64,000 bases of DNA. Source: Acidobacteriota bacterium. GTDB lineage: Bacteria; Acidobacteriota; Terriglobia; Terriglobales; Acidobacteriaceae. Position numbers and translations under genes: made by a program. Every line of letters starts with the position of its first letter. Position 1 is the first letter of the stretch. This document shows positions 1-64,000 of the stretch, in pieces. Below the pieces are notes generated by a model. The model saw only the letters and a program-made list of their open reading frames with translations. It did not search any database and was not told where the DNA came from. The stretch covers positions 124,001-188,000 of the forward strand of contig QIBA01000037.1 of assembly GCA_003225175.1 (NCBI GenBank), given 5' to 3'.

Positions 1-33
1 AGAAGAGTCGTCCAGAACCTGTAGCGCATGGAG

Positions 34-55
34 GAGACGCAGCATGCTGTGTCTC
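34..55. repeat. Dispersed 22-bp palindrome, copy 1
   Basis: Core AGACGCAGCATGCTGTGTCT. The two 11-nt arms pair throughout if one G-U is allowed. It lies 20 nt upstream of the dehydrogenase start. Related copies occur at 3951, 4017, 32891 and 36531. It carries the same C-to-T change as the 32891 copy. Confidence 0.8.
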
Positions 56-74
56 TACTGAGGAGAACGACTCT

Positions 75-923
75 GTGGAAATTCAGAGGGTAGGCGTCAT
101 CGGCGCCGGAACAATGGGCAATGGGATCGCTCATGTGCTCGCCAGAAGCGGCTACAACGTAGTCTTATGCGAAGTGGCACAGCAGTTTCTCGATCGCGGT
201 CTGGTTATGATTCGCAAGAACCTGGAGCGCGAAGTAGCGAAAAACAAGATCACGGCAGAGGACAGTGCGGCAGCGATTGCACGCATTCACGGCGCAGTGG
301 ATCGTACTGCGCTTGCTGACTGTGACTTCGTCGTCGAGGCCGCCACTGAAAAGTTCGAGGTTAAATCTGAGATTTTTCGCGATATCGACAAGATCTGCCG
401 TCCTGAGATCGTGCTTGCCAGCAACACTTCTTCTATATCGATTACAAAGATCGCGGCGCTCACGCGCCGTCCAGACAGAGTAATTGGCATGCACTTCTTC
501 AATCCAGTGCCGGTGATGAAGCTCGTAGAAGTAATCCGCGGTCTGGCGACGTCGGACGAAACCTATCAACTCACGAAGCGATTGGCAGAAAAGCTTGGCA
601 AAACACCAGTGGAGGTCAACGACGCTCCCGGCTTCGTCTCTAACCGCGTGCTCATGCCGTTATTGAACGAGGCTATGTATTCCGTCATGGAAGGCGTCGC
701 GACTCCCGAAGCGGTCGATGAGGTTTTCAAATTGGGAATGGCGCATCCCATGGGACCTCTCACTCTGGCCGACTTCATTGGCCTGGACGTCTGTCTTGAC
801 ATCATGCGCGTTCTCCACGAGGGCCTGGGCGATCCCAAATATCGTCCGTGCCCGCTTCTGGTCAAGATGGTGGACGCGGGATGGCTTGGTAAAAAGAGCG
901 GAAGAGGCTTTTATCGGTACTAA
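75..923 (+). CDS. hbd: 3-hydroxybutyryl-CoA dehydrogenase
   Basis: NAD(P)-dependent oxidation of 3-hydroxyacyl-CoA, or reduction of acetoacetyl-CoA, in the cytoplasm. The Rossmann motif GAGTMG is at residues 10-15. The family motif HFFNPVPVMKLVEV follows, with the expected catalytic His140 and Glu152 dyad. The second half matches the 3HCDH C-terminal domain and ends GKKSGRGFY. At 282 residues it has the usual single-domain length. The start is GTG, preceded by an AGGAGA ribosome site at 61-66. It could serve fatty-acid or butyrate-type metabolism; the CoA-transferase genes near 36 kb are a possible metabolic partner but are not linked. Assignment of the family is firm; exact chain-length preference is not visible. 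Confidence 0.93.
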   Translation: MEIQRVGVIGAGTMGNGIAHVLARSGYNVVLCEVAQQFLDRGLVMIRKNLEREVAKNKITAEDSAAAIARIHGAVDRTALADCDFVVEAATEKFEVKSEIFRDIDKICRPEIVLASNTSSISITKIAALTRRPDRVIGMHFFNPVPVMKLVEVIRGLATSDETYQLTKRLAEKLGKTPVEVNDAPGFVSNRVLMPLLNEAMYSVMEGVATPEAVDEVFKLGMAHPMGPLTLADFIGLDVCLDIMRVLHEGLGDPKYRPCPLLVKMVDAGWLGKKSGRGFYRY

Positions 924-991
924 AGGCCCAGTCTTTACGGAACCTAGGCCCCTTTCAAATTTACATACATACTGACGAACAGGAGACTTCC

Positions 992-1747
992 TTGCGAAAC
1001 TGCGTTGCAGTGATAGTGCTCTCTCTTATCTTCTGTTGGACGTCAGCAGCGCAGACGAAGACCGGCGCCACGGCAAGTTCCTCTTCCACAACACCACAGG
1101 CTTCACCTACTCCAGGCGGGGCTCTGCCAGCTGCGCAGCGCGATTGGCATCCTACTACCGAGGATCTTCTGCCGGAGGTACAGAAGAATGTCGGACGGAA
1201 CGGTCGGGTAGCATTCCTCTGGTGGATGCCCGCCGAGTATTTTGAAACGAAGCAGTCCGCAAATAACCCAGCCTATTTTGCCGGCTTCAGAAACAACACC
1301 GTAGTTGCTGTCGCATTCGGCAAGGTCCAGCCTTTCGGCATACTGGATTTCGTGTCGCTCGATACGGCGCGCTCCAGGGTCACGATGCGCGATGCGAATG
1401 GCACCGAATACAAACCTGTGGAGAACGTTCCAGAAGACGTAAGAGTTCCACTTGAAATGATGAAACCTGTGTTTTCCGCGAGCCTTGGCAAGCTGGGCGA
1501 GAACATTCAGTTCCTGGTATTCGCGGGGAGAGCCCAAAATGGGACTCGCATCGCCGATCCGCGTGGACAGCGCGAGTTCTCAATGGTAGTGAAAGAGCTG
1601 ACGGGAGAACCGGAGACAACTGTCACATGGCGTCTTCCGCTGAGTGGATTGTTTCCCCCCAAATATTGTCCAACCGGCAAGGAAAAGGTTGAGGCCAGTT
1701 GGAAATTCTGCCCATGGCATGGGATTCCTCTGCCAGAATCCCAATGA
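992..1747 (+). CDS. Secreted protein of unknown function with C-terminal Cys motif
   Basis: Not recognised as a named family. A signal peptide (about residues 1-20, ending SAAQ) is followed by a Thr/Ser/Pro-rich linker to about residue 50, then a roughly 190-residue globular part. The extreme C-terminus carries a C-x13-C-P-W-H-G pattern that could bind a metal. The start is TTG, chosen because AGGAGA stands just before it (981-986) and because the signal peptide begins there. Probably periplasmic or cell-surface. It sits 68 nt after hbd on the same strand and may or may not be co-transcribed. Confidence 0.75.
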   Translation: MRNCVAVIVLSLIFCWTSAAQTKTGATASSSSTTPQASPTPGGALPAAQRDWHPTTEDLLPEVQKNVGRNGRVAFLWWMPAEYFETKQSANNPAYFAGFRNNTVVAVAFGKVQPFGILDFVSLDTARSRVTMRDANGTEYKPVENVPEDVRVPLEMMKPVFSASLGKLGENIQFLVFAGRAQNGTRIADPRGQREFSMVVKELTGEPETTVTWRLPLSGLFPPKYCPTGKEKVEASWKFCPWHGIPLPESQ

Positions 1748-1801
1748 AGTAGCCACTTATTCACTCGCTTTCCCACAGGTTTTTCGTCTATCCTTCGCTC
1801 C

Positions 1802-2629
1802 ATGGTGCGTATGACGGTGCTGGCCTCGGGGTCACGTGGCAACACCGCTGTCCTCTCCAGCTCGGATACAAGCATTCTCATCGATGCGGGCATCTCCTGC
1901 CGCGAAACACTGCGCCGCATGCATCGCGCCGCTGAGGATCCATCAAAGTTGTCGGCCATCGTGATCACTCACGAGCATCAAGACCACGTTTCCGGTCTTG
2001 CTGTGCTGGCGCGACGACTGAAGATTCCCGTTTACATCACCGGAGATACTCACCATGAGTGGCAACGCTGGGTGCGTGGGCCGATTACGCCACAGGCGCA
2101 ACTCTATGAGGACGACGATAAGGCCCATCTGGATCGCTGCGAGCATTTCCGCGCTGGTGTGAAGTTCCAGATTGGGGATATTGAGATTCTTCCGTTTACG
2201 ATCCCGCACGATGCGGTTGATCCCGTGGGGTTCGTGTTTCGTACCGAAGGCATAAAGATCGGCATGGCTACCGACTTGGGATATATGCCGGCCAACATCA
2301 AGATGCATCTGCGGGGATGTGATGCCCTGGTGCTCGAATCCAATCACGACCTCGAAATGCTGCGCGGCGGACCTTATCCATGGTCGGTGAAGCAGCGAGT
2401 GATGTCCCGTGTTGGGCACCTTTCCAACGACTCTCTCGCGCAATTCTTCTCCAACGATTATGATGGAGGAGCAGCATTCCTGGTGCTGGCACATTTGTCG
2501 GAGGCGAATAACCATCCCGAACTGGCACTGCAGTCGGCAGAACGCGCTCTTGGCGGCCGTCTGAACCTGATCCAGAACCGGCTGGTGCTCGCGTCTCAGA
2601 CAGAACCGATGGAAGCGATTCGTTTTTGA
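1802..2629 (+). CDS. MBL-fold metallo-hydrolase, WalJ/YycJ type
   Basis: Metallo-beta-lactamase-fold hydrolase. The N-terminal VLASGSRGNTAVLSS is typical of the YycJ/WalJ branch. The metal-binding motif THEHQDH lies at residues 56-62, with later ligands in TIPHDAVDP and ATDLGYMP. The length of 275 residues fits. Related proteins have been linked to cell-wall or DNA-repair functions and are predicted nucleases; the substrate here is unknown. The next gene begins inside its stop codon (TGATG), so the two are probably translationally coupled. Confidence 0.88.
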   Translation: MVRMTVLASGSRGNTAVLSSSDTSILIDAGISCRETLRRMHRAAEDPSKLSAIVITHEHQDHVSGLAVLARRLKIPVYITGDTHHEWQRWVRGPITPQAQLYEDDDKAHLDRCEHFRAGVKFQIGDIEILPFTIPHDAVDPVGFVFRTEGIKIGMATDLGYMPANIKMHLRGCDALVLESNHDLEMLRGGPYPWSVKQRVMSRVGHLSNDSLAQFFSNDYDGGAAFLVLAHLSEANNHPELALQSAERALGGRLNLIQNRLVLASQTEPMEAIRF

Positions 2630-3057
2630 TGTCAAAATGTGTTGATCAGGTAGTAGGCGATATCCTGGCAGGCTGGCGATACGACATCTCCGGCATCGCG
2701 CCGGAGATGTGCGGCGACTACGAGCAGCACTTCGCCGAATGCGTTCACTGCCGCTCGCGCCAGCGTCTCCATCGCACGATTGACATAGGGCTCATCGCTG
2801 TTGCCACAGTTTCCGCCGCACTCTTCCTCATCGCCTTCGGAGCCATTCGCCACTACGATCCCAATCACGCCCACTTGCTGGAGTTCATTGCTCTCACTGG
2901 ATTTGCCTTTTCGAGCCTCGTCTGGCTTCTTGTAGCACTCGCTACACCAGCTCCGGTAGTGATCCAGGACGTGGCAAAGATGAGCGCACGCCGCATTCAG
3001 GCAAAGCTCCCGCCCGAGATCCGAGAACGAATCCCGGCGATTGGGAATCGGCAGTAG
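2629..3057 (+). CDS. Small membrane protein with zf-HC2-like HxxxCxxC motif
   Basis: A 142-residue protein of unknown function. Residues 34-41 read HFAECVHC, the H-x3-C-x2-C spacing seen in zinc-binding anti-sigma factors. Two hydrophobic segments follow (about 52-72 and 86-106), then a short charged tail. The ATG at 2629 overlaps the upstream TGA; an in-frame TTG lies one codon earlier. No sigma factor gene adjoins it, so an anti-sigma role is only a possibility. The cytoplasmic N-terminus and two-helix hairpin suggest an inner-membrane location. Confidence 0.7.
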   Translation: MSKCVDQVVGDILAGWRYDISGIAPEMCGDYEQHFAECVHCRSRQRLHRTIDIGLIAVATVSAALFLIAFGAIRHYDPNHAHLLEFIALTGFAFSSLVWLLVALATPAPVVIQDVAKMSARRIQAKLPPEIRERIPAIGNRQ

Positions 3058-3063
3058 CAAAGA

Positions 3064-3338
3064 AGCATTCAGCCGTCAGCATTCAACCGCTGAACCTGTC
3101 GAGCCTAGCCTGCGTCCTGAACCAAGAACAGCGAAAATAACGCTGAATTTTTGAGAAGTAACGGGGTTGTTCTCGTTTTTCCAAGAACCACGGGAATTCG
3201 CATTTCAAGAACAGTGAATAACAGTGAACCAGCAGTGAATTTTTCTGTACAGCTCCTGCCTACTCACCTTTTTTCGATCGGGATCCCATCGCGTTGAGCG
3301 GCTGAGTGCTGAGTGCTGAGTGCTGACGACTGAATGCT
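3064..3338. repeat. Inverted-repeat element with 21-nt arms
   Basis: The left arm 3064-3084 (AGCATTCAG-C-CGTCAGC core) is complementary to 3318-3338 at 19 of 21 positions, with about 233 nt between them. The AT-rich interior lacks an ORF. It resembles a small non-autonomous element, but no target-site duplication could be defined. Confidence 0.6.
3301..3327. repeat. 7-bp tandem repeat GCTGAGT
   Basis: Three exact GCTGAGT units followed by a degenerate GCTGAC. The last unit merges into the right arm of the surrounding inverted repeat. Confidence 0.85.
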
Positions 3339-3345
3339 AAAACAA

Positions 3346-3371
3346 AAGCCGTCCATTTTTCAGAACGGCTT
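3346..3371 (-). terminator. Rho-independent terminator of the Spy-like gene
   Basis: AAGCCGT (3346-3352) pairs with ACGGCTT (3365-3371) around a 12-nt loop. Read on the minus strand it is followed by TTTTGTTTTA. It lies just 3' of the Spy-like gene. Confidence 0.75.
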
Positions 3372-3397
3372 CTAACGCCTTCGACGTCAGCCTGAAC

Positions 3398-3835
3398 TTA
3401 GCTCTGTGTCTTGTCCGCGGCTGCCTCGCCTTTGTGCCCATGGCGATGATGTCCGCGATGTTCTTTCTGCATCTCTTTGAACTTCGCCTGCTGGTCGGGA
3501 GTAAGCTTGGCCATCATCTGTTCATGAGTGCTCTGGCGCAGCTCCTTGAACTTTGCCTTCTTCTGATCGGCTGTCAGCGAGGAGTCATTCTTGATCGTCT
3601 GCGCTTGCTGCCTCATGTTTTCGCGGAGGCTCTTCAGCTCAGATTGCTGGTCCGGAGTCAGGTTTAATTGTTGCGCGAACTTTTCTCCGCGTTCTCCGCG
3701 CTCTTTGGGTTGGGTTTGAGTCGTGGCCGCGTTGCCGTTGTCACCGCTGGCCGTGCTGCCTGTCTGTGCGAGCGCTGCCATCGGCAACACCATGGCTCCA
3801 GACAGAATGAATGTGAAAAGTCGGTTTGACTTCAT
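3398..3835 (-). CDS. Periplasmic Spy/CpxP-like LTxxQ protein
   Basis: A 145-residue exported protein. The signal peptide runs to about residue 23 (AALAQ). A low-complexity linker precedes a helical region with two LTPDQQ motifs (after LN near residue 57 and again near 110), the signature of the Spy/CpxP family of envelope-stress periplasmic chaperones. The tail is His-rich (HRGHHRHGHKG), suggesting metal binding. GAGGTGAT precedes the ATG, and a small TGGG...CCCA hairpin lies in the leader. No Cpx-type two-component genes adjoin it, so its regulation is unknown. Confidence 0.82.
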   Translation of the reverse strand: MKSNRLFTFILSGAMVLPMAALAQTGSTASGDNGNAATTQTQPKERGERGEKFAQQLNLTPDQQSELKSLRENMRQQAQTIKNDSSLTADQKKAKFKELRQSTHEQMMAKLTPDQQAKFKEMQKEHRGHHRHGHKGEAAADKTQS

Positions 3836-3950
3836 CGATCACCTCTGTGGGATGAAAACCCACGGAAGACGCCGAAGTTGCGAGAAACGAGAGCAGCGAA
3901 GAGTTGCTACACGGCTGCTTTGTACCTTACTTTCAAAGAGTTAAGGGGCC

Positions 3951-3966
3951 CAGCATGCTGCGTCTC
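3951..3966. repeat. Dispersed palindrome, copy 2 (partial)
   Basis: CAGCATGCTGCGTCTC matches the right part of the 22-bp palindrome; the left arm has decayed. It lies in the spacer between the Spy-like gene and atpC. Confidence 0.7.
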
Positions 3967-4016
3967 GGCCACTGCCACATGCGAGCACCCGAAGAGCGAC
4001 TATCTATGCGTATTGT

Positions 4017-4038
4017 GAGACCTGGCATGCTGCGCCTC
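4017..4038. repeat. Dispersed palindrome, copy 3
   Basis: GAGAC...GGCATGCTGCGCCTC, four differences from the 22-bp consensus. It starts 5 nt beyond the atpC stop codon, where a 3'-end stem-loop of the atp mRNA would form. Confidence 0.7.
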
Positions 4039-4043
4039 TACTC

Positions 4044-4472
4044 TTAAGGCACCAGGTTCAGAATGCTGCTGTCCTGACGGCCAGCTACTGTCATGCGGGT
4101 CTTGGCACGCTCAATCAGGCGTAGCGCTTCTTCTTTGTTTGCGTTGGGATCTTTGAGCTGCTCTTCGCCCATCTGCTCCTGCTTTTTTGCGCCTTCCAGA
4201 TCGATATCCGCTGCCTTCTCTGCGCGCTCCGCAAGGACTGTGAGTTTGTCCGGCAGGACCTCGGCGAATCCCCAGTGCAGTGCGAGGCGCTCTATGCTGC
4301 CATCCGGACGCCGGTAGTTCAGTTCACCGCTACGCAACTCGGTGATCAGCGGAGCATGACCGGGGAGAATGCCGAGATATCCCGACGTTCCCGGCACCTG
4401 CGCCTCTGTGGCCTGATCACTGACCAGGAGGCGCTCCGGCGTGACAATCTCGATTTGGAACGTGTCAGCCAT
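4044..4472 (-). CDS. atpC: ATP synthase F1 epsilon subunit
   Basis: Epsilon subunit of the F1 central stalk, linking gamma rotation to the c-ring and modulating ATPase activity. The N-terminal beta-sandwich carries the expected motifs FQIEIVTPERLL and GYLGILPGHAPLIT. A C-terminal helical hairpin follows (EEALRLIERAKTRM). The length of 142 residues is normal. It is the last gene of the operon, 3 nt after atpD; the dispersed palindrome follows its stop codon. Confidence 0.96.
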   Translation of the reverse strand: MADTFQIEIVTPERLLVSDQATEAQVPGTSGYLGILPGHAPLITELRSGELNYRRPDGSIERLALHWGFAEVLPDKLTVLAERAEKAADIDLEGAKKQEQMGEEQLKDPNANKEEALRLIERAKTRMTVAGRQDSSILNLVP

Positions 4473-4475
4473 TGG

Positions 4476-5924
<1,449 letters not shown>

Positions 5925-6968
5925 TTACAGAGCGGCTGCGCCGCTGACGATTTCGATAATTTCCTTGGTAATCGATGCCTGACGGACGCGATTCATCGTC
6001 AAGGTGAGTGAATCGATCATGTCCGAGGCGTTGTTGGTGGCCGAGTCCATGGCCGTCATGCGAGCGGCGTGCTCGGCTGCAACCGATTCGAGCAGCGCTC
6101 GGTAAATCTGAATGGCCAGATAGCGCGGCAGCAGGTCGTTGAAGATCCGCTCCGGAGACTGCTCATAGATGTAATCGCCGGTACCGAATTTCGCCAGGCG
6201 CTCGTCTTCAGCCGAGGTGTCAGGTTCCCGAACTGAAACTCCAGTGCGAGCAGCAGCCTGCGCCGCTTTCTGACGTTCCTCGAGCGTGAATTGATCCACT
6301 TGCTCTACGTCCGGCTCGCCGACTTTCACGATCGGCAACACGTGATCGACTACGAGCCGCTGCGCAATGACCGACTTGAACTCGTTATAGACCAGGTAAA
6401 CAGCGTCGATTTCTCCACGCGAATAGCGCTTGATGATCTCTGTCGCCAGCTCGCGAGCCTGAGCAAACTCCACCTTGTTCAACACGCCCACTTGCTCGCC
6501 AACGATTTCGACGGGAGCCACCCGCCGATATTCCCCGTCTTCACCCCCCGGTTGAGCATAGGGGAAGCGGCGGCGGAGCATATCGCGTCCTTTACGGCCG
6601 ATGGCGATGATGTCTACGTTTTTCCCAATCTTAGCTTGCAGAAAGCGGTTCGCTGCCTTAATAACGTTGGCGTTGAAAGCTCCGGCGAACCCTTTGTCGC
6701 CGCTGATCACCACCAGCAGGATGTTCTTCTCTTCGCGACGCTCGAGTAGGCGATGATGCGGCTCACCAGTAATTGGGTCGTAAATCTCGGCCCGGTTCAC
6801 CAGCGATTTCAGCACGTTCACGAACATCTGCGTGAAGGGGCGGGCGGCCAACGCCTTCTCCTGCGCGCGCCGCAGCTTCGCTGCGGAAACCATCTTCATG
6901 GCTCCGGTGATCTGCTTCGTGTTCTGCACGCTGCGAATGCGGCGTCGTAAATCAAGAACGTTTGCCAT
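5925..6968 (-). CDS. atpG: ATP synthase F1 gamma subunit with insertion
   Basis: Central-stalk gamma subunit. The N-terminal helix (RRRIRSVQNTKQITGAMKMV) and the C-terminal helix (MDSATNNASDMIDSLTLTMNR) are the classic conserved ends. At 347 residues it is about 50-60 longer than the usual 285-295. Most of the extra length lies around residues 222-265, just before the YIYEQSPERIF motif, in a charged, Ala/Glu-rich stretch. The insertion is in the surface domain, where cyanobacterial and chloroplast gamma subunits carry regulatory insertions, but it has no Cys pair, so redox control is not supported. Confidence 0.96.
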   Translation of the reverse strand: MANVLDLRRRIRSVQNTKQITGAMKMVSAAKLRRAQEKALAARPFTQMFVNVLKSLVNRAEIYDPITGEPHHRLLERREEKNILLVVISGDKGFAGAFNANVIKAANRFLQAKIGKNVDIIAIGRKGRDMLRRRFPYAQPGGEDGEYRRVAPVEIVGEQVGVLNKVEFAQARELATEIIKRYSRGEIDAVYLVYNEFKSVIAQRLVVDHVLPIVKVGEPDVEQVDQFTLEERQKAAQAAARTGVSVREPDTSAEDERLAKFGTGDYIYEQSPERIFNDLLPRYLAIQIYRALLESVAAEHAARMTAMDSATNNASDMIDSLTLTMNRVRQASITKEIIEIVSGAAAL

Positions 6969-6971
6969 GAA

Positions 6972-8516
<1,545 letters not shown>

Positions 8517-8561
8517 TTAACTCTTGAGTGATAACTAACCGTTTGGTTTGTCTGTCCGGGA

Positions 8562-9101
8562 CTAACTTGCTATGATTTGCTCTCGAATGCGCTGCAGTTG
8601 ACCGCGTACAGAACCGTCATAGACGGTACTCCCGACTTTAACCAGAACACCGCCCACTAATCCTAGATCGAGCGAGTATCGCACCCGCAACTTTTTGCCT
8701 GCAGCTTTGGCGACCTGCGCTTCCAGTCTGTGCTTTTCTTCAGCACCCAATTCGCGTGTGCTGATGATCTCGGCATTGGCAATTCCAAGCTGCTCGTTGA
8801 TCTGCGCGATCGCTTCCCTGGCGATCTGGTTGAAGGCATGGATACGGCCGTTAGAGATCAGCACAGCGGCAAAATTGCGAATTTCAGAGAGCAGACGAGC
8901 TTTCTTAGCAATTGCATCCAGCAGCTTCAGCTTCTGTTCGCTGCCGACGGACGGAGTATCCCAGATCGTTCTCAGATCCGCGCTTTCCCGTAAAAAAGTT
9001 TCGAGTGAGTTCAGCTCCTCAGTCACTCGATTGGCATCGAGCTTTCGATCGATCACTACATCGGCGAGAGCGCGCGCGTAAATTCCGACGAACGAAGCCA
9101 T
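8562..9101 (-). CDS. atpH: ATP synthase F1 delta subunit
   Basis: Peripheral-stalk delta (OSCP) subunit joining b/b' to the top of F1. The 179-residue all-helical N-terminal domain begins YARALADV. The C-terminal motif LRVRYSLDLGLVGGVLVKVGSTVYDGSVRGQL is diagnostic. The start codon overlaps the atpF stop as TAATG, implying coupled translation. Confidence 0.94.
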   Translation of the reverse strand: MASFVGIYARALADVVIDRKLDANRVTEELNSLETFLRESADLRTIWDTPSVGSEQKLKLLDAIAKKARLLSEIRNFAAVLISNGRIHAFNQIAREAIAQINEQLGIANAEIISTRELGAEEKHRLEAQVAKAAGKKLRVRYSLDLGLVGGVLVKVGSTVYDGSVRGQLQRIREQIIAS

Positions 9102-9922
9102 TAGCTGCTCCCATTTCTGCGCGCATCGCCGGCAAGCTGCTCGGTAAACTCCTCCACTAAGGCTTTGTCCGAGCTGGTATCTATGCGAATTCCCTTTTCA
9201 GCAATGGAAACCGCCAGCTCAGCTGCATACTTCTGAAGATCACGGCGCACGGCGTTCGTTGTCTGCGTGATTTCCTGCTCAGCAGCCTGCAGTATCTTGT
9301 GCTTCTCCTCATCGATCGAAGTGCGAATGCGATCTTCTTCGCTCCTCGCTTCGTCCTCGGCACGTTTTTGCATCTCTTCGATCTCGGAAGACATGCGAAC
9401 GAGGCGCGCTTCCACTTCCCGAAGCCTGCGGCCGGCATCTTCACTGGCGCGGCGCGCATCTTCCATTCCCTTCTGGATCGACTGGGTGCGGCTGCGCAAC
9501 ATTGTGGGAAGGTTCGACCTCATTACGAAAATGACAAAGGCGGCAATGATCGCGAAATTGATCATTACACAGAGCCAGTATGCGGTAACCAAGGAAAGGC
9601 CAGTAATTCTGGCGATGGCACGCACCGCAGCCGAATACTTGAAGGCGGCTTCTTGATCGTGCGACTCGCCCTCACCTTCCTGCCTGCCCGGCTCCGCCTC
9701 CTGAGGCGTGCGTCCCGCAGCTTCGTTAGAAGCGTGAGTCAATTCCTGATTCGGAGTTGAGGATCCAGGCTTTGTGGCTACATTCGCACTTGATTGCGGA
9801 CTCGCAGCCGATGAAGCCGAGCCCTTCTGAGTGCCGGCTGCGGATTTCTGCAAGGCCGCGCTGCAGACTGCAAAAAACGCGACCGATAGCAACAGCGCTA
9901 ATTTGAGCAGGAGTCGTTTCAT
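9101..9922 (-). CDS. atpF: ATP synthase b subunit with N-terminal export-like extension
   Basis: Peripheral-stalk b subunit. The core begins near residue 110 with a membrane helix (LVTAYWLCVMINFAIIAAFVIFVMRSNLP) and continues as a long charged helix to the C-terminus. Unusually, about 100 residues precede this core. They consist of a signal-peptide-like N-terminus (residues 1-24) and a Ser/Ala/Gln-rich, disordered-looking stretch. At 273 residues it is much longer than the usual 155-170. The start overlaps the b' gene by 4 nt (ATGA). Whether the leader is cleaved cannot be told from sequence. Confidence 0.9.
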   Translation of the reverse strand: MKRLLLKLALLLSVAFFAVCSAALQKSAAGTQKGSASSAASPQSSANVATKPGSSTPNQELTHASNEAAGRTPQEAEPGRQEGEGESHDQEAAFKYSAAVRAIARITGLSLVTAYWLCVMINFAIIAAFVIFVMRSNLPTMLRSRTQSIQKGMEDARRASEDAGRRLREVEARLVRMSSEIEEMQKRAEDEARSEEDRIRTSIDEEKHKILQAAEQEITQTTNAVRRDLQKYAAELAVSIAEKGIRIDTSSDKALVEEFTEQLAGDARRNGSS

Positions 9923-10398
9923 CTGCGACCACCGACAGCGGGCTGTTTCACTGCCGCGCCTGTGCGCAGGACGGCGCGGATAATCTCTTGCGCGAGCGTG
10001 GCGCTTTCGGACTGCACCAGAGCTTTGGCGATCTCCGCCTCTCTCTGGATCTCGCCACGGGCAGCGGTGATTCGAACCTCGCCAGCAGCCCGCGCCTCAG
10101 CAATGGCAGCGGTTTTCTGCTCAAGAATCTGCTGACGCCGGCTCTCCTGACGCTTGAAAACGGCCAGTCTCGCATTGTGAATCTTGCGTTCGTATTCAGC
10201 GGTCTTCTGCTCGGCTGCGGCTACGTCGCTCTTGGCTCTTTCCATCGCTCCTACGGTTTTGCTGTGACGTTCAGCCAAGGCCTTGGTGAGAGCGTTATGG
10301 ACGATGACGCGATACAGAATCCAAATGAAAACAAAGAGGATGATGGTCGGGATTGCTCCGAGCGCAAGTTCGCCTAATTGTCTGAGTGTCGCGTCCAT
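9919..10398 (-). CDS. ATP synthase b' subunit
   Basis: Second peripheral-stalk subunit, first gene of this operon. A single N-terminal membrane helix (about residues 12-32, ALGAIPTIILFVFIWILYRVIV) is followed by a long amphipathic helix with the ERHSKT...AMERAKSD pattern of b/b'. At 159 residues it is normal length. Having separate b and b' genes implies a heterodimeric stalk, as in cyanobacteria and several other phyla. The a and c subunit genes are absent and must lie elsewhere. Confidence 0.9.
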   Translation of the reverse strand: MDATLRQLGELALGAIPTIILFVFIWILYRVIVHNALTKALAERHSKTVGAMERAKSDVAAAEQKTAEYERKIHNARLAVFKRQESRRQQILEQKTAAIAEARAAGEVRITAARGEIQREAEIAKALVQSESATLAQEIIRAVLRTGAAVKQPAVGGRR

Positions 10399-10445
10399 TC
10401 ACTTGGGTGGTATTGTCTCGCCGAGGATGGGATAGACAACTGTTT

Positions 10446-10475
10446 AAGCTAACATTCGATTTTTGCAGGTGTCAA
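10446..10475 (-). promoter_or_regulatory. Putative promoter of the atp operon
   Basis: On the minus strand a perfect TTGACA (10475-10470) is separated by 18 nt from TAGCTT (10451-10446). The b' start codon is about 48 nt downstream. The -10 box is weak, so this is a candidate only. Confidence 0.45.
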
Positions 10476-10562
10476 ACGTGGAGCGGCCGCAAAGCATTGA
10501 AAATCTAGGTAAATTTAACCGTGCTCAGCTCTCAAGTTTCCTTGACATGTTCCGATGATGGG

Positions 10563-10663
10563 CGGAGACTAGTGGGTATCACCTCCGATCCGATTCAGGA
10601 TCGAATGGGCTCGTGGCCAAGGAATGTCACCGCTTCTCGGCCGCGAGCCTATTTAATTTTTTC
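10563..10663 (+). ncRNA. Candidate structured RNA in the recQ-atp spacer
   Basis: Three successive self-complementary stretches lie here. The first is CGGAG...CTCCG (about 10564-10587) with inner GTG/CAC pairing. The second is CGATCC (10586-10591) with GGATCG (10598-10603). The third is an 11-bp stem at 10608-10649 followed by a U-rich tract. TTGACA occurs upstream on the plus strand (10542-10547), but no good -10 box follows. No known RNA family was recognised. Transcription is unproven. Confidence 0.3.
10608..10663 (+). terminator. Plus-strand intrinsic terminator at the recQ 3' side
   Basis: GGCTCGTGGCC (10608-10618) pairs with GGCCGCGAGCC (10639-10649), allowing one mismatch, and is followed on the plus strand by TATTTAATTTTTTCC. 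The U tract is on the plus side although the neighbouring genes run on the minus strand. The stem could also serve recQ from the other side, but without a U tract. Confidence 0.55.
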
Positions 10664-10677
10664 CGTATAAACAGCGT

Positions 10678-12621
10678 TCAAGCGAGTGCGGATTTCGCAA
10701 CATCCCGCCCTGCGGCCCGCCACTTCAAGTGGGCTACAACAAGGCGAATTTCGTCGAAGCTGATGGTTTCTGGCAAAGCATCTTTGATCGGCTTTAGACG
10801 TTCCATCCCAACTTTGGCGCAGGCTGTTTCAATCTCCGTGACCTTCTGCTCGCCGATCCAACTGCGCTGAAACTGCAACTGCCCGGCTTCGATCATCTCC
10901 GCGACGAGTTGAACAACACTGCTCATCTGCCTTCCGCGAATGGCTGCAACTTGTGCCAGCGAGTGCCCTCGAGCCAACAGATCAAGCGTTTCAGCCGCGG
11001 GCTTCGATTGCTTCCTTTGAGGCGAGTAGGTCGCTCGTGCTCCCTCATCAAACCGACGCAAAGCCTCGAGTATCTGCTTGCCGTACACTTCGATCTTTCG
11101 TTCGCCGAAGCCGGGTACACGACGAAGATCAGCCAGAGTTCGGGGACGAATACGGCACAACGCCTGAAGCGTTGAGTCGTGCATCACAACAAACGCAGCG
11201 ATCCCCTGTTCTCTTGCCGCGTTTCTACGCCATTCGCGGACATAGTCACTGAGGTCGTAATCAAGGTCAGACTCGGGTTGAGGCGAAGTCGACGGAGTAC
11301 CGTTCTGGGAGAATCCAACCGTCTCTCCCCCCGCTCCAATCTGCTCCGACAGAACATATTTGCGGCGTTTCCGTGTAGCTACCGGTTCCGCAATCTTCAA
11401 CCAGTCTGGTTCGGCGCCACAGACATCGCATGCGCCGCAAGTGTCCCATTTTGGCGTTTCGCCGAAATGTGAGCAAATCTGGAGATGGCGGCATTGCCCT
11501 GTTTCGACAAAGCGCCGAATCTGGTGATAGCGCTGCCAGGATCGTTCCTTTTCAGCCGAATCGCTGATCTGCTCGATGAAGTATGTCAGCAGGCCGACAT
11601 CGCGCGCCTGCCAGAGCAGAAGGCAATCCGCCGGGACTCCGTCCCGCCCGGCACGTCCGGCCTCCTGGTAATACTGCTCGATTGATTTCGGCAGCGCCAG
11701 ATGAATCACCGCGCGGACAGTTGCCTTATTAATCCCCAGGCCAAAAGCGATTGTGCCAATGAGCACGCGAACCTCATCGGACATCCAGCGCTCCTGGTTC
11801 TGCCGGCGCGCCTCGCTGCTCATCTTGCCGTGATAAGCAATGGCCGGAATGCCGCGCTCCTCGACGAAATCGACCGTCTGCTCGACACGGTTGATGGTGG
11901 GCGCATAAACGATAATGTTGCTGCCCGAGTATTGACGCAGGGCTCGCAAAAGTAGAGCCTCCTGCGTGCCAGACTCGCACTGCTTTACTAGATATTTGAG
12001 GTTCGGGCGATGAAAACTCGCGATGTACTTATCTGGGTTGCGCAGCCGCAGTTGCGCGATGATGTCGTGCCTCACATGCCTGGTTGCGCTCGCTGTGAAA
12101 GCGGCAATTGGCACATCCGGAAAATGTTGGCGTAAGGCATTTAGCTGCCTATACTCCGGCCGGAACTCGTGTCCCCATTCGGAAATGCAATGCGCCTCAT
12201 CGATCGCGAAGAGCGAAACCGGCACACGCTTCAGCCATTCGATCGTGTCTCGGCGAGCCAGCCGTTCCGGGGAGAGATAAAGCAGACGAAACCGCCCCTG
12301 AAGTGCATCATGAACCGCCTTTCCCTGGGCGTCAACCGCAAGCGCGCTGTTGAGGCTGGCAGCTGGAATCCCCATTTGCCCTAACTGCGCGATCTGGTCC
12401 TGCATCAACGCAATTAGGGGCGAGATAACGATGACTGTCTTCTCGGAAAGGATCGCGGCGGGGAGTTGATAGCAGAGAGACTTGCCTCCTCCAGTGGGCA
12501 TCACCACACAAGTATCGCGACCGCCGAGCAGACTTGAGACAATGCGCTCTTGCAGCGGACGAAAGGAATCGTAGCCCCAGTATCGCTTCAAAGCTGAAAG
12601 GATTGCCGAGTTGGAATTCAT
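10678..12621 (-). CDS. recQ: ATP-dependent DNA helicase RecQ
   Basis: Superfamily 2 3'-5' DNA helicase for recombination and repair. Counting from a GTG six codons upstream (12639), the Walker A MPTGGGKS is at 47-54, DEAH at 147-150, and a Cys cluster (383, 389, 401, 404, 407) forms the RecQ zinc site. An HRDC-like domain (LCRIRPRTLADLRRVPGFGERKIEVYG) and a C-terminal helix-turn-helix-like stretch (LARGHSLAQVAAIRGR) follow. The ATG at 12621 was preferred because residues then begin MNSNSAILSALKRYWGY, close to where RecQ homology starts. It is downstream of hflX on the same strand with a 34-52 nt gap. Confidence 0.93.
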   Translation of the reverse strand: MNSNSAILSALKRYWGYDSFRPLQERIVSSLLGGRDTCVVMPTGGGKSLCYQLPAAILSEKTVIVISPLIALMQDQIAQLGQMGIPAASLNSALAVDAQGKAVHDALQGRFRLLYLSPERLARRDTIEWLKRVPVSLFAIDEAHCISEWGHEFRPEYRQLNALRQHFPDVPIAAFTASATRHVRHDIIAQLRLRNPDKYIASFHRPNLKYLVKQCESGTQEALLLRALRQYSGSNIIVYAPTINRVEQTVDFVEERGIPAIAYHGKMSSEARRQNQERWMSDEVRVLIGTIAFGLGINKATVRAVIHLALPKSIEQYYQEAGRAGRDGVPADCLLLWQARDVGLLTYFIEQISDSAEKERSWQRYHQIRRFVETGQCRHLQICSHFGETPKWDTCGACDVCGAEPDWLKIAEPVATRKRRKYVLSEQIGAGGETVGFSQNGTPSTSPQPESDLDYDLSDYVREWRRNAAREQGIAAFVVMHDSTLQALCRIRPRTLADLRRVPGFGERKIEVYGKQILEALRRFDEGARATYSPQRKQSKPAAETLDLLARGHSLAQVAAIRGRQMSSVVQLVAEMIEAGQLQFQRSWIGEQKVTEIETACAKVGMERLKPIKDALPETISFDEIRLVVAHLKWRAAGRDVAKSALA

Positions 12622-12673
12622 GCCTGGGATTCGGGGCACACTCTTTTATCACGAGACCCGCAGAGTGCAAAAG

Positions 12674-14158
12674 CTATTCTGAACTTTTACGAAGCTGACG
12701 AACGGAAGATTGCTGCTTATGTGACTGTCGATTTGAAATAACGGAAGTCGTTCGATTCAAGAACGGCTGCAATTGCCGTAAAAGCGACTGTGGACCTTCG
12801 ATACTGAGCTGAACGCGCTCATTTCTGTATTCCCGCTTCAGGACGTTCCCTCGGGCCTCAATCATGGCAAGCACTTTGCCCTCGCTTTGGGGGACGCTAA
12901 TCTCAATGTGGGCTATGGGATCAACTGTGAGTGCAGCATCAATTTTCTGCAGCAGGGTCTCGAGTCCAATCCCCTTTATCGCGGACACTTGAACCACATT
13001 TTCACCGGTAGGAAGCGCATTTCGTTGTGCGGCTGAAAGGAGATCAATTTTGTTCAGAACGTGCACTGCCGGTTTGTTCTGCGCCTCCAGTTCGGCAAGT
13101 ACATTCTCCACTTGCTCCCGCTGTTCGGTCGCGTTTGGACTCGTGGCATCCGCAATATGGAGAATCAACGAAGCGCGCTGCACCTCTTCCAAAGTCGCGC
13201 GGAAAGAAGTGACTAGGGTATGCGGCAGGTTGCGAATGAACCCGACTGTGTCGGAAAGCAGGATTTTGCGTTTGGAAGGTAACGTTATCGAGCGCAAGGT
13301 GGGATCGAGCGTCGCGAACATGCGCGACGAGGCAATAACACCGGCATTAGTCACGGCATTAAATAACGTCGACTTGCCCGCATTCGTATATCCGACCATC
13401 GCGACTGTCTCTACCGGGACGGCTTCGCGCCGCTGGCGCTGCTGAGCTCGCACTCGCCGTACATTCTCGAGCTGCTGCTGAACATGCCGCATACGCCGGT
13501 AAATCTTCCGGCGATCGGTTTCGAGCTGTGTTTCACCGGGGCCGCGAGTACCAATGCCTCCGCCGAGCTGCGACATTTCGGCTCCGCGCCCCGCCAGGCG
13601 AGGCAACAGATATTGCAATTGCGCAAGCTCTACCTGAAGCTGGCCTTCGCGAGTGCGGGCATGCCGCGCAAAGATGTCGAGGATGAGCTGTGTGCGGTCA
13701 ATCACGCGCGCATGCAGCTCGCGTTCGATGTTGCGCTGTTGCGAAGGAGAAAGATCGTGATCGAAAAGGACAACATCTGCAAGCGATCCGGCAACAGCTC
13801 CGGTGATCTCTTCGAGCTTTCCGCGACCAATCAACGTCGCTGGATCCAGCTTGTCGCGACGCTGTATCACTTCGCCGACCACTTCAGCACCGGCGCTTGT
13901 CGCGAGCTCGCGAAATTCCGCCATCGAATCTTCGACAGAGAAGCCGGTACCAAATTTGCGCTTCGACGAACTGTTCTGTTCGTCATTCTCAGGAGATTGC
14001 GCGCGGCAGACTTCTGTCGCCTGTCTCGCCAGACGAGCCTGGGCGCTGGGGCCGCTGCTGCGCTTGGAGCGCAGATCAACTCCCACCAGGAAAGCCCGCT
14101 CCTGCCTGTTGGCAGGATCAGTGCCGGTTGGATTCGGGAAGGAGGGACTCCGTGCCAC
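12674..14158 (-). CDS. hflX: Ribosome-associated GTPase HflX
   Basis: GTPase that splits stalled or hibernating ribosomes. The N-terminal HflX domain includes GRGKLEEI and the signature RRAGRG-like [29 protein letters not shown]. The G domain follows with GYTNAGKS (G1), [11 protein letters not shown] (G3) and NKIDLL (G4). At 494 residues it is slightly longer than average because of N-terminal and linker extensions. The start is GTG with no strong ribosome site. It lies 33 nt after hfq; the hfq-hflX pairing is widely conserved. Confidence 0.95.
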
Positions 14159-14191
14159 TTCAATTGCCCGCGCTATCGCTCAACAGTGCGC

Positions 14192-14509
14192 TCAGCCTTC
14201 GGAAACTGCTGTAGGAGGCGCAGCTTCATGGGCAACGCTCGGGCGCTCCGAAGCGGGCGGTCGATGCTCGGAGGCTGCAGGACGTTCTCCGTAATGCGAG
14301 CCGCGCGCCATCACCACTGTGGAGATCGCATGCTTGAAAATGAGCTGCTCCTGGTTATTGGTTTCGAGTACGACTGAGTATTTATCGAAGGATCGAATGC
14401 GACCGCTCAGTTTTACTCCGCTCATCAGATAAATCGTGATCGGAGACTTGTCCTTGCGAGCTGTATTGAGAAAAGTGTCCTGAATATTCTGCGCCGGCTT
14501 TGTATCCAT
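14192..14509 (-). CDS. hfq: RNA chaperone Hfq
   Basis: Sm-fold hexameric chaperone that pairs small RNAs with mRNAs. The Sm1 part reads [29 protein letters not shown]. The Sm2 part has FDKYSVVLE and FKHAIS, the KHA motif of bacterial Hfq. After the Sm core (about residue 66) a 39-residue tail rich in Pro, Ser and Ala is probably disordered. The ATG at 14509 was chosen because AAGGAGA lies 9 nt upstream and because family homology starts there; an upstream in-frame start would add ten non-conserved residues. Confidence 0.95.
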
Positions 14510-14808
14510 TTTGCCGATCTCTCCTTGAACGAGAACCACATAGGAACGCGGGAACGTCCATCAATAACGCCAGTCCTTAAAATAGACCCGGAGGGCGGTC
14601 TTGGCAAATCTGGAAGCTGAGTTGGCGGCGGGTCCTGCAGAAGGCGCGATTTGGCGCGGATCCCAGCAGGTATTAACACGCGACAGGAGGGCGAGTTGCG
14701 TTCTGGGAAGCGTATGATCCGCGCATCGAACCGAGTGTTATCAGCATCTACTTCATAGGTTCCCAAGTTAGAAATAATAAAAAAGTAAAGTCCATGGAGG
14801 CAAGACAA

Positions 14809-15372
14809 ATGAGGTTATTGGCAACGTTTGTAGTTCTCGGGGGCCTCGCTTTCGCCCAGTCGGGCAGCAACACTCAGCTGGCGATCCGTCCGGGGACACT
14901 GGACCCGAACGAGCAGCGCATCGTGAAAGAAGTTCGTCATGAGCTAGTCATGCTGCCGTATTACTCATTGTTCGATGATCTTGAGTATTCCGTGAACGGG
15001 GACGCCGTTACCTTGCTCGGCTCCGTAGTAAATCCGACGCTGAAGAAAGATGCTGAGAACGCGGTAAAACGGATTGAAGGCGTAAACACGGTCAACAATC
15101 AAATTAAGGTACTGCCGCCTTCCCCAATGGATGATCGCATTCGACAGCAGGTAGCGCGAGCGATCTCGAATCAGGGTGGCCTGTACCGCTACTTCATGGG
15201 AGCGGTGCCTTCGATCCACATCATCGTGGATGGCGGTCATGTAACCCTGAAGGGCGTAGTAGACAACGAGGCCGATGATACGCAGGCAAAGTTAGCTGCG
15301 AATCAGGTGCCGGGCGTCTTCTCAGTCAAGGACGAACTCCAAGTCGTGAATCAGAAGGCGGCCAAGAAGTAA
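14809..15372 (+). CDS. Exported BON-domain protein
   Basis: A 187-residue envelope protein with two BON (OsmY-like) domains, thought to bind phospholipid or other hydrophobic surfaces. The signal peptide MRLLATFVVLGGLAFAQ is clear. The first BON (about 35-95) contains LTLLGSVVNPTLKKDAENAVKRIEGV; the second (about 110-180) contains HVTLKGVVDNEADDTQAKLAANQVPGV. The start at 14809 was preferred over the ATG 15 nt upstream because GGAGG (14796-14800) then has ideal spacing. It is divergent from hfq across about 300 nt. Confidence 0.88.
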   Translation: MRLLATFVVLGGLAFAQSGSNTQLAIRPGTLDPNEQRIVKEVRHELVMLPYYSLFDDLEYSVNGDAVTLLGSVVNPTLKKDAENAVKRIEGVNTVNNQIKVLPPSPMDDRIRQQVARAISNQGGLYRYFMGAVPSIHIIVDGGHVTLKGVVDNEADDTQAKLAANQVPGVFSVKDELQVVNQKAAKK

Positions 15373-15473
15373 GTGCTTTGCAAGTCCAAGGCGATAGCTG
15401 CGATGACGCTCGGCCAACGTGAGCTGTCGCCTTTCGCATCCGCTTAAGTGTGCAGGACGTACAACAGAGCGGA

Positions 15474-17309
15474 ATGTTATATGGGAGCGACGTTACTCCC
15501 TCAATTGGCGAGTACGCCATCATCGGCGATTGCAGATCAGCAGCGCTGATATCCAAAAACGGCTCACTCGACTGGCTGTGTTGGCCCTGGTTCGACAGTC
15601 CTTCACTTTTCGGTGCAATTCTGGACTTGGGAAAGGGAGGTTTTTGGCGAGTCTCTCCCGCCGGCGAGCATAGAAGTACCCGCCGATATCTTCCGGGCAC
15701 CAACGTTCTCGAAACCACCTTCCAGTCTGAAACGGGAACACTCCGCCTCCTCGACTGCATGCCGGTTTACGATCTGGCTTATGAACGCCAACACATGATT
15801 CCCGATCGGGAAGTCCTACGGATCGTCGAGTGCACGTCAGGCGAAGTGCAGTTGGAAGCTGCGTTTTGCCCTGCTCCTAAATATGGAACCGTCCGCGCTC
15901 ACTGGAGGCAGCAGAAAAGTCTTGGGATTCACGTGCAGTTCATCGGCGGAGCTCTGTGGCTACGCAGCGATCTGGATTGGCAAATGAAAGGAGATCATGC
16001 CCAATGTGAGGCGCGGCTCCGCGCCGGGGACCGCAAGTACTGCTCGCTGGTCATGATGCAGCATGGACCCGCGGTGCTGTCTCCTCTCGGGGATTCCTCC
16101 GAAGCTGCGCTTTCGCAGACCGTAGCATGGTGGAGGAAGTGGTCTGCGCGATGCGAATATCAGGGACCATTTCGGGAGAACGTACTACGCAGTGCGCTGG
16201 TGCTAAAGCTTCTAAACTTCGCACCGTCAGGAGCAATCGTCGCTGCTCCCAGCACGTCGCTTCCCGAGCACATTGGTGGAAATCTGAATTGGGACTACCG
16301 CTATTGCTGGCTGCGAGACGCCTCTCTGACCGTCTCCGCACTCTTTGGACTTGGATATCACGATGAAGCGGAGTCTTTCATTGATTGGCTGCTGTATTCC
16401 ACTAATCTTACGCAGCCGCGGCTGCTGGTTATGTACACGGTCTACGGCAAACCCGTAAGAAAAGAACGGGAAATGAACTGGAAGGGATATCGCAACTCCC
16501 GGCCGGTGCGCATAGGCAATGATGCCCGCGGCCAGTTGCAGCTCGATGTTTATGGCGAAGTGATCTCGGCCGCCGCGCAGTTGGACGAGTACAACAAGTC
16601 CATCGATCGCTCCAGTGGACGGGTACTGCGCGGCATCGGGAAGTATGTCTGGGAGCATTGGACCTTGCCGGATAAAGGCATCTGGGAGCCGCGGGCTGGA
16701 GATCAGCATCACACCCACTCCAAAGTCATGTGCTGGGTTGCCATGAAGAAGCTGTTAGAGCTTTATGACGCGGGGCTGCTGAAAAAGCTGGATCGCGAAA
16801 CAGCTAAGCATACGCTTGAGGAAATAGAGGGAACGATCAAGCAAAAAGCCTGGAATGAGGAGCGGCAGACTTACACCGCCATTTTTGGAGGATCGGAGGT
16901 TGATGCGAGCCTTTTGCTACTGGCAAAGCATGGATTTGAGCGCGCAGATTCAGAACGAATGCGCCGGACGTATCAATGCATCCGAAAAGAAATCGGCACC
17001 GGCAGGGGACTTCTTTATCGATATCGCAATAGACTGAGTTCCGGCGAGGGCGCATTTGGCATCTGCTCCTTTTGGCTGGCAGAGTATCTGGCTTTGGGAG
17101 GGGGCTCCATTGAGGAAGCCGAATCGGAGTTCCAACGCCTTCTCGAGTATGGCAATGATCTTGGTCTCTTTTCCGAGGAGATGGATCCCAGAACGGCAGA
17201 AGCTCTAGGGAACTTTCCCCAGGGATTCACGCATGTAGGCTTGATAAACGCGGCTCTTACAATGGCTGATCGGCGCGAGAAAGAGACGAAGCGAGAGCAA
17301 GCTGCATGA
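15474..17309 (+). CDS. Glycoside hydrolase family 15 (glucoamylase/trehalase-like)
   Basis: Cytoplasmic (alpha/alpha)6-barrel glucosidase. The N-terminal GEYAIIGDCRSAALISKNGSLDWLC is typical of bacterial GH15. NWDYRYCWLRDASLT forms part of the substrate site. The likely catalytic acid is Glu in GIWEPR and the base is Glu in LFSEE. It is about 611 residues long. Related enzymes include both trehalases and malto-oligosaccharide glucosidases, so the substrate is open. ATG 15474 was preferred; a GTG eight codons upstream (15450) is also in frame. There is no signal peptide. The next gene overlaps its stop by 4 nt. Confidence 0.88.
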   Translation: MLYGSDVTPSIGEYAIIGDCRSAALISKNGSLDWLCWPWFDSPSLFGAILDLGKGGFWRVSPAGEHRSTRRYLPGTNVLETTFQSETGTLRLLDCMPVYDLAYERQHMIPDREVLRIVECTSGEVQLEAAFCPAPKYGTVRAHWRQQKSLGIHVQFIGGALWLRSDLDWQMKGDHAQCEARLRAGDRKYCSLVMMQHGPAVLSPLGDSSEAALSQTVAWWRKWSARCEYQGPFRENVLRSALVLKLLNFAPSGAIVAAPSTSLPEHIGGNLNWDYRYCWLRDASLTVSALFGLGYHDEAESFIDWLLYSTNLTQPRLLVMYTVYGKPVRKEREMNWKGYRNSRPVRIGNDARGQLQLDVYGEVISAAAQLDEYNKSIDRSSGRVLRGIGKYVWEHWTLPDKGIWEPRAGDQHHTHSKVMCWVAMKKLLELYDAGLLKKLDRETAKHTLEEIEGTIKQKAWNEERQTYTAIFGGSEVDASLLLLAKHGFERADSERMRRTYQCIRKEIGTGRGLLYRYRNRLSSGEGAFGICSFWLAEYLALGGGSIEEAESEFQRLLEYGNDLGLFSEEMDPRTAEALGNFPQGFTHVGLINAALTMADRREKETKREQAA

Positions 17310-17788
17310 CGCTTCAACTCCACTGGAGCAGTTGGCTGTTTTGGGGATTTGTTGCCAGTCTCGCCTTGGTGAGCGCTGAAAGCATTGCACAGGGCTTGGG
17401 GCTCACTCGGCTTAACTTGCCCTTGATCCTGGGCTCTGCAATTTCTCCGCATCGCGATCGCGCACGAGCACTCGGTATCGTCATTCACATCGGTATAGGG
17501 TGGCTGTTCTCTCTTTTTTATGTAGTCGCGATGCAATTTCTGGGGGGTCCCACCTGGTATCGGGGTGCTCTCATCGGACTTGCTCACGCTCTATTCATTT
17601 GCCTCATCGGCTGGCAAGCATTGCCGGGAATACACCCACGCATGGCGAGTGAAACGCATGGACCAACCTCAACTCGCATGCTGGAGCCGCCAGGCTTTAT
17701 GGGACTGAATTATGGCGTCAGTACGCCGACGGCGGTCTTCGCAACCCATGCAATCTTCGGCTCTATCATTGGGCACTTCTATCGCTAA
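17306..17788 (+). CDS. Multi-pass membrane protein, unknown
   Basis: A 160-residue protein with about four hydrophobic segments (about 10-30, 50-75, 80-100 and 138-158). It is not recognised as a named family. ATGA overlap with the GH15 gene implies translational coupling, but no sugar-transport signature is visible. Conserved-looking loops are SPHRDRARALG and PGFMGLNYG. After the stop a CAAGCC/GGCTTG hairpin (17811-17829) may end transcription. Confidence 0.72.
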   Translation: MTLQLHWSSWLFWGFVASLALVSAESIAQGLGLTRLNLPLILGSAISPHRDRARALGIVIHIGIGWLFSLFYVVAMQFLGGPTWYRGALIGLAHALFICLIGWQALPGIHPRMASETHGPTSTRMLEPPGFMGLNYGVSTPTAVFATHAIFGSIIGHFYR

Positions 17789-17970
17789 GTGAGAGCACTT
17801 AATCCTAACTCAAGCCTATTGCCGGCTTGGATCGTAGAACTCTCATTCTTGCTTGTATATTTCCTATCCATGTCCCGATCTGGAACAATCTGAAATGGTA
17901 CTAAGCAGGGTTAAGTAGGGTAATTTTCGGGGTTCCGGCTCTCGATTGCGTGTGAGAGGATGCTCCAGAC

Positions 17971-18366
17971 ATGACTGAATCTCGACCGAAAGTCTTAAGC
18001 ATTGATGACAATCTATCGCTCAACTCGATGCGCCAAATGGTCCTCTCCGTTAGCGGGTTCGATTGCGATTTAGCCGGGACAGCCGAACAGGCGCTAGCTA
18101 TGGTTCTTACCAGTTATTACGACGCCATTTTGCTCGATTATTATCTTCCCGGAACGACAGGTACGCAGGTAGCGAAGACCATCAAGACGTTGCGGCCCCA
18201 AGTCCCAATCATAGTCGTTACCGGCGAAGAGGTGTACGAGCACAGCGACGCCGTTCACAGTTACGTCATCAAAGGTGAGGGGCCGGAGGTCCTTTTAGCG
18301 CGGCTTCGCGCCGTTGTAACCTCTAAGAGCATGATCGCTCAGGCCATGCATGCCGCTGCAAGTTGA
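17971..18366 (+). CDS. Stand-alone response regulator receiver
   Basis: A 131-residue CheY-like receiver without output domain. Residues KVLSIDDNLSLN give the acidic pair, ILLDYYLPG the phospho-acceptor Asp (about 55), VVTGEE the Thr switch position and VIKGEG the conserved Lys. It probably acts by protein-protein contact downstream of an unlinked histidine kinase. No kinase gene is adjacent. A GAGAGG ribosome site lies about 10 nt before the ATG. Confidence 0.88.
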   Translation: MTESRPKVLSIDDNLSLNSMRQMVLSVSGFDCDLAGTAEQALAMVLTSYYDAILLDYYLPGTTGTQVAKTIKTLRPQVPIIVVTGEEVYEHSDAVHSYVIKGEGPEVLLARLRAVVTSKSMIAQAMHAAAS

Positions 18367-18443
18367 GAAAAGCAGCACTGGGCAATTAGCGAACAGCTAA
18401 AAATCCGAAGGCGCGAGTTCTTCTTCTGCCTGCCGTCCATTGC

Positions 18444-20810
18444 TTATTGCCGATTGCTTTTCGCGGGCGTCAGAACCAGCACATCCGTCACATTCTGCTC
18501 AATACCCTCCTTTGAATAGAGCAAAGGGAAATACTGTCCGGCTGCCCAAACGGGGAGGAGGTCAGAGTAATGCCGGCTGCCAGGCTCGCCGGATTGACCT
18601 GGAGTGTTGATTGCGAGGGAATTATCCCAGTTGCTCAAGTCAAAGATCTCTCGATAGCTGGCGCCGGAGGCCTGCCGATATCCGGCGGTTCCGGAGCCAG
18701 TCGCATTTACAGTATTGGCATCTCCCGGTCTTGCGACCGGCCCGAGATCGAAGAGTCCCTTGGCTCCCTGCAGTTGATCAAGCGGGTGCCTGAACGTCAT
18801 GGTGTGCAGCGAGCCCCACGACCACAAGGCTGGATCGGGTCCTGCCTGTTGTTCTAATTCGTGTCCCGCGTCGGCAAGTGTTGAGAGCAACAGGCGTTGT
18901 TGCTGATCAGCTGGCAAAAACTTGAGAAAATCCATGGCTTGTTGCGTGTTCAAATGGACCGTTTTCGGCGCTGATGTGCCGGCGATCTTTTCCAGCAAGG
19001 CACTCCGCACGTGGTTCTCCCAAATTTCGTAAAGCCCAGCGGCAACCGCAGTGGAGCGCATCATGCGGTCCCAGTCTTTCAGGATCTCGAGAAAGCGACG
19101 CTCAGGACCGTCGCTATGCCGAGGCAACATGCGGATGAGTTGATCGGCGGGCAGCGAATAGACATCGCGCTGCAATTCTTCGACATCCTGCAGGCGTATC
19201 TTGCGTTGCCTCTCCGCAAATTCGGACAAGACCTGACGAATCCTCTCAACGCGATACGTTGCCCATTCATATCCCACCTTGTACTTGTAGTTTTCGGCGA
19301 AGGTGCGATTATTAGCAGTGGCAAACCATCCTTCCACAGGATTGAAAGTGCGAGGCAGCTGCTCCAGCGGTACGAAGCCCGACCATTCATGGCCGCCATC
19401 GACTCCCATTATGGGAAGCAGGCCGGTCCAGGTGCGAATCGGAGTTAGTCCCGCCGACTGTTCTCCTATATTTCCCTCGGTATCGGCGTAGACCATGTTT
19501 TCCGGAGGAAGCTTCCAACGCTCGAGCGCGGCGAGAAACTCGTTCCAGTTTTGTGCACGATCCAGCGAGAGTGAAGCCAGATATCCGGCAGTCCCGGGTT
19601 CGGCTCCCACCCAACGCAACGCCAGCGCACGATTGTGGGAGGCGGCTTCCCAGAGCAGGGGCCCGTGCTGAGTGAATTTGAGCGTTATCGTTTCGGGAGA
19701 GCCGTCTTTCACCTGGATGACCGACCTCTCGGTTCGCATTGCCTGCCACTTCCCATTGCGCTTGTACTCCAGCGGATTCGCCGGGTTGAGTTCCTCGATG
19801 TAAAGATCCTGTTGATCGACAGGGAAGATCGTTAGTCCCCAGGCGATGTGCTGGTTGTGTCCGATGGCAACCCCGGGTAAGGCGGGTTCGCCGGCACCAA
19901 TTACGTCCCATCCTGGCGCACTCAAATGCACCATGTAACGTAGAGACGGCAAAGCGATCACGCGATGCGGATCGTTGGCTAGTATCGGTTTGCCGCTCTC
20001 AGTCAGCTTGCCGGAAATCGTCCAGTTGTTGCTTCCCACGGGAGCGTTGTGAACTGCAAATTCGATGCGCGTGTCCCCACCGACCAATCCATCAAGCAAG
20101 TTCGGCGAAAGACCGGAATAATCGACGCCCTCGGCCGCATCAAGCTTAGCGGGTGGATCGGGATCGAGGATTCGTTGGGTTTTCTCGGCCCCGATCTTCG
20201 TCAAGAGCTCAGCATTTGTCAGCTCGATACGAGCATTTCCCGTCATCGAGTAAGCTGCGATCCGCGAGAGGCAATCTTCAGGCTTCCATGGCTCGGGCCT
20301 GAAGCCGGCTAGTTGAAAACTGATTGGCAGCCCCGGACCAGTTTGGGAATTCAAGTAGCGTATGTAAGCGTTTATGCCATCAGTAAACGCCGACAATATC
20401 GACAGAGTATCCGTCGCGTAACTCTTGTATTCGCGCCGCACATCGCCGCGATATTTGAGCAGGCGGGCAAAACGATCGCGGTCAATTGCGAACTTGCCCA
20501 AGACTTCTGCCAGCCTTCCCTGTCCTGCACGCTTCCATAACTCCATTTGGAAGAGACGATCCTGCGCGGCCACGAACCCCTGGGCAAAGAACAGATCGTG
20601 CTGATTCGCCGCATAAATGTGCGCAACGCCCCAATTATCGCGCATGACCGTCACCGGGCTTTGCAAACCATCAAGCTTGAGCTCTCCCGCAATGGGAGGA
20701 TTGGCTTTTTGCGCCCGCTCAACGAGGTCTGATGAGCCTTCATGCCGGCCAACTGCAGAGGCAGAGAAGAGGAGGAGAACGGCCGCGAATAGTGTGCGCG
20801 CAGATTTCAT
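18444..20810 (-). CDS. Penicillin acylase family Ntn hydrolase (788 aa)
   Basis: Exported N-terminal-nucleophile amidohydrolase (peptidase S45 type). After a signal peptide (about 1-21) comes the alpha chain with VMRDNWGVAHIYA and FFAQGFVAAQDRLFQMELWKRAG. The predicted self-cleavage site is before Ser260 in APVGSNNWTISG. LANDPHR and the beta-chain motif EGWFATANNRT follow. It is full length. The family hydrolyses acyl amides, including beta-lactam side chains and N-acyl homoserine lactones; the substrate here is unknown. It would act in the periplasm as an alpha/beta heterodimer. A second family member is encoded at 27084. Confidence 0.92.
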   Translation of the reverse strand: MKSARTLFAAVLLLFSASAVGRHEGSSDLVERAQKANPPIAGELKLDGLQSPVTVMRDNWGVAHIYAANQHDLFFAQGFVAAQDRLFQMELWKRAGQGRLAEVLGKFAIDRDRFARLLKYRGDVRREYKSYATDTLSILSAFTDGINAYIRYLNSQTGPGLPISFQLAGFRPEPWKPEDCLSRIAAYSMTGNARIELTNAELLTKIGAEKTQRILDPDPPAKLDAAEGVDYSGLSPNLLDGLVGGDTRIEFAVHNAPVGSNNWTISGKLTESGKPILANDPHRVIALPSLRYMVHLSAPGWDVIGAGEPALPGVAIGHNQHIAWGLTIFPVDQQDLYIEELNPANPLEYKRNGKWQAMRTERSVIQVKDGSPETITLKFTQHGPLLWEAASHNRALALRWVGAEPGTAGYLASLSLDRAQNWNEFLAALERWKLPPENMVYADTEGNIGEQSAGLTPIRTWTGLLPIMGVDGGHEWSGFVPLEQLPRTFNPVEGWFATANNRTFAENYKYKVGYEWATYRVERIRQVLSEFAERQRKIRLQDVEELQRDVYSLPADQLIRMLPRHSDGPERRFLEILKDWDRMMRSTAVAAGLYEIWENHVRSALLEKIAGTSAPKTVHLNTQQAMDFLKFLPADQQQRLLLSTLADAGHELEQQAGPDPALWSWGSLHTMTFRHPLDQLQGAKGLFDLGPVARPGDANTVNATGSGTAGYRQASGASYREIFDLSNWDNSLAINTPGQSGEPGSRHYSDLLPVWAAGQYFPLLYSKEGIEQNVTDVLVLTPAKSNRQ

Positions 20811-20872
20811 CGCGCAACGATTATAGGGGCGGTGGAGGAATTGATTTCCGAGCGGAAAACGGGAAAAGAGGT

Positions 20873-21094
20873 TTAAATAATACGAATCGTCGGACAGCTC
20901 TCGATATCACTGATAGAGCGACTACTGGCATGACGTTCCAAAATGTGGCGCTGAAATGCCGCGGTCCATAGGTGATGAGTGTCTGCGGAATCCAGTTCCC
21001 TCGACGAAGCGTTCACCACCAGGAATTCATCGCAAAGCGAGCACTGACGCGTGACGCCGCCAATCTGTCCGAAGAATGTAAAGTGATTTGCCAC
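20873..21094 (-). CDS. Small CxxC / H-x4-H protein, hypothetical
   Basis: A 73-residue ORF beginning GTG. It contains CSLC at 18-21 and H-x4-H at 50-55, a plausible zinc-binding arrangement in a cytoplasmic protein. No clear ribosome site precedes it, and no family was recognised. It lies 63 nt upstream of the acylase gene on the same strand. Coding status is uncertain; the spaced Cys/His residues favour a real gene. Confidence 0.45.
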   Translation of the reverse strand: MANHFTFFGQIGGVTRQCSLCDEFLVVNASSRELDSADTHHLWTAAFQRHILERHASSRSISDIESCPTIRII

Positions 21095-21195
21095 GGTCTG
21101 AGTATCTATCGAAGACCCGAGACACGCAATTTACGCTGGTAACGGCAGAGTGGGTACTTTGGAATTGCCCCGCAAAACGCGTTTTTCAAAAGCAG

Positions 21196-21225
21196 AACGC
21201 CTGAGGAATCCATTCCTCAGGCGTT
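21196..21225 (-). terminator. Strong hairpin terminator after the PG-binding gene
   Basis: Fourteen perfect base pairs (21196-21209 with 21212-21225, stem AACGCCTGAGGAAT) around a tight loop. On the minus strand it is followed by CTGCTTTTG. It is 20 nt past the stop codon of the 21246 gene. Confidence 0.75.
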
Positions 21226-21245
21226 TCCGTACTTGATCCAGAGGG

Positions 21246-21686
21246 TTAGCGCTGCGCGATATCGGCTTGCGGTGCCGTTGTAGTTCTCAAGGGGCTGAAT
21301 GCGCCATCGCCCATCAGCTCGGGATTGAGATCATTTTCGTGGCTCGGCCCAAGTCCAAGTTTGATCAGAGCGCGGGAATCAGGAACAACTTTGCTTTGCC
21401 ATCCCTGGTCAGATTGGAACTTGCGCATCGCTGCCGTGGTTCTGGCGTCCCACATACCAGTCGGCTGGCCCTCGAGATAGTGCTCGCGGATCAGGGCTTC
21501 CTGAATCTCGCGGGCTCTATCGCTGGCAATCTGCTGCTGCCCGTGCCGCTTCCACGCCGATCTATGCAGCCTGGCGAAGCGGGAGTGACTCTTGATTGAG
21601 GTTTTGGCTTTTGGTGTAACTGCAAAAGCCGACATACCCATCACTACCGTGACCAGAAATGTGACACCGATTTTTTGAAACCGCAT
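21246..21686 (-). CDS. Exported peptidoglycan-binding-domain protein
   Basis: A 146-residue exported protein. Signal peptide MRFQKIGVTFLVTVVMGMSAFA. Residues 55-105 (REIQEALIREHYLEGQPTG...RTTAAMRKFQSDQGW) match the PG_binding_1 three-helix fold, where DG-x-WD is typical and here reads TGMWD. The remaining tail is short and not catalytic, so it probably attaches to the cell wall only. The start at 21686 was chosen for the signal peptide and the AGAGGAG before it, rather than the in-frame codon 39 nt upstream. Confidence 0.82.
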   Translation of the reverse strand: MRFQKIGVTFLVTVVMGMSAFAVTPKAKTSIKSHSRFARLHRSAWKRHGQQQIASDRAREIQEALIREHYLEGQPTGMWDARTTAAMRKFQSDQGWQSKVVPDSRALIKLGLGPSHENDLNPELMGDGAFSPLRTTTAPQADIAQR

Positions 21687-21885
21687 AAGCTCCTCTTTTG
21701 AAGCCGAGCTACTCCCTCGGCCCAATTCGGGGATTTCTTAACGGGGTATCAAGCAGCTTACCCGACCACGGATACCTTTGCACAGGATTAATTCGAGGCC
21801 CAGACCCGGTAGTGCTATGTACCTTCGGGTGAAGTAGGATGCCACATTCAGCAGCGATTCTGCCCGAAGTTCCGGGATTTTTGAC

Positions 21886-21913
21886 TGGATTGCAACTAAC
21901 TCGTTGCAATCCA
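21886..21913. repeat. 11-bp perfect hairpin downstream of the HtrA gene
   Basis: TGGATTGCAAC (21886-21896) pairs with GTTGCAATCCA (21903-21913) around 6 nt. There is no U tract on either strand, so it is more likely an mRNA 3'-end stabiliser or repeat than a classic terminator. Confidence 0.55.
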
Positions 21914-21933
21914 GCCACTTAGATCTTAGGATT

Positions 21934-23517
21934 TTACGGCAGAGTGCCCGCGAGGAAAATGGTGCTGGCGTTTCGACCGCGGCCCTGACGTACCAGGAAG
22001 ACTACATCCTGGCCGCTCTTCAGCTGACCGGTGATGCGACGGAAATCGTCATCGCTGTTCACCGGCTGCTTGTTGACCTCTAGGATCACGTCGCCGCGGC
22101 TCAGCCCAATGTCCTCGGCGAAGGATCCGGCTTTCACATCGGCGACAATTACACCCTTATTTGCGGGAATTCCCAGTCTGTCGGCCATATCGGGGGTGAT
22201 CGGCCTGACAGAAAGGCCGAGTTTGCCGGAAACCGGCTGCTCTTCATTCCCGGATTCTTCTTCATTTGACGCGGTATTGCCGTACAGCTTGGCACGATCT
22301 GCGATGGTAACTGTTGTTTCGGCCGGCTTGGCTCCGCGTTCATACCCGATCTTGATCTTGGTGCCGGGTTTTTCCGCCGAGATGCTGCTGACGAGTTCGT
22401 CACCATTCTTAACCGGCTTGCCATTCACCGAGGTGATGGTGTCGCCGATCTTCAAGCCAGCCTGATCGGCCGGACCATTCGGGGTAACGCTCGAGACTGT
22501 CACTCCAGTCTTGGCGCCATAGACGCGAGCGATCGCCGGATTCGGTTGAGCGCTGAAGGCAACACCGATGGATCCGCGCACAACTTTGTGTTCAGGACCA
22601 GTGAGCTGGTTGTAGACCTCTACGACTGTGTTTGATGGCAGAGCAAAGCCGATGCCTTGATATCCACCCGACTCGGTAAAGATCGCCGTGTTGATCCCGA
22701 TCACTTCCGAGTTCATATTCACCAGCGGACCGCCGGAATTTCCGGGATTGATGGCCGCGTCGGTCTGAATGAAGTGCTGGAACTGCCGCCGATTATCAAT
22801 ATCGCGACCCTTCGACGACACAATGCCAGCAGTCACGGACTCTTCCAGCGCGAACGGACTCCCAATCGCCAGCACCCAGTCGCCAACATTCATCGAGTCC
22901 GAGTTGCCGAGTTTTGCTGCGGCGAGTGGGTGATCCACCTCAATCTTGATGACCGCCAAGTCAGTTTCTGGATCGGTTCCAATCACCTTCGCATCGTGCT
23001 GGACGCCCGGCGGATCGCCGTCCAGTTTCACCCGAATCCGGTCTGCCTTATCGACTACGTGCTGATTAGTAATGATGTAGCCCTTGGAATCGACAATCAC
23101 TCCCGATCCCAACGAGTGCTCGGTCGTGCTGCCGCCACCGCCGAACGGACTTCCACCTTGTCCGCCAAAGAAGCGATCAAAAAAGTCCTGAAACGGATCG
23201 CCATCCTGATCGTCCGGTACCTGTTGGCCGCGACGCCGCGTGCGTGGAGTGGTTTTCGGCGTCGATTCCGTATTGATGTTTACCACGCTAGGCTCAAGTG
23301 TCTTGGCTACCTGGCTGAAGGCGTTCGACAACTGCTGCGGCGCCGGAACTTTCAGCTGGGTTGCATCCGAGCTATTGACACTTTTCGTGGCGCCCTTCAC
23401 ACCTTTTTGTATGACCGTACCGATAAGAATGCCGACAAATAAGGTCATCACCACGAGCACGGTGGACAAAAAGCGGTGTGACCGCATGCGATCTCTTAAT
23501 GACATACGCGATTCCAT
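21934..23517 (-). CDS. HtrA/DegP-type periplasmic serine protease
   Basis: Envelope quality-control protease of the Do family. An N-terminal anchor or signal helix (about 16-36) is followed by a Gly/Pro-rich Q-linker (about 85-130). The trypsin-like domain has His153 (TNQHVVDKAD), Asp186 (DPETDLAVI) and Ser261 (NPGNSGGPLVN). Two PDZ domains follow (about 310-400, with NGPADQAGLKIGDTITSVNGKPV; and 430-515, with VKAGSFAEDIGLSRGDVILEVNKQPV). At 527 residues it is full length. A second ATG lies four codons in. It probably cleaves or refolds misfolded envelope proteins. Confidence 0.95.
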   Translation of the reverse strand: MESRMSLRDRMRSHRFLSTVLVVMTLFVGILIGTVIQKGVKGATKSVNSSDATQLKVPAPQQLSNAFSQVAKTLEPSVVNINTESTPKTTPRTRRRGQQVPDDQDGDPFQDFFDRFFGGQGGSPFGGGGSTTEHSLGSGVIVDSKGYIITNQHVVDKADRIRVKLDGDPPGVQHDAKVIGTDPETDLAVIKIEVDHPLAAAKLGNSDSMNVGDWVLAIGSPFALEESVTAGIVSSKGRDIDNRRQFQHFIQTDAAINPGNSGGPLVNMNSEVIGINTAIFTESGGYQGIGFALPSNTVVEVYNQLTGPEHKVVRGSIGVAFSAQPNPAIARVYGAKTGVTVSSVTPNGPADQAGLKIGDTITSVNGKPVKNGDELVSSISAEKPGTKIKIGYERGAKPAETTVTIADRAKLYGNTASNEEESGNEEQPVSGKLGLSVRPITPDMADRLGIPANKGVIVADVKAGSFAEDIGLSRGDVILEVNKQPVNSDDDFRRITGQLKSGQDVVFLVRQGRGRNASTIFLAGTLP

Positions 23518-23925
23518 GAGATTTCCTCGCCCAGAATTGGCAAACTCTCATTATATCGAGTCAGACGGGACCGGCTGGACAGCAAGGAAGGCAAATTGGT
23601 TTTCACTTCTATGAGTTAGACGCGACTTCCATGGCAATAGACGCACGACTCATAGCGACGTGAGCTGGTAGTGCTGGGACTTCAGCTGCAGCTCTGAGCT
23701 GAGAGCAAGTCTATTAGCTTGCTCTCTCCTGCTCCGCGATGCCAAATTCAGAACGCGGGCTTTCAGCTGCCAGTCCCCTGCTTCAGGGAAACGAGCAAGG
23801 TATGTTTCCCAGGAAAATTTCTCGTTCACGCGATCCGCGCAAGTAGAGGGCATCCACAATATCGACCAGAGAATTCTGAGGGAGTTTACAGGGAATCGAA
23901 TTTACCAGAACACCCGCTCCTGTGG

Positions 23926-24018
23926 TCACACTTGCTTAGGAGGCGCCGACTCCTGAGCCGGAGAAACTACAAACGCACTGCAACTGATCGCGAGCAGAGC
24001 AAATGGCCGTCGAGTCAT
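23926..24018 (-). pseudogene. Signal-peptide ORF, probably a broken secreted-protein gene
   Basis: An ATG with a good AAGGAGA site (spacing 7) opens a 30-codon ORF that is nearly all signal peptide (MTRRPFALLAISCSAFVVS then PAQESAPPKQV). It stops at TGA. The same frame continues beyond one further stop (TAA) into a 69-codon ORF ending at 23650. Read together they could be one secreted protein of about 120 residues broken by two stops. The alternative is a genuine 30-residue exported peptide. No family was recognised. Confidence 0.4.
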
Positions 24019-24066
24019 GGTGGTCTCCTTGTGGGAAGGCTTCCGGAAGAACGCAAAAGATAACAG

Positions 24067-24091
24067 ACCGCCTGCGGTAGCAGGTGCGTGC
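24067..24091 (+). repeat. 25-nt dispersed repeat, copy A
   Basis: Begins ACCGCCTGCGGTAGC, itself a hairpin (ACCGC/GCGGT). It matches the complement of 43312-43336 at 23 of 25 positions. Confidence 0.7.
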
Positions 24092-24224
24092 AAGCCCCAG
24101 CGACCAGCGGGACGCCTGCTGGCAGCCCACCTCGGCCGATTACTGTGGGCTTGGCGAAAAGCAGGTTTACAGTCCGACTTGAGTTGGACGATTGAGGATC
24201 TACATGATCGATAGAATCCCCCGC

Positions 24225-25907
24225 TCATGGCAACACGCCGTCAATCATCTCCCGTACAATCGCCTCGTAGGCTTTGCTTCCGTGCTGCTTCACGTATTCA
24301 AATTCCACGCGTCGGAGTTCCTGCTCTTTCTCTTGCGCGCGAGCGAAGGCTACTCGATATTCCCGAAGTTGCTCTTGCGAAGATGGTGAGCTCTGCCGCG
24401 CCTCAACTGTGTGGGAGGCCACTGGATTTTGCCGCAGCCGCTCACGTGCGTAGATCGCGTTGGAAAACAGATGGTTGAGCGTGTACAGCATCTTTAAGGC
24501 CTCGACCGCGCGGCATCCTGGCGCCAGGTTTCCCGCAGAGCCAACGTGGTAGATGTTAGGCATCAGCCAGATATTCGGATATGAATTCCAGGTAGCTTTC
24601 GCCGATGCCAACTCGCCAGCGCGAATTGCGTGCAACTCTTCGGGTGTGACATGCGCCCAATCCGGAGCGCCGATGCGCTGCACGAAGTTGTTGAAGGAAT
24701 TCGCGATGCGGTCTTCTGGAATGAACTCTCCGCCAGCGACCGCTGCGTACTCGGCGCGCGCCACTCGATCCAGAGTGGAACGCGCGATCCACTTTGGAAC
24801 ATCCGGAGCAAAGTGCTTCCAAAGCAAGTTTACGTATTCGCGGGCGTCCGCCTCGCTATGGATAGAACCCGCGACATTGTTGATGTGCCTCGTCTGAAGG
24901 TTGCGCTCCGCAGCTTCTTCATCCGTCTCGCGCTTTTGTTGCTCGCGCGCTGCGCGCAACTGCTCAAGCGAATCTATTACGACAGGACCCTTCGTGGATA
25001 CAAATCGGAGCGCAGCAGTAGCGGAACCGAAACTGAACCACTCACCGCCTTCCCGGCGCGAATGCTTTATCTGACTGCAGAGCGGCGCGCGGCAAATGAA
25101 GTCGGAGGCCTTGCGCACTGCAGCTTCAAATGGCGTGCTGAAAGCGTCCGGCAGGATCACCCGAACGGGCTCTCCCGCCAGGGCATGCAAGCTACCGTTG
25201 AACTTTGTGGCGGTTAATTTCAGATTGATCTCATTCGCGGAGTTGAGCCTTACTTCTCCGCGTTCACCTGCAAAATCAATCACGCCAAACTCGTCCGCCT
25301 CCGCGTCCACGCTTCCGGAAGTTCGCATGATCTTGATCCGCGCGTGCGTTGTCCGGACCTTTACCGGAGCAGCCATATCCATGATTTCCACGGCCGAGAA
25401 CGAGCCATCGACGCTGAGCGGCAGATCTCGCGGCGCAGCGATTCGAAGTTCCGAGCGTGATGGACGCTCCGGATCATAAGAGGGCGCAGTTAGAGTAAGC
25501 GTGTCGCCGCTGCGCGACAGCCGGATTCCATCGAGAACTTGCTGCGCGTCCGGCCGGTCAATCTCTCCTGCGGCGGCGCACAAATCGATCGAGTAAGCAT
25601 CGCGCTGCCCTCCCGAAATAGCCACACTGCTAAAGGCCGGATGAAGTGTTAATCCAGATACTTCCGTTCGCGCTAACGAGAGTTGATCCTTGCGATGCAG
25701 CACGAACACATTGCCCGCTGCATCCAGATAAGCCACTGGCCCCTTTCCGCTCGGAGCTGGAATCGGATCACAGGGACTCAGTGTTGGCGATTCCTCAAAC
25801 AGAAACAGGGAGCCAGGCTGGATCTGGTACTCTCGCCGCGCTCGATCTTCCGCTCCAATCGCACAGCCACAAAGCAGCAACAGCAACAAGGACAGACGAA
25901 ACCTCAT
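24225..25907 (-). CDS. Putative lipoprotein, unknown function (560 aa)
   Basis: Not recognised. The signal MRFRLSLLLLLLCGCAIGAED contains a lipobox-like LLCGC, so it is probably a lipoprotein. The N-terminal half is beta-rich (short repeated strands around SLARTEVSGLTLHPAFSS and DMAAPVKVRTTHARIKIMRTSGSVDAEADEFG). The C-terminal half is helical and charged. The ATG at 25907 was preferred over the longer frame because it places the signal at the N-terminus. No catalytic motif is evident. It is flanked by another secreted protein on the same strand, 150 nt upstream. Confidence 0.72.
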   Translation of the reverse strand: MRFRLSLLLLLLCGCAIGAEDRARREYQIQPGSLFLFEESPTLSPCDPIPAPSGKGPVAYLDAAGNVFVLHRKDQLSLARTEVSGLTLHPAFSSVAISGGQRDAYSIDLCAAAGEIDRPDAQQVLDGIRLSRSGDTLTLTAPSYDPERPSRSELRIAAPRDLPLSVDGSFSAVEIMDMAAPVKVRTTHARIKIMRTSGSVDAEADEFGVIDFAGERGEVRLNSANEINLKLTATKFNGSLHALAGEPVRVILPDAFSTPFEAAVRKASDFICRAPLCSQIKHSRREGGEWFSFGSATAALRFVSTKGPVVIDSLEQLRAAREQQKRETDEEAAERNLQTRHINNVAGSIHSEADAREYVNLLWKHFAPDVPKWIARSTLDRVARAEYAAVAGGEFIPEDRIANSFNNFVQRIGAPDWAHVTPEELHAIRAGELASAKATWNSYPNIWLMPNIYHVGSAGNLAPGCRAVEALKMLYTLNHLFSNAIYARERLRQNPVASHTVEARQSSPSSQEQLREYRVAFARAQEKEQELRRVEFEYVKQHGSKAYEAIVREMIDGVLP

Positions 25908-26057
25908 GGCGCAACATGCTACAACGTTTAAAGTCGAAGCGGCAGATGAAGCACCCACCGACAACACGAGACTGTTCCCGCCTCGGGACCTCCTCCGTCG
26001 ACATGAAAATCTCCCAAGTCGCTCGGATTCAGATCCGCACGAGGCGGGCAGCTGTTT

Positions 26058-26918
26058 TTACGGAAACAAAGGTTGCGGCTCGCCATAGATGAAGTCGTCC
26101 ATGGCAACGACATCTTGTTTCCGGCCGTCGTCCGGACCTAGGGCGACATTACCGGTTGTGATCCGAACTCGGGCAATGCGGGCATCCTCAAAGATAATCC
26201 CAAAAAAGGAAAGGTTGCCATCGCCAGGCGAGGCCGGCACCAAGCTGCTGTAAATCAGCCGGCCTTCAGCGTTGAAATACTCGATCTTAGTGCTGGCATG
26301 GCGGTTTCCATGCTTGTCGCCAGGACCGCTCCCATTTGGCTCGTCAACATCTGTGAAGATCGCTCCAAACCCAGTAACCTTTGCCGCCGCAGAACCATTT
26401 GATCCGGGCAGAAAAAATTGAGCTTCGGTAAGGTTGCTCCCCACGGGAACGAATAAGCGCAACGGACTGAATGCACGGAAAATAGTCGCGTAAGTCGCAT
26501 TATTGAACAATGCAGCGAGTCCGCCCTGCGGTCCGCCGGAGGGAGGAGCCTGCGTCAGGCCAACCCCCGGTGTGGTGAATTGGCTTCCACGAGTGTTCAG
26601 AAAAACGTTGAATGGTGTTACCGGGGCAGTGGTAGCGTTGGAGCCGCCGCCGTCCCAGTTGATCTCACGGCGACCGCTCGCCTGCGAGGTCAAATTGCCA
26701 TTGTTGATTTGGCCGAGTGCACCACGATACTCGTCCACCGCCGACTGAATCGACGCAGCTGTGGGACCGGCTGCCTGAAATACCTTCGGAGCAACGAAGT
26801 CGCGGGGTCTGTCGTCATCATCTCCATCGACCGAATTAAAAGTTGAGTTTTGAGCCCCTGCGGTCAAGCTCGCAAAGATCAGCAAAACAGAGATTGCCAG
26901 TAAACTGCTTTTCTTCAT
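26058..26918 (-). CDS. Secreted protein of unknown function (286 aa)
   Basis: Signal peptide MKKSSLLAISVLLIFASLTAGA. The mature part is Asn/Gly/Ser-rich and strand-rich, with an acidic DGDDDD stretch near residue 32 and DVDEPNGSGPGDKHGN near 195 that could bind calcium. The C-terminal third (TKIEYFNAEGRLIYSS...FFGIIFEDARIARVRITTGN...VVAMDDFIYGEP) resembles the jelly-roll adhesion or PEP-CTERM-type extracellular domains seen in acidobacteria and planctomycetes, but there is no PEP-CTERM anchor. Function unknown. Confidence 0.75.
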   Translation of the reverse strand: MKKSSLLAISVLLIFASLTAGAQNSTFNSVDGDDDDRPRDFVAPKVFQAAGPTAASIQSAVDEYRGALGQINNGNLTSQASGRREINWDGGGSNATTAPVTPFNVFLNTRGSQFTTPGVGLTQAPPSGGPQGGLAALFNNATYATIFRAFSPLRLFVPVGSNLTEAQFFLPGSNGSAAAKVTGFGAIFTDVDEPNGSGPGDKHGNRHASTKIEYFNAEGRLIYSSLVPASPGDGNLSFFGIIFEDARIARVRITTGNVALGPDDGRKQDVVAMDDFIYGEPQPLFP

Positions 26919-27083
26919 CTAGTCTTCCTTCAAATATCCAGTTGAATTGGGGGATTTGGCAGATTGGATGAGAGCTACAGCGACAAGATGTAAATACCTT
27001 GTAACGGTGGAAGAGATTGCGGGGACAGGCGGGGAAATTCTGAAGGCATTCCCGAAAAGGGATGGAAAGGCGATAACACGTTG

Positions 27084-29189
27084 ATGCTCAAGGCTAGCAG
27101 GAAATGGGAATCGGCGACCACTCAAGGTTGCGGGATTAGTTGGCTGCGGATCGCAGTAATCGCATGTTGTGCGTTACTCGCATCCGCCTTATTGCCGCTC
27201 CCGATCCACGGTGACGAAAAGGTGGAGATCTTACGTGACGACTACGGCGTCCCGCATATCTTCGCGGCGACTGCGGCGGCGGCGGCGTTTGGAGCCGGAT
27301 ACGCGCAAGCTGAGGACCGTCTGGAAGAATTATTGCGCAACTACCGCCGGGCCGAAGGCACCATGGCTGAGGCTTTCGGTGAGGAGTATCTCGCGCAGGA
27401 CTATTGGCAGCGGGTATGGCGGCACCGGCAAGTGGCGCAGCAGCACTACAAGGATCTGGATCCGCAGCTACGCGCTGTCTGCGAAGCGTTTCAGGCTGGG
27501 GTCAAGAAATTCATGAGTGAACATCCAGAGCAAGTGCCCGCATGGGCTCCCAAACTGGAACCTTGGCAGATCATTGCTTTGGGCCGGTACATTATCTGGG
27601 CGTGGCCGGAAGACGAGGCGCGGGCCGATCTGAAGCGAGCCGGCATCGAGCCCGATCGCACCGGACCCTACCGCGGATCGAACGAGATGATACTGGGCCC
27701 ATCACGCACAGCTTTGCATGTTCCAATCGCCATCGTCGATCCTCACGTGAGCTGGTACGGAGAGCGTCGCTGGTACGAGATGCGGATCTATGGCGGAGAG
27801 CTGAACGTAGCGGGTGTGGCGATTGTGGGACTGCCATTTCCCGTTCTGGGACACAGCCGTTATCTCTCGATTGCCATGACTACAGGTGGTCCGGATACTT
27901 CGGATGCGTATGAAGAAGAGATCAAGGACGGCAAATACAAGTTCAAGGATGAATGGCGGCCTCTGGATGTGCGAACCGAACGCATCGGGATGAAGGTGGG
28001 AGACACGGTGAAGTGGCAGGAGATGCGGATCGAGTCGACGCATCATGGGCCCCTCGTCGCGCACAAAAACGGGAAAGCTTATTCCGCGGCGATTCCTTAT
28101 GCCGAGGAGTACAAACTTCCGGACGAATTATGGCGGATTATGACTGCGCACAATCTGACCGAAGCGAAGACGGCGCTTGCAGAGCTCCAGCTAATGGCGC
28201 AGAACGTGATGATAGGTACTGTCGACGGCGACATCTATTACGTGCGCAACGGGCGCGTGCCCGTCAGGCCCAAGGGATGCGATCCGTCGAAGCCAATGCC
28301 GGGATCCACAGGCGAATGCGAGTGGCGCGGGATCCACTCCTTCGACGATCTTGTGCAGATTACGAATCCGCCGCAAGGGTACATGCAGAACTGCAATGCT
28401 CCGCCATTGACTATGATGAAAGACTCTCCGCTGGCGCCGGAAAAATGGAGTGAGCATCCTTATCTTTATAATGACTCGCGACGTGTGCCGCTTCAGCGTC
28501 CAGCGATGGTGTTGGATCTGCTCGATGCAACTAAGAGTGCCACGCTGGAACAGGCGACCGCGATTGCCCTCTCGCCGCAAGTATGGCACGCGGAGCTGTG
28601 GCAAGAACGCATCCGCAAGGCGGCGCCAGAGAATGCTTTCGGCAAGATGCTCACCGAGTGGGATCGTCGCAGCGACGCCGATTCGCGCGGGGCGCTAGGG
28701 TTCTATCTGTTCAAGACAGCCTTGGGCGCTGACGGTCGGGCCATGGATCCTCCGGATAGTTTGAGCGATGAGGCGGTGCGGGAGGCGCTCGCGAAAACGG
28801 AGCAGCGGCTGAAAACAGACTTTCCACCGGATGCGGTGTTCGGCACGCTGTTCCGAGTTGGGCGGAAGGGCGGCTCGCACACCTGGCCGGTAAGCGGCGG
28901 AACGCTGAACGAGGCCGCGATGGCGACGCCGCGCGCAATCCATTTCGCCAAAGCCGGCAAAGAAATGGTGGGTGTAGATGGCCAGTCGGCCACCCAAATC
29001 GTGATTTTGACGAAGCCACCACAGTCGTACATGGCGATGCCGCTGGGCGAAAGCGACCATCCCGAATCGGGACACTGGGACGATCAGGCGGAAAAGCTGT
29101 TCAGCAGGAGCAGGCTGAAATCAACGTACTTCGCGAATCGTGCGGAACTGGAGAAGCACACAACGCGAAGAGAGGAGCTTACGTTTTGA
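27084..29189 (+). CDS. Penicillin acylase family Ntn hydrolase (701 aa)
   Basis: Second S45-type amidohydrolase of the window. An N-terminal membrane segment or signal (about 21-43) is followed by VEILRDDYGVPHIFA and AAFGAGYAQAEDRLEELLRNYRRAEG. The predicted nucleophile is Ser of GPYRGSNEMILGPSRT (Ser200 counting from the TTG one codon upstream). DPHVSWYG and a C-terminal GGSHTWPVSGG follow. GSNEM replaces the GSNNW of the 18444 paralogue, so substrate pockets probably differ. The sequence resembles the acyl-homoserine-lactone acylase or aculeacin-acylase branch, but this is inference. Start ATG 27084 is preceded by an in-frame TTG. Confidence 0.88.
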   Translation: MLKASRKWESATTQGCGISWLRIAVIACCALLASALLPLPIHGDEKVEILRDDYGVPHIFAATAAAAAFGAGYAQAEDRLEELLRNYRRAEGTMAEAFGEEYLAQDYWQRVWRHRQVAQQHYKDLDPQLRAVCEAFQAGVKKFMSEHPEQVPAWAPKLEPWQIIALGRYIIWAWPEDEARADLKRAGIEPDRTGPYRGSNEMILGPSRTALHVPIAIVDPHVSWYGERRWYEMRIYGGELNVAGVAIVGLPFPVLGHSRYLSIAMTTGGPDTSDAYEEEIKDGKYKFKDEWRPLDVRTERIGMKVGDTVKWQEMRIESTHHGPLVAHKNGKAYSAAIPYAEEYKLPDELWRIMTAHNLTEAKTALAELQLMAQNVMIGTVDGDIYYVRNGRVPVRPKGCDPSKPMPGSTGECEWRGIHSFDDLVQITNPPQGYMQNCNAPPLTMMKDSPLAPEKWSEHPYLYNDSRRVPLQRPAMVLDLLDATKSATLEQATAIALSPQVWHAELWQERIRKAAPENAFGKMLTEWDRRSDADSRGALGFYLFKTALGADGRAMDPPDSLSDEAVREALAKTEQRLKTDFPPDAVFGTLFRVGRKGGSHTWPVSGGTLNEAAMATPRAIHFAKAGKEMVGVDGQSATQIVILTKPPQSYMAMPLGESDHPESGHWDDQAEKLFSRSRLKSTYFANRAELEKHTTRREELTF

Positions 29190-29226
29190 ATGATCGTGCC
29201 GGGCCTCACGCAGCAGTCGATATGAC

Positions 29227-29396
29227 CCCGGCATACCAAGCCGGGTAGGAGATTCTCGATTCTCGAGCGCTGTAGGCGCGGCACGTGCGATGCCGCACGC
29301 CCATTGAGTGCAGCCTAGGGGGACTCGGGATCTTGAATCAGTTCCCGGCACGTTGTGCCGGGCTCATGCGCAACGTGCCGCGAGAGGCGGCACGTT
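29227..29396. repeat. Hairpin array between convergent genes
   Basis: Four stems in 170 nt: CCCGG/CCGGG (29227-29245), GCGGCA/TGCCGC (29278-29296), CCCGGCAC/GTGCCGGG (29344-29362) and the perfect 10-bp AACGTGCCGC/GCGGCACGTT (29372-29396). It separates the convergent acylase and receiver-like genes and may end both transcripts. Confidence 0.75.
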
Positions 29397-29432
29397 AAGC
29401 CAGGGCGGCAGTCGCATGCTGGCGGTTCTGCT

Positions 29433-29726
29433 CTACTGCACCAGCTCCGACGCACGATGGAAGAGATTCGCGAGCTGCAAGGCCACGCTCTCCGGAGCCG
29501 CGCTTTCTTCTACGCTTACTGTCATGAATCGCTGCCGAAATGCGGGAGCGGCAACGTCATCCTGCAATTCGTGATCAATCACAACCGCGCCAAAGTCAAA
29601 AAAGTCGCTCTTGGTCCAGGCTTCGTCGAGTCCGCGCGCGGAAATGAGCCGAAATCCGGCTGAATGGATCGCCTCTTTCAGGCGAGCCATGCGCGCTTCG
29701 TTCGGACAGACAAGCAGGATGGTCAC
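29433..29726 (-). CDS. Short receiver-like protein
   Basis: A 97-residue protein resembling the first two thirds of a response-regulator receiver: ILLVCPNEARMARLKEAIHSAG (beta1-alpha1), a helix, then AVVIDHELQDD with an Asp at the phospho-acceptor position. The usual acidic pair after beta1 is replaced (CPNE), and the Thr and Lys strands are missing or degenerate. It is either a degenerate receiver or an unrelated fold. It lies 69 nt downstream of the anti-sigma gene on the same strand. Confidence 0.6.
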   Translation of the reverse strand: MTILLVCPNEARMARLKEAIHSAGFRLISARGLDEAWTKSDFFDFGAVVIDHELQDDVAAPAFRQRFMTVSVEESAAPESVALQLANLFHRASELVQ

Positions 29727-29795
29727 GCGATGAGTGTGCGCGGAGTCATCGCTCTGGTCAATGACAAGGGTGATTACTCCCGCAGCAGAGTACGC

Positions 29796-31064
29796 CTAGA
29801 CAGCTGCGCTCAGTCTTCGATATCGGCGCCAGATCGCAACAACCGGCAGTGACAGGATTGCCAGCCAGATCAATATCGCCGGACCGAACTCGGCAAAGAA
29901 GAGAACAATTCCGAGAAGCGTCTCGGAGACATTCTGATAGCCGGCCACGAAGGCGTTATGGACACGAGTAGAAACCGATGGCGCGGGCGGATTTAACTGC
30001 GCTTTGTACTCTTCCGTAAGTTGCAGTTCGACAGTAGCGAAGTCGACGCGGTGCTCGAGCGCCTTCTGCTCGGCCTCCATCTCCTCAATCTCGCCGCGGA
30101 CTCGTGCGATCTCTTGTTCGACCTTCAAAACATCCGTAACCTTTCCCGTACGCTGCTGCAATATCTCGCGCAAACGCTGCTCGGTTTCCCGGGAGTTTTT
30201 TAGCCGTGCCACTAGATCCTCGTGTTGCCGAGTCACTTCTTCGCCCGATTGCGATTCCCTTTCCACGCGGCCTAGCGTCTTCAGATCGCGAATGGTGGAA
30301 GAAAGCGCTGGAGCGGGAATCCGCAACGAAGCCTCCAGGCTGCGCGGAGAATTCTCGGTGGTACTGACATTCATCTGCGCCGAATACCCCTGATAGCGCG
30401 CCACGATAGCGTCGAGAGACGAGCGGGACGCGGCGAAGTCTCTCGTCATCATCGATAGCGCAACGGTGCGGGCGATCATAGGAGCGTCTTCAAGCCGCGG
30501 CGGCAGAACATCCTGCAACGCTTTTGCCGATTCTGGAGTCCCTATCAAGGCGCCCATCACGGCGCCATCTTTCTGCAGGCGGCCGATACTACCTCGAGTC
30601 ACTACACGGTCACGGTCACCGCCTGTCCTCTGGTCCAGTCTCTCTGTGTGTTCTGCCGCAAAACCGTCGATTCGGTGCTGGGCAACTTGGCGACGCTCAT
30701 ATCGCATAGGTAAGAAGATCGCGAACAGCAACAGTGCCGACACTGCTGCCCCGCAGCCCAGGCCAGCCCACTGCTTCCAGCTCCAAAAGCTCGTACGAAC
30801 GAAGAGGCCTGAGTTTCCGATCTCCGCGCCGGAACCTGCTTTGGCTGCGACCTCTGTGATCGAGTCCTCCAACCTCGTCGGAATTGCGGCGACTTTCCAC
30901 GCCGAGAGGGCCTGGGAAGTAGTGCGCAGTTGCTCAGCAAGCCTGGCGCACTCAGCGCAATCTTCGATATGTGCTGAGATAGCTTGAGCCTCTGCAGCGG
31001 AGAGTTCGCCATCGAGAAGCTCCATGATCTCTTCCGGAGCTACATGTTGTGCGGTGATATTCAT
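29796..31064 (-). CDS. Anti-sigma factor: zf-HC2 plus DUF4349 domain
   Basis: Membrane protein of 422 residues. The cytoplasmic N-terminus holds the zinc-binding anti-sigma motif H-x3-C-x2-C (HIEDCAEC, about residues 32-39). A membrane helix follows (about 97-117). The large outer part has a coiled coil with EQRLREILQQRTGKVTDVLKVEQEIARVRGEIEEMEAEQ, typical of DUF4349. A second helix lies near the C-terminus (about 385-412). ATG 31064 was chosen: it overlaps the sigma-factor stop (ATGA) and has GGAGGG at good spacing. It presumably holds the neighbouring sigma factor inactive until an envelope signal arrives. Confidence 0.88.
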   Translation of the reverse strand: MNITAQHVAPEEIMELLDGELSAAEAQAISAHIEDCAECARLAEQLRTTSQALSAWKVAAIPTRLEDSITEVAAKAGSGAEIGNSGLFVRTSFWSWKQWAGLGCGAAVSALLLFAIFLPMRYERRQVAQHRIDGFAAEHTERLDQRTGGDRDRVVTRGSIGRLQKDGAVMGALIGTPESAKALQDVLPPRLEDAPMIARTVALSMMTRDFAASRSSLDAIVARYQGYSAQMNVSTTENSPRSLEASLRIPAPALSSTIRDLKTLGRVERESQSGEEVTRQHEDLVARLKNSRETEQRLREILQQRTGKVTDVLKVEQEIARVRGEIEEMEAEQKALEHRVDFATVELQLTEEYKAQLNPPAPSVSTRVHNAFVAGYQNVSETLLGIVLFFAEFGPAILIWLAILSLPVVAIWRRYRRLSAAV

Positions 31065-31663
31065 ACACATCCCTCCGACGGCGTCAGCTCCGAAGCAGGC
31101 TTAGCCACCGGAGCTGCCAGTAAGTCGCGCAGAGCCATACGCGCGCGAAACAGGCGCGAGCGCACCGTATTCACCGGCATGTGCAGCACTTCTGCGATTT
31201 CGGCGTAGCTTAGCTGTTCAAATTCACGCAACAAAAGAACCTCCCGCTCGTGTCGCTCCAGCTTCCCTAGAGCCTCGCGCAACACAATCTCATGTGTGGC
31301 AGGTTCTGAAATGGGCTCGCGTGATTCGTGCGCTGTTCCCAGAAACGTCGCCCGAAAGGCTGCCTTGCGGCGATGAGCACGTAGGATCTTTAGGCCAATC
31401 GCATAGAGATAGGTTCGAAAGAGGGCGGACGGTTCATAGCGTGCCGAGCCGCGAAGCACGGCGAGAAAGGTTTCTTGTGTCAGCTCCTCCGCCTGCGCGG
31501 AATCGGCAAGGCGTCGCCGAAAGAATCCAAACAGCGGCTGCTTGTATCGTGAAAACAGTTCGGTGAATGCATCCTTCGAGCCTCGACAGAACGCGAGCAT
31601 TAACAACTCATCGCTTTGCACCGTCGCAGTCTGCGCGTCAGGATGTTCGGGCGTAGGATTCAT
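31061..31663 (-). CDS. ECF-type RNA polymerase sigma factor
   Basis: A 200-residue extracytoplasmic-function sigma-70. Region 2 reads FTELFSRYKQPLFGFFRRRLADSAQAEELTQETFLAVLRG; region 4 reads LPPHEREVLLLREFEQLSYAEIAEVLHMPVNTVRSRLFRARMAL-like (here LERHEREVLLLREF). Residues between are the short linker usual for ECF factors. It is translationally coupled to the anti-sigma gene by a 4-nt overlap, which supports the pair. The target regulon is not visible. Confidence 0.93.
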   Translation of the reverse strand: MNPTPEHPDAQTATVQSDELLMLAFCRGSKDAFTELFSRYKQPLFGFFRRRLADSAQAEELTQETFLAVLRGSARYEPSALFRTYLYAIGLKILRAHRRKAAFRATFLGTAHESREPISEPATHEIVLREALGKLERHEREVLLLREFEQLSYAEIAEVLHMPVNTVRSRLFRARMALRDLLAAPVAKPASELTPSEGCV

Positions 31664-31924
31664 CGCCTTCTCTGGCCGCCTCCGAGTCTAGAACGAACGC
31701 CGGCATCGCATCTTGCATTCCATTCCAGTCACGTTCCACACACTTGTAATGTCACGGGACGGCAAAAAGTTCCTGGATCGATTTCGATTTCTTAAAGTAA
31801 TCACCTTCGGGAAGGATGGCTGCGACATTCATGCAACCACCAAGTGCCAGGGGTTCTGCTTGTCCTTGATCCGGCAGCTGCTTATAGTTCTGGGGCAAAC
31901 GATCCTGATCACATTTCCGAGTTG

Positions 31925-32665
31925 ATGGTGAAAGAGAGCCAGACAAAGCTTCCGGAGCAAGTTCTTCGTCCTGATGAATCCTCTGCCCGCACCACGGGTG
32001 ATCGCTTCGCCGTGGAGCTGCGGAGCTTCGGCCCACTGGGAATTCTGGCCATTCTCTTCATTCTCCTTACCGGCAACATTTCGATAGGAAAGGTGGTGTT
32101 GCCGCTGGGCGCTATCCTCGCACTCACTTGGAGGCACCTGTCGCGAACACCCTGGCACGAGATTGGATATATCAGGCCTCGGAGTTGGATCGGCGCAATC
32201 GTCCTTGGGATTGTGTTCGGGATGGCATTCAAGGTTGTGATGAAAGCGATTGTGATGCCACTGCTCGGAGCGGATCCCGTCAACCACGCGTACCACTACC
32301 TGGCTGCGAACAAAGCCGCTCTTCCGGGCGCAATCTGGATGATGTTTGCTGCAGGCTTCGGCGAGGAAACTGTTTACCGCGGCTACATGTTCGAACGCCT
32401 TGGCAAATTGTTCGGCACTAGCGCCCTGGCCCAGACCGCAATTGTGCTGCTGACCTCTCTATGGTTCGGAGTCGGACATTATGCGAACCAAGGCTTTGCC
32501 GGAGCCGAACAGGCGGCAATTGTCGGGCTCGTGTTCGGCTCTACTTATGCTTGCACTGGCCGGATCTTCATGGTGATGTGCGCGCATACTGCCTTCGATC
32601 TGACCGCGCTCGCGATGATTTATTGGAATCTTGAGTCGCGCGTTGCCCACTTACTATTCCGATGA
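31925..32665 (+). CDS. CPBP-family intramembrane metalloprotease
   Basis: Multi-pass membrane protein of about 246 residues with the Abi/CPBP motifs: EETVYRG (EExxxR), then FGVGHYANQG (FxxxH) and HTAFDL (HxxxD). About six to seven hydrophobic segments. The family includes type II CAAX prenyl-endopeptidases and bacteriocin-immunity proteins; a role here is not assigned. The start is uncertain: an in-frame ATG at 31844 would add 27 non-membrane residues with little family resemblance. It is divergent from the ECF sigma factor gene. Confidence 0.83.
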   Translation: MVKESQTKLPEQVLRPDESSARTTGDRFAVELRSFGPLGILAILFILLTGNISIGKVVLPLGAILALTWRHLSRTPWHEIGYIRPRSWIGAIVLGIVFGMAFKVVMKAIVMPLLGADPVNHAYHYLAANKAALPGAIWMMFAAGFGEETVYRGYMFERLGKLFGTSALAQTAIVLLTSLWFGVGHYANQGFAGAEQAAIVGLVFGSTYACTGRIFMVMCAHTAFDLTALAMIYWNLESRVAHLLFR

Positions 32666-32870
32666 GTTCAGATCATCCCGGGAATCCGTTTTGCATATCA
32701 AAAGATCTTTGAAATTGAATTCTCCGGGCATTCTCGTATAAGTTCTCCGCCACAAAGTTTCTCTCCTGAACAGCTGCGTTTTGCAGGAAACGAGCCCGGC
32801 AACAACACTCGTGGGCAGGCGATCCAGGATCCGCGACAAGTAGAGATGGTGGCGCGCTTCACCTTCTGAT

Positions 32871-33818
32871 CTATGCTTTTGCATCTGGGAAAGACGCAGC
32901 ATGCTGTGTCTCTCCCACTCCTGCCGACGCGCTAATCGCGGAACTCGAACCTAGCAGCTCCGAGATCAATACCCCAGCCAGGATGAGCGCAGCGCCAAGA
33001 ACGGCGCGAAGACCGAGGTGCTCCCCGAGTACAACGTACGAAGTCATCCACGCGAAGACCGGCTCGAGCGATAGGATGAGCGCAGTTTGTGTGGGTGAAA
33101 CAAACCGTTGTGCCCACGCCTGAATCGTGAATGCCGCCGCTGTTGCCAACAAACTCGTCAGCACAATTGCCCAAACTACTCGCGCTGACCACATGATATG
33201 TGGCTTCTCCAATAGAGGCGCGGTGATTCCCATAAGAACCGCGGCGATGGCGATCTGGAGGAATCCTATTTGCGCCAGTAAAAACCGTTCAGTTGCCCTG
33301 CCCAGAAAAATCACATGAAACGCAAAACTGACAGCACACCCGAGAGTGAGTACGTCTCCGCGGTTCACGCTCGCCCAGTTTCCTAGTGTACTTTCGCTTG
33401 CGGGAACACTAAGAAGGAAAAGACCGGCGAATGCTGCGAGTACCCCGAGCGCTGTCCATAAACTGGTTTTACGTCCCCAGAAAACCATAAGCAAAAGCGG
33501 GACGAGTATCACTGATATGCCTGTGATGAACGCGGACTTCGAGGCTGTCGTCAGGCGCAGGCCACTGGTCTGACACTCGTAACCCAGCCAGAGAAAGATT
33601 CCAGGCAGAGATCCAGCGAAGAATGCGGAGCGCGGAATTTTTCTGAGTTCTCGATGAAAGAAAATGCCGAGCGTGACTGCCGCCAGCGTCATGCGGATGA
33701 AATTAAAGAGCAAAGGACTAGCGTCGTGCTCAACGGCGTTCTTGACAATGACGAAGGTTGCTCCCCAGATGAACGTAATCAATATTAGGAGCGCGTGAGC
33801 TTTCACTGCTCTCGGCAT
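32871..33818 (-). CDS. EamA/DMT-superfamily transporter with repeat-derived tail
   Basis: Ten-helix drug/metabolite transporter built from two EamA repeats. The first starts LILITFIWGATFVIVKNAV; the second ends LSLEPVFAWMTSYVVLGEHLGLRAVLGAALILAGVLISEL. At 315 residues it is full length. The last residues ETQHAASF are encoded by the dispersed 22-bp palindrome at 32891-32912, and PDAKA follows before the stop. The tail beyond about residue 290 is therefore probably acquired. Substrate unknown. Confidence 0.88.
   Translation of the reverse strand: MPRAVKAHALLILITFIWGATFVIVKNAVEHDASPLLFNFIRMTLAAVTLGIFFHRELRKIPRSAFFAGSLPGIFLWLGYECQTSGLRLTTASKSAFITGISVILVPLLLMVFWGRKTSLWTALGVLAAFAGLFLLSVPASESTLGNWASVNRGDVLTLGCAVSFAFHVIFLGRATERFLLAQIGFLQIAIAAVLMGITAPLLEKPHIMWSARVVWAIVLTSLLATAAAFTIQAWAQRFVSPTQTALILSLEPVFAWMTSYVVLGEHLGLRAVLGAALILAGVLISELLGSSSAISASAGVGETQHAASFPDAKA
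32891..32912. repeat. Dispersed palindrome, copy 4, inside a coding region
   Basis: AAGACGCAGCATGCTGTGTC followed by TC. Ten of 11 pairs can form on the plus strand, including one G-U. It lies inside the 3' end of the EamA gene and is translated. Confidence 0.8.
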
Positions 33819-33856
33819 GGCAGCAGAATAACAAGTACCATTGAGCTAGACGCTAT

Positions 33857-34354
33857 ATGCCGGGCATTGAACCAGAAATTCTTCCGCCACGACGAGTCCC
33901 TGCGCGCGGACTCAGCGACGAGCAACTCGACCATCTTGCCGGCGTCCTGGATGACATCTTTCACATTCCCGGAACTAAGATTCGCTTCGGGCTCGATCCC
34001 ATTGTGGGACTCGTGCCGGGCTTGGGCGACATCATCTCGGGCCTACTGTCGTTCCTGATCGTCTTCGCCGCCTGGCAGCGCGGATTGCCTCGCGTAGCGA
34101 TTATGCGCATGGTGGCCAACATCGGTATCGACACACTTACCGGAACAATACCCATCGTCGGCGATCTCTTCGACATGATGTGGAAGTCGAATCGCATGAA
34201 TTACAACCTCCTCGTGCGCTATCGAGGAGGTACGCGCAAAGGCTTAGTGGCAAGGGATTGGCTGTTCTTTCTTCTGCTGCTCTTCTGCGCTGCGGCATTA
34301 GTGGTGCTGCCGATCGTGGTGATTGTCGCGGTGTTCCATTGGCTGCGGCAGTAG
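33857..34354 (+). CDS. DUF4112 membrane protein
   Basis: A 165-residue protein with the DUF4112 pattern: FHIPGTKIRFGLDPIVGLVPGLGDIISGLLS, MRMVANIGIDTLTGTIPIVGDLFDMMWKSNRMN. Two or three hydrophobic segments include a strong C-terminal helix (about 136-160). Function of the domain is unknown; it is widespread in bacteria. It starts 38 nt from the divergent EamA gene. Confidence 0.85.
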   Translation: MPGIEPEILPPRRVPARGLSDEQLDHLAGVLDDIFHIPGTKIRFGLDPIVGLVPGLGDIISGLLSFLIVFAAWQRGLPRVAIMRMVANIGIDTLTGTIPIVGDLFDMMWKSNRMNYNLLVRYRGGTRKGLVARDWLFFLLLLFCAAALVVLPIVVIVAVFHWLRQ

Positions 34355-34403
34355 ACAGTCCCCACGTTGCGCGTGCGTACGGCCATGTTCTGAGTGATTG
34401 GGC

Positions 34404-35228
34404 TTAGTTCTGTTGTGAAGCGCGATCCGCCAGACGGCGCAGCAGCATCCAGCGCGGATTCAAGTGGCGAGCGACGTCCGGCAGAAACTCCGTCATCAGA
34501 TTCCACGCGGCATCAGAGCCGATGCTGATCGCTATACGGCCGGCGGCTGCGCCGGGCCCTTTCTCCCACTCTGGATGGTAGCTTCCTTCGAGGAGCGAGG
34601 AGGAAGTGGTGCCGAGAACTTCAGCAAAGTTGAGCATTCGCTTTCCCGAATCGGAGCGTGTCACGAACACGTACGCGAGCGCTTTCTCAATACGGGTATG
34701 GGTCGGGGCGCCGGGATCGCGATGGTAGTGTGGGTCCTGATGAAAGATGCTGGAGATCAGGAAGGTCGACATCAGTTCGCTGGTCGCTTGGCCAGCCATT
34801 GACGCGCCAAAACGTTGTCCGAAGCCGGCCGCCCCTGTGCGCAGCTTGGTGTGTCCTTGGATCGCGTCACCGAATTCGGAATCAAGTGCAGTGGTGATAA
34901 TGGCAAACGGATCCGAGACGTTTGCCACCGCCAGCCGGAACTTTCCAGAAACACCCAGCGGCGGACCCTGTTCAGGTCCTTGAATCCTTTGAAGATCTTT
35001 CGAGGAGAATCCGTGCTCGAACTGCTCTTCAAGGTCGGCGAGCTTTGCGCAGTTGTCGCTCTCTGCAACAGCTGAATTGGGAATCACACCAGGATCGTAA
35101 TTCGTGTTCGGAGATGCAGGCTGGTATACGTTCGTGGGTAGCTCGGCCGGAATCGCTGCAGCAAGAATGCAGGACAGGGAAATCGCTGCAGCTAAAACAA
35201 GGAGCGATCGAAGGCGACAGCGAATCAT
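34404..35228 (-). CDS. Exported protein of unknown function (274 aa)
   Basis: Signal peptide (about 1-27, ending AAAIPAE). The mature part is soluble with Gly/Ala-rich segments: GPPLGVSGKFRLAVANVSDPFAIITTALDSEFGDA, FGQRFGASMAGQATSELMSTFLISSIFHQDPHYHRDP and ISIGSDAAWNLMTEFLPDVARHL. The pattern recurs in acidobacterial secreted proteins but no named domain was recognised. The ATG at 35228 was chosen over a TTG two codons earlier because AGGATTG precedes it. Confidence 0.72.
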   Translation of the reverse strand: MIRCRLRSLLVLAAAISLSCILAAAIPAELPTNVYQPASPNTNYDPGVIPNSAVAESDNCAKLADLEEQFEHGFSSKDLQRIQGPEQGPPLGVSGKFRLAVANVSDPFAIITTALDSEFGDAIQGHTKLRTGAAGFGQRFGASMAGQATSELMSTFLISSIFHQDPHYHRDPGAPTHTRIEKALAYVFVTRSDSGKRMLNFAEVLGTTSSSLLEGSYHPEWEKGPGAAAGRIAISIGSDAAWNLMTEFLPDVARHLNPRWMLLRRLADRASQQN

Positions 35229-35447
35229 GGTCAATCCTGACCCGGCGAGCTTTAGGGGATCCGCAGCCGATTGCTAAACCTGTTATTAAGCATGGCTGCC
35301 CTACTTACAAGGTGACTCAGGTCACGGTAAGTTTCAGTAAAGAGTCGTTAAAGTGGGTAAACACCTGAGCAGACAGGAGATTGCAAACATCGCGGAGGCA
35401 GGGTTTGCTCTAGAGGTACATGTACCTTAGGGTGAGTCCCGGAGGGC

Positions 35448-36137
35448 TCAAGATGCCATTTGCTTAAGGTTCGGAGAGATGTTGAGCTTGGCTTCTGTCG
35501 CCTTCTGTACGTCATCTGGAGACAGTCCAGGCGCGATTTCCTCCAGCACTAGCCCGATGGAGGTCACCTTTATATAGGCCATTTCGGTAACGATCGTATC
35601 GACGACCTTTAAGCCCGTCAGCGGCAGAGTGCATTTGCGCAGGATCTTCGGTGCTCCTTCGCGGGTGGTGTGCTCCATGGCGACCACGACGCGACGCGCG
35701 CTGGCGACCAGATCCATGGCTCCTCCCATGCCCTTCACCATTTTCCCGGGGATCATCCAGTTCGCGATGTTGCCTTCCTGATCGACCTCCATTGCGCCAA
35801 GAACGCTGAAATCGATGTGTCCGCCACGGATCATCGCAAATGAATCTGCGCTGGAGAAGTAGGCAGTACCGGGAATCTCCGTCACAGTTTCTTTGCCAGC
35901 GTTGATCAAATCGGGATCTTCTTCACCCTCAAGCGGATATGGACCAATTCCGAGCATCCCGTTCTCGCTTTGCAGCACTACCTGCATCCCCGCGGGAACG
36001 TGGTTTGCGACCAGTGTCGGCATGCCGATTCCCAGGTTTACGTAGAAGCCATCGCGCAGCTCGCGGGCGATGCGACGCACGATGCGTTCGCGCTTTTCAG
36101 CGTCTTTGCTCTTGTCCGATTTTGGAGTAGTGCTCAT
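35448..36137 (-). CDS. scoB: 3-oxoacid CoA-transferase subunit B
   Basis: Beta subunit of a family I CoA-transferase (succinyl-CoA:3-oxoacid or acetate/butyrate type). The motif [12 protein letters not shown] carries the catalytic Glu that forms the enzyme-CoA thioester. [39 protein letters not shown] is highly characteristic. At 229 residues it is full length. Its alpha partner gene (36552-37247) lies upstream on the same strand, but a small opposite-strand gene separates them, which is unusual for a pair normally adjacent or overlapping. The substrate cannot be fixed from sequence. Confidence 0.94.
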
Positions 36138-36172
36138 GTCGGGTTCGATATCGTCTCAGTAGAATCAATCCA

Positions 36173-36448
36173 ATGCGCAACTCACAAGGGACTACCTTAT
36201 TGTTTCTTGCCGTTGCTGTAATCTTGTTCTTTTTCTCGCTGAGCCTGTTGCCTGCCGTGGAGTTTTACTGCCGCTTTCAACCTCCGGCGATGGTTCTATT
36301 GATTCTTCAAATCGCGTTGCTCGCAATTCGTACACGCGTTCCACGCGCCTTAGCAGATCGTGCGCTATGGATTGCTACATTCGTCTTCACTGTCCTCGGC
36401 GTTATCTTCAACGTTGCCCTCTTAGCGATGGCGCACAGCAAATGCTGA
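36173..36448 (+). CDS. Small membrane protein between scoB and scoA
   Basis: A 91-residue protein, almost entirely hydrophobic, with about three membrane helices (10-30, 38-55 and 65-85) and few charged residues. No family was recognised. It is encoded opposite to both CoA-transferase genes and begins only 35 nt from the scoB start. A 20-bp palindrome stands just after its stop. The composition strongly favours a real protein over a chance ORF. Confidence 0.65.
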   Translation: MRNSQGTTLLFLAVAVILFFFSLSLLPAVEFYCRFQPPAMVLLILQIALLAIRTRVPRALADRALWIATFVFTVLGVIFNVALLAMAHSKC

Positions 36449-36461
36449 TTCACCCAGGTAG

Positions 36462-36481
36462 AGAGGCAGAATTCTGCCTCT
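36462..36481. repeat. 20-bp perfect palindrome
   Basis: AGAGGCAGAATTCTGCCTCT, ten complementary pairs with no loop. It is 14 nt beyond the stop of the small membrane-protein gene and lies between convergent genes. It has no U tract. Confidence 0.75.
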
Positions 36482-36530
36482 GATTATGCTAAGGACCACG
36501 GGATTCAACGGTGGGCGCAAAGCGCATCGT

Positions 36531-36552
36531 GTGACGTAGTATGCTGCGTCTC
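36531..36552. repeat. Dispersed palindrome, copy 5
   Basis: GACGTAGTATGCTGCGTCTC preceded by GT; three differences from the 22-bp consensus. Its last base is the last base of the scoA stop codon, so it forms the immediate 3' end of that gene. Confidence 0.75.
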
Positions 36553-37247
36553 TAACGTTTTCGCACCGTTCTGCGCTCAATCCGCTTTTCGTATTTCTGT
36601 CCCTGGAAGATTCGCTTCACGTAAATGCTTGGCGTCATCACTTGGTCGGAATCGATTTCGCCTACCTCGACCAGGTGCTCCACTTCCACAATGGTGACCT
36701 TGGCCGCGGTGGCCATCATGGGAGAAAAGTTTCGCGCCGTTTTACGGAACACGAGATTCCCCCATTTATCTCCCTTCCAAGCCTTGATCAGTGCGAAGTC
36801 GGCGGTGAGTCCGCGCTCCATCACATAGGTGCGACTATCGAAATCGCGGGTTTCCTTCCCTTCTGCGACGACCGTACCTACTCCAGTTGGAGTAAAAAAA
36901 GCCGGAATGCCGGCGCCACCGGCGCGAATCCGCTCGGCGAATGTTCCCTGCGGCACTAGTTCCAGATCGAGCTTCCTGGTCAGAACCAGATCCTCAAGAA
37001 ATTTATTTTCCCCGACGTATGTACCGATATGCCGCTTGATCTGCCCAGCCTCGAGCAGCAGTCCCAGTCCCCAATGATCAATCCCGACGTTGTTGCTGAT
37101 GGTGATGAGGTTCTTCACTCCTCGGCGAACCATGGCAGCAATGAGGTTTTCCGGAATACCACAGAGCCCGAAGCCCCCAAACATCACGGTGGCTCCGTCT
37201 TGAATGTCGAAGACCGCCTCGTCGGCATTAGCGAAAACTTTGTTCAT
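36552..37247 (-). CDS. scoA: 3-oxoacid CoA-transferase subunit A
   Basis: Alpha subunit of the CoA-transferase. The motif DIQDGATVMFGGFGLCGIPENLI and the RDFDSRTYVMERGLTADFALIKAWKGDKWGNLVFRKTARNF region are diagnostic. ATG 37247 (231 residues) was chosen because homology begins at MNKVFANADEAV; an in-frame start 123 nt upstream would translate a non-coding repeat. A short charged tail (KYEKRIERRTVRKR) ends the protein. It pairs with scoB. Confidence 0.93.
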   Translation of the reverse strand: MNKVFANADEAVFDIQDGATVMFGGFGLCGIPENLIAAMVRRGVKNLITISNNVGIDHWGLGLLLEAGQIKRHIGTYVGENKFLEDLVLTRKLDLELVPQGTFAERIRAGGAGIPAFFTPTGVGTVVAEGKETRDFDSRTYVMERGLTADFALIKAWKGDKWGNLVFRKTARNFSPMMATAAKVTIVEVEHLVEVGEIDSDQVMTPSIYVKRIFQGQKYEKRIERRTVRKR

Positions 37248-37276
37248 GGAACTCGGCAGAATATCAGACTCTTTTT

Positions 37277-37395
37277 CACCGCGGAGACACGGAGGCACGG
37301 AGAAAACAAGAATCAGAGAGGACAAAAAAACTGAAAAAGGTGAACGATCTACATTGGCGCCGAAAAGCAACTCCTGTGCTTCTCTGTGTCTGCGT
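37277..37395. repeat. Inverted-repeat element between scoA and tyrA
   Basis: CGCGGAGACACGGAGGCACG (from 37280) is roughly complementary to 37372-37395 (CTGTGCTTCTCTGTGTCTGC). About 65 nt without ORF lie between. Words of the type 'GAGACACGGAGGCACGGAGA' are familiar from bacterial intergenic repeats. Arms are imperfect. Confidence 0.5.
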
Positions 37396-37397
37396 CG

Positions 37398-38258
37398 TTA
37401 ATCCGTCTTTTTAAATCGCGCAGCACGCTCGAACTCAGCACGCAGCTCGGGCGTGCGTAGATTCTCACGGATATGGGTTAATCGCTGCTCCAGCTTGAAG
37501 ATTGCATCTTCGATGTTTCCCGCATTGGTCAGCGCGATATCACGCCACATGGAATAGGGACTCGCGGCGATGCGAGTCATCTCGCGCAGTGCTCTTCCCC
37601 CGACCTCCTGCATTTGGGTTCGTGTCACGTGGGCTTTTTCTTCTAGTTCTGCTTCATCATGAAGTGTGGCAGCGAATGCTGTTGAGAGCATTTGCGGCAG
37701 ATGACTGGTCCATGCGACCAGACGATCGTGCTGTTCCGGAGAGAGATAAATGGTCTGCGTGTTCAGCGAGGCGATCAGAGTGATGTACTCGTGAGCTAAA
37801 TCGTTGAGGTTTTCCCCATCAACAGTAAATATCCATGTGGAACCGGAAAACAGGGCGCGATCGGCGTTCTCGATTCCGGAATGCTCCTTGCCCGACATGG
37901 GATGTCCACCGAGAAAACGCGAGTTCACGCTGGCTCCGAATACAGATCTCGCGCGCTTGACAATTTCGACCTTCGTGCTGCCGACATCTGTAAGCAGAAC
38001 GCTGCGTGGCAACATTGGCCCGAGGTTCTCAATCGAATCGATGATACCGCCTACGTTCGCCGAGAGAATGACAACATCGCTGCCCACGCATGCACGCGCG
38101 GGATTTTCAATGCCGGCATCAATGGCACCCATCTGCTCCGCCCTGGCGAGCACTCGCTGCTTGTCGGAACCGATCACGCGAATGCCCTTGTGGCGCAGAC
38201 ACAGACCCAACGAGCCGCCGATAAGTCCAGTGCCGACGATTGTGACTTGCTTAATCAT
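37398..38258 (-). CDS. tyrA: Prephenate dehydrogenase
   Basis: NAD(P)-dependent oxidative decarboxylation of prephenate to 4-hydroxyphenylpyruvate in tyrosine synthesis. The nucleotide site VGTGLIGGSLGLCLR is at residues 8-22. The motif HPMSGKEHSGIENADRALFSGSTW and the LVAWTSHLPQMLSTAFA helix are typical of TyrA. At 286 residues it lacks an extra ACT or mutase domain. It is not joined to the trp/aro block (about 5 kb away), although functionally it belongs there. It starts 14 nt after the M49-type gene's stop. Confidence 0.93.
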   Translation of the reverse strand: MIKQVTIVGTGLIGGSLGLCLRHKGIRVIGSDKQRVLARAEQMGAIDAGIENPARACVGSDVVILSANVGGIIDSIENLGPMLPRSVLLTDVGSTKVEIVKRARSVFGASVNSRFLGGHPMSGKEHSGIENADRALFSGSTWIFTVDGENLNDLAHEYITLIASLNTQTIYLSPEQHDRLVAWTSHLPQMLSTAFAATLHDEAELEEKAHVTRTQMQEVGGRALREMTRIAASPYSMWRDIALTNAGNIEDAIFKLEQRLTHIRENLRTPELRAEFERAARFKKTD

Positions 38259-38272
38259 CCGTGTGAATCGGT

Positions 38273-40048
38273 TCAGTGCCGCAATGCCGCTGGCTCTGCG
38301 CCGCGCTCGTTCGGGTGTGGTGGAGCGATGCGATTCGCAGTCACAAAGATGGGTTCAATATCCGTGGGAATGTGCGTGAGTCGATCAAGCCCGCGCTGTA
38401 CTTCGGGACGAATCACGGCAAACGTGTCCAGCATCTTCTTCGCGCCTGCATAATCTCCCGTCGCCTCGAGGGTAAGGAACTCATGATCAAGATCGCGCAC
38501 AGCCTGTTTGATCTTGCTGAAATCCACTGCGAACGTTCCGTCGGGATTGGCTTTGAAGCCACCTTTATCCAGGAGATAGTTCACCTGGATCGCCATCCCG
38601 CGCGCGTGAGCCTCCTTCAGCCCAAATCGCAAAGTGCGAAACGACGAAGCAAGAAACGTGGTGTAGAGGTTGCGCTCAGCTTGCTCTCCATGGGGAACAG
38701 TGGGACTGCTGTGGTCCATTAAGAACTGTAAGGCAAACAATCCGGTGATATCGGCTTTGGCCTCCTCGATCGCGCTGTAGAGTTCCTTCAACTCGAGCCG
38801 CGGATTCGTGCTGCGTCCGTTAATGGTGATCTGATGGGGTCCAATTCCGTGGGTGAGCTCGTGAGCGAGGATGTGCGTGAAAAATGATTCAAAATCGAGA
38901 TATTGCCGGTCCGCCGCAGGCAGAACCTCTGCGGCAATCGGCTGCAGCACGCTTCGGAACTTCGCCTCCTGCACGTTCTTCAGCATCACGCGCTTGCTTC
39001 CCTTCTGCTGAATCACACGGTCGTCGTTCGGGAGGTTGTAGGCTGCGGTCTGCACGCCATGATTTCCATCGCCGGCTGAGAAGACCTGGTTCACAACGCG
39101 GATCGGGGATGAAGCTCCCAATTTGGGATTTCGGTATTGCGGATCTTCCGGAAGATTGTTCTCGATCTCCTGCAAATGTTCGGAGAACGAAGCCAGCTTC
39201 GCCGACTCCTGCTCGTCCCGGATGTTTACGTATGCCTCGTAAGCTGCCTTGTAGCCGAAGATTTCGTCGTTGTAGGTCTCATAAGGAGCGATGGTAATGT
39301 CGAGCGGCGCGTCGAGGTCCATCCACGCCAGGTCGCTTTCGTAGTAGTCGTTGGAGAGAAAGGCTGTGGCTCGTATCTCAAGAAACTTCTTGAGTGTTGC
39401 GTTGTCAGTGAGTGAGGCGGCTTCCTTTAGCAGCCGAGAGGCGCTCTCCAGATCGGCTCGATATTCCTGGCTGTACGGAACAATCTTGAGCTTGCGCGAC
39501 GGGTCACGGCGAATCACCGTGAAGAACCCCTCCGCTTGCTCGCGTTGATCTGCCGGAAGACCCTTCACCCACGACTCGAACTCCGATTTCGTCATCTGTT
39601 CGGGATAGAAGTTTGCGCCGGGCAATTTCTTTGGCGGTACGCCAGGAACGAAGGCGATGTGCCCATCAATTTCTGACCACGGGCCTTTGTTGATCCAGAA
39701 GTAGTGGAGGCGCTCGCGTCCTAACTGGGATGTGTCCTTTTCGAGCTTAGCGAGTTCAGCGTGATTACCGGACCAGAGCTGCGTAAGAAAGATGTCGTTG
39801 ATCAGGCGGCTCGCTTGTGTGAGCTGTACTAGTGCTTTCCGGTCGCCGTCGCTCAATCCGCTGGTATCCACTTCCAGCGGAGTCGGCGCAAAGCGCGCGG
39901 CCATCTTCTTGAGCTGCTCCGCATCCGGAAGCTTGGCCGCACTGTCATTCGTGCTGCGCGCTTTGGCTGCGCTCGCGGACTCTTTCTGCTGTGCCTGCAT
40001 CGTGACCCCCAACATGATCGCGCAAACGATAGAAAGGATTCTCGGCAT
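38273..40048 (-). CDS. Exported M49-like (dipeptidyl-peptidase III) metallopeptidase
   Basis: Zinc peptidase of 591 residues. The signal peptide MPRILSIVCAIMLGVTMQAQ sets the start at 40048; an in-frame codon 150 nt upstream is not credible. The zinc motif HELTHGIGPH is near residues 396-405, and the third ligand Glu lies in EEAKADITGL (about 428-437). Classical DPP III has HExxxH; the pentapeptide HExxH followed by GIGPH is the variant of the bacterial/plant M49 group. It probably removes dipeptides from peptides in the periplasm. Confidence 0.82.
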   Translation of the reverse strand: MPRILSIVCAIMLGVTMQAQQKESASAAKARSTNDSAAKLPDAEQLKKMAARFAPTPLEVDTSGLSDGDRKALVQLTQASRLINDIFLTQLWSGNHAELAKLEKDTSQLGRERLHYFWINKGPWSEIDGHIAFVPGVPPKKLPGANFYPEQMTKSEFESWVKGLPADQREQAEGFFTVIRRDPSRKLKIVPYSQEYRADLESASRLLKEAASLTDNATLKKFLEIRATAFLSNDYYESDLAWMDLDAPLDITIAPYETYNDEIFGYKAAYEAYVNIRDEQESAKLASFSEHLQEIENNLPEDPQYRNPKLGASSPIRVVNQVFSAGDGNHGVQTAAYNLPNDDRVIQQKGSKRVMLKNVQEAKFRSVLQPIAAEVLPAADRQYLDFESFFTHILAHELTHGIGPHQITINGRSTNPRLELKELYSAIEEAKADITGLFALQFLMDHSSPTVPHGEQAERNLYTTFLASSFRTLRFGLKEAHARGMAIQVNYLLDKGGFKANPDGTFAVDFSKIKQAVRDLDHEFLTLEATGDYAGAKKMLDTFAVIRPEVQRGLDRLTHIPTDIEPIFVTANRIAPPHPNERGAEPAALRH

Positions 40049-40219
40049 TCTCGAAAGCTCCAGAAGAAACCGACTATTATTGCAGTTTTGTACGAAAGCG
40101 TCTTCGCGCTCGAAACGGGGTTTCAGGTTCGAATTTCGAGGTTCGGCGCTCCTATATTGAGGCACACTCCCTCGATGCTGGCATCGCTCCAGCAGCATTC
40201 GCGCCTCTTATCACAAGAT

Positions 40220-40969
40220 ATGGCCAACATCCGCATTGGGACCTCCGGATGGCATTACAAGCACTGGGTAGGAAAATTCTATCCCTCGAAGTTTCCAGCG
40301 TCGAAGATGCTGGCCTACTACTACGAGCATTTCGACACCGTCGAGATCAACAACAGCTTCTATATGCTGCCCAAGATCGAAACGCTCGCTGGGTGGCGTG
40401 TGGCTACGCCGAAGAGCTTTGAATTTGCTATTAAAGCCAGCCGGTTTCTTACGCACAACAAAAAGCTCAAGGAGCCGGAGAACGCTTTGAATAATTTTCT
40501 TCCGCGTGCTGAGGCACTCGGCGAAAAACTCGGGCCGATTCTCTTCCAGTTACCTCCCAGATGGAGAATCAATTTGGAACGATTGGCGGAGTTCCTTGAT
40601 GCGCTGCCGAAATATCACCGGTACACATTCGAGTTTCGTGAGCCGAGTTGGCTTGTGCCTCAGGTTTACGAGCTGCTGCGCAGGCACAACGCTGCATTCT
40701 GCATCTACGAACTGGCCGGCTTTCACTCTCCCATCGAGATCACTGCTGACTGGAGTTACGTCCGCCTTCATGGCCCAGGAGGCAAGTATCAGGGAAGCTA
40801 CAGCGACAAGGTCCTGCGCGCCTGGGCCGACCGCATCGTCGATTGGAGCAAAGAGCTCAAGAGTGTCTACGTTTATTTCGACAACGATCAGGCAGGCTAC
40901 GCGGCGTCCAATGGGCTAACGTTGAAAAAGTTTATTGCAGAAAACCTCGTGAAACGCAACGCGGCTTAA
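40220..40969 (+). CDS. DUF72 family TIM-barrel protein
   Basis: A 249-residue cytoplasmic protein. NIRIGTSGWHYKHWVGKFYPS, the YYEHFDTVEINNSFYMLP motif and YVRLHGPGGKYQGSYSD are the DUF72 signature. VYVYFDNDQAGYAASNG closes the domain. Function unproven; a TIM barrel related to metal-dependent hydrolases is assumed. ATG 40220 was chosen because homology starts at MANIRIG; an upstream in-frame start would overlap the divergent peptidase gene. Confidence 0.92.
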   Translation: MANIRIGTSGWHYKHWVGKFYPSKFPASKMLAYYYEHFDTVEINNSFYMLPKIETLAGWRVATPKSFEFAIKASRFLTHNKKLKEPENALNNFLPRAEALGEKLGPILFQLPPRWRINLERLAEFLDALPKYHRYTFEFREPSWLVPQVYELLRRHNAAFCIYELAGFHSPIEITADWSYVRLHGPGGKYQGSYSDKVLRAWADRIVDWSKELKSVYVYFDNDQAGYAASNGLTLKKFIAENLVKRNAA

Positions 40970-41022
40970 TCCAACTCGCAATTCCTGAATTCAAGATTGC
41001 TAACGGAGTGTCCGGGCGGCCG

Positions 41023-41415
41023 TTAGTTCGATCGTCTCACTGCGATGCCTATGATTTCGAACCTCGCACCGAACAACAGCTGCCCTGAACCGAGGAAGGC
41101 GCGTGCCGGCAGATCTCCGGAAAAGTATTGCCGATAAACCAGGTTGAAGGTGTCGAAGAGAGAAACGTCTGAGCAAAAGATCTGGACGTAAACCAGGTCA
41201 TTCATTCCAGCACCCGATTCCGTAAGCACGGAACGCACGCCATCGAGCATGAGCCGCGCCTCTTCGGCGGGATCATCCGGAACTTGCGTCGTCCCCGGCT
41301 TAAATCCGATGCGTCCTGCGAGGTAGATAGTGTCGCCGCTAATTACAGCGTCGCTGAAGGGCAAGTTCCCTCGCCGGTTCAGCAGATTGATGTAGTGTCT
41401 CTCGTTCTTGGTCAT
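41023..41415 (-). CDS. RidA/YjgF-family protein
   Basis: A 130-residue small trimeric-type protein. The N-terminal LPFSDAVISGDTIYLAGRIGF, central AEEARLMLDGVRSVLTESGAGMNDLVYVQIFCSD and C-terminal PARAFLGSGQLLFGARFEIIGIAV fit the RidA fold, with the family Arg in PARAF. RidA hydrolyses reactive enamine/imine intermediates. The start was placed at ATG 41415, which has GGAGGA 8 nt upstream; the longer frame adds 93 non-conserved residues. Confidence 0.9.
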   Translation of the reverse strand: MTKNERHYINLLNRRGNLPFSDAVISGDTIYLAGRIGFKPGTTQVPDDPAEEARLMLDGVRSVLTESGAGMNDLVYVQIFCSDVSLFDTFNLVYRQYFSGDLPARAFLGSGQLLFGARFEIIGIAVRRSN

Positions 41416-41570
41416 CAAGCTTCCTCCGTGAGATTGAAAAACTGTCTTCCAGCGTCGCCCTTTGGCCGATCCAATTGCGAACAACGGGCCACGGCGTACT
41501 TGATCATTTCGACAGCTGTTAAAATGCCCAGTCTTTTGAAACTGACGCAAAAAAATGCGAGGTGCAATAG

Positions 41571-43268
41571 ATGCGAAAGCTGGTTCTGGTCCCAGCAGTC
41601 TTGATTTCCCTTCTCGCCTTTGGACAACAATCAAATCCGCCACGCCAACGCGTGGAGCGAACGCCGCCACCGAACACGCCCACAACGCAAACACCTACTG
41701 AGCAGCCTCCACAAACGCAGGAGCCACGCACGGCGCGCACTCCGCAAGCTGAGCAGGCTCCGGCGACTACGCCCTCAGCCCCCGCGCGTACCGAACCCTC
41801 AGAGGGCGAAGGACCGCAGATTCGTCCCATGCACTTCGACATGACCGAAGTTCCGCCGGTGCAGACTCATCACAGCATTCGCGTCGGCGGACGTGAACTC
41901 CGATACACAGCAACCGCGGGCAGACTGCCGATCAAAGATGCCGAGGGCAAGGTTGAGGCGGAAATGTTTTTCGTGGCGTACACGCTTGATGGAAGCGACC
42001 CAAGCACGCGGTCATTGACGTTCTCATTCAATGGCGGACCCGGCTCCGCTTCGATATGGCTGCATATGGGAGCGATGGGACCGCGCAAAGTGGTCCTACA
42101 ACCGCAAGGATGGATGCCGCCAGCGCCCTACCGCCTCGAAGACAATCCGAACACTCCACTCGACAGGACCGATATCGTGATGGTCGACGCCATTGGCACC
42201 GGTTGGAGTCGTCCGGCGGATACCGCGGCAGCGCGCAAGTTCTGGAACATGCGCGGCGATATCGAAGCCTTTGGCGAGTTTATTCGTCTCTATCTGAGTC
42301 GCAACGAGCGCTGGTCGTCCCCGCTTTACTTATTCGGTGAAAGCTACGGCACAACGCGTTCTGCCGGAATTGCAGGCTATCTGGCGAATCGCGGCATCTC
42401 CTTCAACGGAATCGTCCTGCTCTCCACAGTGTTGAGTTTCGAGACACTGGAATTCGCGAAGACCAATGACGTTCCGTTTCCGCTCATTCTTCCCAGCTTC
42501 ACTTGGATCGCCGGGTATCACAAGAAGCTGCCGTCTGATTTGCAGGGCGACGTTGCCAAAGCAGCGCAGGAGGCGCGCGACTGGGCGCTCGGCGAATATT
42601 GGGCCGCTCTGAACAAAGGCGACGCGCTCACTCCGCAGGAGCATGCCAACATCGTGGACAAACTTGCGCGCTACACCGGTCTGAGCAAGCAAATCATTGA
42701 GTGGGCGAATCTCCGAATCGACGTGCGCACCTTTACGCACTACTTACTGTCAGATCAGAAATTGCACGTTGGACGTCTCGATGGGCGCTACACCGGTCCG
42801 GATCCCGACGGATTCATGGATACGCCCTTCTATGATCCGACGAGTTCCCAAACTGGTCCTCCTTTCACCTCGGTCTTCAACGACTATGTACGCCGCGAGT
42901 TGAATTACAAAACCGACATGCCTTATTGGACATCGGCGCAGCAATCAGGAAACTTTCGCTGGAGTTGGAGTGGAGTGGAAGGCTTTGGCGGGGGGTATCC
43001 CGACACAGCTTCTGCTCTCCGTCAGGCGATTGTGAAGAATCCATATCTTCGCGTGCTGGTGATGGAGGGCCATTATGACTTGGCGACTCCTTACGCCGCG
43101 GCGGAATACACGATGGATCACCTTGACCTTACGCCGCAGTACCACAAGAATATCTCGTACACGCAATACGAGTCGGGACATATGGTGTACCTGGACTCGC
43201 AGTCGCACGCGAAGATGAAGCAGGACTTTGTGAATTTCATTGATGCGACTATGCAGAAGAGTCGGTGA
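41571..43268 (+). CDS. Exported serine carboxypeptidase, peptidase S10
   Basis: Alpha/beta-hydrolase-fold exopeptidase acting in the periplasm. Signal peptide about 1-19 (LLAFGQ). A Pro/Thr/Gln-rich linker follows (about 22-80). FSFNGGPGSASIWLHMG is the S10 substrate-binding motif. The nucleophile is Ser258 in LFGESYGTTRSAG, the Asp is in EGHYDLATPY, and the His is in YESGHMVY near the end. At 565 residues it is a typical bacterial S10 protein. Confidence 0.92.
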   Translation: MRKLVLVPAVLISLLAFGQQSNPPRQRVERTPPPNTPTTQTPTEQPPQTQEPRTARTPQAEQAPATTPSAPARTEPSEGEGPQIRPMHFDMTEVPPVQTHHSIRVGGRELRYTATAGRLPIKDAEGKVEAEMFFVAYTLDGSDPSTRSLTFSFNGGPGSASIWLHMGAMGPRKVVLQPQGWMPPAPYRLEDNPNTPLDRTDIVMVDAIGTGWSRPADTAAARKFWNMRGDIEAFGEFIRLYLSRNERWSSPLYLFGESYGTTRSAGIAGYLANRGISFNGIVLLSTVLSFETLEFAKTNDVPFPLILPSFTWIAGYHKKLPSDLQGDVAKAAQEARDWALGEYWAALNKGDALTPQEHANIVDKLARYTGLSKQIIEWANLRIDVRTFTHYLLSDQKLHVGRLDGRYTGPDPDGFMDTPFYDPTSSQTGPPFTSVFNDYVRRELNYKTDMPYWTSAQQSGNFRWSWSGVEGFGGGYPDTASALRQAIVKNPYLRVLVMEGHYDLATPYAAAEYTMDHLDLTPQYHKNISYTQYESGHMVYLDSQSHAKMKQDFVNFIDATMQKSR

Positions 43269-43289
43269 CCAGGATTTTGTGTCGGTACG

Positions 43290-43337
43290 GTCTGCAGCAG
43301 ACGGTCACCGCGCACGGACCCGCTACCGCAGGCGGTA
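43290..43337. repeat. Hairpins and copy B of the 25-nt repeat
   Basis: GTCTGCAGCAGAC (43290-43302) and TACCGCAGGCGGTA (43324-43337) are both self-complementary. Positions 43312-43336 match the complement of 24067-24091 at 23 of 25 positions. It lies between convergent S10 and DAHP-synthase genes. Confidence 0.7.
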
Positions 43338-43342
43338 CTGAC

Positions 43343-44359
43343 TTAGATACTTCTTCCTACAGCGGGCGCAATCATGCGCAACTCGTCCATTAACTGTGAG
43401 AACTGCGTGGGATATAACGACTGCGGACCATCCGACAAAGCCTTGTCAGGATCAGGGTGGACTTCGATCAGGAGCGCATCGCAGCCAGCCGCGAGCGCGG
43501 CGCGCGCCATCGGTGCAACTTTATCCCGGCGGCCGGTGCCATGCGATGGATCGGCAGTCATGGGCAGGTGTGATAGTTTCTTCACAATGGGAATGGCAGA
43601 GATGTCCATCGTGTTACGGGTATAAGTTTCGAAGGTGCGAATGCCGCGTTCGCATAGAATCACGTCGTAGTTTCCGCCGGCTAAAATGTACTCCGCCGAA
43701 AGCAGCATCTCCTCTATAGTCGCTGCGATTCCCCGCTTCAACAGGACCGGCTTTCGAATTTTTCCGAGTTCGCGCAGCAGATTGAAGTTTTGCATGTTCC
43801 GCGCTCCGAGTTGAAAGAGATCCACATAAGGCAACATGAGCTCAATTTGGCCGATCTCCATGACTTCGGTGACGACGAGAAGTTTGAACCGGTCGCCGGC
43901 TTCGCGCAGCAGCTTTAGTCCTTCGACTCCCATGCCCTGGAAGGAATAAGGCGAGCTTCGAGGTTTAAAGGCGCCTCCTCGGAGAAACTTTGCGCCTGCC
44001 TTTGCGACTTGCTCCGCCGCTGACAGCAGTTGCTCGCGTGACTCCACGGAACAGGGGCCAGCCATCACTACAACTTCGCTCCCGCCGATGCTTACTCCGT
44101 TTGCGAACTTGACGATTGTGCCATCCGGACGAAAAGTTCGTCCGACAAGCTTGTATGGGGCACTGATGCGGTGAACCTGCTGGACAGCTTCGAGCAGTTC
44201 AATCTCGCGGATATCGAAATCGACCTTCGCGCCCACTGCGCCTAATACTGTCTGCTGCTCGCCGGTGGAACGATGCACTTCAAATCCACGAGTGACGAGG
44301 CGCTCGATTACTTTATCGATCTGCTGCTCCGTCGCACCCGGTTGCATGGCAATAATCAT
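43343..44359 (-). CDS. aroF: 3-deoxy-7-phosphoheptulonate synthase (DAHP synthase)
   Basis: First committed step of aromatic biosynthesis: phosphoenolpyruvate plus erythrose 4-phosphate. An N-terminal ferredoxin-like regulatory domain (about 1-75, MQPGATEQQIDKVIERLVTRGFEVHRSTGEQQTVLG) precedes the barrel, as in the I-beta class of Thermotoga. The catalytic part contains VVMAGPCSVESREQ, RGGAFKPRSSPYSFQG and PIVKKLSHLPMTADPSHGTGRRDKV. At 338 residues it is full length. It is the last gene of the trp block, 56 nt after the chorismate mutase gene. Confidence 0.95.
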   Translation of the reverse strand: MIIAMQPGATEQQIDKVIERLVTRGFEVHRSTGEQQTVLGAVGAKVDFDIREIELLEAVQQVHRISAPYKLVGRTFRPDGTIVKFANGVSIGGSEVVVMAGPCSVESREQLLSAAEQVAKAGAKFLRGGAFKPRSSPYSFQGMGVEGLKLLREAGDRFKLLVVTEVMEIGQIELMLPYVDLFQLGARNMQNFNLLRELGKIRKPVLLKRGIAATIEEMLLSAEYILAGGNYDVILCERGIRTFETYTRNTMDISAIPIVKKLSHLPMTADPSHGTGRRDKVAPMARAALAAGCDALLIEVHPDPDKALSDGPQSLYPTQFSQLMDELRMIAPAVGRSI

Positions 44360-44415
44360 TGTTAGAAAGCCTTTACGAAATTTTGTGCCGGCGATTTCGC
44401 CTGTGACTTGTGTTA

Positions 44416-44736
44416 CTACTCGTTCACTTCTAAATCGAACTCGGTTTCTCCCGAAGATGGCGCCTTCTGCCGATGGATCTCCTGCTGCTGCAGCTTGCGC
44501 ATAACATCGATGATTCGCTCGAATACATGCTGAACCTCGCTATCGGGTAATGGACCCCTATTTGCCTTCTTCACCGCCTCCAGAATCTTCTTTTCGCGCT
44601 CCGGTTCGTAAATGGGAAGATTCGTATTGTTCTTAAGCTTGCCGATCTCTCGCGCGGCCGCGGCGCGCTGGTTGATCAGCTCAACGAGTTTGAGGTCCAT
44701 TTCATCGATTTTCGTACGCCAGTCTTCTATAGTCAT
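44416..44736 (-). CDS. Chorismate mutase (AroQ type)
   Basis: All-helical mutase converting chorismate to prephenate. The 106 residues read IDEMDLKLVELINQRAAAAREIGKLKN followed by YEPEREKKILEAVKKANRGPLPDSEVQHVFERIID, matching the AroQ alpha class with its Arg, Lys and Glu active-site positions. A loose acidic tail follows. The start overlaps the trpA stop by 4 nt, so it is in the same transcript. It is not fused to DAHP synthase, unlike in some bacteria, but the two are adjacent. Confidence 0.93.
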   Translation of the reverse strand: MTIEDWRTKIDEMDLKLVELINQRAAAAREIGKLKNNTNLPIYEPEREKKILEAVKKANRGPLPDSEVQHVFERIIDVMRKLQQQEIHRQKAPSSGETEFDLEVNE

Positions 44737-45524
44737 TTCGTTAACGCCCCGCTTTGCGCGACCGACTTCTCTGTGCGCAGTCCGCGGATAAAGTTTGCCA
44801 CGGGCTCCGCGGAATTGCGCCCGTGTTTCTCCACGATGTTTACAATTGCACTGCCGATTACGGCTGCATCAGCAAACTCACCGACCGCCTGAAATTGTTG
44901 TGCGTTAGAGATTCCAAATCCGACTGCGATTGGCATCGAACTGAAGCGCCGAACGCGTGCGACGAGCTGGGCGGCGTCGGCTGCGATCTGCTGTTGCTCG
45001 CCAGTAATGCCGGTTCGCGACAACGCGTAAACAAAGCCGCGCGACTGCTCTGCGATTGTCTTAAGGCGAGCATCTGTGCTTGTGGGAGCCACCAGAAATA
45101 CCGTCGCCAGGTTGTGAGCATGCATCGTCTCTATGTACTCGGTCGCCTCTTCGATCGTGAGATCGGTGATGAGCGCTCCGTCGATTCCGGCAGAGGTCAG
45201 TTGTTGCGTAAACGAACTAATCCCTACGCGCAGAACCGGATTTAGGTAGGAGAAGATGATCAGTCCCGCCTTGGGCCGGGCCTTGCGGAGTTCCGCTCCA
45301 AGAGCAATACACTGCGTGAGAGAGGTTCCACAGCGCAACGCGCGCTCGCTTGCTCTTTGAATCACGGGACCATCGGCGACAGGATCACTGAATGGGATTC
45401 CTAACTCGAGCACGTCTGCACCGGCGTCGATGGCTGCCAGCGCCACGGCGCGCGAGGTCGCGAGGTCAGGATCTCCGCAAGTGAGATAGGCCACCAGTCC
45501 CGGTTGGTTCTCGAAGGCAATCAT
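44733..45524 (-). CDS. trpA: Tryptophan synthase alpha chain
   Basis: TIM-barrel subunit cleaving indole-3-glycerol phosphate to indole. LELGIPFSDPVADGPVIQRASERAL holds the catalytic Glu; the catalytic Asp is in GALITDLTIEEA. FVYALSRTGITG and PIAVGFGIS bind phosphate. At 263 residues it is normal. It starts 4 nt after trpB. Confidence 0.95.
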   Translation of the reverse strand: MIAFENQPGLVAYLTCGDPDLATSRAVALAAIDAGADVLELGIPFSDPVADGPVIQRASERALRCGTSLTQCIALGAELRKARPKAGLIIFSYLNPVLRVGISSFTQQLTSAGIDGALITDLTIEEATEYIETMHAHNLATVFLVAPTSTDARLKTIAEQSRGFVYALSRTGITGEQQQIAADAAQLVARVRRFSSMPIAVGFGISNAQQFQAVGEFADAAVIGSAIVNIVEKHGRNSAEPVANFIRGLRTEKSVAQSGALTK

Positions 45525-45528
45525 GGAT

Positions 45529-46737
45529 TCAGAGTTTCAACTCTTTTGTGAGAATCCCCATGTCCTTGTCGCCACGGCCGGAGACGTTCACAATGACGAT
45601 TTCATCTTGGTTCATGGCGGGCGCGCGACGAATGCATTCGGCCACAGCGTGCGCCGACTCGAGCGCGGGCACAATTCCTTCGGTGCGGGCTAGCGTTACA
45701 CAAGCTTCAAGAGCTTCAGCATCGGACGCGGCCACGTACTCGGCGCGACCGGAATCGTGCAACGCCGCGTGCTCGGGACCGATGGATGGATAGTCAAGTC
45801 CAGCGGAAACCGAATGCGTGGTCGCGATCTGTCCCGCATCATCCTGGAGAACGTAGGAATAAGTTCCCTGCAGGACTCCGGGCGATCCTCCGCGAAAACG
45901 CGCTGCATGTTCGCCCAGATCAGAACCACGTCCGCCAGCTTCAACCCCAATCAGCCTCACCTGTTGATCGGGAAGGAATTCGTAGAACGCGCCCATTGCA
46001 TTCGAGCCACCGCCGACGCAGGCAATCACCGCGCTCGGAAGTCGGCCGACCTGGGCAAGAATCTGCTCGCGCGCTTCGCGCCCAATGCAACGATGAAAAT
46101 CTCGGACCATTACGGGGTATGGATGAGCGCCCAGCACCGATCCGAGCAGGTAGTGCGTGGTTCGCACATTTGTGACCCAATCGCGCATCGCTTCGTTGAT
46201 GGCATCCTTAAGTGTGCAGGAACCTGAGTTCACGGCGCGCACCTCGGCTCCCAGCAGGCGCATGCGAAAGACGTTCAGCTCCTGGCGTCGCATATCCTCG
46301 CTGCCCATGTAGACCACGCAATCGAATGCAAACAGTGCGCACACGGTGGCGCTCGCAACTCCGTGCTGCCCTGCTCCGGTTTCGGCGATGATGCGGCGCT
46401 TGCCCATGCGGCGCGCCAGCAGAGCCTGTCCGATGCAGTTGTTGATCTTGTGCGCGCCGGTGTGAAGGAGATCTTCGCGTTTGAGGTAAATGCGCGCGCC
46501 GCCTAGCTTCTTAGTTAGCCTGGCGGCATAGAAGAGAGGAGTGGGACGCCCGGCGTATTGGTGGAGCAGCTGTTCGAACTCATTTTGAAATTCCTGGTCC
46601 TGCTTGGCGTTCTCATACGCAGCTTCGAGTTCTTCGAGCGCGGCCATCAGCGTTTCTGGAACATAGCGTCCGCCGTAAGGACCAAATCGACCGGCTCGCG
46701 CGAGTGTGCCGAAAGGTTCTATTTGCACTTCTCTCAT
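45529..46737 (-). CDS. trpB: Tryptophan synthase beta chain
   Basis: Pyridoxal-phosphate enzyme joining indole and serine. [21 protein letters not shown] opens the TrpB1 type. The PLP Lys is in [31 protein letters not shown] and the phosphate-binding [12 protein letters not shown] follow. At 402 residues it is normal. It overlaps the trpF stop by 4 nt. Confidence 0.97.
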
Positions 46738-47396
46738 CGCCTTCGTTCCTTCTGCAGGACTTTTGCTGTAGCAGCGTCGAACTGGCGCACGGCATCGATA
46801 AACTGTGTAACCAGTCCCGGGTGCTTGCGGCCTGGATAAGACTCGACTCCTGTTAGAACATCAACTCCCCATGGCTGAAGAATGTCTAGCGCGGCTCGGA
46901 CGTTTTCGGCATTAAGACCGCCAGCGACGATGACTGGCTCGCGCAATTGCTTGATCATAGGCTGGGCTTCGCGCCACGCGAACGTCTTCCCGGTACCTCC
47001 GCGCTGTGAGCCGCGCGCGCTGTCAATTAGCCAGAAGTCAGGCTTATGGTTGCGTAGCTTAGTGAATCCATCTGCGTGGATTACCTTCACGATCTTTATG
47101 CCCGGTAAATCCTTTCTGATTTCAGCAACGTAACCAGCGTCTTCCTCTCCATGGAGTTGCACGGCTGAAAATTTGCAGAAACGTGCGGTCTTCACAACGG
47201 TCTCGATGTGCTCATTCACGAACACTCCAACGGTTTCTATGCCCTTCGGAACAATCGTTCCGATTGAATACGCGTCGGTATCGGTCACCTGACGCGGGCT
47301 TTGGGCCATTACAAAGCCCAACGCGTTCGCGCCGGCGCGAATTGCGATATCGGCGTCTCGCCCATTGGTCGTTCCGCAGATCTTGATCCAGGTCAC
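46734..47396 (-). CDS. trpF: Phosphoribosylanthranilate isomerase
   Basis: Amadori rearrangement step in tryptophan synthesis. The opening [33 protein letters not shown] contains the general-base Cys; the general acid Asp is in [32 protein letters not shown] and [20 protein letters not shown] complete the phosphate sites. At 220 residues it is usual length. It overlaps trpC by 4 nt. Confidence 0.95.
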
Positions 47397-48217
47397 TGCT
47401 TTGCGACCTCGTGCTTCCCGGCGAATTGCGCCGCCTCGGCGCGCAACTTGCGCAATGCGTCACCCGGACTTGGCTGGCGCATGAGAGATTCGCCGATGAG
47501 AAATGCGTGATATCCCATCCCGCGCAGGCGTGCAACTTCCGCACCAGTGTGAATCCCGCTTTCCGCTACGCGCACAGCGTTGAGGGGAATTTTTGCGTTG
47601 AGCCGGGCGCTGGTCTCCAGCGAAACCTGAAATGTACGAAGGTCACGATTGTTGACGCCGATTATTCCGAAGCCTGCAGCTAGCGCCCGCTGTAGCTCCT
47701 GCTCATCGTGCACCTCGCAAAGAATGTCCAGCTCCAAATTGAGTGCCGAAGCTGACAACGTGCGCAGTTCGGAATCTGAGAGCGCCGCCACGATCAACAA
47801 GGCGGCGTCGCCGCCGTAGGCTCGCGCCTCGAGTAATTGGATTTCATCGACGATGAAATCCTTTCGCAGACATGGAATCTTCACGCGCTCTGAAGCGATA
47901 CGCAAGTTTTGGAGTGCGCCTTGAAAGTGCTTCTCTTCCGTCAGAACCGAGAGCGCTGCCGCGCCTGCGTCGGCCATTTCTGGAGCCAGCTCGGCCACCG
48001 AAAAGTCGTCGCGAATCAAGCCACGTGAGGGCGAGGCCTTCTTTAACTCGGCAATTACGCCTGGGCCATTCGCGTCGGCTCGCAGCAATGCCTGTCGGAA
48101 GCCTCGCGGCTTATGATTGGCAGCCATTTTCTCCAGCTCGCGAAGACGAGAGGGACTCACGCCCGCAGATAATCTCGCCCGCGTTTGAGAAAGGATTTGC
48201 TGAAGAATGGAGGCCAT
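47393..48217 (-). CDS. trpC: Indole-3-glycerol-phosphate synthase
   Basis: Ring closure forming indole-3-glycerol phosphate. VIAELKKASPSRGLIRDDF and LRKDFIVDEIQLLEARAYGGDAALLI hold the catalytic Lys and Glu residues; GVNNRDLRTFQV and VAESGIHTGAEVARLRGMGYHAFLIGESLM are typical. At 274 residues it is normal. It is the first enzyme gene of the block. The upstream leader shows no run of Trp codons, so classical attenuation is not evident. Confidence 0.95.
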   Translation of the reverse strand: MASILQQILSQTRARLSAGVSPSRLRELEKMAANHKPRGFRQALLRADANGPGVIAELKKASPSRGLIRDDFSVAELAPEMADAGAAALSVLTEEKHFQGALQNLRIASERVKIPCLRKDFIVDEIQLLEARAYGGDAALLIVAALSDSELRTLSASALNLELDILCEVHDEQELQRALAAGFGIIGVNNRDLRTFQVSLETSARLNAKIPLNAVRVAESGIHTGAEVARLRGMGYHAFLIGESLMRQPSPGDALRKLRAEAAQFAGKHEVAKQ

Positions 48218-48272
48218 GCTGGATTAATTGAACTAGTTTGTACGGCAGGTTGTTGAGCTTATGCTCGGTAAA

Positions 48273-48380
48273 TCACGATTGTGGCAGGATCAAAATCGCC
48301 AATATCGATAATACGAGACGCAGGAACGCCAGCAGCAGGAAGGCGCGAGTCTCAGGTCGAGGGGAAGCATTGCACGTCAT
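48273..48380 (-). CDS. Possible 35-residue membrane protein ahead of trpC
   Basis: An ATG opens 35 codons whose second half is a membrane helix (AFLLLAFLRLVLSILAILIL). It lies between the PilZ and trpC genes on the same strand. There is no good ribosome site, and the same frame is open further upstream, so a chance ORF cannot be excluded. Confidence 0.25.
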   Translation of the reverse strand: MTCNASPRPETRAFLLLAFLRLVLSILAILILPQS

Positions 48381-48432
48381 TATGAGGCAATGGAGCCTCT
48401 GCGAGCAACCAGCGAACACGGTTTTCTGGGAC

Positions 48433-48861
48433 TTATTGCGCGGTGAGTGAAAGGGCGCGGCAGGTTCGCGAAAGCTCCTGTGCGGCATCATGGTGCACGC
48501 TGCGAAGTTCCATCCCATACCGATTTCCAGAACGGCTGCGCACCATGCCAATCAACTTTAGAGCTTTGCGGGAAAATGGCAGTGTGAATTCCAGCTGCAA
48601 TTGCTGCCCTTCCTCAAACTCAGCGGGAGCATACATCGAGAGACCTCGTTCGCTGAGATCGTGAGCCCTGCCCTGAAAAATCGAGCCGCTGGCGGATCCG
48701 GTGGTCACACGCACGCTGAAATCAACCTTGAATCGAGGCGCCTGCCGTTCGGCTGACTTGCCAAATCGCGTCTGTATGCTGGCGAGGTCTGCCCTCATGC
48801 CATGAGTATGAAGTACAACATTTGTGGAATCAATGCACTTTCGTAACCAGTCATTTCCCAA
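48433..48861 (-). CDS. PilZ-domain protein
   Basis: A single-domain protein of up to 142 residues. R-x-A-P-R-FKVDF and the DLSERGLSMY motif form the cyclic-di-GMP-binding site of PilZ (RxxxR plus D/NxSxxG), here QAPRFKV with upstream ERQ, so the first motif is partly degenerate. MVRSRSGNRYGMEL is the closing strand. The 48861 start is TTG; an ATG at residue 22 is an alternative. Probably a cytoplasmic c-di-GMP effector. Confidence 0.82.
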   Translation of the reverse strand: MGNDWLRKCIDSTNVVLHTHGMRADLASIQTRFGKSAERQAPRFKVDFSVRVTTGSASGSIFQGRAHDLSERGLSMYAPAEFEEGQQLQLEFTLPFSRKALKLIGMVRSRSGNRYGMELRSVHHDAAQELSRTCRALSLTAQ

Positions 48862-48882
48862 ATTGGAGATAACAGTAGCTTA

Positions 48883-49803
48883 TTAAGTCTCACGAAGAGG
48901 GCGTTGTCTCAGCACCGCAACCACGCCTGTGAGCACGAGCGCCATGCCGAGAATTACTTGAATCGGGAGCCTTTCCCCGCCAAGTGACCATCCAAGGAGC
49001 ACCGCGATTACAGGATTTACATAGGCATAGCTCGCCACCCGCGTCGGCTGATCGTGTCCTAGCAGCCAGACGTAGGCGGTAAAGGCAACGATTGACGCGC
49101 CGAGCACCAGGTACAGCATCGAAAAGATCACATGTCCATCGACTCTGCGTAAGGAAAAGCGGTTCAGATCGCCGACCGCAGCAGAGACCAAACTGAGCGT
49201 TACTCCCCCCAGGATCATCTGAATGCTCGCGGCCATGGGCTTGGATGAGGGGAGGGGCAGCCGTTGCGACCAGATTGTGCCCACCGCCCACGCGAGTGTT
49301 CCAAAAAGCAGCGCGGCTAGAGGCAGCAATTCAATTGGACCTGATACATCTCCAGGTGTCAGGCTCAGTGCAACGACACCAGCGACTCCGCAGGCGGTGC
49401 CGATGATCAGTGACGCGGATATGCGCGAGCGAGAACGCATTGACTCGAATACAGCGATCCAAACTGGAATCAACGCCGACACGATGGCCGCGATGCCCGA
49501 ATCGACACGTTGCTCCGCCCAAAAGAGTGGCCCGTAGTTGCAAGCGAACATCCCCACTCCTAAGAAAAGGGCGCTGCGCCATTCACGAGCATTCGGAAGC
49601 TGGGTGCCGCGCAGTACTGCCCACAGGAATAGAATCAGACCCGCACTCAGAAAGCGTACTCCGGCTGCGAGGAGCGGCGGGGCTGCAGCAACGATGACGC
49701 GAATGGCTAAGAAGGACGCTCCCCACAAGAAATAAATAGCGCAGTAAGCCAGAACCCGAATGACGTTGGAGGGAGCAGTGGCCACCGCCGGAGTTGAAGA
49801 CAT
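48883..49803 (-). CDS. EamA/DMT-superfamily transporter
   Basis: A 306-residue, ten-helix transporter. AYCAIYFLWGASFLAIRVIV opens the first EamA repeat, and YVNPVIAVLLGWSLGGERLPIQVILGMALVLTGVVAVL closes the second. It resembles the YedA/RhaT-like branch. Substrate unknown. It is separate from the 32871 transporter, with only distant similarity. It lies 21 nt upstream of the PilZ gene on the same strand. Confidence 0.9.
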   Translation of the reverse strand: MSSTPAVATAPSNVIRVLAYCAIYFLWGASFLAIRVIVAAAPPLLAAGVRFLSAGLILFLWAVLRGTQLPNAREWRSALFLGVGMFACNYGPLFWAEQRVDSGIAAIVSALIPVWIAVFESMRSRSRISASLIIGTACGVAGVVALSLTPGDVSGPIELLPLAALLFGTLAWAVGTIWSQRLPLPSSKPMAASIQMILGGVTLSLVSAAVGDLNRFSLRRVDGHVIFSMLYLVLGASIVAFTAYVWLLGHDQPTRVASYAYVNPVIAVLLGWSLGGERLPIQVILGMALVLTGVVAVLRQRPLRET

Positions 49804-50123
49804 ACACCATGTTAGCTGGCCCGGTATCTAACAAAAACGTGCGCATTAGGATCGCTGATCTTGTTCCCGTGCACGTGTCTGTTCGCGCAGGCATCGAAAC
49901 GTGGAGCACGCCTACTTGTTTGAGCTCGGACGCGCTGTCTTCGTAGGCGCCGCTCATGACACAGTCTCCTCCGCCAACCCACGAGGCGAGATCGACGTAT
50001 ATGGACTGAGCTTAGATTCTCCCTCCTCAGAGCTGGCCGGCGAAAGTCGATGCGACCTTCGCCGGCTTCATTTGCTCAAGAGATAAAACTTTTGGGATTC
50101 AGCTCTAAATGGAGAATCATTTT
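49804..50123. other. Intergenic, one strong hairpin
   Basis: No convincing gene. GCCGGCGAA (50036-50044) pairs with TTCGCCGGC (50058-50066), and inner GTCG/CGAC extends the stem past a single mismatch. There is no U tract. It sits about 58 nt past the hydrolase stop codon and may mark the 3' end of that transcript. Confidence 0.6.
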
Positions 50124-50912
50124 CTACTTCGCGAGTAGAGTCTTCCATCGAGCCCAGGCGTCGTCATGCGCCTTTTTGTTGCCTTCACTCGCGTCCGGAG
50201 CCTCGCCGGCACGCATGAAGCCGTGACCTGCTCCGTCGTAAGTAACGGGAACGTAGGTTTTGCCCGCGGCAGCCATATTCTCTTTCGCTTGCGGGATAGT
50301 GGCATCAATACGGGAATCGTTGCCGCCATAAAAGCCATAGACCGGCGCATTGATGCGCTTCATCGCATCTTTGTCAGGAGGCGGTCCATAGAAAACGAAC
50401 GCCGCCTTTAGATCGTTGCGATTGGTGGCAAAACGAAAGCTTTGCCCGCCGCCCCAGCAATATCCGGTAACGAACAGCGTGCCATTCGATGCCGGCAGCT
50501 TCTTTGCATAATCGGCAGCAGCGTTTAAATCCGCCGTGACCTGATCGGGATTCAGGTGACTCACCGCTTCGGTGATTTTGCTCTGATCCGAAAAGGAACT
50601 CGTACGGCCTCCATTGGGTCCTATGCCAGAGAGCAGATCGGGAGCCACGGCTATATATCCAGCCTCGGCAAGTTCGTCGGCAAGGTTCTGCACCCAATCC
50701 GACATGCCGAAGATCTCGTGAATCACGAGAACCACGGGACTTTTATCCTTCGACTCCGGATAAGCGACGAATGTCTCAACTGAGCGGTTGTCGTGCTTTA
50801 TCCTGACCCACTCACGATGGCGCGGCGACTTCTCAAGCTTTGCTCGCGCCCAATCCTGTGCCGTGAGACTTTGGACTGCAAGTAGGAGAGTAAACAGCAG
50901 GACTCGTTTCAT
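50124..50912 (-). CDS. Exported dienelactone hydrolase family protein
   Basis: Alpha/beta hydrolase with a Cys-Asp-His triad: Cys152 in GYCWGGGQS, Asp199 in GFYGGNDSRID, His230 in DGAGHGFMR. A signal peptide (about 1-18, LLLAVQSLTAQ) indicates the periplasm, which is not usual for classical catechol-pathway dienelactone hydrolase. The start at 50912 was chosen for this signal; an in-frame start 102 nt upstream overlaps the TetR promoter region. No aromatic-degradation genes adjoin it, so the substrate is open. TetR is divergent. Confidence 0.88.
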   Translation of the reverse strand: MKRVLLFTLLLAVQSLTAQDWARAKLEKSPRHREWVRIKHDNRSVETFVAYPESKDKSPVVLVIHEIFGMSDWVQNLADELAEAGYIAVAPDLLSGIGPNGGRTSSFSDQSKITEAVSHLNPDQVTADLNAAADYAKKLPASNGTLFVTGYCWGGGQSFRFATNRNDLKAAFVFYGPPPDKDAMKRINAPVYGFYGGNDSRIDATIPQAKENMAAAGKTYVPVTYDGAGHGFMRAGEAPDASEGNKKAHDDAWARWKTLLAK

Positions 50913-51034
50913 TTTGTTCTCATCCCTGAATAGTTCTGAAGTTAGTTCTGACAGCAATCGAAAACTATACGCGCCCACATGTTGATCGCGCATCGGGGTG
51001 CTTCGAACTGGCATACAATGGAGCGTCTATCCCC

Positions 51035-51721
51035 ATGCCCCGGTTGACGTCCTCAGACCGAAGAAAGCAGATTCTCGAGGTGGCTACCGAACTGTTCGGC
51101 CGCCATGGCTTCGACGGCGTGACCACTCGCCAGATCGCCGACGGAGCGGGAATTACGGAGGCGATGGTCTTTCGCCATTTCGCGACTAAAGACGATCTGT
51201 ATTGGGAAGTACTCAGCGCCAAGAGCGCTCCAGACGAAGTCAAAAAGCGGCTGGAGGAAAGACTCCAGACGGATGTTGAGCCGCAAGAGATTTTTACGGC
51301 TATTGCCCGATATGTCTTGAATCGCAACATGCAAGACCCGGCTAAGAGCCGGTTGCTTCTCTTCAGCGCGCTCGAGAATCATCGCCTCTCTCAGCGTTTT
51401 TTCAAGACGTACATGAGCGAGTGGTACGAGTTGTTGGCTGGCTACATTCGCAGGCAGATGGAAGACGGAAATTTCCGCAGGGTAGATCCCGTACTCGCAG
51501 CACGCGGCTTTGTGGGAATGGTGTTCCATCACTACCTAGTCCAGGAGCTATTCGGCGGCGGAAAGTATCACAGCTATGACATCGAAGAAGTAGCTCAGAC
51601 GATGGCCGAATTGTGGTTGAGCGGAATCACTCGCGAAGGAAAAGAACGGAGTCCGACCGAGTCACGAGCTACGGAATCTCGCCTGCCGGACCTTCTGGTC
51701 TCGATTCCCAAGGATGTCTAA
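51035..51721 (+). CDS. TetR-family transcriptional regulator
   Basis: A 228-residue repressor. The N-terminal HTH reads ILEVATELFGRHGFDGVTTRQIADGAGITEAMVFRHFATKDDLYWEVL (about 12-60). The C-terminal ligand domain is typical but the ligand is unknown. TACAAT at 51014-51019 could be its -10 box, which would leave a very short leader with no ribosome site. It is divergent from the hydrolase gene, a plausible target. Confidence 0.92.
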   Translation: MPRLTSSDRRKQILEVATELFGRHGFDGVTTRQIADGAGITEAMVFRHFATKDDLYWEVLSAKSAPDEVKKRLEERLQTDVEPQEIFTAIARYVLNRNMQDPAKSRLLLFSALENHRLSQRFFKTYMSEWYELLAGYIRRQMEDGNFRRVDPVLAARGFVGMVFHHYLVQELFGGGKYHSYDIEEVAQTMAELWLSGITREGKERSPTESRATESRLPDLLVSIPKDV

Positions 51722-51788
51722 GAACTTCTACTCGCCCTGCAGGGGAAATCCTCAGCTCTAGCGCGGCAACTTATCGAGAACTACGTGC

Positions 51789-52103
51789 TCAGGCAGCATT
51801 CTGACGGTCAAGCTCGTGTTCATCGATGTCCTTCCCGTGAACAGAGATGATTGGCTTCCGATGATGGTCCATGTGCCCGTCTGCCTCAATCGCTGAGTAT
51901 TCGACCGGGAGGCTGGCTGCTACTGCGTGATCGTCCTGTATGGCTTGGCCATGCATAACGGACTCACTCTCCTCAGGAACTGTAGCACTTTCTGCCATCA
52001 TTGCCAGCAAATTCCCATGAGTGGGCGTATAGAGATCGAGCGGAACTGGTTCCTCAGGCTCAAAGGGCGGGAGTGGCTCCTCGGGTTTGACTTTGCGTGC
52101 CAT
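51789..52103 (-). CDS. Small acidic hypothetical protein
   Basis: A 104-residue protein starting MARKVKPEEP, with Pro/Glu-rich N-terminus (PEEPLPPFEPEEPVPLD) and a His-rich tail (HMDHHRKP, HGKDIDEHELD). No domain was recognised. AGAGG 6 nt before ATG 52103 supports translation. Probably disordered; possibly metal-binding through the His residues. Confidence 0.5.
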   Translation of the reverse strand: MARKVKPEEPLPPFEPEEPVPLDLYTPTHGNLLAMMAESATVPEESESVMHGQAIQDDHAVAASLPVEYSAIEADGHMDHHRKPIISVHGKDIDEHELDRQNAA

Positions 52104-52311
52104 TAGCGGCCTCTGATTGCTTAGATGGATAGCGACTGGAATTGGAAACTCCTGCTCGGAGCTGCTGCTCTTATTGCAATGAAACATGCTTCGTGGTTCC
52201 GGCCGCCCTTCGCCGGATTTGCAGCATGCAACTGAAGTGAGGCGTGCACCAACCTGAAATCTTCGAGCACGTGATGGTCAGCAGCTAGCGGCAGAGGGAT
52301 TTCAACAGCAA

Positions 52312-52327
52312 GCCGCCCGAGGGCGGC
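52312..52327. repeat. GC-rich hairpin GCCGCCC-GA-GGGCGGC
   Basis: A 7-bp perfect stem with a 2-nt loop, between the hypothetical gene and the next secreted-protein gene. No U tract follows on either strand. Confidence 0.5.
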
Positions 52328-52394
52328 CGAAACAACGTAATTACAGTCAGCATCTCTCTATGCAGTGAATGACATCCAAGTCTAACCAGAAGCG

Positions 52395-53048
52395 GTGTTG
52401 CCGCCGACCCATGCAATGCAATACTCCAGGTTCAAACCGAGCTCTCAACTGAAACTCAGAGCTATTTTGCTTCTCTCAACGACACTGGTTTATCCACTAC
52501 TCGCGCAGTCGAATCACGCCAGGGCTGTGCTTGACGGAGGAATCTGGCATTTACACGCTCGTGTGCCGCTCGGTTTTGATTCGCTGTTGCTGTACCCTTC
52601 GCGGCTCGCCGTTCAAATATTGGCTTCGGCTGAAGTTCCCGAGTTTGAAGGATGGACGTTGAAGGAACGAGAAAGCAAAGTCGTACTCCTTGATGCATCC
52701 GATCAAACCGTACGAAAACTTCCGAAGTCAATCACATTTCGTGTCACGGCGGGAACGCGTGACAAACTTACTGAATCCAACTCAATGCCACTCGATTGCA
52801 CGAAGAGCCTGAACGACTTCCTGCTCGATCTGCATTTCCATTTGCAGATCTTCCGGGGAATGGAAATGAGGCAATTGGAGCCGGTGAAGACGTGGATAAT
52901 TGGCGTCCCCGAGAGCGAGGCCTCCGATGAGCGAGTCTACCGTTCTACATTCGCACTTGAAGACGTTCGCCCGGAGGATCGCATCGTGTTGCTGGTGACT
53001 GATGGGAATGGAGCGCGCTTAACTAAGTTCCATCTGGAGTTTTTGTAA
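52395..53048 (+). CDS. Exported hypothetical protein
   Basis: A 217-residue protein with a signal peptide ending about residue 38 (STTLVYPLLAQ). The mature part has no recognised domain; it looks strand-rich (FDSLLLYPSRLAVQILASAEVPEFEGWTLKERESKVVLLD). It is possibly periplasmic. An in-frame ATG at residue 8 could be the true start. It is convergent with RNase HII. Confidence 0.65.
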   Translation: MLPPTHAMQYSRFKPSSQLKLRAILLLSTTLVYPLLAQSNHARAVLDGGIWHLHARVPLGFDSLLLYPSRLAVQILASAEVPEFEGWTLKERESKVVLLDASDQTVRKLPKSITFRVTAGTRDKLTESNSMPLDCTKSLNDFLLDLHFHLQIFRGMEMRQLEPVKTWIIGVPESEASDERVYRSTFALEDVRPEDRIVLLVTDGNGARLTKFHLEFL

Positions 53049-53104
53049 GCAGGGCTTCGTTGTTCAAAACTTGTACTTTGTGGCGGGAATTCTGAGAGAC
53101 AAGC

Positions 53105-53920
53105 CTATTGATGTGACTCCAGCAGAATAGCCTCTTCCGATACCAGTTCCTCCAACACGGGCTCTTCCACTTCCTGCTGAATCTCGGCGAATAAATCGGG
53201 AGTCTGTTCAGCCTGCGCCATCCACACCGGTGCGAACGATTGGCGGTGGAGCGGAGAAGGTCCATGCTCGCGCAATATGGCTTTGTGTCTGAGAGTGCTG
53301 TAGCCCTTATTGGACGCGAGGCCGTAGAGAGGATACTGCGCGTCGAAGTCGCGCATCCAGCGATCACGTTCCACTTTGGCAATGATCGATGCTGCCGCTA
53401 TCGAGCAGCTTAGCGCGTCGCCATGAATAATCTTTGTCTGTTTGCATTGGACGTCGATTTTTAGAGCGTCCACAAGCACATGGTCAGGAACTGGCTGAAG
53501 GTTTTTCACCGCCAACGCGAGCGCCTCGAGCGATGCCCAGTAAATGTTGATCTCGTCGATGCGAGCGGCATTTATCGAAGCAATGGAATAGCCGATGCAA
53601 TGCTCGCGAATGCGTTCGGCAAGCACCTCTCGCACTTCCGGGAGCAGCAGCTTGGAATCGCGCAGACCGCGAATTCGATAGTCCGGTTTGAGAATCACTG
53701 CAGCCGCAACAACAGGACCAAAGAGTGCCCCGCGACCGACTTCATCGACGCCAGCTACAAGTTGGGCGCCATCCGCCCAGGCGAGCTTCTCATACCTCAA
53801 AGTGCATTTCAGTTTTTTAAGCAGCCGCAGTTTCAGGGTAGACATCGACCGCTGCTCTTCTCCCGGCTTGAGCAGCTTCAAGTACTTCTTGGCCCGCTTG
53901 GATGGTTTCCTAACCGCCAT
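53105..53920 (-). CDS. rnhB: Ribonuclease HII
   Basis: Removes RNA from RNA-DNA hybrids and misincorporated ribonucleotides. LVAGVDEVGRGALFGPVVAAAV holds the first DE of the active site; LRDSKLLLPEVRE, VLVDALKI and SIIAKVERDRWMRDFDAQYPLYGLASNKGY follow. The core is about residues 53-235. Basic N-terminal (about 50) and acidic C-terminal (about 35, EEPVLEELVSEEAI) extensions make it 271 residues, longer than the usual 200-230. An internal ATG at residue 26 is an alternative start. Confidence 0.93.
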   Translation of the reverse strand: MAVRKPSKRAKKYLKLLKPGEEQRSMSTLKLRLLKKLKCTLRYEKLAWADGAQLVAGVDEVGRGALFGPVVAAAVILKPDYRIRGLRDSKLLLPEVREVLAERIREHCIGYSIASINAARIDEINIYWASLEALALAVKNLQPVPDHVLVDALKIDVQCKQTKIIHGDALSCSIAAASIIAKVERDRWMRDFDAQYPLYGLASNKGYSTLRHKAILREHGPSPLHRQSFAPVWMAQAEQTPDLFAEIQQEVEEPVLEELVSEEAILLESHQ

Positions 53921-53978
53921 TGCCGCGATAGTAGCAGCGTTTGTGTGGAGGGGGCAGTGGAAAAGATGGGTTTTTTCG

Positions 53979-54005
53979 TCATCCTGAACGAAGTGACGAA
54001 TCCAT
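53979..54005 (+). repeat. GTCATCCTGAACGAAGTGAC-type dispersed repeat
   Basis: GTCATCCTGAACGAAGTGAC followed by GAATCC. This is of the type GTCAT[C/T]C-GA-...-GAATC, and 62179 has a relative. CGTCA/TGACG at its ends can pair. It lies upstream of the ABC exporter gene. Confidence 0.5.
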
Positions 54006-54206
54006 GCTTAGCCCAGCACTGATTGCAGTGCGCGTAAAGTACAGATTGAGACTTCCGGAATTGAAGGGGGATCGATCCCTCGTCCCGCCTCCCGGAATAT
54101 CATCGGCATTACGGAAAGCCACATCCTTGGGCGATTCTCATGGGAAAGCCTCATCCCATGGCGATCCAAGCGCAATTACAATAGGGATTCGCAACCATTT
54201 GGCCAT

Positions 54207-56072
54207 TTGACTTCCGAGCCCTCGAAACCCGGCATGCATGTGCGTCGCCTTTTGCGACTCGTTCATTACGTGCGCCCGTATTGGTGGTCGATTCTTGCGT
54301 CCCTTGTTCTGCTCGCGACGGTTGGTTTGTTAGATGCCTTTCGAATCATCTTGATTCGACCCATTTTTGATCGCGTGTTGAATCCCGATTCCGTGGGCCG
54401 TGATGTTCTCTTATTCCATCTGCCGGGACATGGCCCAGTCTATCTGCATCAGTTCCTGCCTACCCAATTTCACAACGCCTGGACCATGGTGGCCGTCGCG
54501 CTCGTCGGCGCAACGATCATCAAGGCTGTTTGCGACTATGCAGGCACTTATCTGGTGAGCTACGGCGGGTTCGGGATGATTACCGACCTGCGCAACGAGC
54601 TCTACGATTCGATTCTGCGGCGTTCGGTAGGGTTTTTTTCCAAGCATTCAACGGGCGCGCTGCTTTCGACGATCATTAATGATGTCGAGCGCGTGCAATA
54701 CGCGATGTCCTCGGTGCTGGCTGAGTTTCTCCAGCAACTGTTCACGCTTATCTTTACCGTCGGTGTTGTCATTGTGTTTGGCGGCAAGCTTGCATGGGTA
54801 CTGTTGTTGTTTGTGCCGATAGTGATTACCTCGGCGCGTCGAATCGGCCGGAACGTTCGGCACACCACACGAAGAGGCCAGGACAAGCTGGCTGAGATTC
54901 AGCATTTGCTGCACGAGACCATTGCGGGAAATCGGATCGTAAAAGCATTCAACATGGAGCTTTGGGAGACGATGCGATTTCGGGGAGCTTCGCGCCGGCT
55001 CTTCCGCGCTAGTCTGCGCTCGGTGAGCGCGCAAGCGATCAGCTCGCCACTCATGGATGTGATTGGCGCAGTCGCCATTTCGCTGCTGCTACTGCTCGGT
55101 CGCGATCAAATTAAGCATCAGGCATTCACTGAAAGCACATTCCTTACATTTATTGTCGCGGTATTCAAGCTGTACGATCCGGTACGCAAGTTTGCGCAGT
55201 TCTACAACAACTTCCAGCAGGCGCTGGGAGCCTCGTCGGCGATCTTCGATTTCATGGAAGTGGAAGATGACGTCAAAGACAAGCCGAACGCTGTCAGTCT
55301 GCCCGCATTCAGGGAGAGCATTCGTTTTCAGAACGTGGACTTCTCCTACGACGACGAGGAAGGGTCGCACCGGGTTCTCCGCAATATTAATCTGGAGGTC
55401 AAAGCGGGAGAGATTGTCGCGCTTGTTGGACCCAGCGGAGCAGGGAAGTCGACGATTGTGCGCCTGTTGCCGAGATTCTTCGATGTCAATGCGGGAGCAA
55501 TTCTCGTCGATGGCCATGACGTGCGGGACCTGACCGTGCGTTCCTTGCGCAGCCAGATCGGCATGGTCACTCAGGAGACCGTTCTCTTCAATGACACAGT
55601 GCGCAACAATATCGCCTACGGGCGTCCGAATGTTCCTCAGGAGCAAGTCGAAGCCGCGGCGAGAGCTGCATTAGCTCACGATTTCATCATGCGCATGCCC
55701 GGCGGCTACGAGACAGTGATCGGCGAGCGCGGTATGCGGCTCTCCGGCGGCGAGCAGCAGCGAATCTCGATTGCCCGGGCAATTCTTAAGAACTCTCCGA
55801 TCCTGATTCTTGACGAAGCAACTTCTGCGCTCGATGCTGAGTCGGAGGTTCTGGTCCAGTCGGCACTCCATAACCTGATGCAGAATCGAACGGCGTTCGT
55901 GATCGCTCATCGTCTCTCGACAGTGCGCAGGGCTGATCGCATCATCGTTATGGAGGCGGGCGCCATTACAGACATCGGATCGCATCATGAGCTGCTGCAA
56001 CGCTTCGGAACTTATCAACGCTTGTACAATCTTCAATTCGTTGAAATCGATAACGTCGCAGTCGTCAAGTAG
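54207..56072 (+). CDS. ABC exporter, MsbA-like half-transporter
   Basis: Full half-transporter of 621 residues. An N-terminal six-helix ABC membrane domain (about 25-330) is followed by an ATPase domain: Walker A GPSGAGKST at 408-416, LSGGEQQR signature, ILILDEATSALD and VIAHRLSTV. Resembles lipid A or lipid flippases (MsbA). The annotated start is TTG; an ATG ten codons on (54234) is an equal candidate, as neither has a clear ribosome site. Confidence 0.9.
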   Translation: MTSEPSKPGMHVRRLLRLVHYVRPYWWSILASLVLLATVGLLDAFRIILIRPIFDRVLNPDSVGRDVLLFHLPGHGPVYLHQFLPTQFHNAWTMVAVALVGATIIKAVCDYAGTYLVSYGGFGMITDLRNELYDSILRRSVGFFSKHSTGALLSTIINDVERVQYAMSSVLAEFLQQLFTLIFTVGVVIVFGGKLAWVLLLFVPIVITSARRIGRNVRHTTRRGQDKLAEIQHLLHETIAGNRIVKAFNMELWETMRFRGASRRLFRASLRSVSAQAISSPLMDVIGAVAISLLLLLGRDQIKHQAFTESTFLTFIVAVFKLYDPVRKFAQFYNNFQQALGASSAIFDFMEVEDDVKDKPNAVSLPAFRESIRFQNVDFSYDDEEGSHRVLRNINLEVKAGEIVALVGPSGAGKSTIVRLLPRFFDVNAGAILVDGHDVRDLTVRSLRSQIGMVTQETVLFNDTVRNNIAYGRPNVPQEQVEAAARAALAHDFIMRMPGGYETVIGERGMRLSGGEQQRISIARAILKNSPILILDEATSALDAESEVLVQSALHNLMQNRTAFVIAHRLSTVRRADRIIVMEAGAITDIGSHHELLQRFGTYQRLYNLQFVEIDNVAVVK

Positions 56073-56096
56073 TTCGTGCCCGAGGATCCTGCCTAA

Positions 56097-56984
56097 ATGC
56101 CTGTCCGATCGATGACTGGATATGCTCAGCTCACACATCAGGTGAGTGATCGGACCTCATTTTCATTGAGTTTGAAGTCGGTGAACCACCGCTTCCTCGA
56201 TCTCCACTTCCGCATACCATTGGAAGCTAACCCCCTCGAGCTGAAGATGCGCCGGATCCTGAAGGAGAAAATAGCGCGTGGACACATCGAAGTAGCGCTG
56301 TCGCTGCAACAGGGTGATGCAGGCGGATTTCAGTTAAACCACGCTCTGGTAGAAGGCTATGTGCGCGCATTTCAGGAAGCGGCAGAACGATTGGGCATCG
56401 TGGCACAACCTGATCTCAACGTCATTCTGCGCACCCCCGGTGCACTTTCTGGAGATTCAACCACGCTGGATGAAACAACGGAGCAAGTCATTCTGGAGCA
56501 ACTGGAACAGCTGATCGAACGCTTGAATCACATGCGCGAAGAGGAGGGCCGCGGAGTGGATCGTGAATTACGGGAACGCATGGAAGGCTTATCCCACGCG
56601 GTCAGCGAAATTGGAAAATTGCGGGCACTCGTTTCCCGCGCTTATCTGGAAAAGGTTCAATCACGAATGGACGAGCTGATTGCGGGCCATGTCGATCCGG
56701 ATCGTGTACTGCAGGAAGCGGCGATGCTGGCTGAGCGGAGCGACATCCAGGAGGAGGTTGTCCGGCTCGAGAACCACATCAAGCACTTTTATTCGCTACT
56801 CGATTGCGGCGGCGAAGCCGGCAAGAAACTAGACTTTCTCCTGCAAGAGCTGAATCGCGAAGCCAACACTCTTCTTTCAAAAACGGCAGGAGTTGCAGGT
56901 GAGGGCTTGCGCATTACGGAATTGGGACTTTTGATGAAGTCAGAAATTGAAAAAGCGAGGGAACAAGTACAAAACGTGGAGTGA
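56097..56984 (+). CDS. yicC: YicC-family endoribonuclease
   Basis: A 295-residue protein: SMTGYAQLT and SLKSVNHRFLDLHFRIP at the N-terminus, GVDRELRERMEG in the middle, QEVVRLENHIKHFYSLLDC and KLDFLLQELNREANTLLSKT at the end. Family members are RNA-cleaving enzymes tied to stationary-phase RNA turnover. It lies just before gmk, a common arrangement. Confidence 0.93.
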   Translation: MPVRSMTGYAQLTHQVSDRTSFSLSLKSVNHRFLDLHFRIPLEANPLELKMRRILKEKIARGHIEVALSLQQGDAGGFQLNHALVEGYVRAFQEAAERLGIVAQPDLNVILRTPGALSGDSTTLDETTEQVILEQLEQLIERLNHMREEEGRGVDRELRERMEGLSHAVSEIGKLRALVSRAYLEKVQSRMDELIAGHVDPDRVLQEAAMLAERSDIQEEVVRLENHIKHFYSLLDCGGEAGKKLDFLLQELNREANTLLSKTAGVAGEGLRITELGLLMKSEIEKAREQVQNVE

Positions 56985-56988
56985 GGAG

Positions 56989-57047
56989 GAATCGGGTGAT
57001 CGGGTGAAATGCAAACCCGATGACGCGATTGCCCGATCACCCGATTC
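56989..57047. repeat. 16-bp perfect inverted repeat between yicC and gmk
   Basis: GAATCGGGTGATCGGG (56989-57004) is perfectly complementary to CCCGATCACCCGATTC (57032-57047), with a 27-nt spacer that also contains CCCGAT words. It occupies nearly the whole 93-nt gap between two co-directional genes. Confidence 0.8.
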
Positions 57048-57077
57048 TTAATACAGCAACAATAGTCACAATTCCTA

Positions 57078-57767
57078 ATGTCGGGCATCCTCTACATCAT
57101 TTCCGCGCCTTCTGGGTCGGGTAAATCTACGCTCGTAAACGAGCTTCGTTCAATCGTCCCTAATTTGGACTTTTCAATCTCTTACACTACTCGACCGCCG
57201 CGGGGCAGCGAACAGAATGGGCGCGAGTACTACTTCGTCACACGGCCTGAGTTCGAACGCATGATCGTGGAAGATAAGTTTCTGGAGTACGCCGAAGTAT
57301 TCGGCCACTACTATGGGACGGCCTGCCGGTTTCTTGAGGAGGCGAAGGCAAACGGCAGGGATTTGCTGCTCGACATCGATGTTCAGGGCGCGGAGCAGGT
57401 GCGAAGGAAGGTCCCGGATGCAGTCAGCATTTTCGTAATGCCTCCGAACCGCGAGATTCTCGAGCGCCGATTGCGCCGCCGCAGCCAGACCGAAAAGATG
57501 GAGCCTGAAGTAATAGAGCGAAGACTTGAGAACGCCGAGAAGGAGATTGTGAATTACAACAAATACGGCTATATTCTCGTCAACAAGATCCTGGAAAAGG
57601 CAGTGGACGAGTTGAAAGCCATTGTCCTCTCTGAGCGAACGCGTCGCTCAGGAAAGGCGCCCACCGCGGAAGATCAGGAACTGGAGCGCATCGCTGAAGG
57701 ATCTCTGCTCTCACGGAGCCACGAAAAAGTTCAACCCGTTCTACAATCATTCAGGACCAACCTCTGA
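57078..57767 (+). CDS. gmk: Guanylate kinase
   Basis: Phosphorylates GMP to GDP. The P-loop APSGSGKST is at residues 10-18. DFSISYTTRPPRGSEQNGREYYFV and LDIDVQGAEQVRRKVPDAVSIFVMPP are typical. At 229 residues it is full length with a slightly longer tail. It sits in the yicC-gmk-rpoZ-coaBC order. Confidence 0.95.
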   Translation: MSGILYIISAPSGSGKSTLVNELRSIVPNLDFSISYTTRPPRGSEQNGREYYFVTRPEFERMIVEDKFLEYAEVFGHYYGTACRFLEEAKANGRDLLLDIDVQGAEQVRRKVPDAVSIFVMPPNREILERRLRRRSQTEKMEPEVIERRLENAEKEIVNYNKYGYILVNKILEKAVDELKAIVLSERTRRSGKAPTAEDQELERIAEGSLLSRSHEKVQPVLQSFRTNL

Positions 57768-57779
57768 GGTACATCAGGA

Positions 57780-58004
57780 ATGGAACCGACGAAAGACTTC
57801 GATAGCAAATATCGTTACATCCTCGTCGCGGCCCGCCGTGCGCGCCAGCTCCAGGGAGGTGCGAATGCGCTGGTGGAAACGGACTCCCGCAAGGCGTGTC
57901 GGATTGCTCAGGACGAGATCCAGGCTGGCAAGGTCCGTTATGTCGTGCCCGATCCTGTAGCGCCAGTTGTCGAAGCAGCCCCACCCGAACCGACGGAAGA
58001 GTAG
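57780..58004 (+). CDS. rpoZ: RNA polymerase omega subunit
   Basis: A 74-residue subunit. DSKYRYILVAARRARQLQGGANALVE and the ArgLys-rich KACRIAQDEIQAGKV are the omega fold; the acidic tail (EAAPPEPTEE) is normal for omega. It lies 12 nt after gmk, as in many bacteria. Confidence 0.9.
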   Translation: MEPTKDFDSKYRYILVAARRARQLQGGANALVETDSRKACRIAQDEIQAGKVRYVVPDPVAPVVEAAPPEPTEE

Positions 58005-58053
58005 TTCCTCATCTGCCATCTGAAGAATTTCGCTATCCGACTACAATAATGGT

Positions 58054-59274
58054 ATGAAGGTCGCTCTCGGAGTGTGTGGCGGCATCGCCGCGTACAAAGC
58101 GTGCGAAGTCGTTCGCTTGCTGCAGGACGCCGGCATCCGCATACAAGTCGTCATGACCGCTGCTGCCCAGGAGTTTGTGCGTCCTCTTACGTTTGCGGCG
58201 CTCTCTGGTGAGAAGGTCATTACTGGCTTGTGGCAGTCGGGGGGCGAGCAGCCGAACTTCGACTCCGCCATCGACCACATCAGCGTCGCCCAATCCATTG
58301 ACGCGCTTATTGTAGCGCCCTGCACCGCAGATACAGCCGCTAAATTTGCGCACGGACAGGCCGATGATTTTCTTTCGACACTCTATCTCGCCACACCAGC
58401 TCCAGTAATCATCGCGCCGACGATGAACGTCGAGATGCTGAACCATTCCGCGACACAGGCGAACTTGGAAACGCTGCGACAGCGCGGCGTGCATATCGTT
58501 GAGCCCGGCAGCGGATATCTAGCATGCGGCATGGTTGGCGCAGGACGCTTAGCCGGACCCGAAGAGATCGTAGCAGCCGTACTGGCGAGGCTCGGCGTAG
58601 TGCGCGATCTCGCGGGAGAGACGGTTCTCATCACCGCGGGCGCGACGCGCGAGCCGGTCGATCCAGTACGCTTTCTCGGCAATCGCTCTAGTGGGAAGAT
58701 GGGGTACGCCATGGCCGAGGCTGCGATCCGACGCGGGGCCAAAGTGATTCTTGTCTCCGGGCCAGTTGCGCTGGAAGCTCCCCCTGGCGTCAATCTCACA
58801 AATGTGGAAACCGCCGAACAAATGCGCAACGCTATGCTTTCTCGAGCTTCCGAAGCGAGCGTCATCATTGCGGCAGCGGCGGTAGCTGATTTTCGGCTTC
58901 GCAAAGCCTCCACACAAAAGATCAAACGTAATGGTCCAATGTCGCTGGATCTGGAACCAACTCCAGACATACTTGCTGAAGTTGCCGCGCATCGTCGTCC
59001 AGATCAACTGCTCATTGGATTCGCAGCTGAGACGCAGAACGCCATTGAGAATGGACGCGCGAAGCTGCGTAAGAAAGGCATTGATGCAATGGTCGTGAAC
59101 GACGTCTCGAATCCTGAGATCGGATTCGATTCTGAGCTCAATGAGGTCACAATTCTCACTGCTAACGACGAAATCGCAATCCCAAAAGCAGAGAAATCAA
59201 AAATAGCTCATCGCATCCTCGATGCCGTGTTAAAACTGAAGGTCCGATCGGGCAAGGCTGTGCCTGCTCATTAA
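58054..59274 (+). CDS. coaBC: CoaBC: phosphopantothenoylcysteine synthetase/decarboxylase
   Basis: Bifunctional coenzyme A biosynthesis enzyme. The N-terminal flavodoxin-like decarboxylase (about 1-185) has GVCGGIAAYKA, the PTMNVEML motif and SGYLACGMVGAGRLAGPEEI with its catalytic Cys. The C-terminal synthetase has ITAGATREPVDPVRFLGNRSSGKMGYA, ATQKIKR-like STQKIKR and NDVSNPEIGFDSELNEVTIL. The length of 406 residues is normal. Confidence 0.95.
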   Translation: MKVALGVCGGIAAYKACEVVRLLQDAGIRIQVVMTAAAQEFVRPLTFAALSGEKVITGLWQSGGEQPNFDSAIDHISVAQSIDALIVAPCTADTAAKFAHGQADDFLSTLYLATPAPVIIAPTMNVEMLNHSATQANLETLRQRGVHIVEPGSGYLACGMVGAGRLAGPEEIVAAVLARLGVVRDLAGETVLITAGATREPVDPVRFLGNRSSGKMGYAMAEAAIRRGAKVILVSGPVALEAPPGVNLTNVETAEQMRNAMLSRASEASVIIAAAAVADFRLRKASTQKIKRNGPMSLDLEPTPDILAEVAAHRRPDQLLIGFAAETQNAIENGRAKLRKKGIDAMVVNDVSNPEIGFDSELNEVTILTANDEIAIPKAEKSKIAHRILDAVLKLKVRSGKAVPAH

Positions 59275-59278
59275 TCTG

Positions 59279-60055
59279 ATGACAAATGGTTCAGAGCTTC
59301 AGAAGCAGTTGACTGAACGTGTGCGCTTCTATCGCGAGCTGGGCATTTATGATTTCTACCGGCGCGAAGATGCAGAGAGTACGTCAGCCTTAGAGCAGCT
59401 TGCGGCATCATCAACACGCAGCGCAGAGGAGCCGCAGTTGCCCGTGCTCCCGATGACTTCGGACGAACAAATGACTCCAGAACAGGCTCTGCGTGTAATC
59501 CGCGAAGATCTCGGCGATTGCACTCGGTGCCCACTGCACAAGCAAGGACGCAAGCAGATTGTCTTCGGCGTTGGCAATCCACGCGCCGACATCATGTTCA
59601 TTGGTGAAGGGCCGGGAGCCGACGAAGATCAACAGGGCGAGCCATTCGTTGGTCGCGCCGGTCAGCTTCTCAACAACATGATCTCCGCCATGGGAATTCG
59701 TCGCGAAGATGTTTACATCGCGAACGTCGTGAAATGCCGCCCGCCCGCGAATCGCACTCCAGAACGCGAGGAGTGCGACACCTGCTCGCCATTTCTGCTA
59801 CGGCAGATCGCCGTTGTGAAGCCGAAGATCATCGTTGCTTTGGGAGCGGTTGCCGCTAAGACGCTTCTCGGTGTGAACGACGCAATGGTGAATCTGCGCG
59901 GGCGCCTCTATGATTTCAAAAATACTAGGCTGGCTGTGACCTACCATCCGGCGTACCTGCTGCGCGATCCGCGCCAGAAGAAAGAAGCCTGGAAGGATTT
60001 GCAGATGGTGATGAAGTACTTGGGCATGCCAATGCGCCAGAGCGCCCCAAGCTAA
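59279..60055 (+). CDS. Family 4-type uracil-DNA glycosylase (4Fe-4S)
   Basis: Removes uracil from DNA. Four Cys ligands are recognisable: CTRCPLH near the start of the core and the CDTC pair. The active-site motif [23 protein letters not shown] and [11 protein letters not shown] complete the signature. A 75-residue N-terminal extension precedes the core. At 258 residues it fits bacterial relatives. Its stop abuts that of the next, convergent gene. Confidence 0.92.
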
Positions 60056-60307
60056 CTATTTGGATTTTTTCTTTGGCGAGGCGCTTCCGCCTACTTGTCC
60101 GCTCACGCTTGCCAGAACTTTCTGGAATGCTTCCTGCGCGCTCATCTCTTTGCGGCCGCCCTTGTTTTTGCGGTATTTGTGCTCGAAGCCGCAGGTACGG
60201 CAGCGCACTTTTTGAACTTCGTCTCCGGCCATCACGACCACGGAATGATCCGTGGTTCGCTGGCAACGCGAGCAATAATCGTCGATATCATCGCCGAGCC
60301 TTGGCAT
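60056..60307 (-). CDS. Small zinc-ribbon protein, basic tail
   Basis: An 83-residue protein with two Cys pairs: CSRC and, 24 residues on, CRTC, forming a likely zinc ribbon. The Lys-rich region KYRKNKGGRKE and C-terminal KKKSK suggest nucleic-acid binding. ATG 60307 has GGAGG 7 nt upstream; the longer frame starts without one. Unknown family. It is convergent with and directly abutting the UDG gene. Confidence 0.75.
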   Translation of the reverse strand: MPRLGDDIDDYCSRCQRTTDHSVVVMAGDEVQKVRCRTCGFEHKYRKNKGGRKEMSAQEAFQKVLASVSGQVGGSASPKKKSK

Positions 60308-60390
60308 ATGCAACCTCCCGGCCAAGATTGATCGCGCGAATACTAGCACGGCGAGCTTTCGCTATGCCAAGCAACTGCTAGACTCTAGCC

Positions 60391-61062
60391 ATGTCCGGCA
60401 GACGCGGACTCTTTATCACCTTTGAAGGCCTCGACGGCTCCGGAAAGAGTACGCAAATCGCGCGTTTGGCAGAGACCCTAACCGCCCGTTGCCTCACCGT
60501 CCTGGCCACGCGGGAGCCCGGTGGGAGTGCGATCGGCGAGCATATTCGCTCCCTTCTGCTGGATTCGCGCACTGCAGGTCTGTCTCCCCGAGCGGAGCTG
60601 GCGTTGATGTTTGCGGATCGCGCGCAGCACATCGAAGAAATCATTGAGCCTGCTCTCAAAGCCGGGAAAATCGTAATCTGCGATCGCTACACTGATAGCA
60701 CGGAAGCCTACCAGGGTTTCGGCCGGCAACTCGGATCGCAGACCGTCCTCGACTTGCACCGGGTTCTGTGCCGCGACTTGTGGCCCGATTTGACACTGCT
60801 TCTCGAGTCGGAACTAAGTTCCAGCGTTGCTCGCGCGCGAAATCGCAATCAAGCCTCGAACTCCTCTGAAGGCCGTTTTGAAAGTGAGGATGCCGCATTC
60901 TTCCGCCGCGTGCATCAGGGCTTTGAGAACATCGCACTGCGGGAAAAGAATCGTGTAGCAAGAATTCCGGCAGGAACGATTCAGAAAGTAGAATCCGACA
61001 TTCTCAAGACAGTCGAGAATCGATTTCCACAGGTTTCAAGTCGCGCAGCCATCACGAGGTGA
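60391..61062 (+). CDS. tmk: Thymidylate kinase
   Basis: Phosphorylates dTMP. P-loop EGLDGSGKSTQ (residues 13-23), TREPGG motif, DRYTDSTEAYQGFGRQL and a lid region with Arg residues. At 223 residues it is full length. The next gene overlaps its stop by 4 nt (GTGA). Confidence 0.95.
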   Translation: MSGRRGLFITFEGLDGSGKSTQIARLAETLTARCLTVLATREPGGSAIGEHIRSLLLDSRTAGLSPRAELALMFADRAQHIEEIIEPALKAGKIVICDRYTDSTEAYQGFGRQLGSQTVLDLHRVLCRDLWPDLTLLLESELSSSVARARNRNQASNSSEGRFESEDAAFFRRVHQGFENIALREKNRVARIPAGTIQKVESDILKTVENRFPQVSSRAAITR

Positions 61063-62165
61063 GTTCTAGCTTGTCTTTCCACAATTTTCACGGCAATCAT
61101 GAAACAGTCACTCGCATTCGCGAGATGCTTGCGCGCGACCGCTTTCCCCATGCCGTGATCATCTCCGGGCCAGAGGGGGCGGGGAGGTACACGCTTGCGC
61201 AGATGATCGCGAAGGCGCTGGAGTGCCTCGAACAACCGAACAATGACGGTCTACTGGACTTCTGCGGGCGATGCAGCAACTGCACTCGCATCGCACAATC
61301 CGATGATCTCGAAGCGAGATTTGCCGAAGCGGTAGAGACACGCGAAGCGATGCGCGAGGCAGACAAACGAGACGCTCGCATCCTGATCCAGACGCATCCC
61401 GAAGTGATCGTTGTTCCTCCCGATCCGCCACAAATGCTGATCAAGGTCGGCCAAATTCGACTCGTCATCGACTCGGTTTTCTACAAACCGGTCGAAGGCC
61501 GGCGCAAGGTCGTCATCTTCACCGAGTCTTCGTTCATGAAAGAAGCAGCGAACTCGTTGCTGAAGGTCTTGGAAGAACCTCCGGGATACGCGAGTCTGAT
61601 TCTGCTCACGACGAACCCTGGCGAGCTCTTACCGACAATCCGATCGCGTTGCGTAACCTTCACGCTCGGAGCCCTGCCCGTTGGCGAACTGGACGAAGCA
61701 CTCAATGCATCCCGAAAGGATCTCAAACAGTCCCAACGAGAGCTCATCGCCCGTCTTGCAAACGGCGCGATGGGACGCGCCCTCAGTTTCAAGCTCGAAG
61801 AGTACGTTGAAGCCAGAACCAGTGCGCTTACCATGCTGCGGAGTGCCATTACGGGAAGCGACCACAGCGAGCTGTTCAAGATCACGGAGACCTATCGTGC
61901 TGGCGCTGAAGGCCGCGATAAGACGGATCAATTGCTGCGAACGCTTTATGCATTGTTGGAAGACCTGCTCATGCTCAAATCCGGAACTCCCGAATTGCTA
62001 AGGAACACTGATATTCGCGGGGAACTTGGTAGATTGGCCCAGAGCGTGGACTTCGACTGGATCGTGACCGCATCCCAGCGTCTCGCGGAGGTCGAGCGCG
62101 GTATGAGAAGGAACCTTCTGCGCTCACTGTCACTGGATGCCTTTACCACTTCGTTAGAACGGTAG
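61059..62165 (+). CDS. holB: DNA polymerase III delta' subunit
   Basis: Clamp-loader delta' subunit, AAA+ fold, 368 residues. The P-loop region SGPEGAGRYTLA has Arg in place of the usual Lys, as befits a non-hydrolysing delta'. A four-Cys zinc module reads C-G-R-C-S-N-C, with a fourth Cys upstream. LLKVLEEPP and the SRC (RSRCVTF) motif are present. Start is GTG, overlapping tmk. Confidence 0.93.
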   Translation: MSSSLSFHNFHGNHETVTRIREMLARDRFPHAVIISGPEGAGRYTLAQMIAKALECLEQPNNDGLLDFCGRCSNCTRIAQSDDLEARFAEAVETREAMREADKRDARILIQTHPEVIVVPPDPPQMLIKVGQIRLVIDSVFYKPVEGRRKVVIFTESSFMKEAANSLLKVLEEPPGYASLILLTTNPGELLPTIRSRCVTFTLGALPVGELDEALNASRKDLKQSQRELIARLANGAMGRALSFKLEEYVEARTSALTMLRSAITGSDHSELFKITETYRAGAEGRDKTDQLLRTLYALLEDLLMLKSGTPELLRNTDIRGELGRLAQSVDFDWIVTASQRLAEVERGMRRNLLRSLSLDAFTTSLER

Positions 62166-62550
62166 CTTCTCTGTAGTTGTCATTCCGAACCGACGAATTT
62201 GTGGGCGTGAGGAATCTACCGCCATCGACGTTGTGATCTGGGTGAGAACAGCAAGGTTTGCCATCTGCAGCTGCATCGGCACAGTCGGCAGAGAGCACCA
62301 CATAATCGAAATGCTGGTGGCCGATCTGGCTTCCTGACCGTTGAAAACCCGCGGTTCGGAATGACAAAAAAAAAGCCTCAATGCTTTGCACCGCAAGAAC
62401 AGCCTGTGATAGGGTTACCGCAACTCAGACCGCTTGAATCCAGCCTTCCGGAAGTTTGCTGCACTATCCGGCTTGTTCGATTGTGAGCCTTCGGCGCATG
62501 TTGGCACTCACAGGCGCTTCTGACGCAGTTATCGTTGATACAAACGTCGA
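62166..62550. other. 385-nt intergenic with inverted-repeat element
   Basis: No gene was recognised. 62179-62192 and 62352-62365 are complementary arms of a probable repeat element, the second followed by a run of nine A. The remaining 180 nt before the Hfq-like gene contain no clear promoter or ribosome site. Confidence 0.6.
62179..62365. repeat. 187-nt element with 14-bp inverted termini
   Basis: GTCATTCCGAACCG (62179-62192) is exactly complementary to CGGTTCGGAATGAC (62352-62365). The left end continues in the widespread type GTCATTCCGA...GAGGAATCTACC. It resembles 53979-54005. Possibly a non-autonomous mobile or REP-type element. Confidence 0.65.
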
Positions 62551-62958
62551 ATGAAAGATCCAGGGAATTCCGCAGCAGTCGGACGCGCACCAGAAGTCGC
62601 GCCAGAATCCGATGATTTTGTAAACCGCAAACTGATTCGTCCCTCACTGCCAATACCCCGGCGGTCGGAATCGAACGGCGAAAGGCCGCTTACTAGTGCC
62701 GAGCAACGCGTGCCAAAGCGTTCCAATGCGATCGAGCAAACCCATGCCGAAGCTTTTTATTTCCAAAAGCAGATGGCAAGCCGGACACCCATGGTTGTTG
62801 TACTCAAAGATGGCGAAGAAGTGCAGGGCTTTATCGAGTGGTACGATCGCAACTGCCTCAAGATCAACCGCGGCGGCCAGGCAGGCGTGCTGATCTACAA
62901 GCAGAGCATTCGCTACATGTTCAAAGCCGGCGAGAACAACAACGGCAAGCAGCGATAA
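62551..62958 (+). CDS. Hfq-like Sm-fold protein, divergent, extended N-terminus
   Basis: A 135-residue protein with an Sm/Hfq-like core (about 64-125): QTHAEAFYFQKQMASRTPMVVVLKDGEEVQGFIEWYDRNCLKIN, then IYKQSIRYMF, where KQS replaces the KHA of standard Hfq. The 60-residue N-terminus is polar and probably disordered. Canonical hfq is also present at 14192, so this is a second, divergent copy. It could bind a different RNA class or only fold similarly. No ribosome site precedes the ATG, so the start is uncertain. Confidence 0.78.
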   Translation: MKDPGNSAAVGRAPEVAPESDDFVNRKLIRPSLPIPRRSESNGERPLTSAEQRVPKRSNAIEQTHAEAFYFQKQMASRTPMVVVLKDGEEVQGFIEWYDRNCLKINRGGQAGVLIYKQSIRYMFKAGENNNGKQR

Positions 62959-64000
62959 CTATCTTGCTGCGCGAAGCAGGCGATCGCGCAACGCTAATCC
63001 AAGCCCAGTCGCGGATGGCAGCGGACAGAGAATTACGCTCACTCCGGGCTTATCCAGATAGCGCAGCCCTGCGAACAGGTTGTGCGCAAGTTGCGCGGGA
63101 TCGCTCCACGAACCCCAGTCGAAGATGACCAACCCTCCACGCGAGAGGGACTGTTCGTCCAACCAATCTTTCGGGGCCATTGCCCCAACATACTCCGCGC
63201 GATCTCCCAACTTCGAAACCTGTTCCTCAATGACCGCGAGGAAGTTTTCCTGCGTGCCGTCTACCAGTACTAATTGCGCTTGCGGAGCATAGTGTCGCGC
63301 CGCGAGACCCGGTGAGGCCAGAGCCTGCGGCGCTTCATTGGCTGGAGCCGAATACATCTCCAGTTGGCCCAATAACTCTTCGAGCTGCTCGCGCGTGACC
63401 CCCCCGGGACGAAGCAGCAGCGGCGGAGTACGCAGGGGATCGAGGACTGTCGACTCCACTCCGATCTGGGTCGGACCTGAGTCGAGGACAGCATCGATAC
63501 GCCCTTCGAGGTCTCCCATCACGTGCTCGGCGGTCGTAGGGCTCGTGTGCCCAAAACGGTTCGCGCTAGGCGCAGCCAGTGGCAGCCCTGCAGAAGTAAT
63601 GACCGCCCGAGCAACGGGATGTGCGGGAATGCGAACGGCCACAGTCTCCCGTCCAGCAGTGACTGCAAGTGGAAGCTGCCGGTGCCTTTTGAGCAATAAC
63701 GTCAGGGGGCCGGGCCAGAAGCGCTCTGCCAGCTTTTTTGCCCTTTCTGGGAAATCGCCCGCGACTTGCGAAATCATCTCGAAGTTCGCAACGTGCACGA
63801 TCAGCGGATCCCAGGATGGCCTTTCTTTGGCTACAAAGATTCGGGCGATAGCACCTGGATCGAGCGCATCGGCTGCCAGTCCATAGACGGTTTCTGTGGG
63901 AATTGCGACAAGCCCGCCAACTTTGAGGATCGCCGCTGCTTCGCGAATCGAAGGATGCTCAGGCGCGGCTTCTTCAGCGCGAACTTTGAGGTGGACGGTC
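62959..64000 (-). CDS. Sua5/YciO/YrdC-type threonylcarbamoyladenylate synthase (partial)
   Basis: Makes threonylcarbamoyl-AMP for tRNA t6A modification. It runs off the window's right edge, so the start is missing. Reading from the edge the frame gives PTETVYGLAADAL, then AKERPSWDPLIVHVANFE. WPGPLTLLLKRH, VAVRIPAHPVARAV and PLAAPSANRFGHTSPTTAEHV follow, matching the YrdC fold. A C-terminal Sua5 domain (about 150 residues, ending LGLALRDRLLRAA) makes this Sua5 rather than the short YrdC. At least 346 residues are in view. Confidence 0.93.
   Translation of the reverse strand, partial: TVHLKVRAEEAAPEHPSIREAAAILKVGGLVAIPTETVYGLAADALDPGAIARIFVAKERPSWDPLIVHVANFEMISQVAGDFPERAKKLAERFWPGPLTLLLKRHRQLPLAVTAGRETVAVRIPAHPVARAVITSAGLPLAAPSANRFGHTSPTTAEHVMGDLEGRIDAVLDSGPTQIGVESTVLDPLRTPPLLLRPGGVTREQLEELLGQLEMYSAPANEAPQALASPGLAARHYAPQAQLVLVDGTQENFLAVIEEQVSKLGDRAEYVGAMAPKDWLDEQSLSRGGLVIFDWGSWSDPAQLAHNLFAGLRYLDKPGVSVILCPLPSATGLGLALRDRLLRAAR

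Follow-up and report, generated by a model that had tools for sequence, protein, structure and literature searches.

The hfq2 locus

Close to one end of the window, the 64,000-nucleotide stretch of acidobacterial DNA analysed here, lies a gene encoding a divergent Hfq-type Sm protein. We use Hfq2 as a label for this protein and for the subfamily to which it belongs. The relevant features of the window, together with a third Hfq-type locus located elsewhere in the genome, are as follows:

60391..61062, plus strand: tmk (PF02223), the start of a conserved tmk-holB string
61059..62165, plus strand: holB, encoding DNA polymerase III delta prime (PF13177), the upstream neighbour of hfq2
62551..62958, plus strand: hfq2, encoding the divergent Hfq-type Sm protein, 135 aa, ATG start (PF21979, AlphaFold, Foldseek)
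62617..62649, plus strand: conserved N-terminal peptide FVNRKLIRPSL of Hfq2, residues 23-33, with a strict motif in relatives
62734..62928, plus strand: Sm core of Hfq2, residues 62-126, with a helix at 65-76 and strands at 80-85, 90-98, 102-106, 113-116 and 120-125 in the AlphaFold model
62899..62907, plus strand: K117-Q118-S119 of Hfq2, counterpart of Hfq KHA (56-58), the K invariant and the other two variable
62959..63999, minus strand: convergent Sua5 threonylcarbamoyl-AMP synthase gene (PF01300, PF03481), cut by the window end
14192..14509, minus strand: canonical hfq, encoding Hfq1 (PF17209 97.4 bits, TIGR02383 100.6 bits)
C72:18150-18425 (L002:1474-1752), on another contig: hfq3, encoding Hfq3, 92 aa (PF17209 34.2 bits, PF21979 32.4 bits)

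The order proposed from the sequence alone, with the open reading frame placed after holB and before a Sua5 gene, was borne out by Pfam (PF13177; PF01300 with PF03481). Genes holB and hfq2 share a strand and are separated by a gap of 385 bases, and the Sua5 gene abuts hfq2 directly on the opposite strand. Comparison with three relatives revealed purifying selection on hfq2 (dN/dS 0.08, 0.15 and 0.19), which together with its profile match and phylum-wide orthologues rules out an artefact or chance open reading frame. An Rfam scan of the 64-kb window returned 0 matches, and so no RNA element upstream of hfq2, and a search for sigma-70-like promoters between 62150 and 63000, weakly informative for Acidobacteriota, found none. 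Carriage on plasmids was rejected, as plasmid sequences searched by tblastn with the protein yielded nothing, and so was carriage on viruses after a profile search of viral contigs, in which none of 29 pattern matches was confirmed.

Half of the holB-hfq2 gap is occupied by a 191-base stretch (62177-62367) bounded by perfect 16-base terminal inverted repeats (TTGTCATTCCGAACCG), which looks like a small repeat element; its end has no further exact copy within the window. Further upstream, with a uracil-DNA glycosylase gene on one side and tmk on the other, the minus strand (60056-60349) encodes a protein of 97 aa that has two zinc-ribbon-like CxxC pairs, obtains only weak Pfam matches and shows 86 percent identity in its nearest relative.

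Fold, conserved residues and N-terminal extension

Profile searches placed Hfq2 within Pfam PF21979 Hfq_1, described as "Hfq related" (30.9 bits, E 3e-7, cut-off 27), and narrowly below Pfam PF17209 Hfq (25.3 bits, or 26.5 in a six-frame search, cut-off 27); it fails the NCBIfam Hfq equivalog TIGR02383 (25.1 bits vs a cut-off of 61.7) and the cyanobacterial NF047718 Hfq_rel_Cyano (26.7 bits vs 52). At E<=0.01, PF21979 and PF17209 each recognise all 22 aligned members of the subfamily. The sequence-only reading had named a profile search as the test that might show the core not to be an Sm fold, and with PF21979 passed the outcome is the opposite. An AlphaFold2 model built from a 22-row alignment has one helix and five strands over residues 65-125, agreeing with the core proposed at about residues 64-125, with a core pLDDT of about 95 (94-96 in blocks over residues 71-120, 45-61 over residues 1-60). 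Foldseek searches with this model returned Hfq chains as top PDB matches at probability 1.00, the first being Caulobacter Hfq 6gwk (E 3e-6, rmsd 1.9 over 64 columns), with Synechocystis Hfq 3hfo also among the matches; chain M of 6gwk compares with the model at an rmsd of 1.0 over 61 columns and 30 percent identity. The predicted Sm fold of Hfq2 is secure, and we regard it as very nearly certain that hfq2 encodes an Sm protein of Hfq type whose subfamily is distinct from both canonical Hfq and Hfq3.

Two Sm-fold proteins had been expected in this genome, the second being canonical Hfq at 14192-14509. The latter assignment is confirmed on the minus strand, the gene adjoining one for a GTPase of HflX type, but six-frame searches of the genome revealed three Hfq-type loci, Hfq1, Hfq2 and Hfq3. 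Genes moaE and one for a vWA protein precede hfq3, which runs into the start of an inositol monophosphatase gene with an overlap of 4 bases; relatives of Hfq3 are present in many genomes of the source organism's class. The Hfq3 family, aligned from 21 of 30 loci, matches PF21979 in 21/21 cases, so this model fails to separate the acidobacterial paralogues. Hfq3 has E8, D28, E30, D40, K56 and mostly Y11 in common with Hfq2, but carries Y38 instead of W, R45 instead of K and K25 instead of V; the window genome's own Hfq3 deviates from its family at positions 28 and 30 (GGG).

Residue conservation was counted, in E. coli Hfq numbering, over 74 distinct Hfq2 cores, 29 Hfq1 cores and 29 Hfq3 cores, the 74 being what remained of 90 Hfq2 rows once repeated loci were reduced for the tree and residue counts. 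Six residues are invariant in Hfq2 (E8, Y11, W38, D40, K45 and K56 in 74/74) and six more nearly so (Y39 in 73, G29 in 73, Y61 in 72, D28 in 70, E30 in 69 and M16 in 67). Acidobacterial canonical Hfq retains Q8, R16, F39, D40, K56 and H57 in 29/29 cores, with F or Y at position 42 in 29/29. Canonical Hfq is described as contacting RNA through the uridine-pocket residues Q8, F42, K56 and H57 and the A-site residue Y25 (PMC5379935), and its rim patch as consisting of basic, arginine-rich residues around positions 16-19 (PMC9037510). The proximal pocket of the window Hfq2 reads E, N, K and Q at these four positions, with K56 alone kept, and its rim positions 16-19 read M-A-S-R, position 16 being M or I in 74/74 cores. 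The distal A-site is likewise exchanged, with V25 in 56/74 and E30 in 69/74 cores, and position 52 is L, V, T or I in 73/74. I30 and Q52 are further distal A-site residues of canonical Hfq. The replacement of KHA by KQS, singled out in the sequence-only reading, is present in the window protein as K117-Q118-S119, but it is no mark of the family, because position 57 varies and H57 is kept in 23/74 distinct cores; position 42 is also variable, and the telling columns are instead E8, Y11, W38, K45 and Y61. Profile, model and residue mapping support the suggestion that the RNA-binding face is probably altered, and the constraint on the exchanged surface, together with the low dN/dS, argues for a different function and against decay.

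The extension of about 60 polar residues reported ahead of the core is present, yet it is not mere polar filler, since it contains a conserved RKL[I/V]RP motif. The strict pattern RKL[IV][RK]P occurs in 65/74 distinct Hfq2 sequences and a looser one in 71/74, a single Hfq2 row (L140) being devoid of an RKLIRP-type motif; the strict pattern is found in 0/29 Hfq1 and 0/29 Hfq3 sequences, and RKLIRP in 0/30 Hfq3 rows. Among the 81/90 rows in which both ends of the linker could be placed (repeated loci included), the linker between peptide and core spans 20 to 50 residues with a median of 30, and the peptide begins three residues past a methionine in 25/81. Judged from its sequence, the N-terminal peptide looks like a tethered docking peptide.

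Distribution and gene neighbourhood in the Acidobacteriota

An Hfq2 profile made from the window protein and 21 relatives matches 264 of 396 sampled acidobacterial species at E<=1e-3 and 260 at E<=1e-16. The four weak matches (G272, G422, G458 and G504; E 2e-4 to 8e-13) were counted as species without Hfq2, and all of the 260 kept lie below 1e-20 except G231 (2e-17), although single rows may be cross-matches to paralogues. With canonical Hfq scored by PF17209 at E<=1e-12, and absence meaning a score below threshold in what are often draft genomes, Hfq2 is present in 260/396 species (about two thirds) and canonical Hfq in 200/396. Both proteins occur in 123 species, Hfq2 only in 137, Hfq1 only in 77 and neither in 59, these categories referring to Hfq2 and Hfq1 alone. 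About half of the Hfq2-bearing species are therefore without ordinary Hfq at the thresholds used. The view of hfq2 as an isolated variant thus gives way to one of orthologues throughout the phylum. In a contig scan with Hfq2, which reaches close relatives only, all 21 loci were in acidobacterial records. Cultured acidobacteria with an hfq2 gene include Granulicella paludicola (L021) and Paracidobacterium acidisoli (L013). A literature search by title and start of abstract, with most subscription journals outside its scope, showed no description of acidobacterial Hfq paralogues among the papers listed, and Hfq2 is apparently an undescribed subfamily within the known Hfq-related Sm family.

In a set of 200 genomes from the source organism's class, 162 contain Hfq2 (E<=1e-18) and 151 contain Hfq1, with both in 121, Hfq2 only in 41, Hfq1 only in 30 and neither in 8. 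Two groups of this set lie at the extremes: family f6 has Hfq2 in 35/40 genomes and canonical Hfq in 1/40, and genus g4 has Hfq1 in 20/20 and Hfq2 in 0/20, so that canonical Hfq alone suffices in some. The 20 genomes of g4 are absent from both the Hfq2 and the Hfq3 match lists, and what the Hfq3 profile picks up in families f4 and f6 is mostly the Hfq2 locus alone. Strict co-dependence of Hfq2 and Hfq3 was considered and rejected as a rule, two genomes (G036 and G117) showing an Hfq3-level match without Hfq2. Three genomes (G143, G437 and G506) have two canonical-Hfq matches each.

The setting of hfq2 is well kept in close relatives. Of 21 loci found by tblastn, 20 have holB ahead of hfq2 in the same orientation; Sua5 comes after hfq2 on the opposite strand in 17 and in the same orientation in 1. 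Outside the class, 35 loci were chosen from 242 matching genomes, mostly high-ranked and one or two per family. In 13/35 of these loci (12 families) hfq2 is preceded within 1.5 kb by a same-strand gene for PSP1 (RicT family, PF04468), pdxA follows hfq2 in 22/35 (19 families), holB is found within 3 kb in 8/35 and a surA-like gene upstream in 7/35; 5/35 have none of these neighbours. The PdxA, SurA-like, Dus and inositol monophosphatase proteins at these loci were checked by Pfam. At three loci from other acidobacterial families (L130, L148 and L124), hfq2 is flanked by a surA-like gene and pdxA, and a gene for an inositol monophosphatase is close by, as if hfq2 had been inserted into the surA-pdxA neighbourhood of the kind found in E. 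coli. The ancestral arrangement was probably a tmk-holB-ricT-hfq2-pdxA string.

PSP1 was found in 89 of 199 genomes, 69 of them among the Hfq2 matches and 20 outside, and in 30 of the 49 genomes for which both places are listed it lies 0.2-1.0 kb from hfq2 on the same strand. That hfq2 directly follows the RicT gene in many other families suggests a function in the processing or turnover of RNA; in B. subtilis, transcript cleavage is described as requiring RicT together with RNase Y (PMC10470536). The link is not obligatory, since PSP1 lies on another contig than hfq2 in 19/49 genomes and 20/89 bearers fall outside the Hfq2 matches. None of the 89 PSP1-bearing genomes belongs to the family or class of the window's genome, and a search of that genome itself found no PSP1 match at E<=1, so that Hfq2 must act there without it. 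A strict Hfq2-RicT partnership, lacking there and not universal elsewhere, was accordingly rejected. Moreover, the vitamin B6 gene pdxA follows hfq2 more often than RicT precedes it, and operon mates may thus say little.

Candidate function and relation to known Hfq systems

Phylogenetic inference with IQ-TREE used 58 columns and 141 sequences, including seven solved canonical structures, with groups presorted by profile score and the window genome's own Hfq3 (L090) left out of the tree and of the 29 Hfq3 rows. Hfq2 forms a single clade (UFBoot 96), Hfq3 does not, and a long branch parts canonical Hfq from Hfq2, Hfq3 and cyanobacterial Hfq (UFBoot 71). Grouping of Hfq2 with the cyanobacterial pair (3hfn and 3hfo) reaches a UFBoot of 53 on these 58 columns.

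The best overall explanation of these observations, to which we give a probability of roughly 0.4, is an Sm ring of altered specificity that is tied to RNA turnover and carries an N-terminal docking arm. Prediction and profile show Hfq2 to be an Sm protomer, which, by analogy with the Hfq family, would assemble as a ring. With the residues of the uridine pocket, rim and A-site exchanged, it probably avoids the U-tail and ARN-repeat binding of the E. coli type. The retention of K56 and the new near-invariant positions suggest that the ring has retained a distinct functional surface, which most likely serves another class of RNA; K56, K45 and the RicT neighbourhood are the main reasons for which the conserved ligand would be RNA rather than protein. 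The basic peptide RKLIRPxL may then act, on its tether of 20-50 residues, as an arm that docks either a partner or RNA. Taken as a whole this mechanism is tentative, and we rate it slightly lower than the general explanation.

A somewhat unlikely alternative is that Hfq2 is a protein-docking Sm ring in which RNA binding is weak or secondary. The precedent is Synechocystis Hfq, which is described as binding the pilus motor PilB1 and depending on it (PMC4390875, PMC6755745). Hfq2 shares W38, D40, the KQxI motif and Y61 with Anabaena Hfq and groups with Hfq3 and cyanobacterial Hfq across the long branch from canonical Hfq, and the residues that replace the lost uridine pocket, rim arginines and A-site could equally bind protein. 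Against this, UFBoot values on the 58 columns are no more than 71 for the split from canonical Hfq and 53 for the grouping with the cyanobacterial proteins, Hfq2 falls short of the cyanobacterial NCBIfam model (26.7 bits vs 52), K56 is invariant and no partner is known.

It is quite unlikely that Hfq2 is an ordinary second Hfq, performing the usual sRNA-mRNA matchmaking with relaxed specificity and taking over fully where canonical hfq has been lost. Such takeover would fit the 137/396 species with Hfq2 and, at the thresholds used, without canonical Hfq, as well as family f6 (35/40 against 1/40), but 123/396 species retain both proteins, genus g4 shows the opposite pattern (Hfq1 20/20, Hfq2 0/20), and the U-tail, rim and ARN residues are exchanged subfamily-wide, most of them to one preferred residue. 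That Hfq2 is no Sm protein, or hfq2 no real gene, is suggested by low scores against canonical Hfq models but contradicted by profile, fold, orthologues and selection, and its probability is vanishingly small.

Acidobacteriota are described as a major soil phylum (PMC7984625), and in one survey their annotated sRNAs number 4, vs 345 for Proteobacteria (PMC9029176); RNA-based regulation in this phylum is little studied. Should the most common acidobacterial Sm protein indeed have a non-canonical conserved contact surface, surveys of Hfq presence and absence that use canonical models would misread these genomes, and the Hfq2 family would provide a natural experiment on how an Sm ring comes to read RNA differently or to dock proteins instead. 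The RicT link, if real, would join Sm rings to RNase Y specificity factors. The reading of altered specificity can be extended to a phylum-specific Sm-ring system, made up of Hfq2 and partly of Hfq3, with an RNA code unlike that of every studied Hfq, coupled through RKLIRP to a partner in RNA processing, in the ancestral state RicT with RNase Y, and replacing canonical Hfq in about a third of sampled species; in this full form we consider it unlikely.

More than one Hfq per genome, as found here, is reportedly also the case in Burkholderia cenocepacia, which has its own Hfq2, and in Bacillus anthracis, with three. The extra Hfq proteins of these two species are probably near-canonical copies, unlike the acidobacterial Hfq2. 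Compared with the Pfam family that it matches, Hfq2 is covered by PF21979 over residues 73-123, and its RKL[IV]RP peptide and linker fall outside the matched stretch. Cyanobacterial Hfq (Asl2047, 3hfn; Ssr3341, 3hfo) resembles Hfq2 in W38, D40 and Y61 and, for 3hfo, in having the same fold, and the Anabaena protein additionally has KQ at 56-57 within KQxI; in contrast to Hfq2, the cyanobacterial chains, of 72 and 70 residues, leave no room for an N-terminal extension and are devoid of E30, Y39 and K45. Canonical Hfq from E. coli, from Caulobacter and from the window itself (14192-14509) shares with Hfq2 the Sm fold, G29, G34, D40 and K56, whereas its Q8, F42, H57, R16, R17, Y25 and I30 are all replaced in the window Hfq2.
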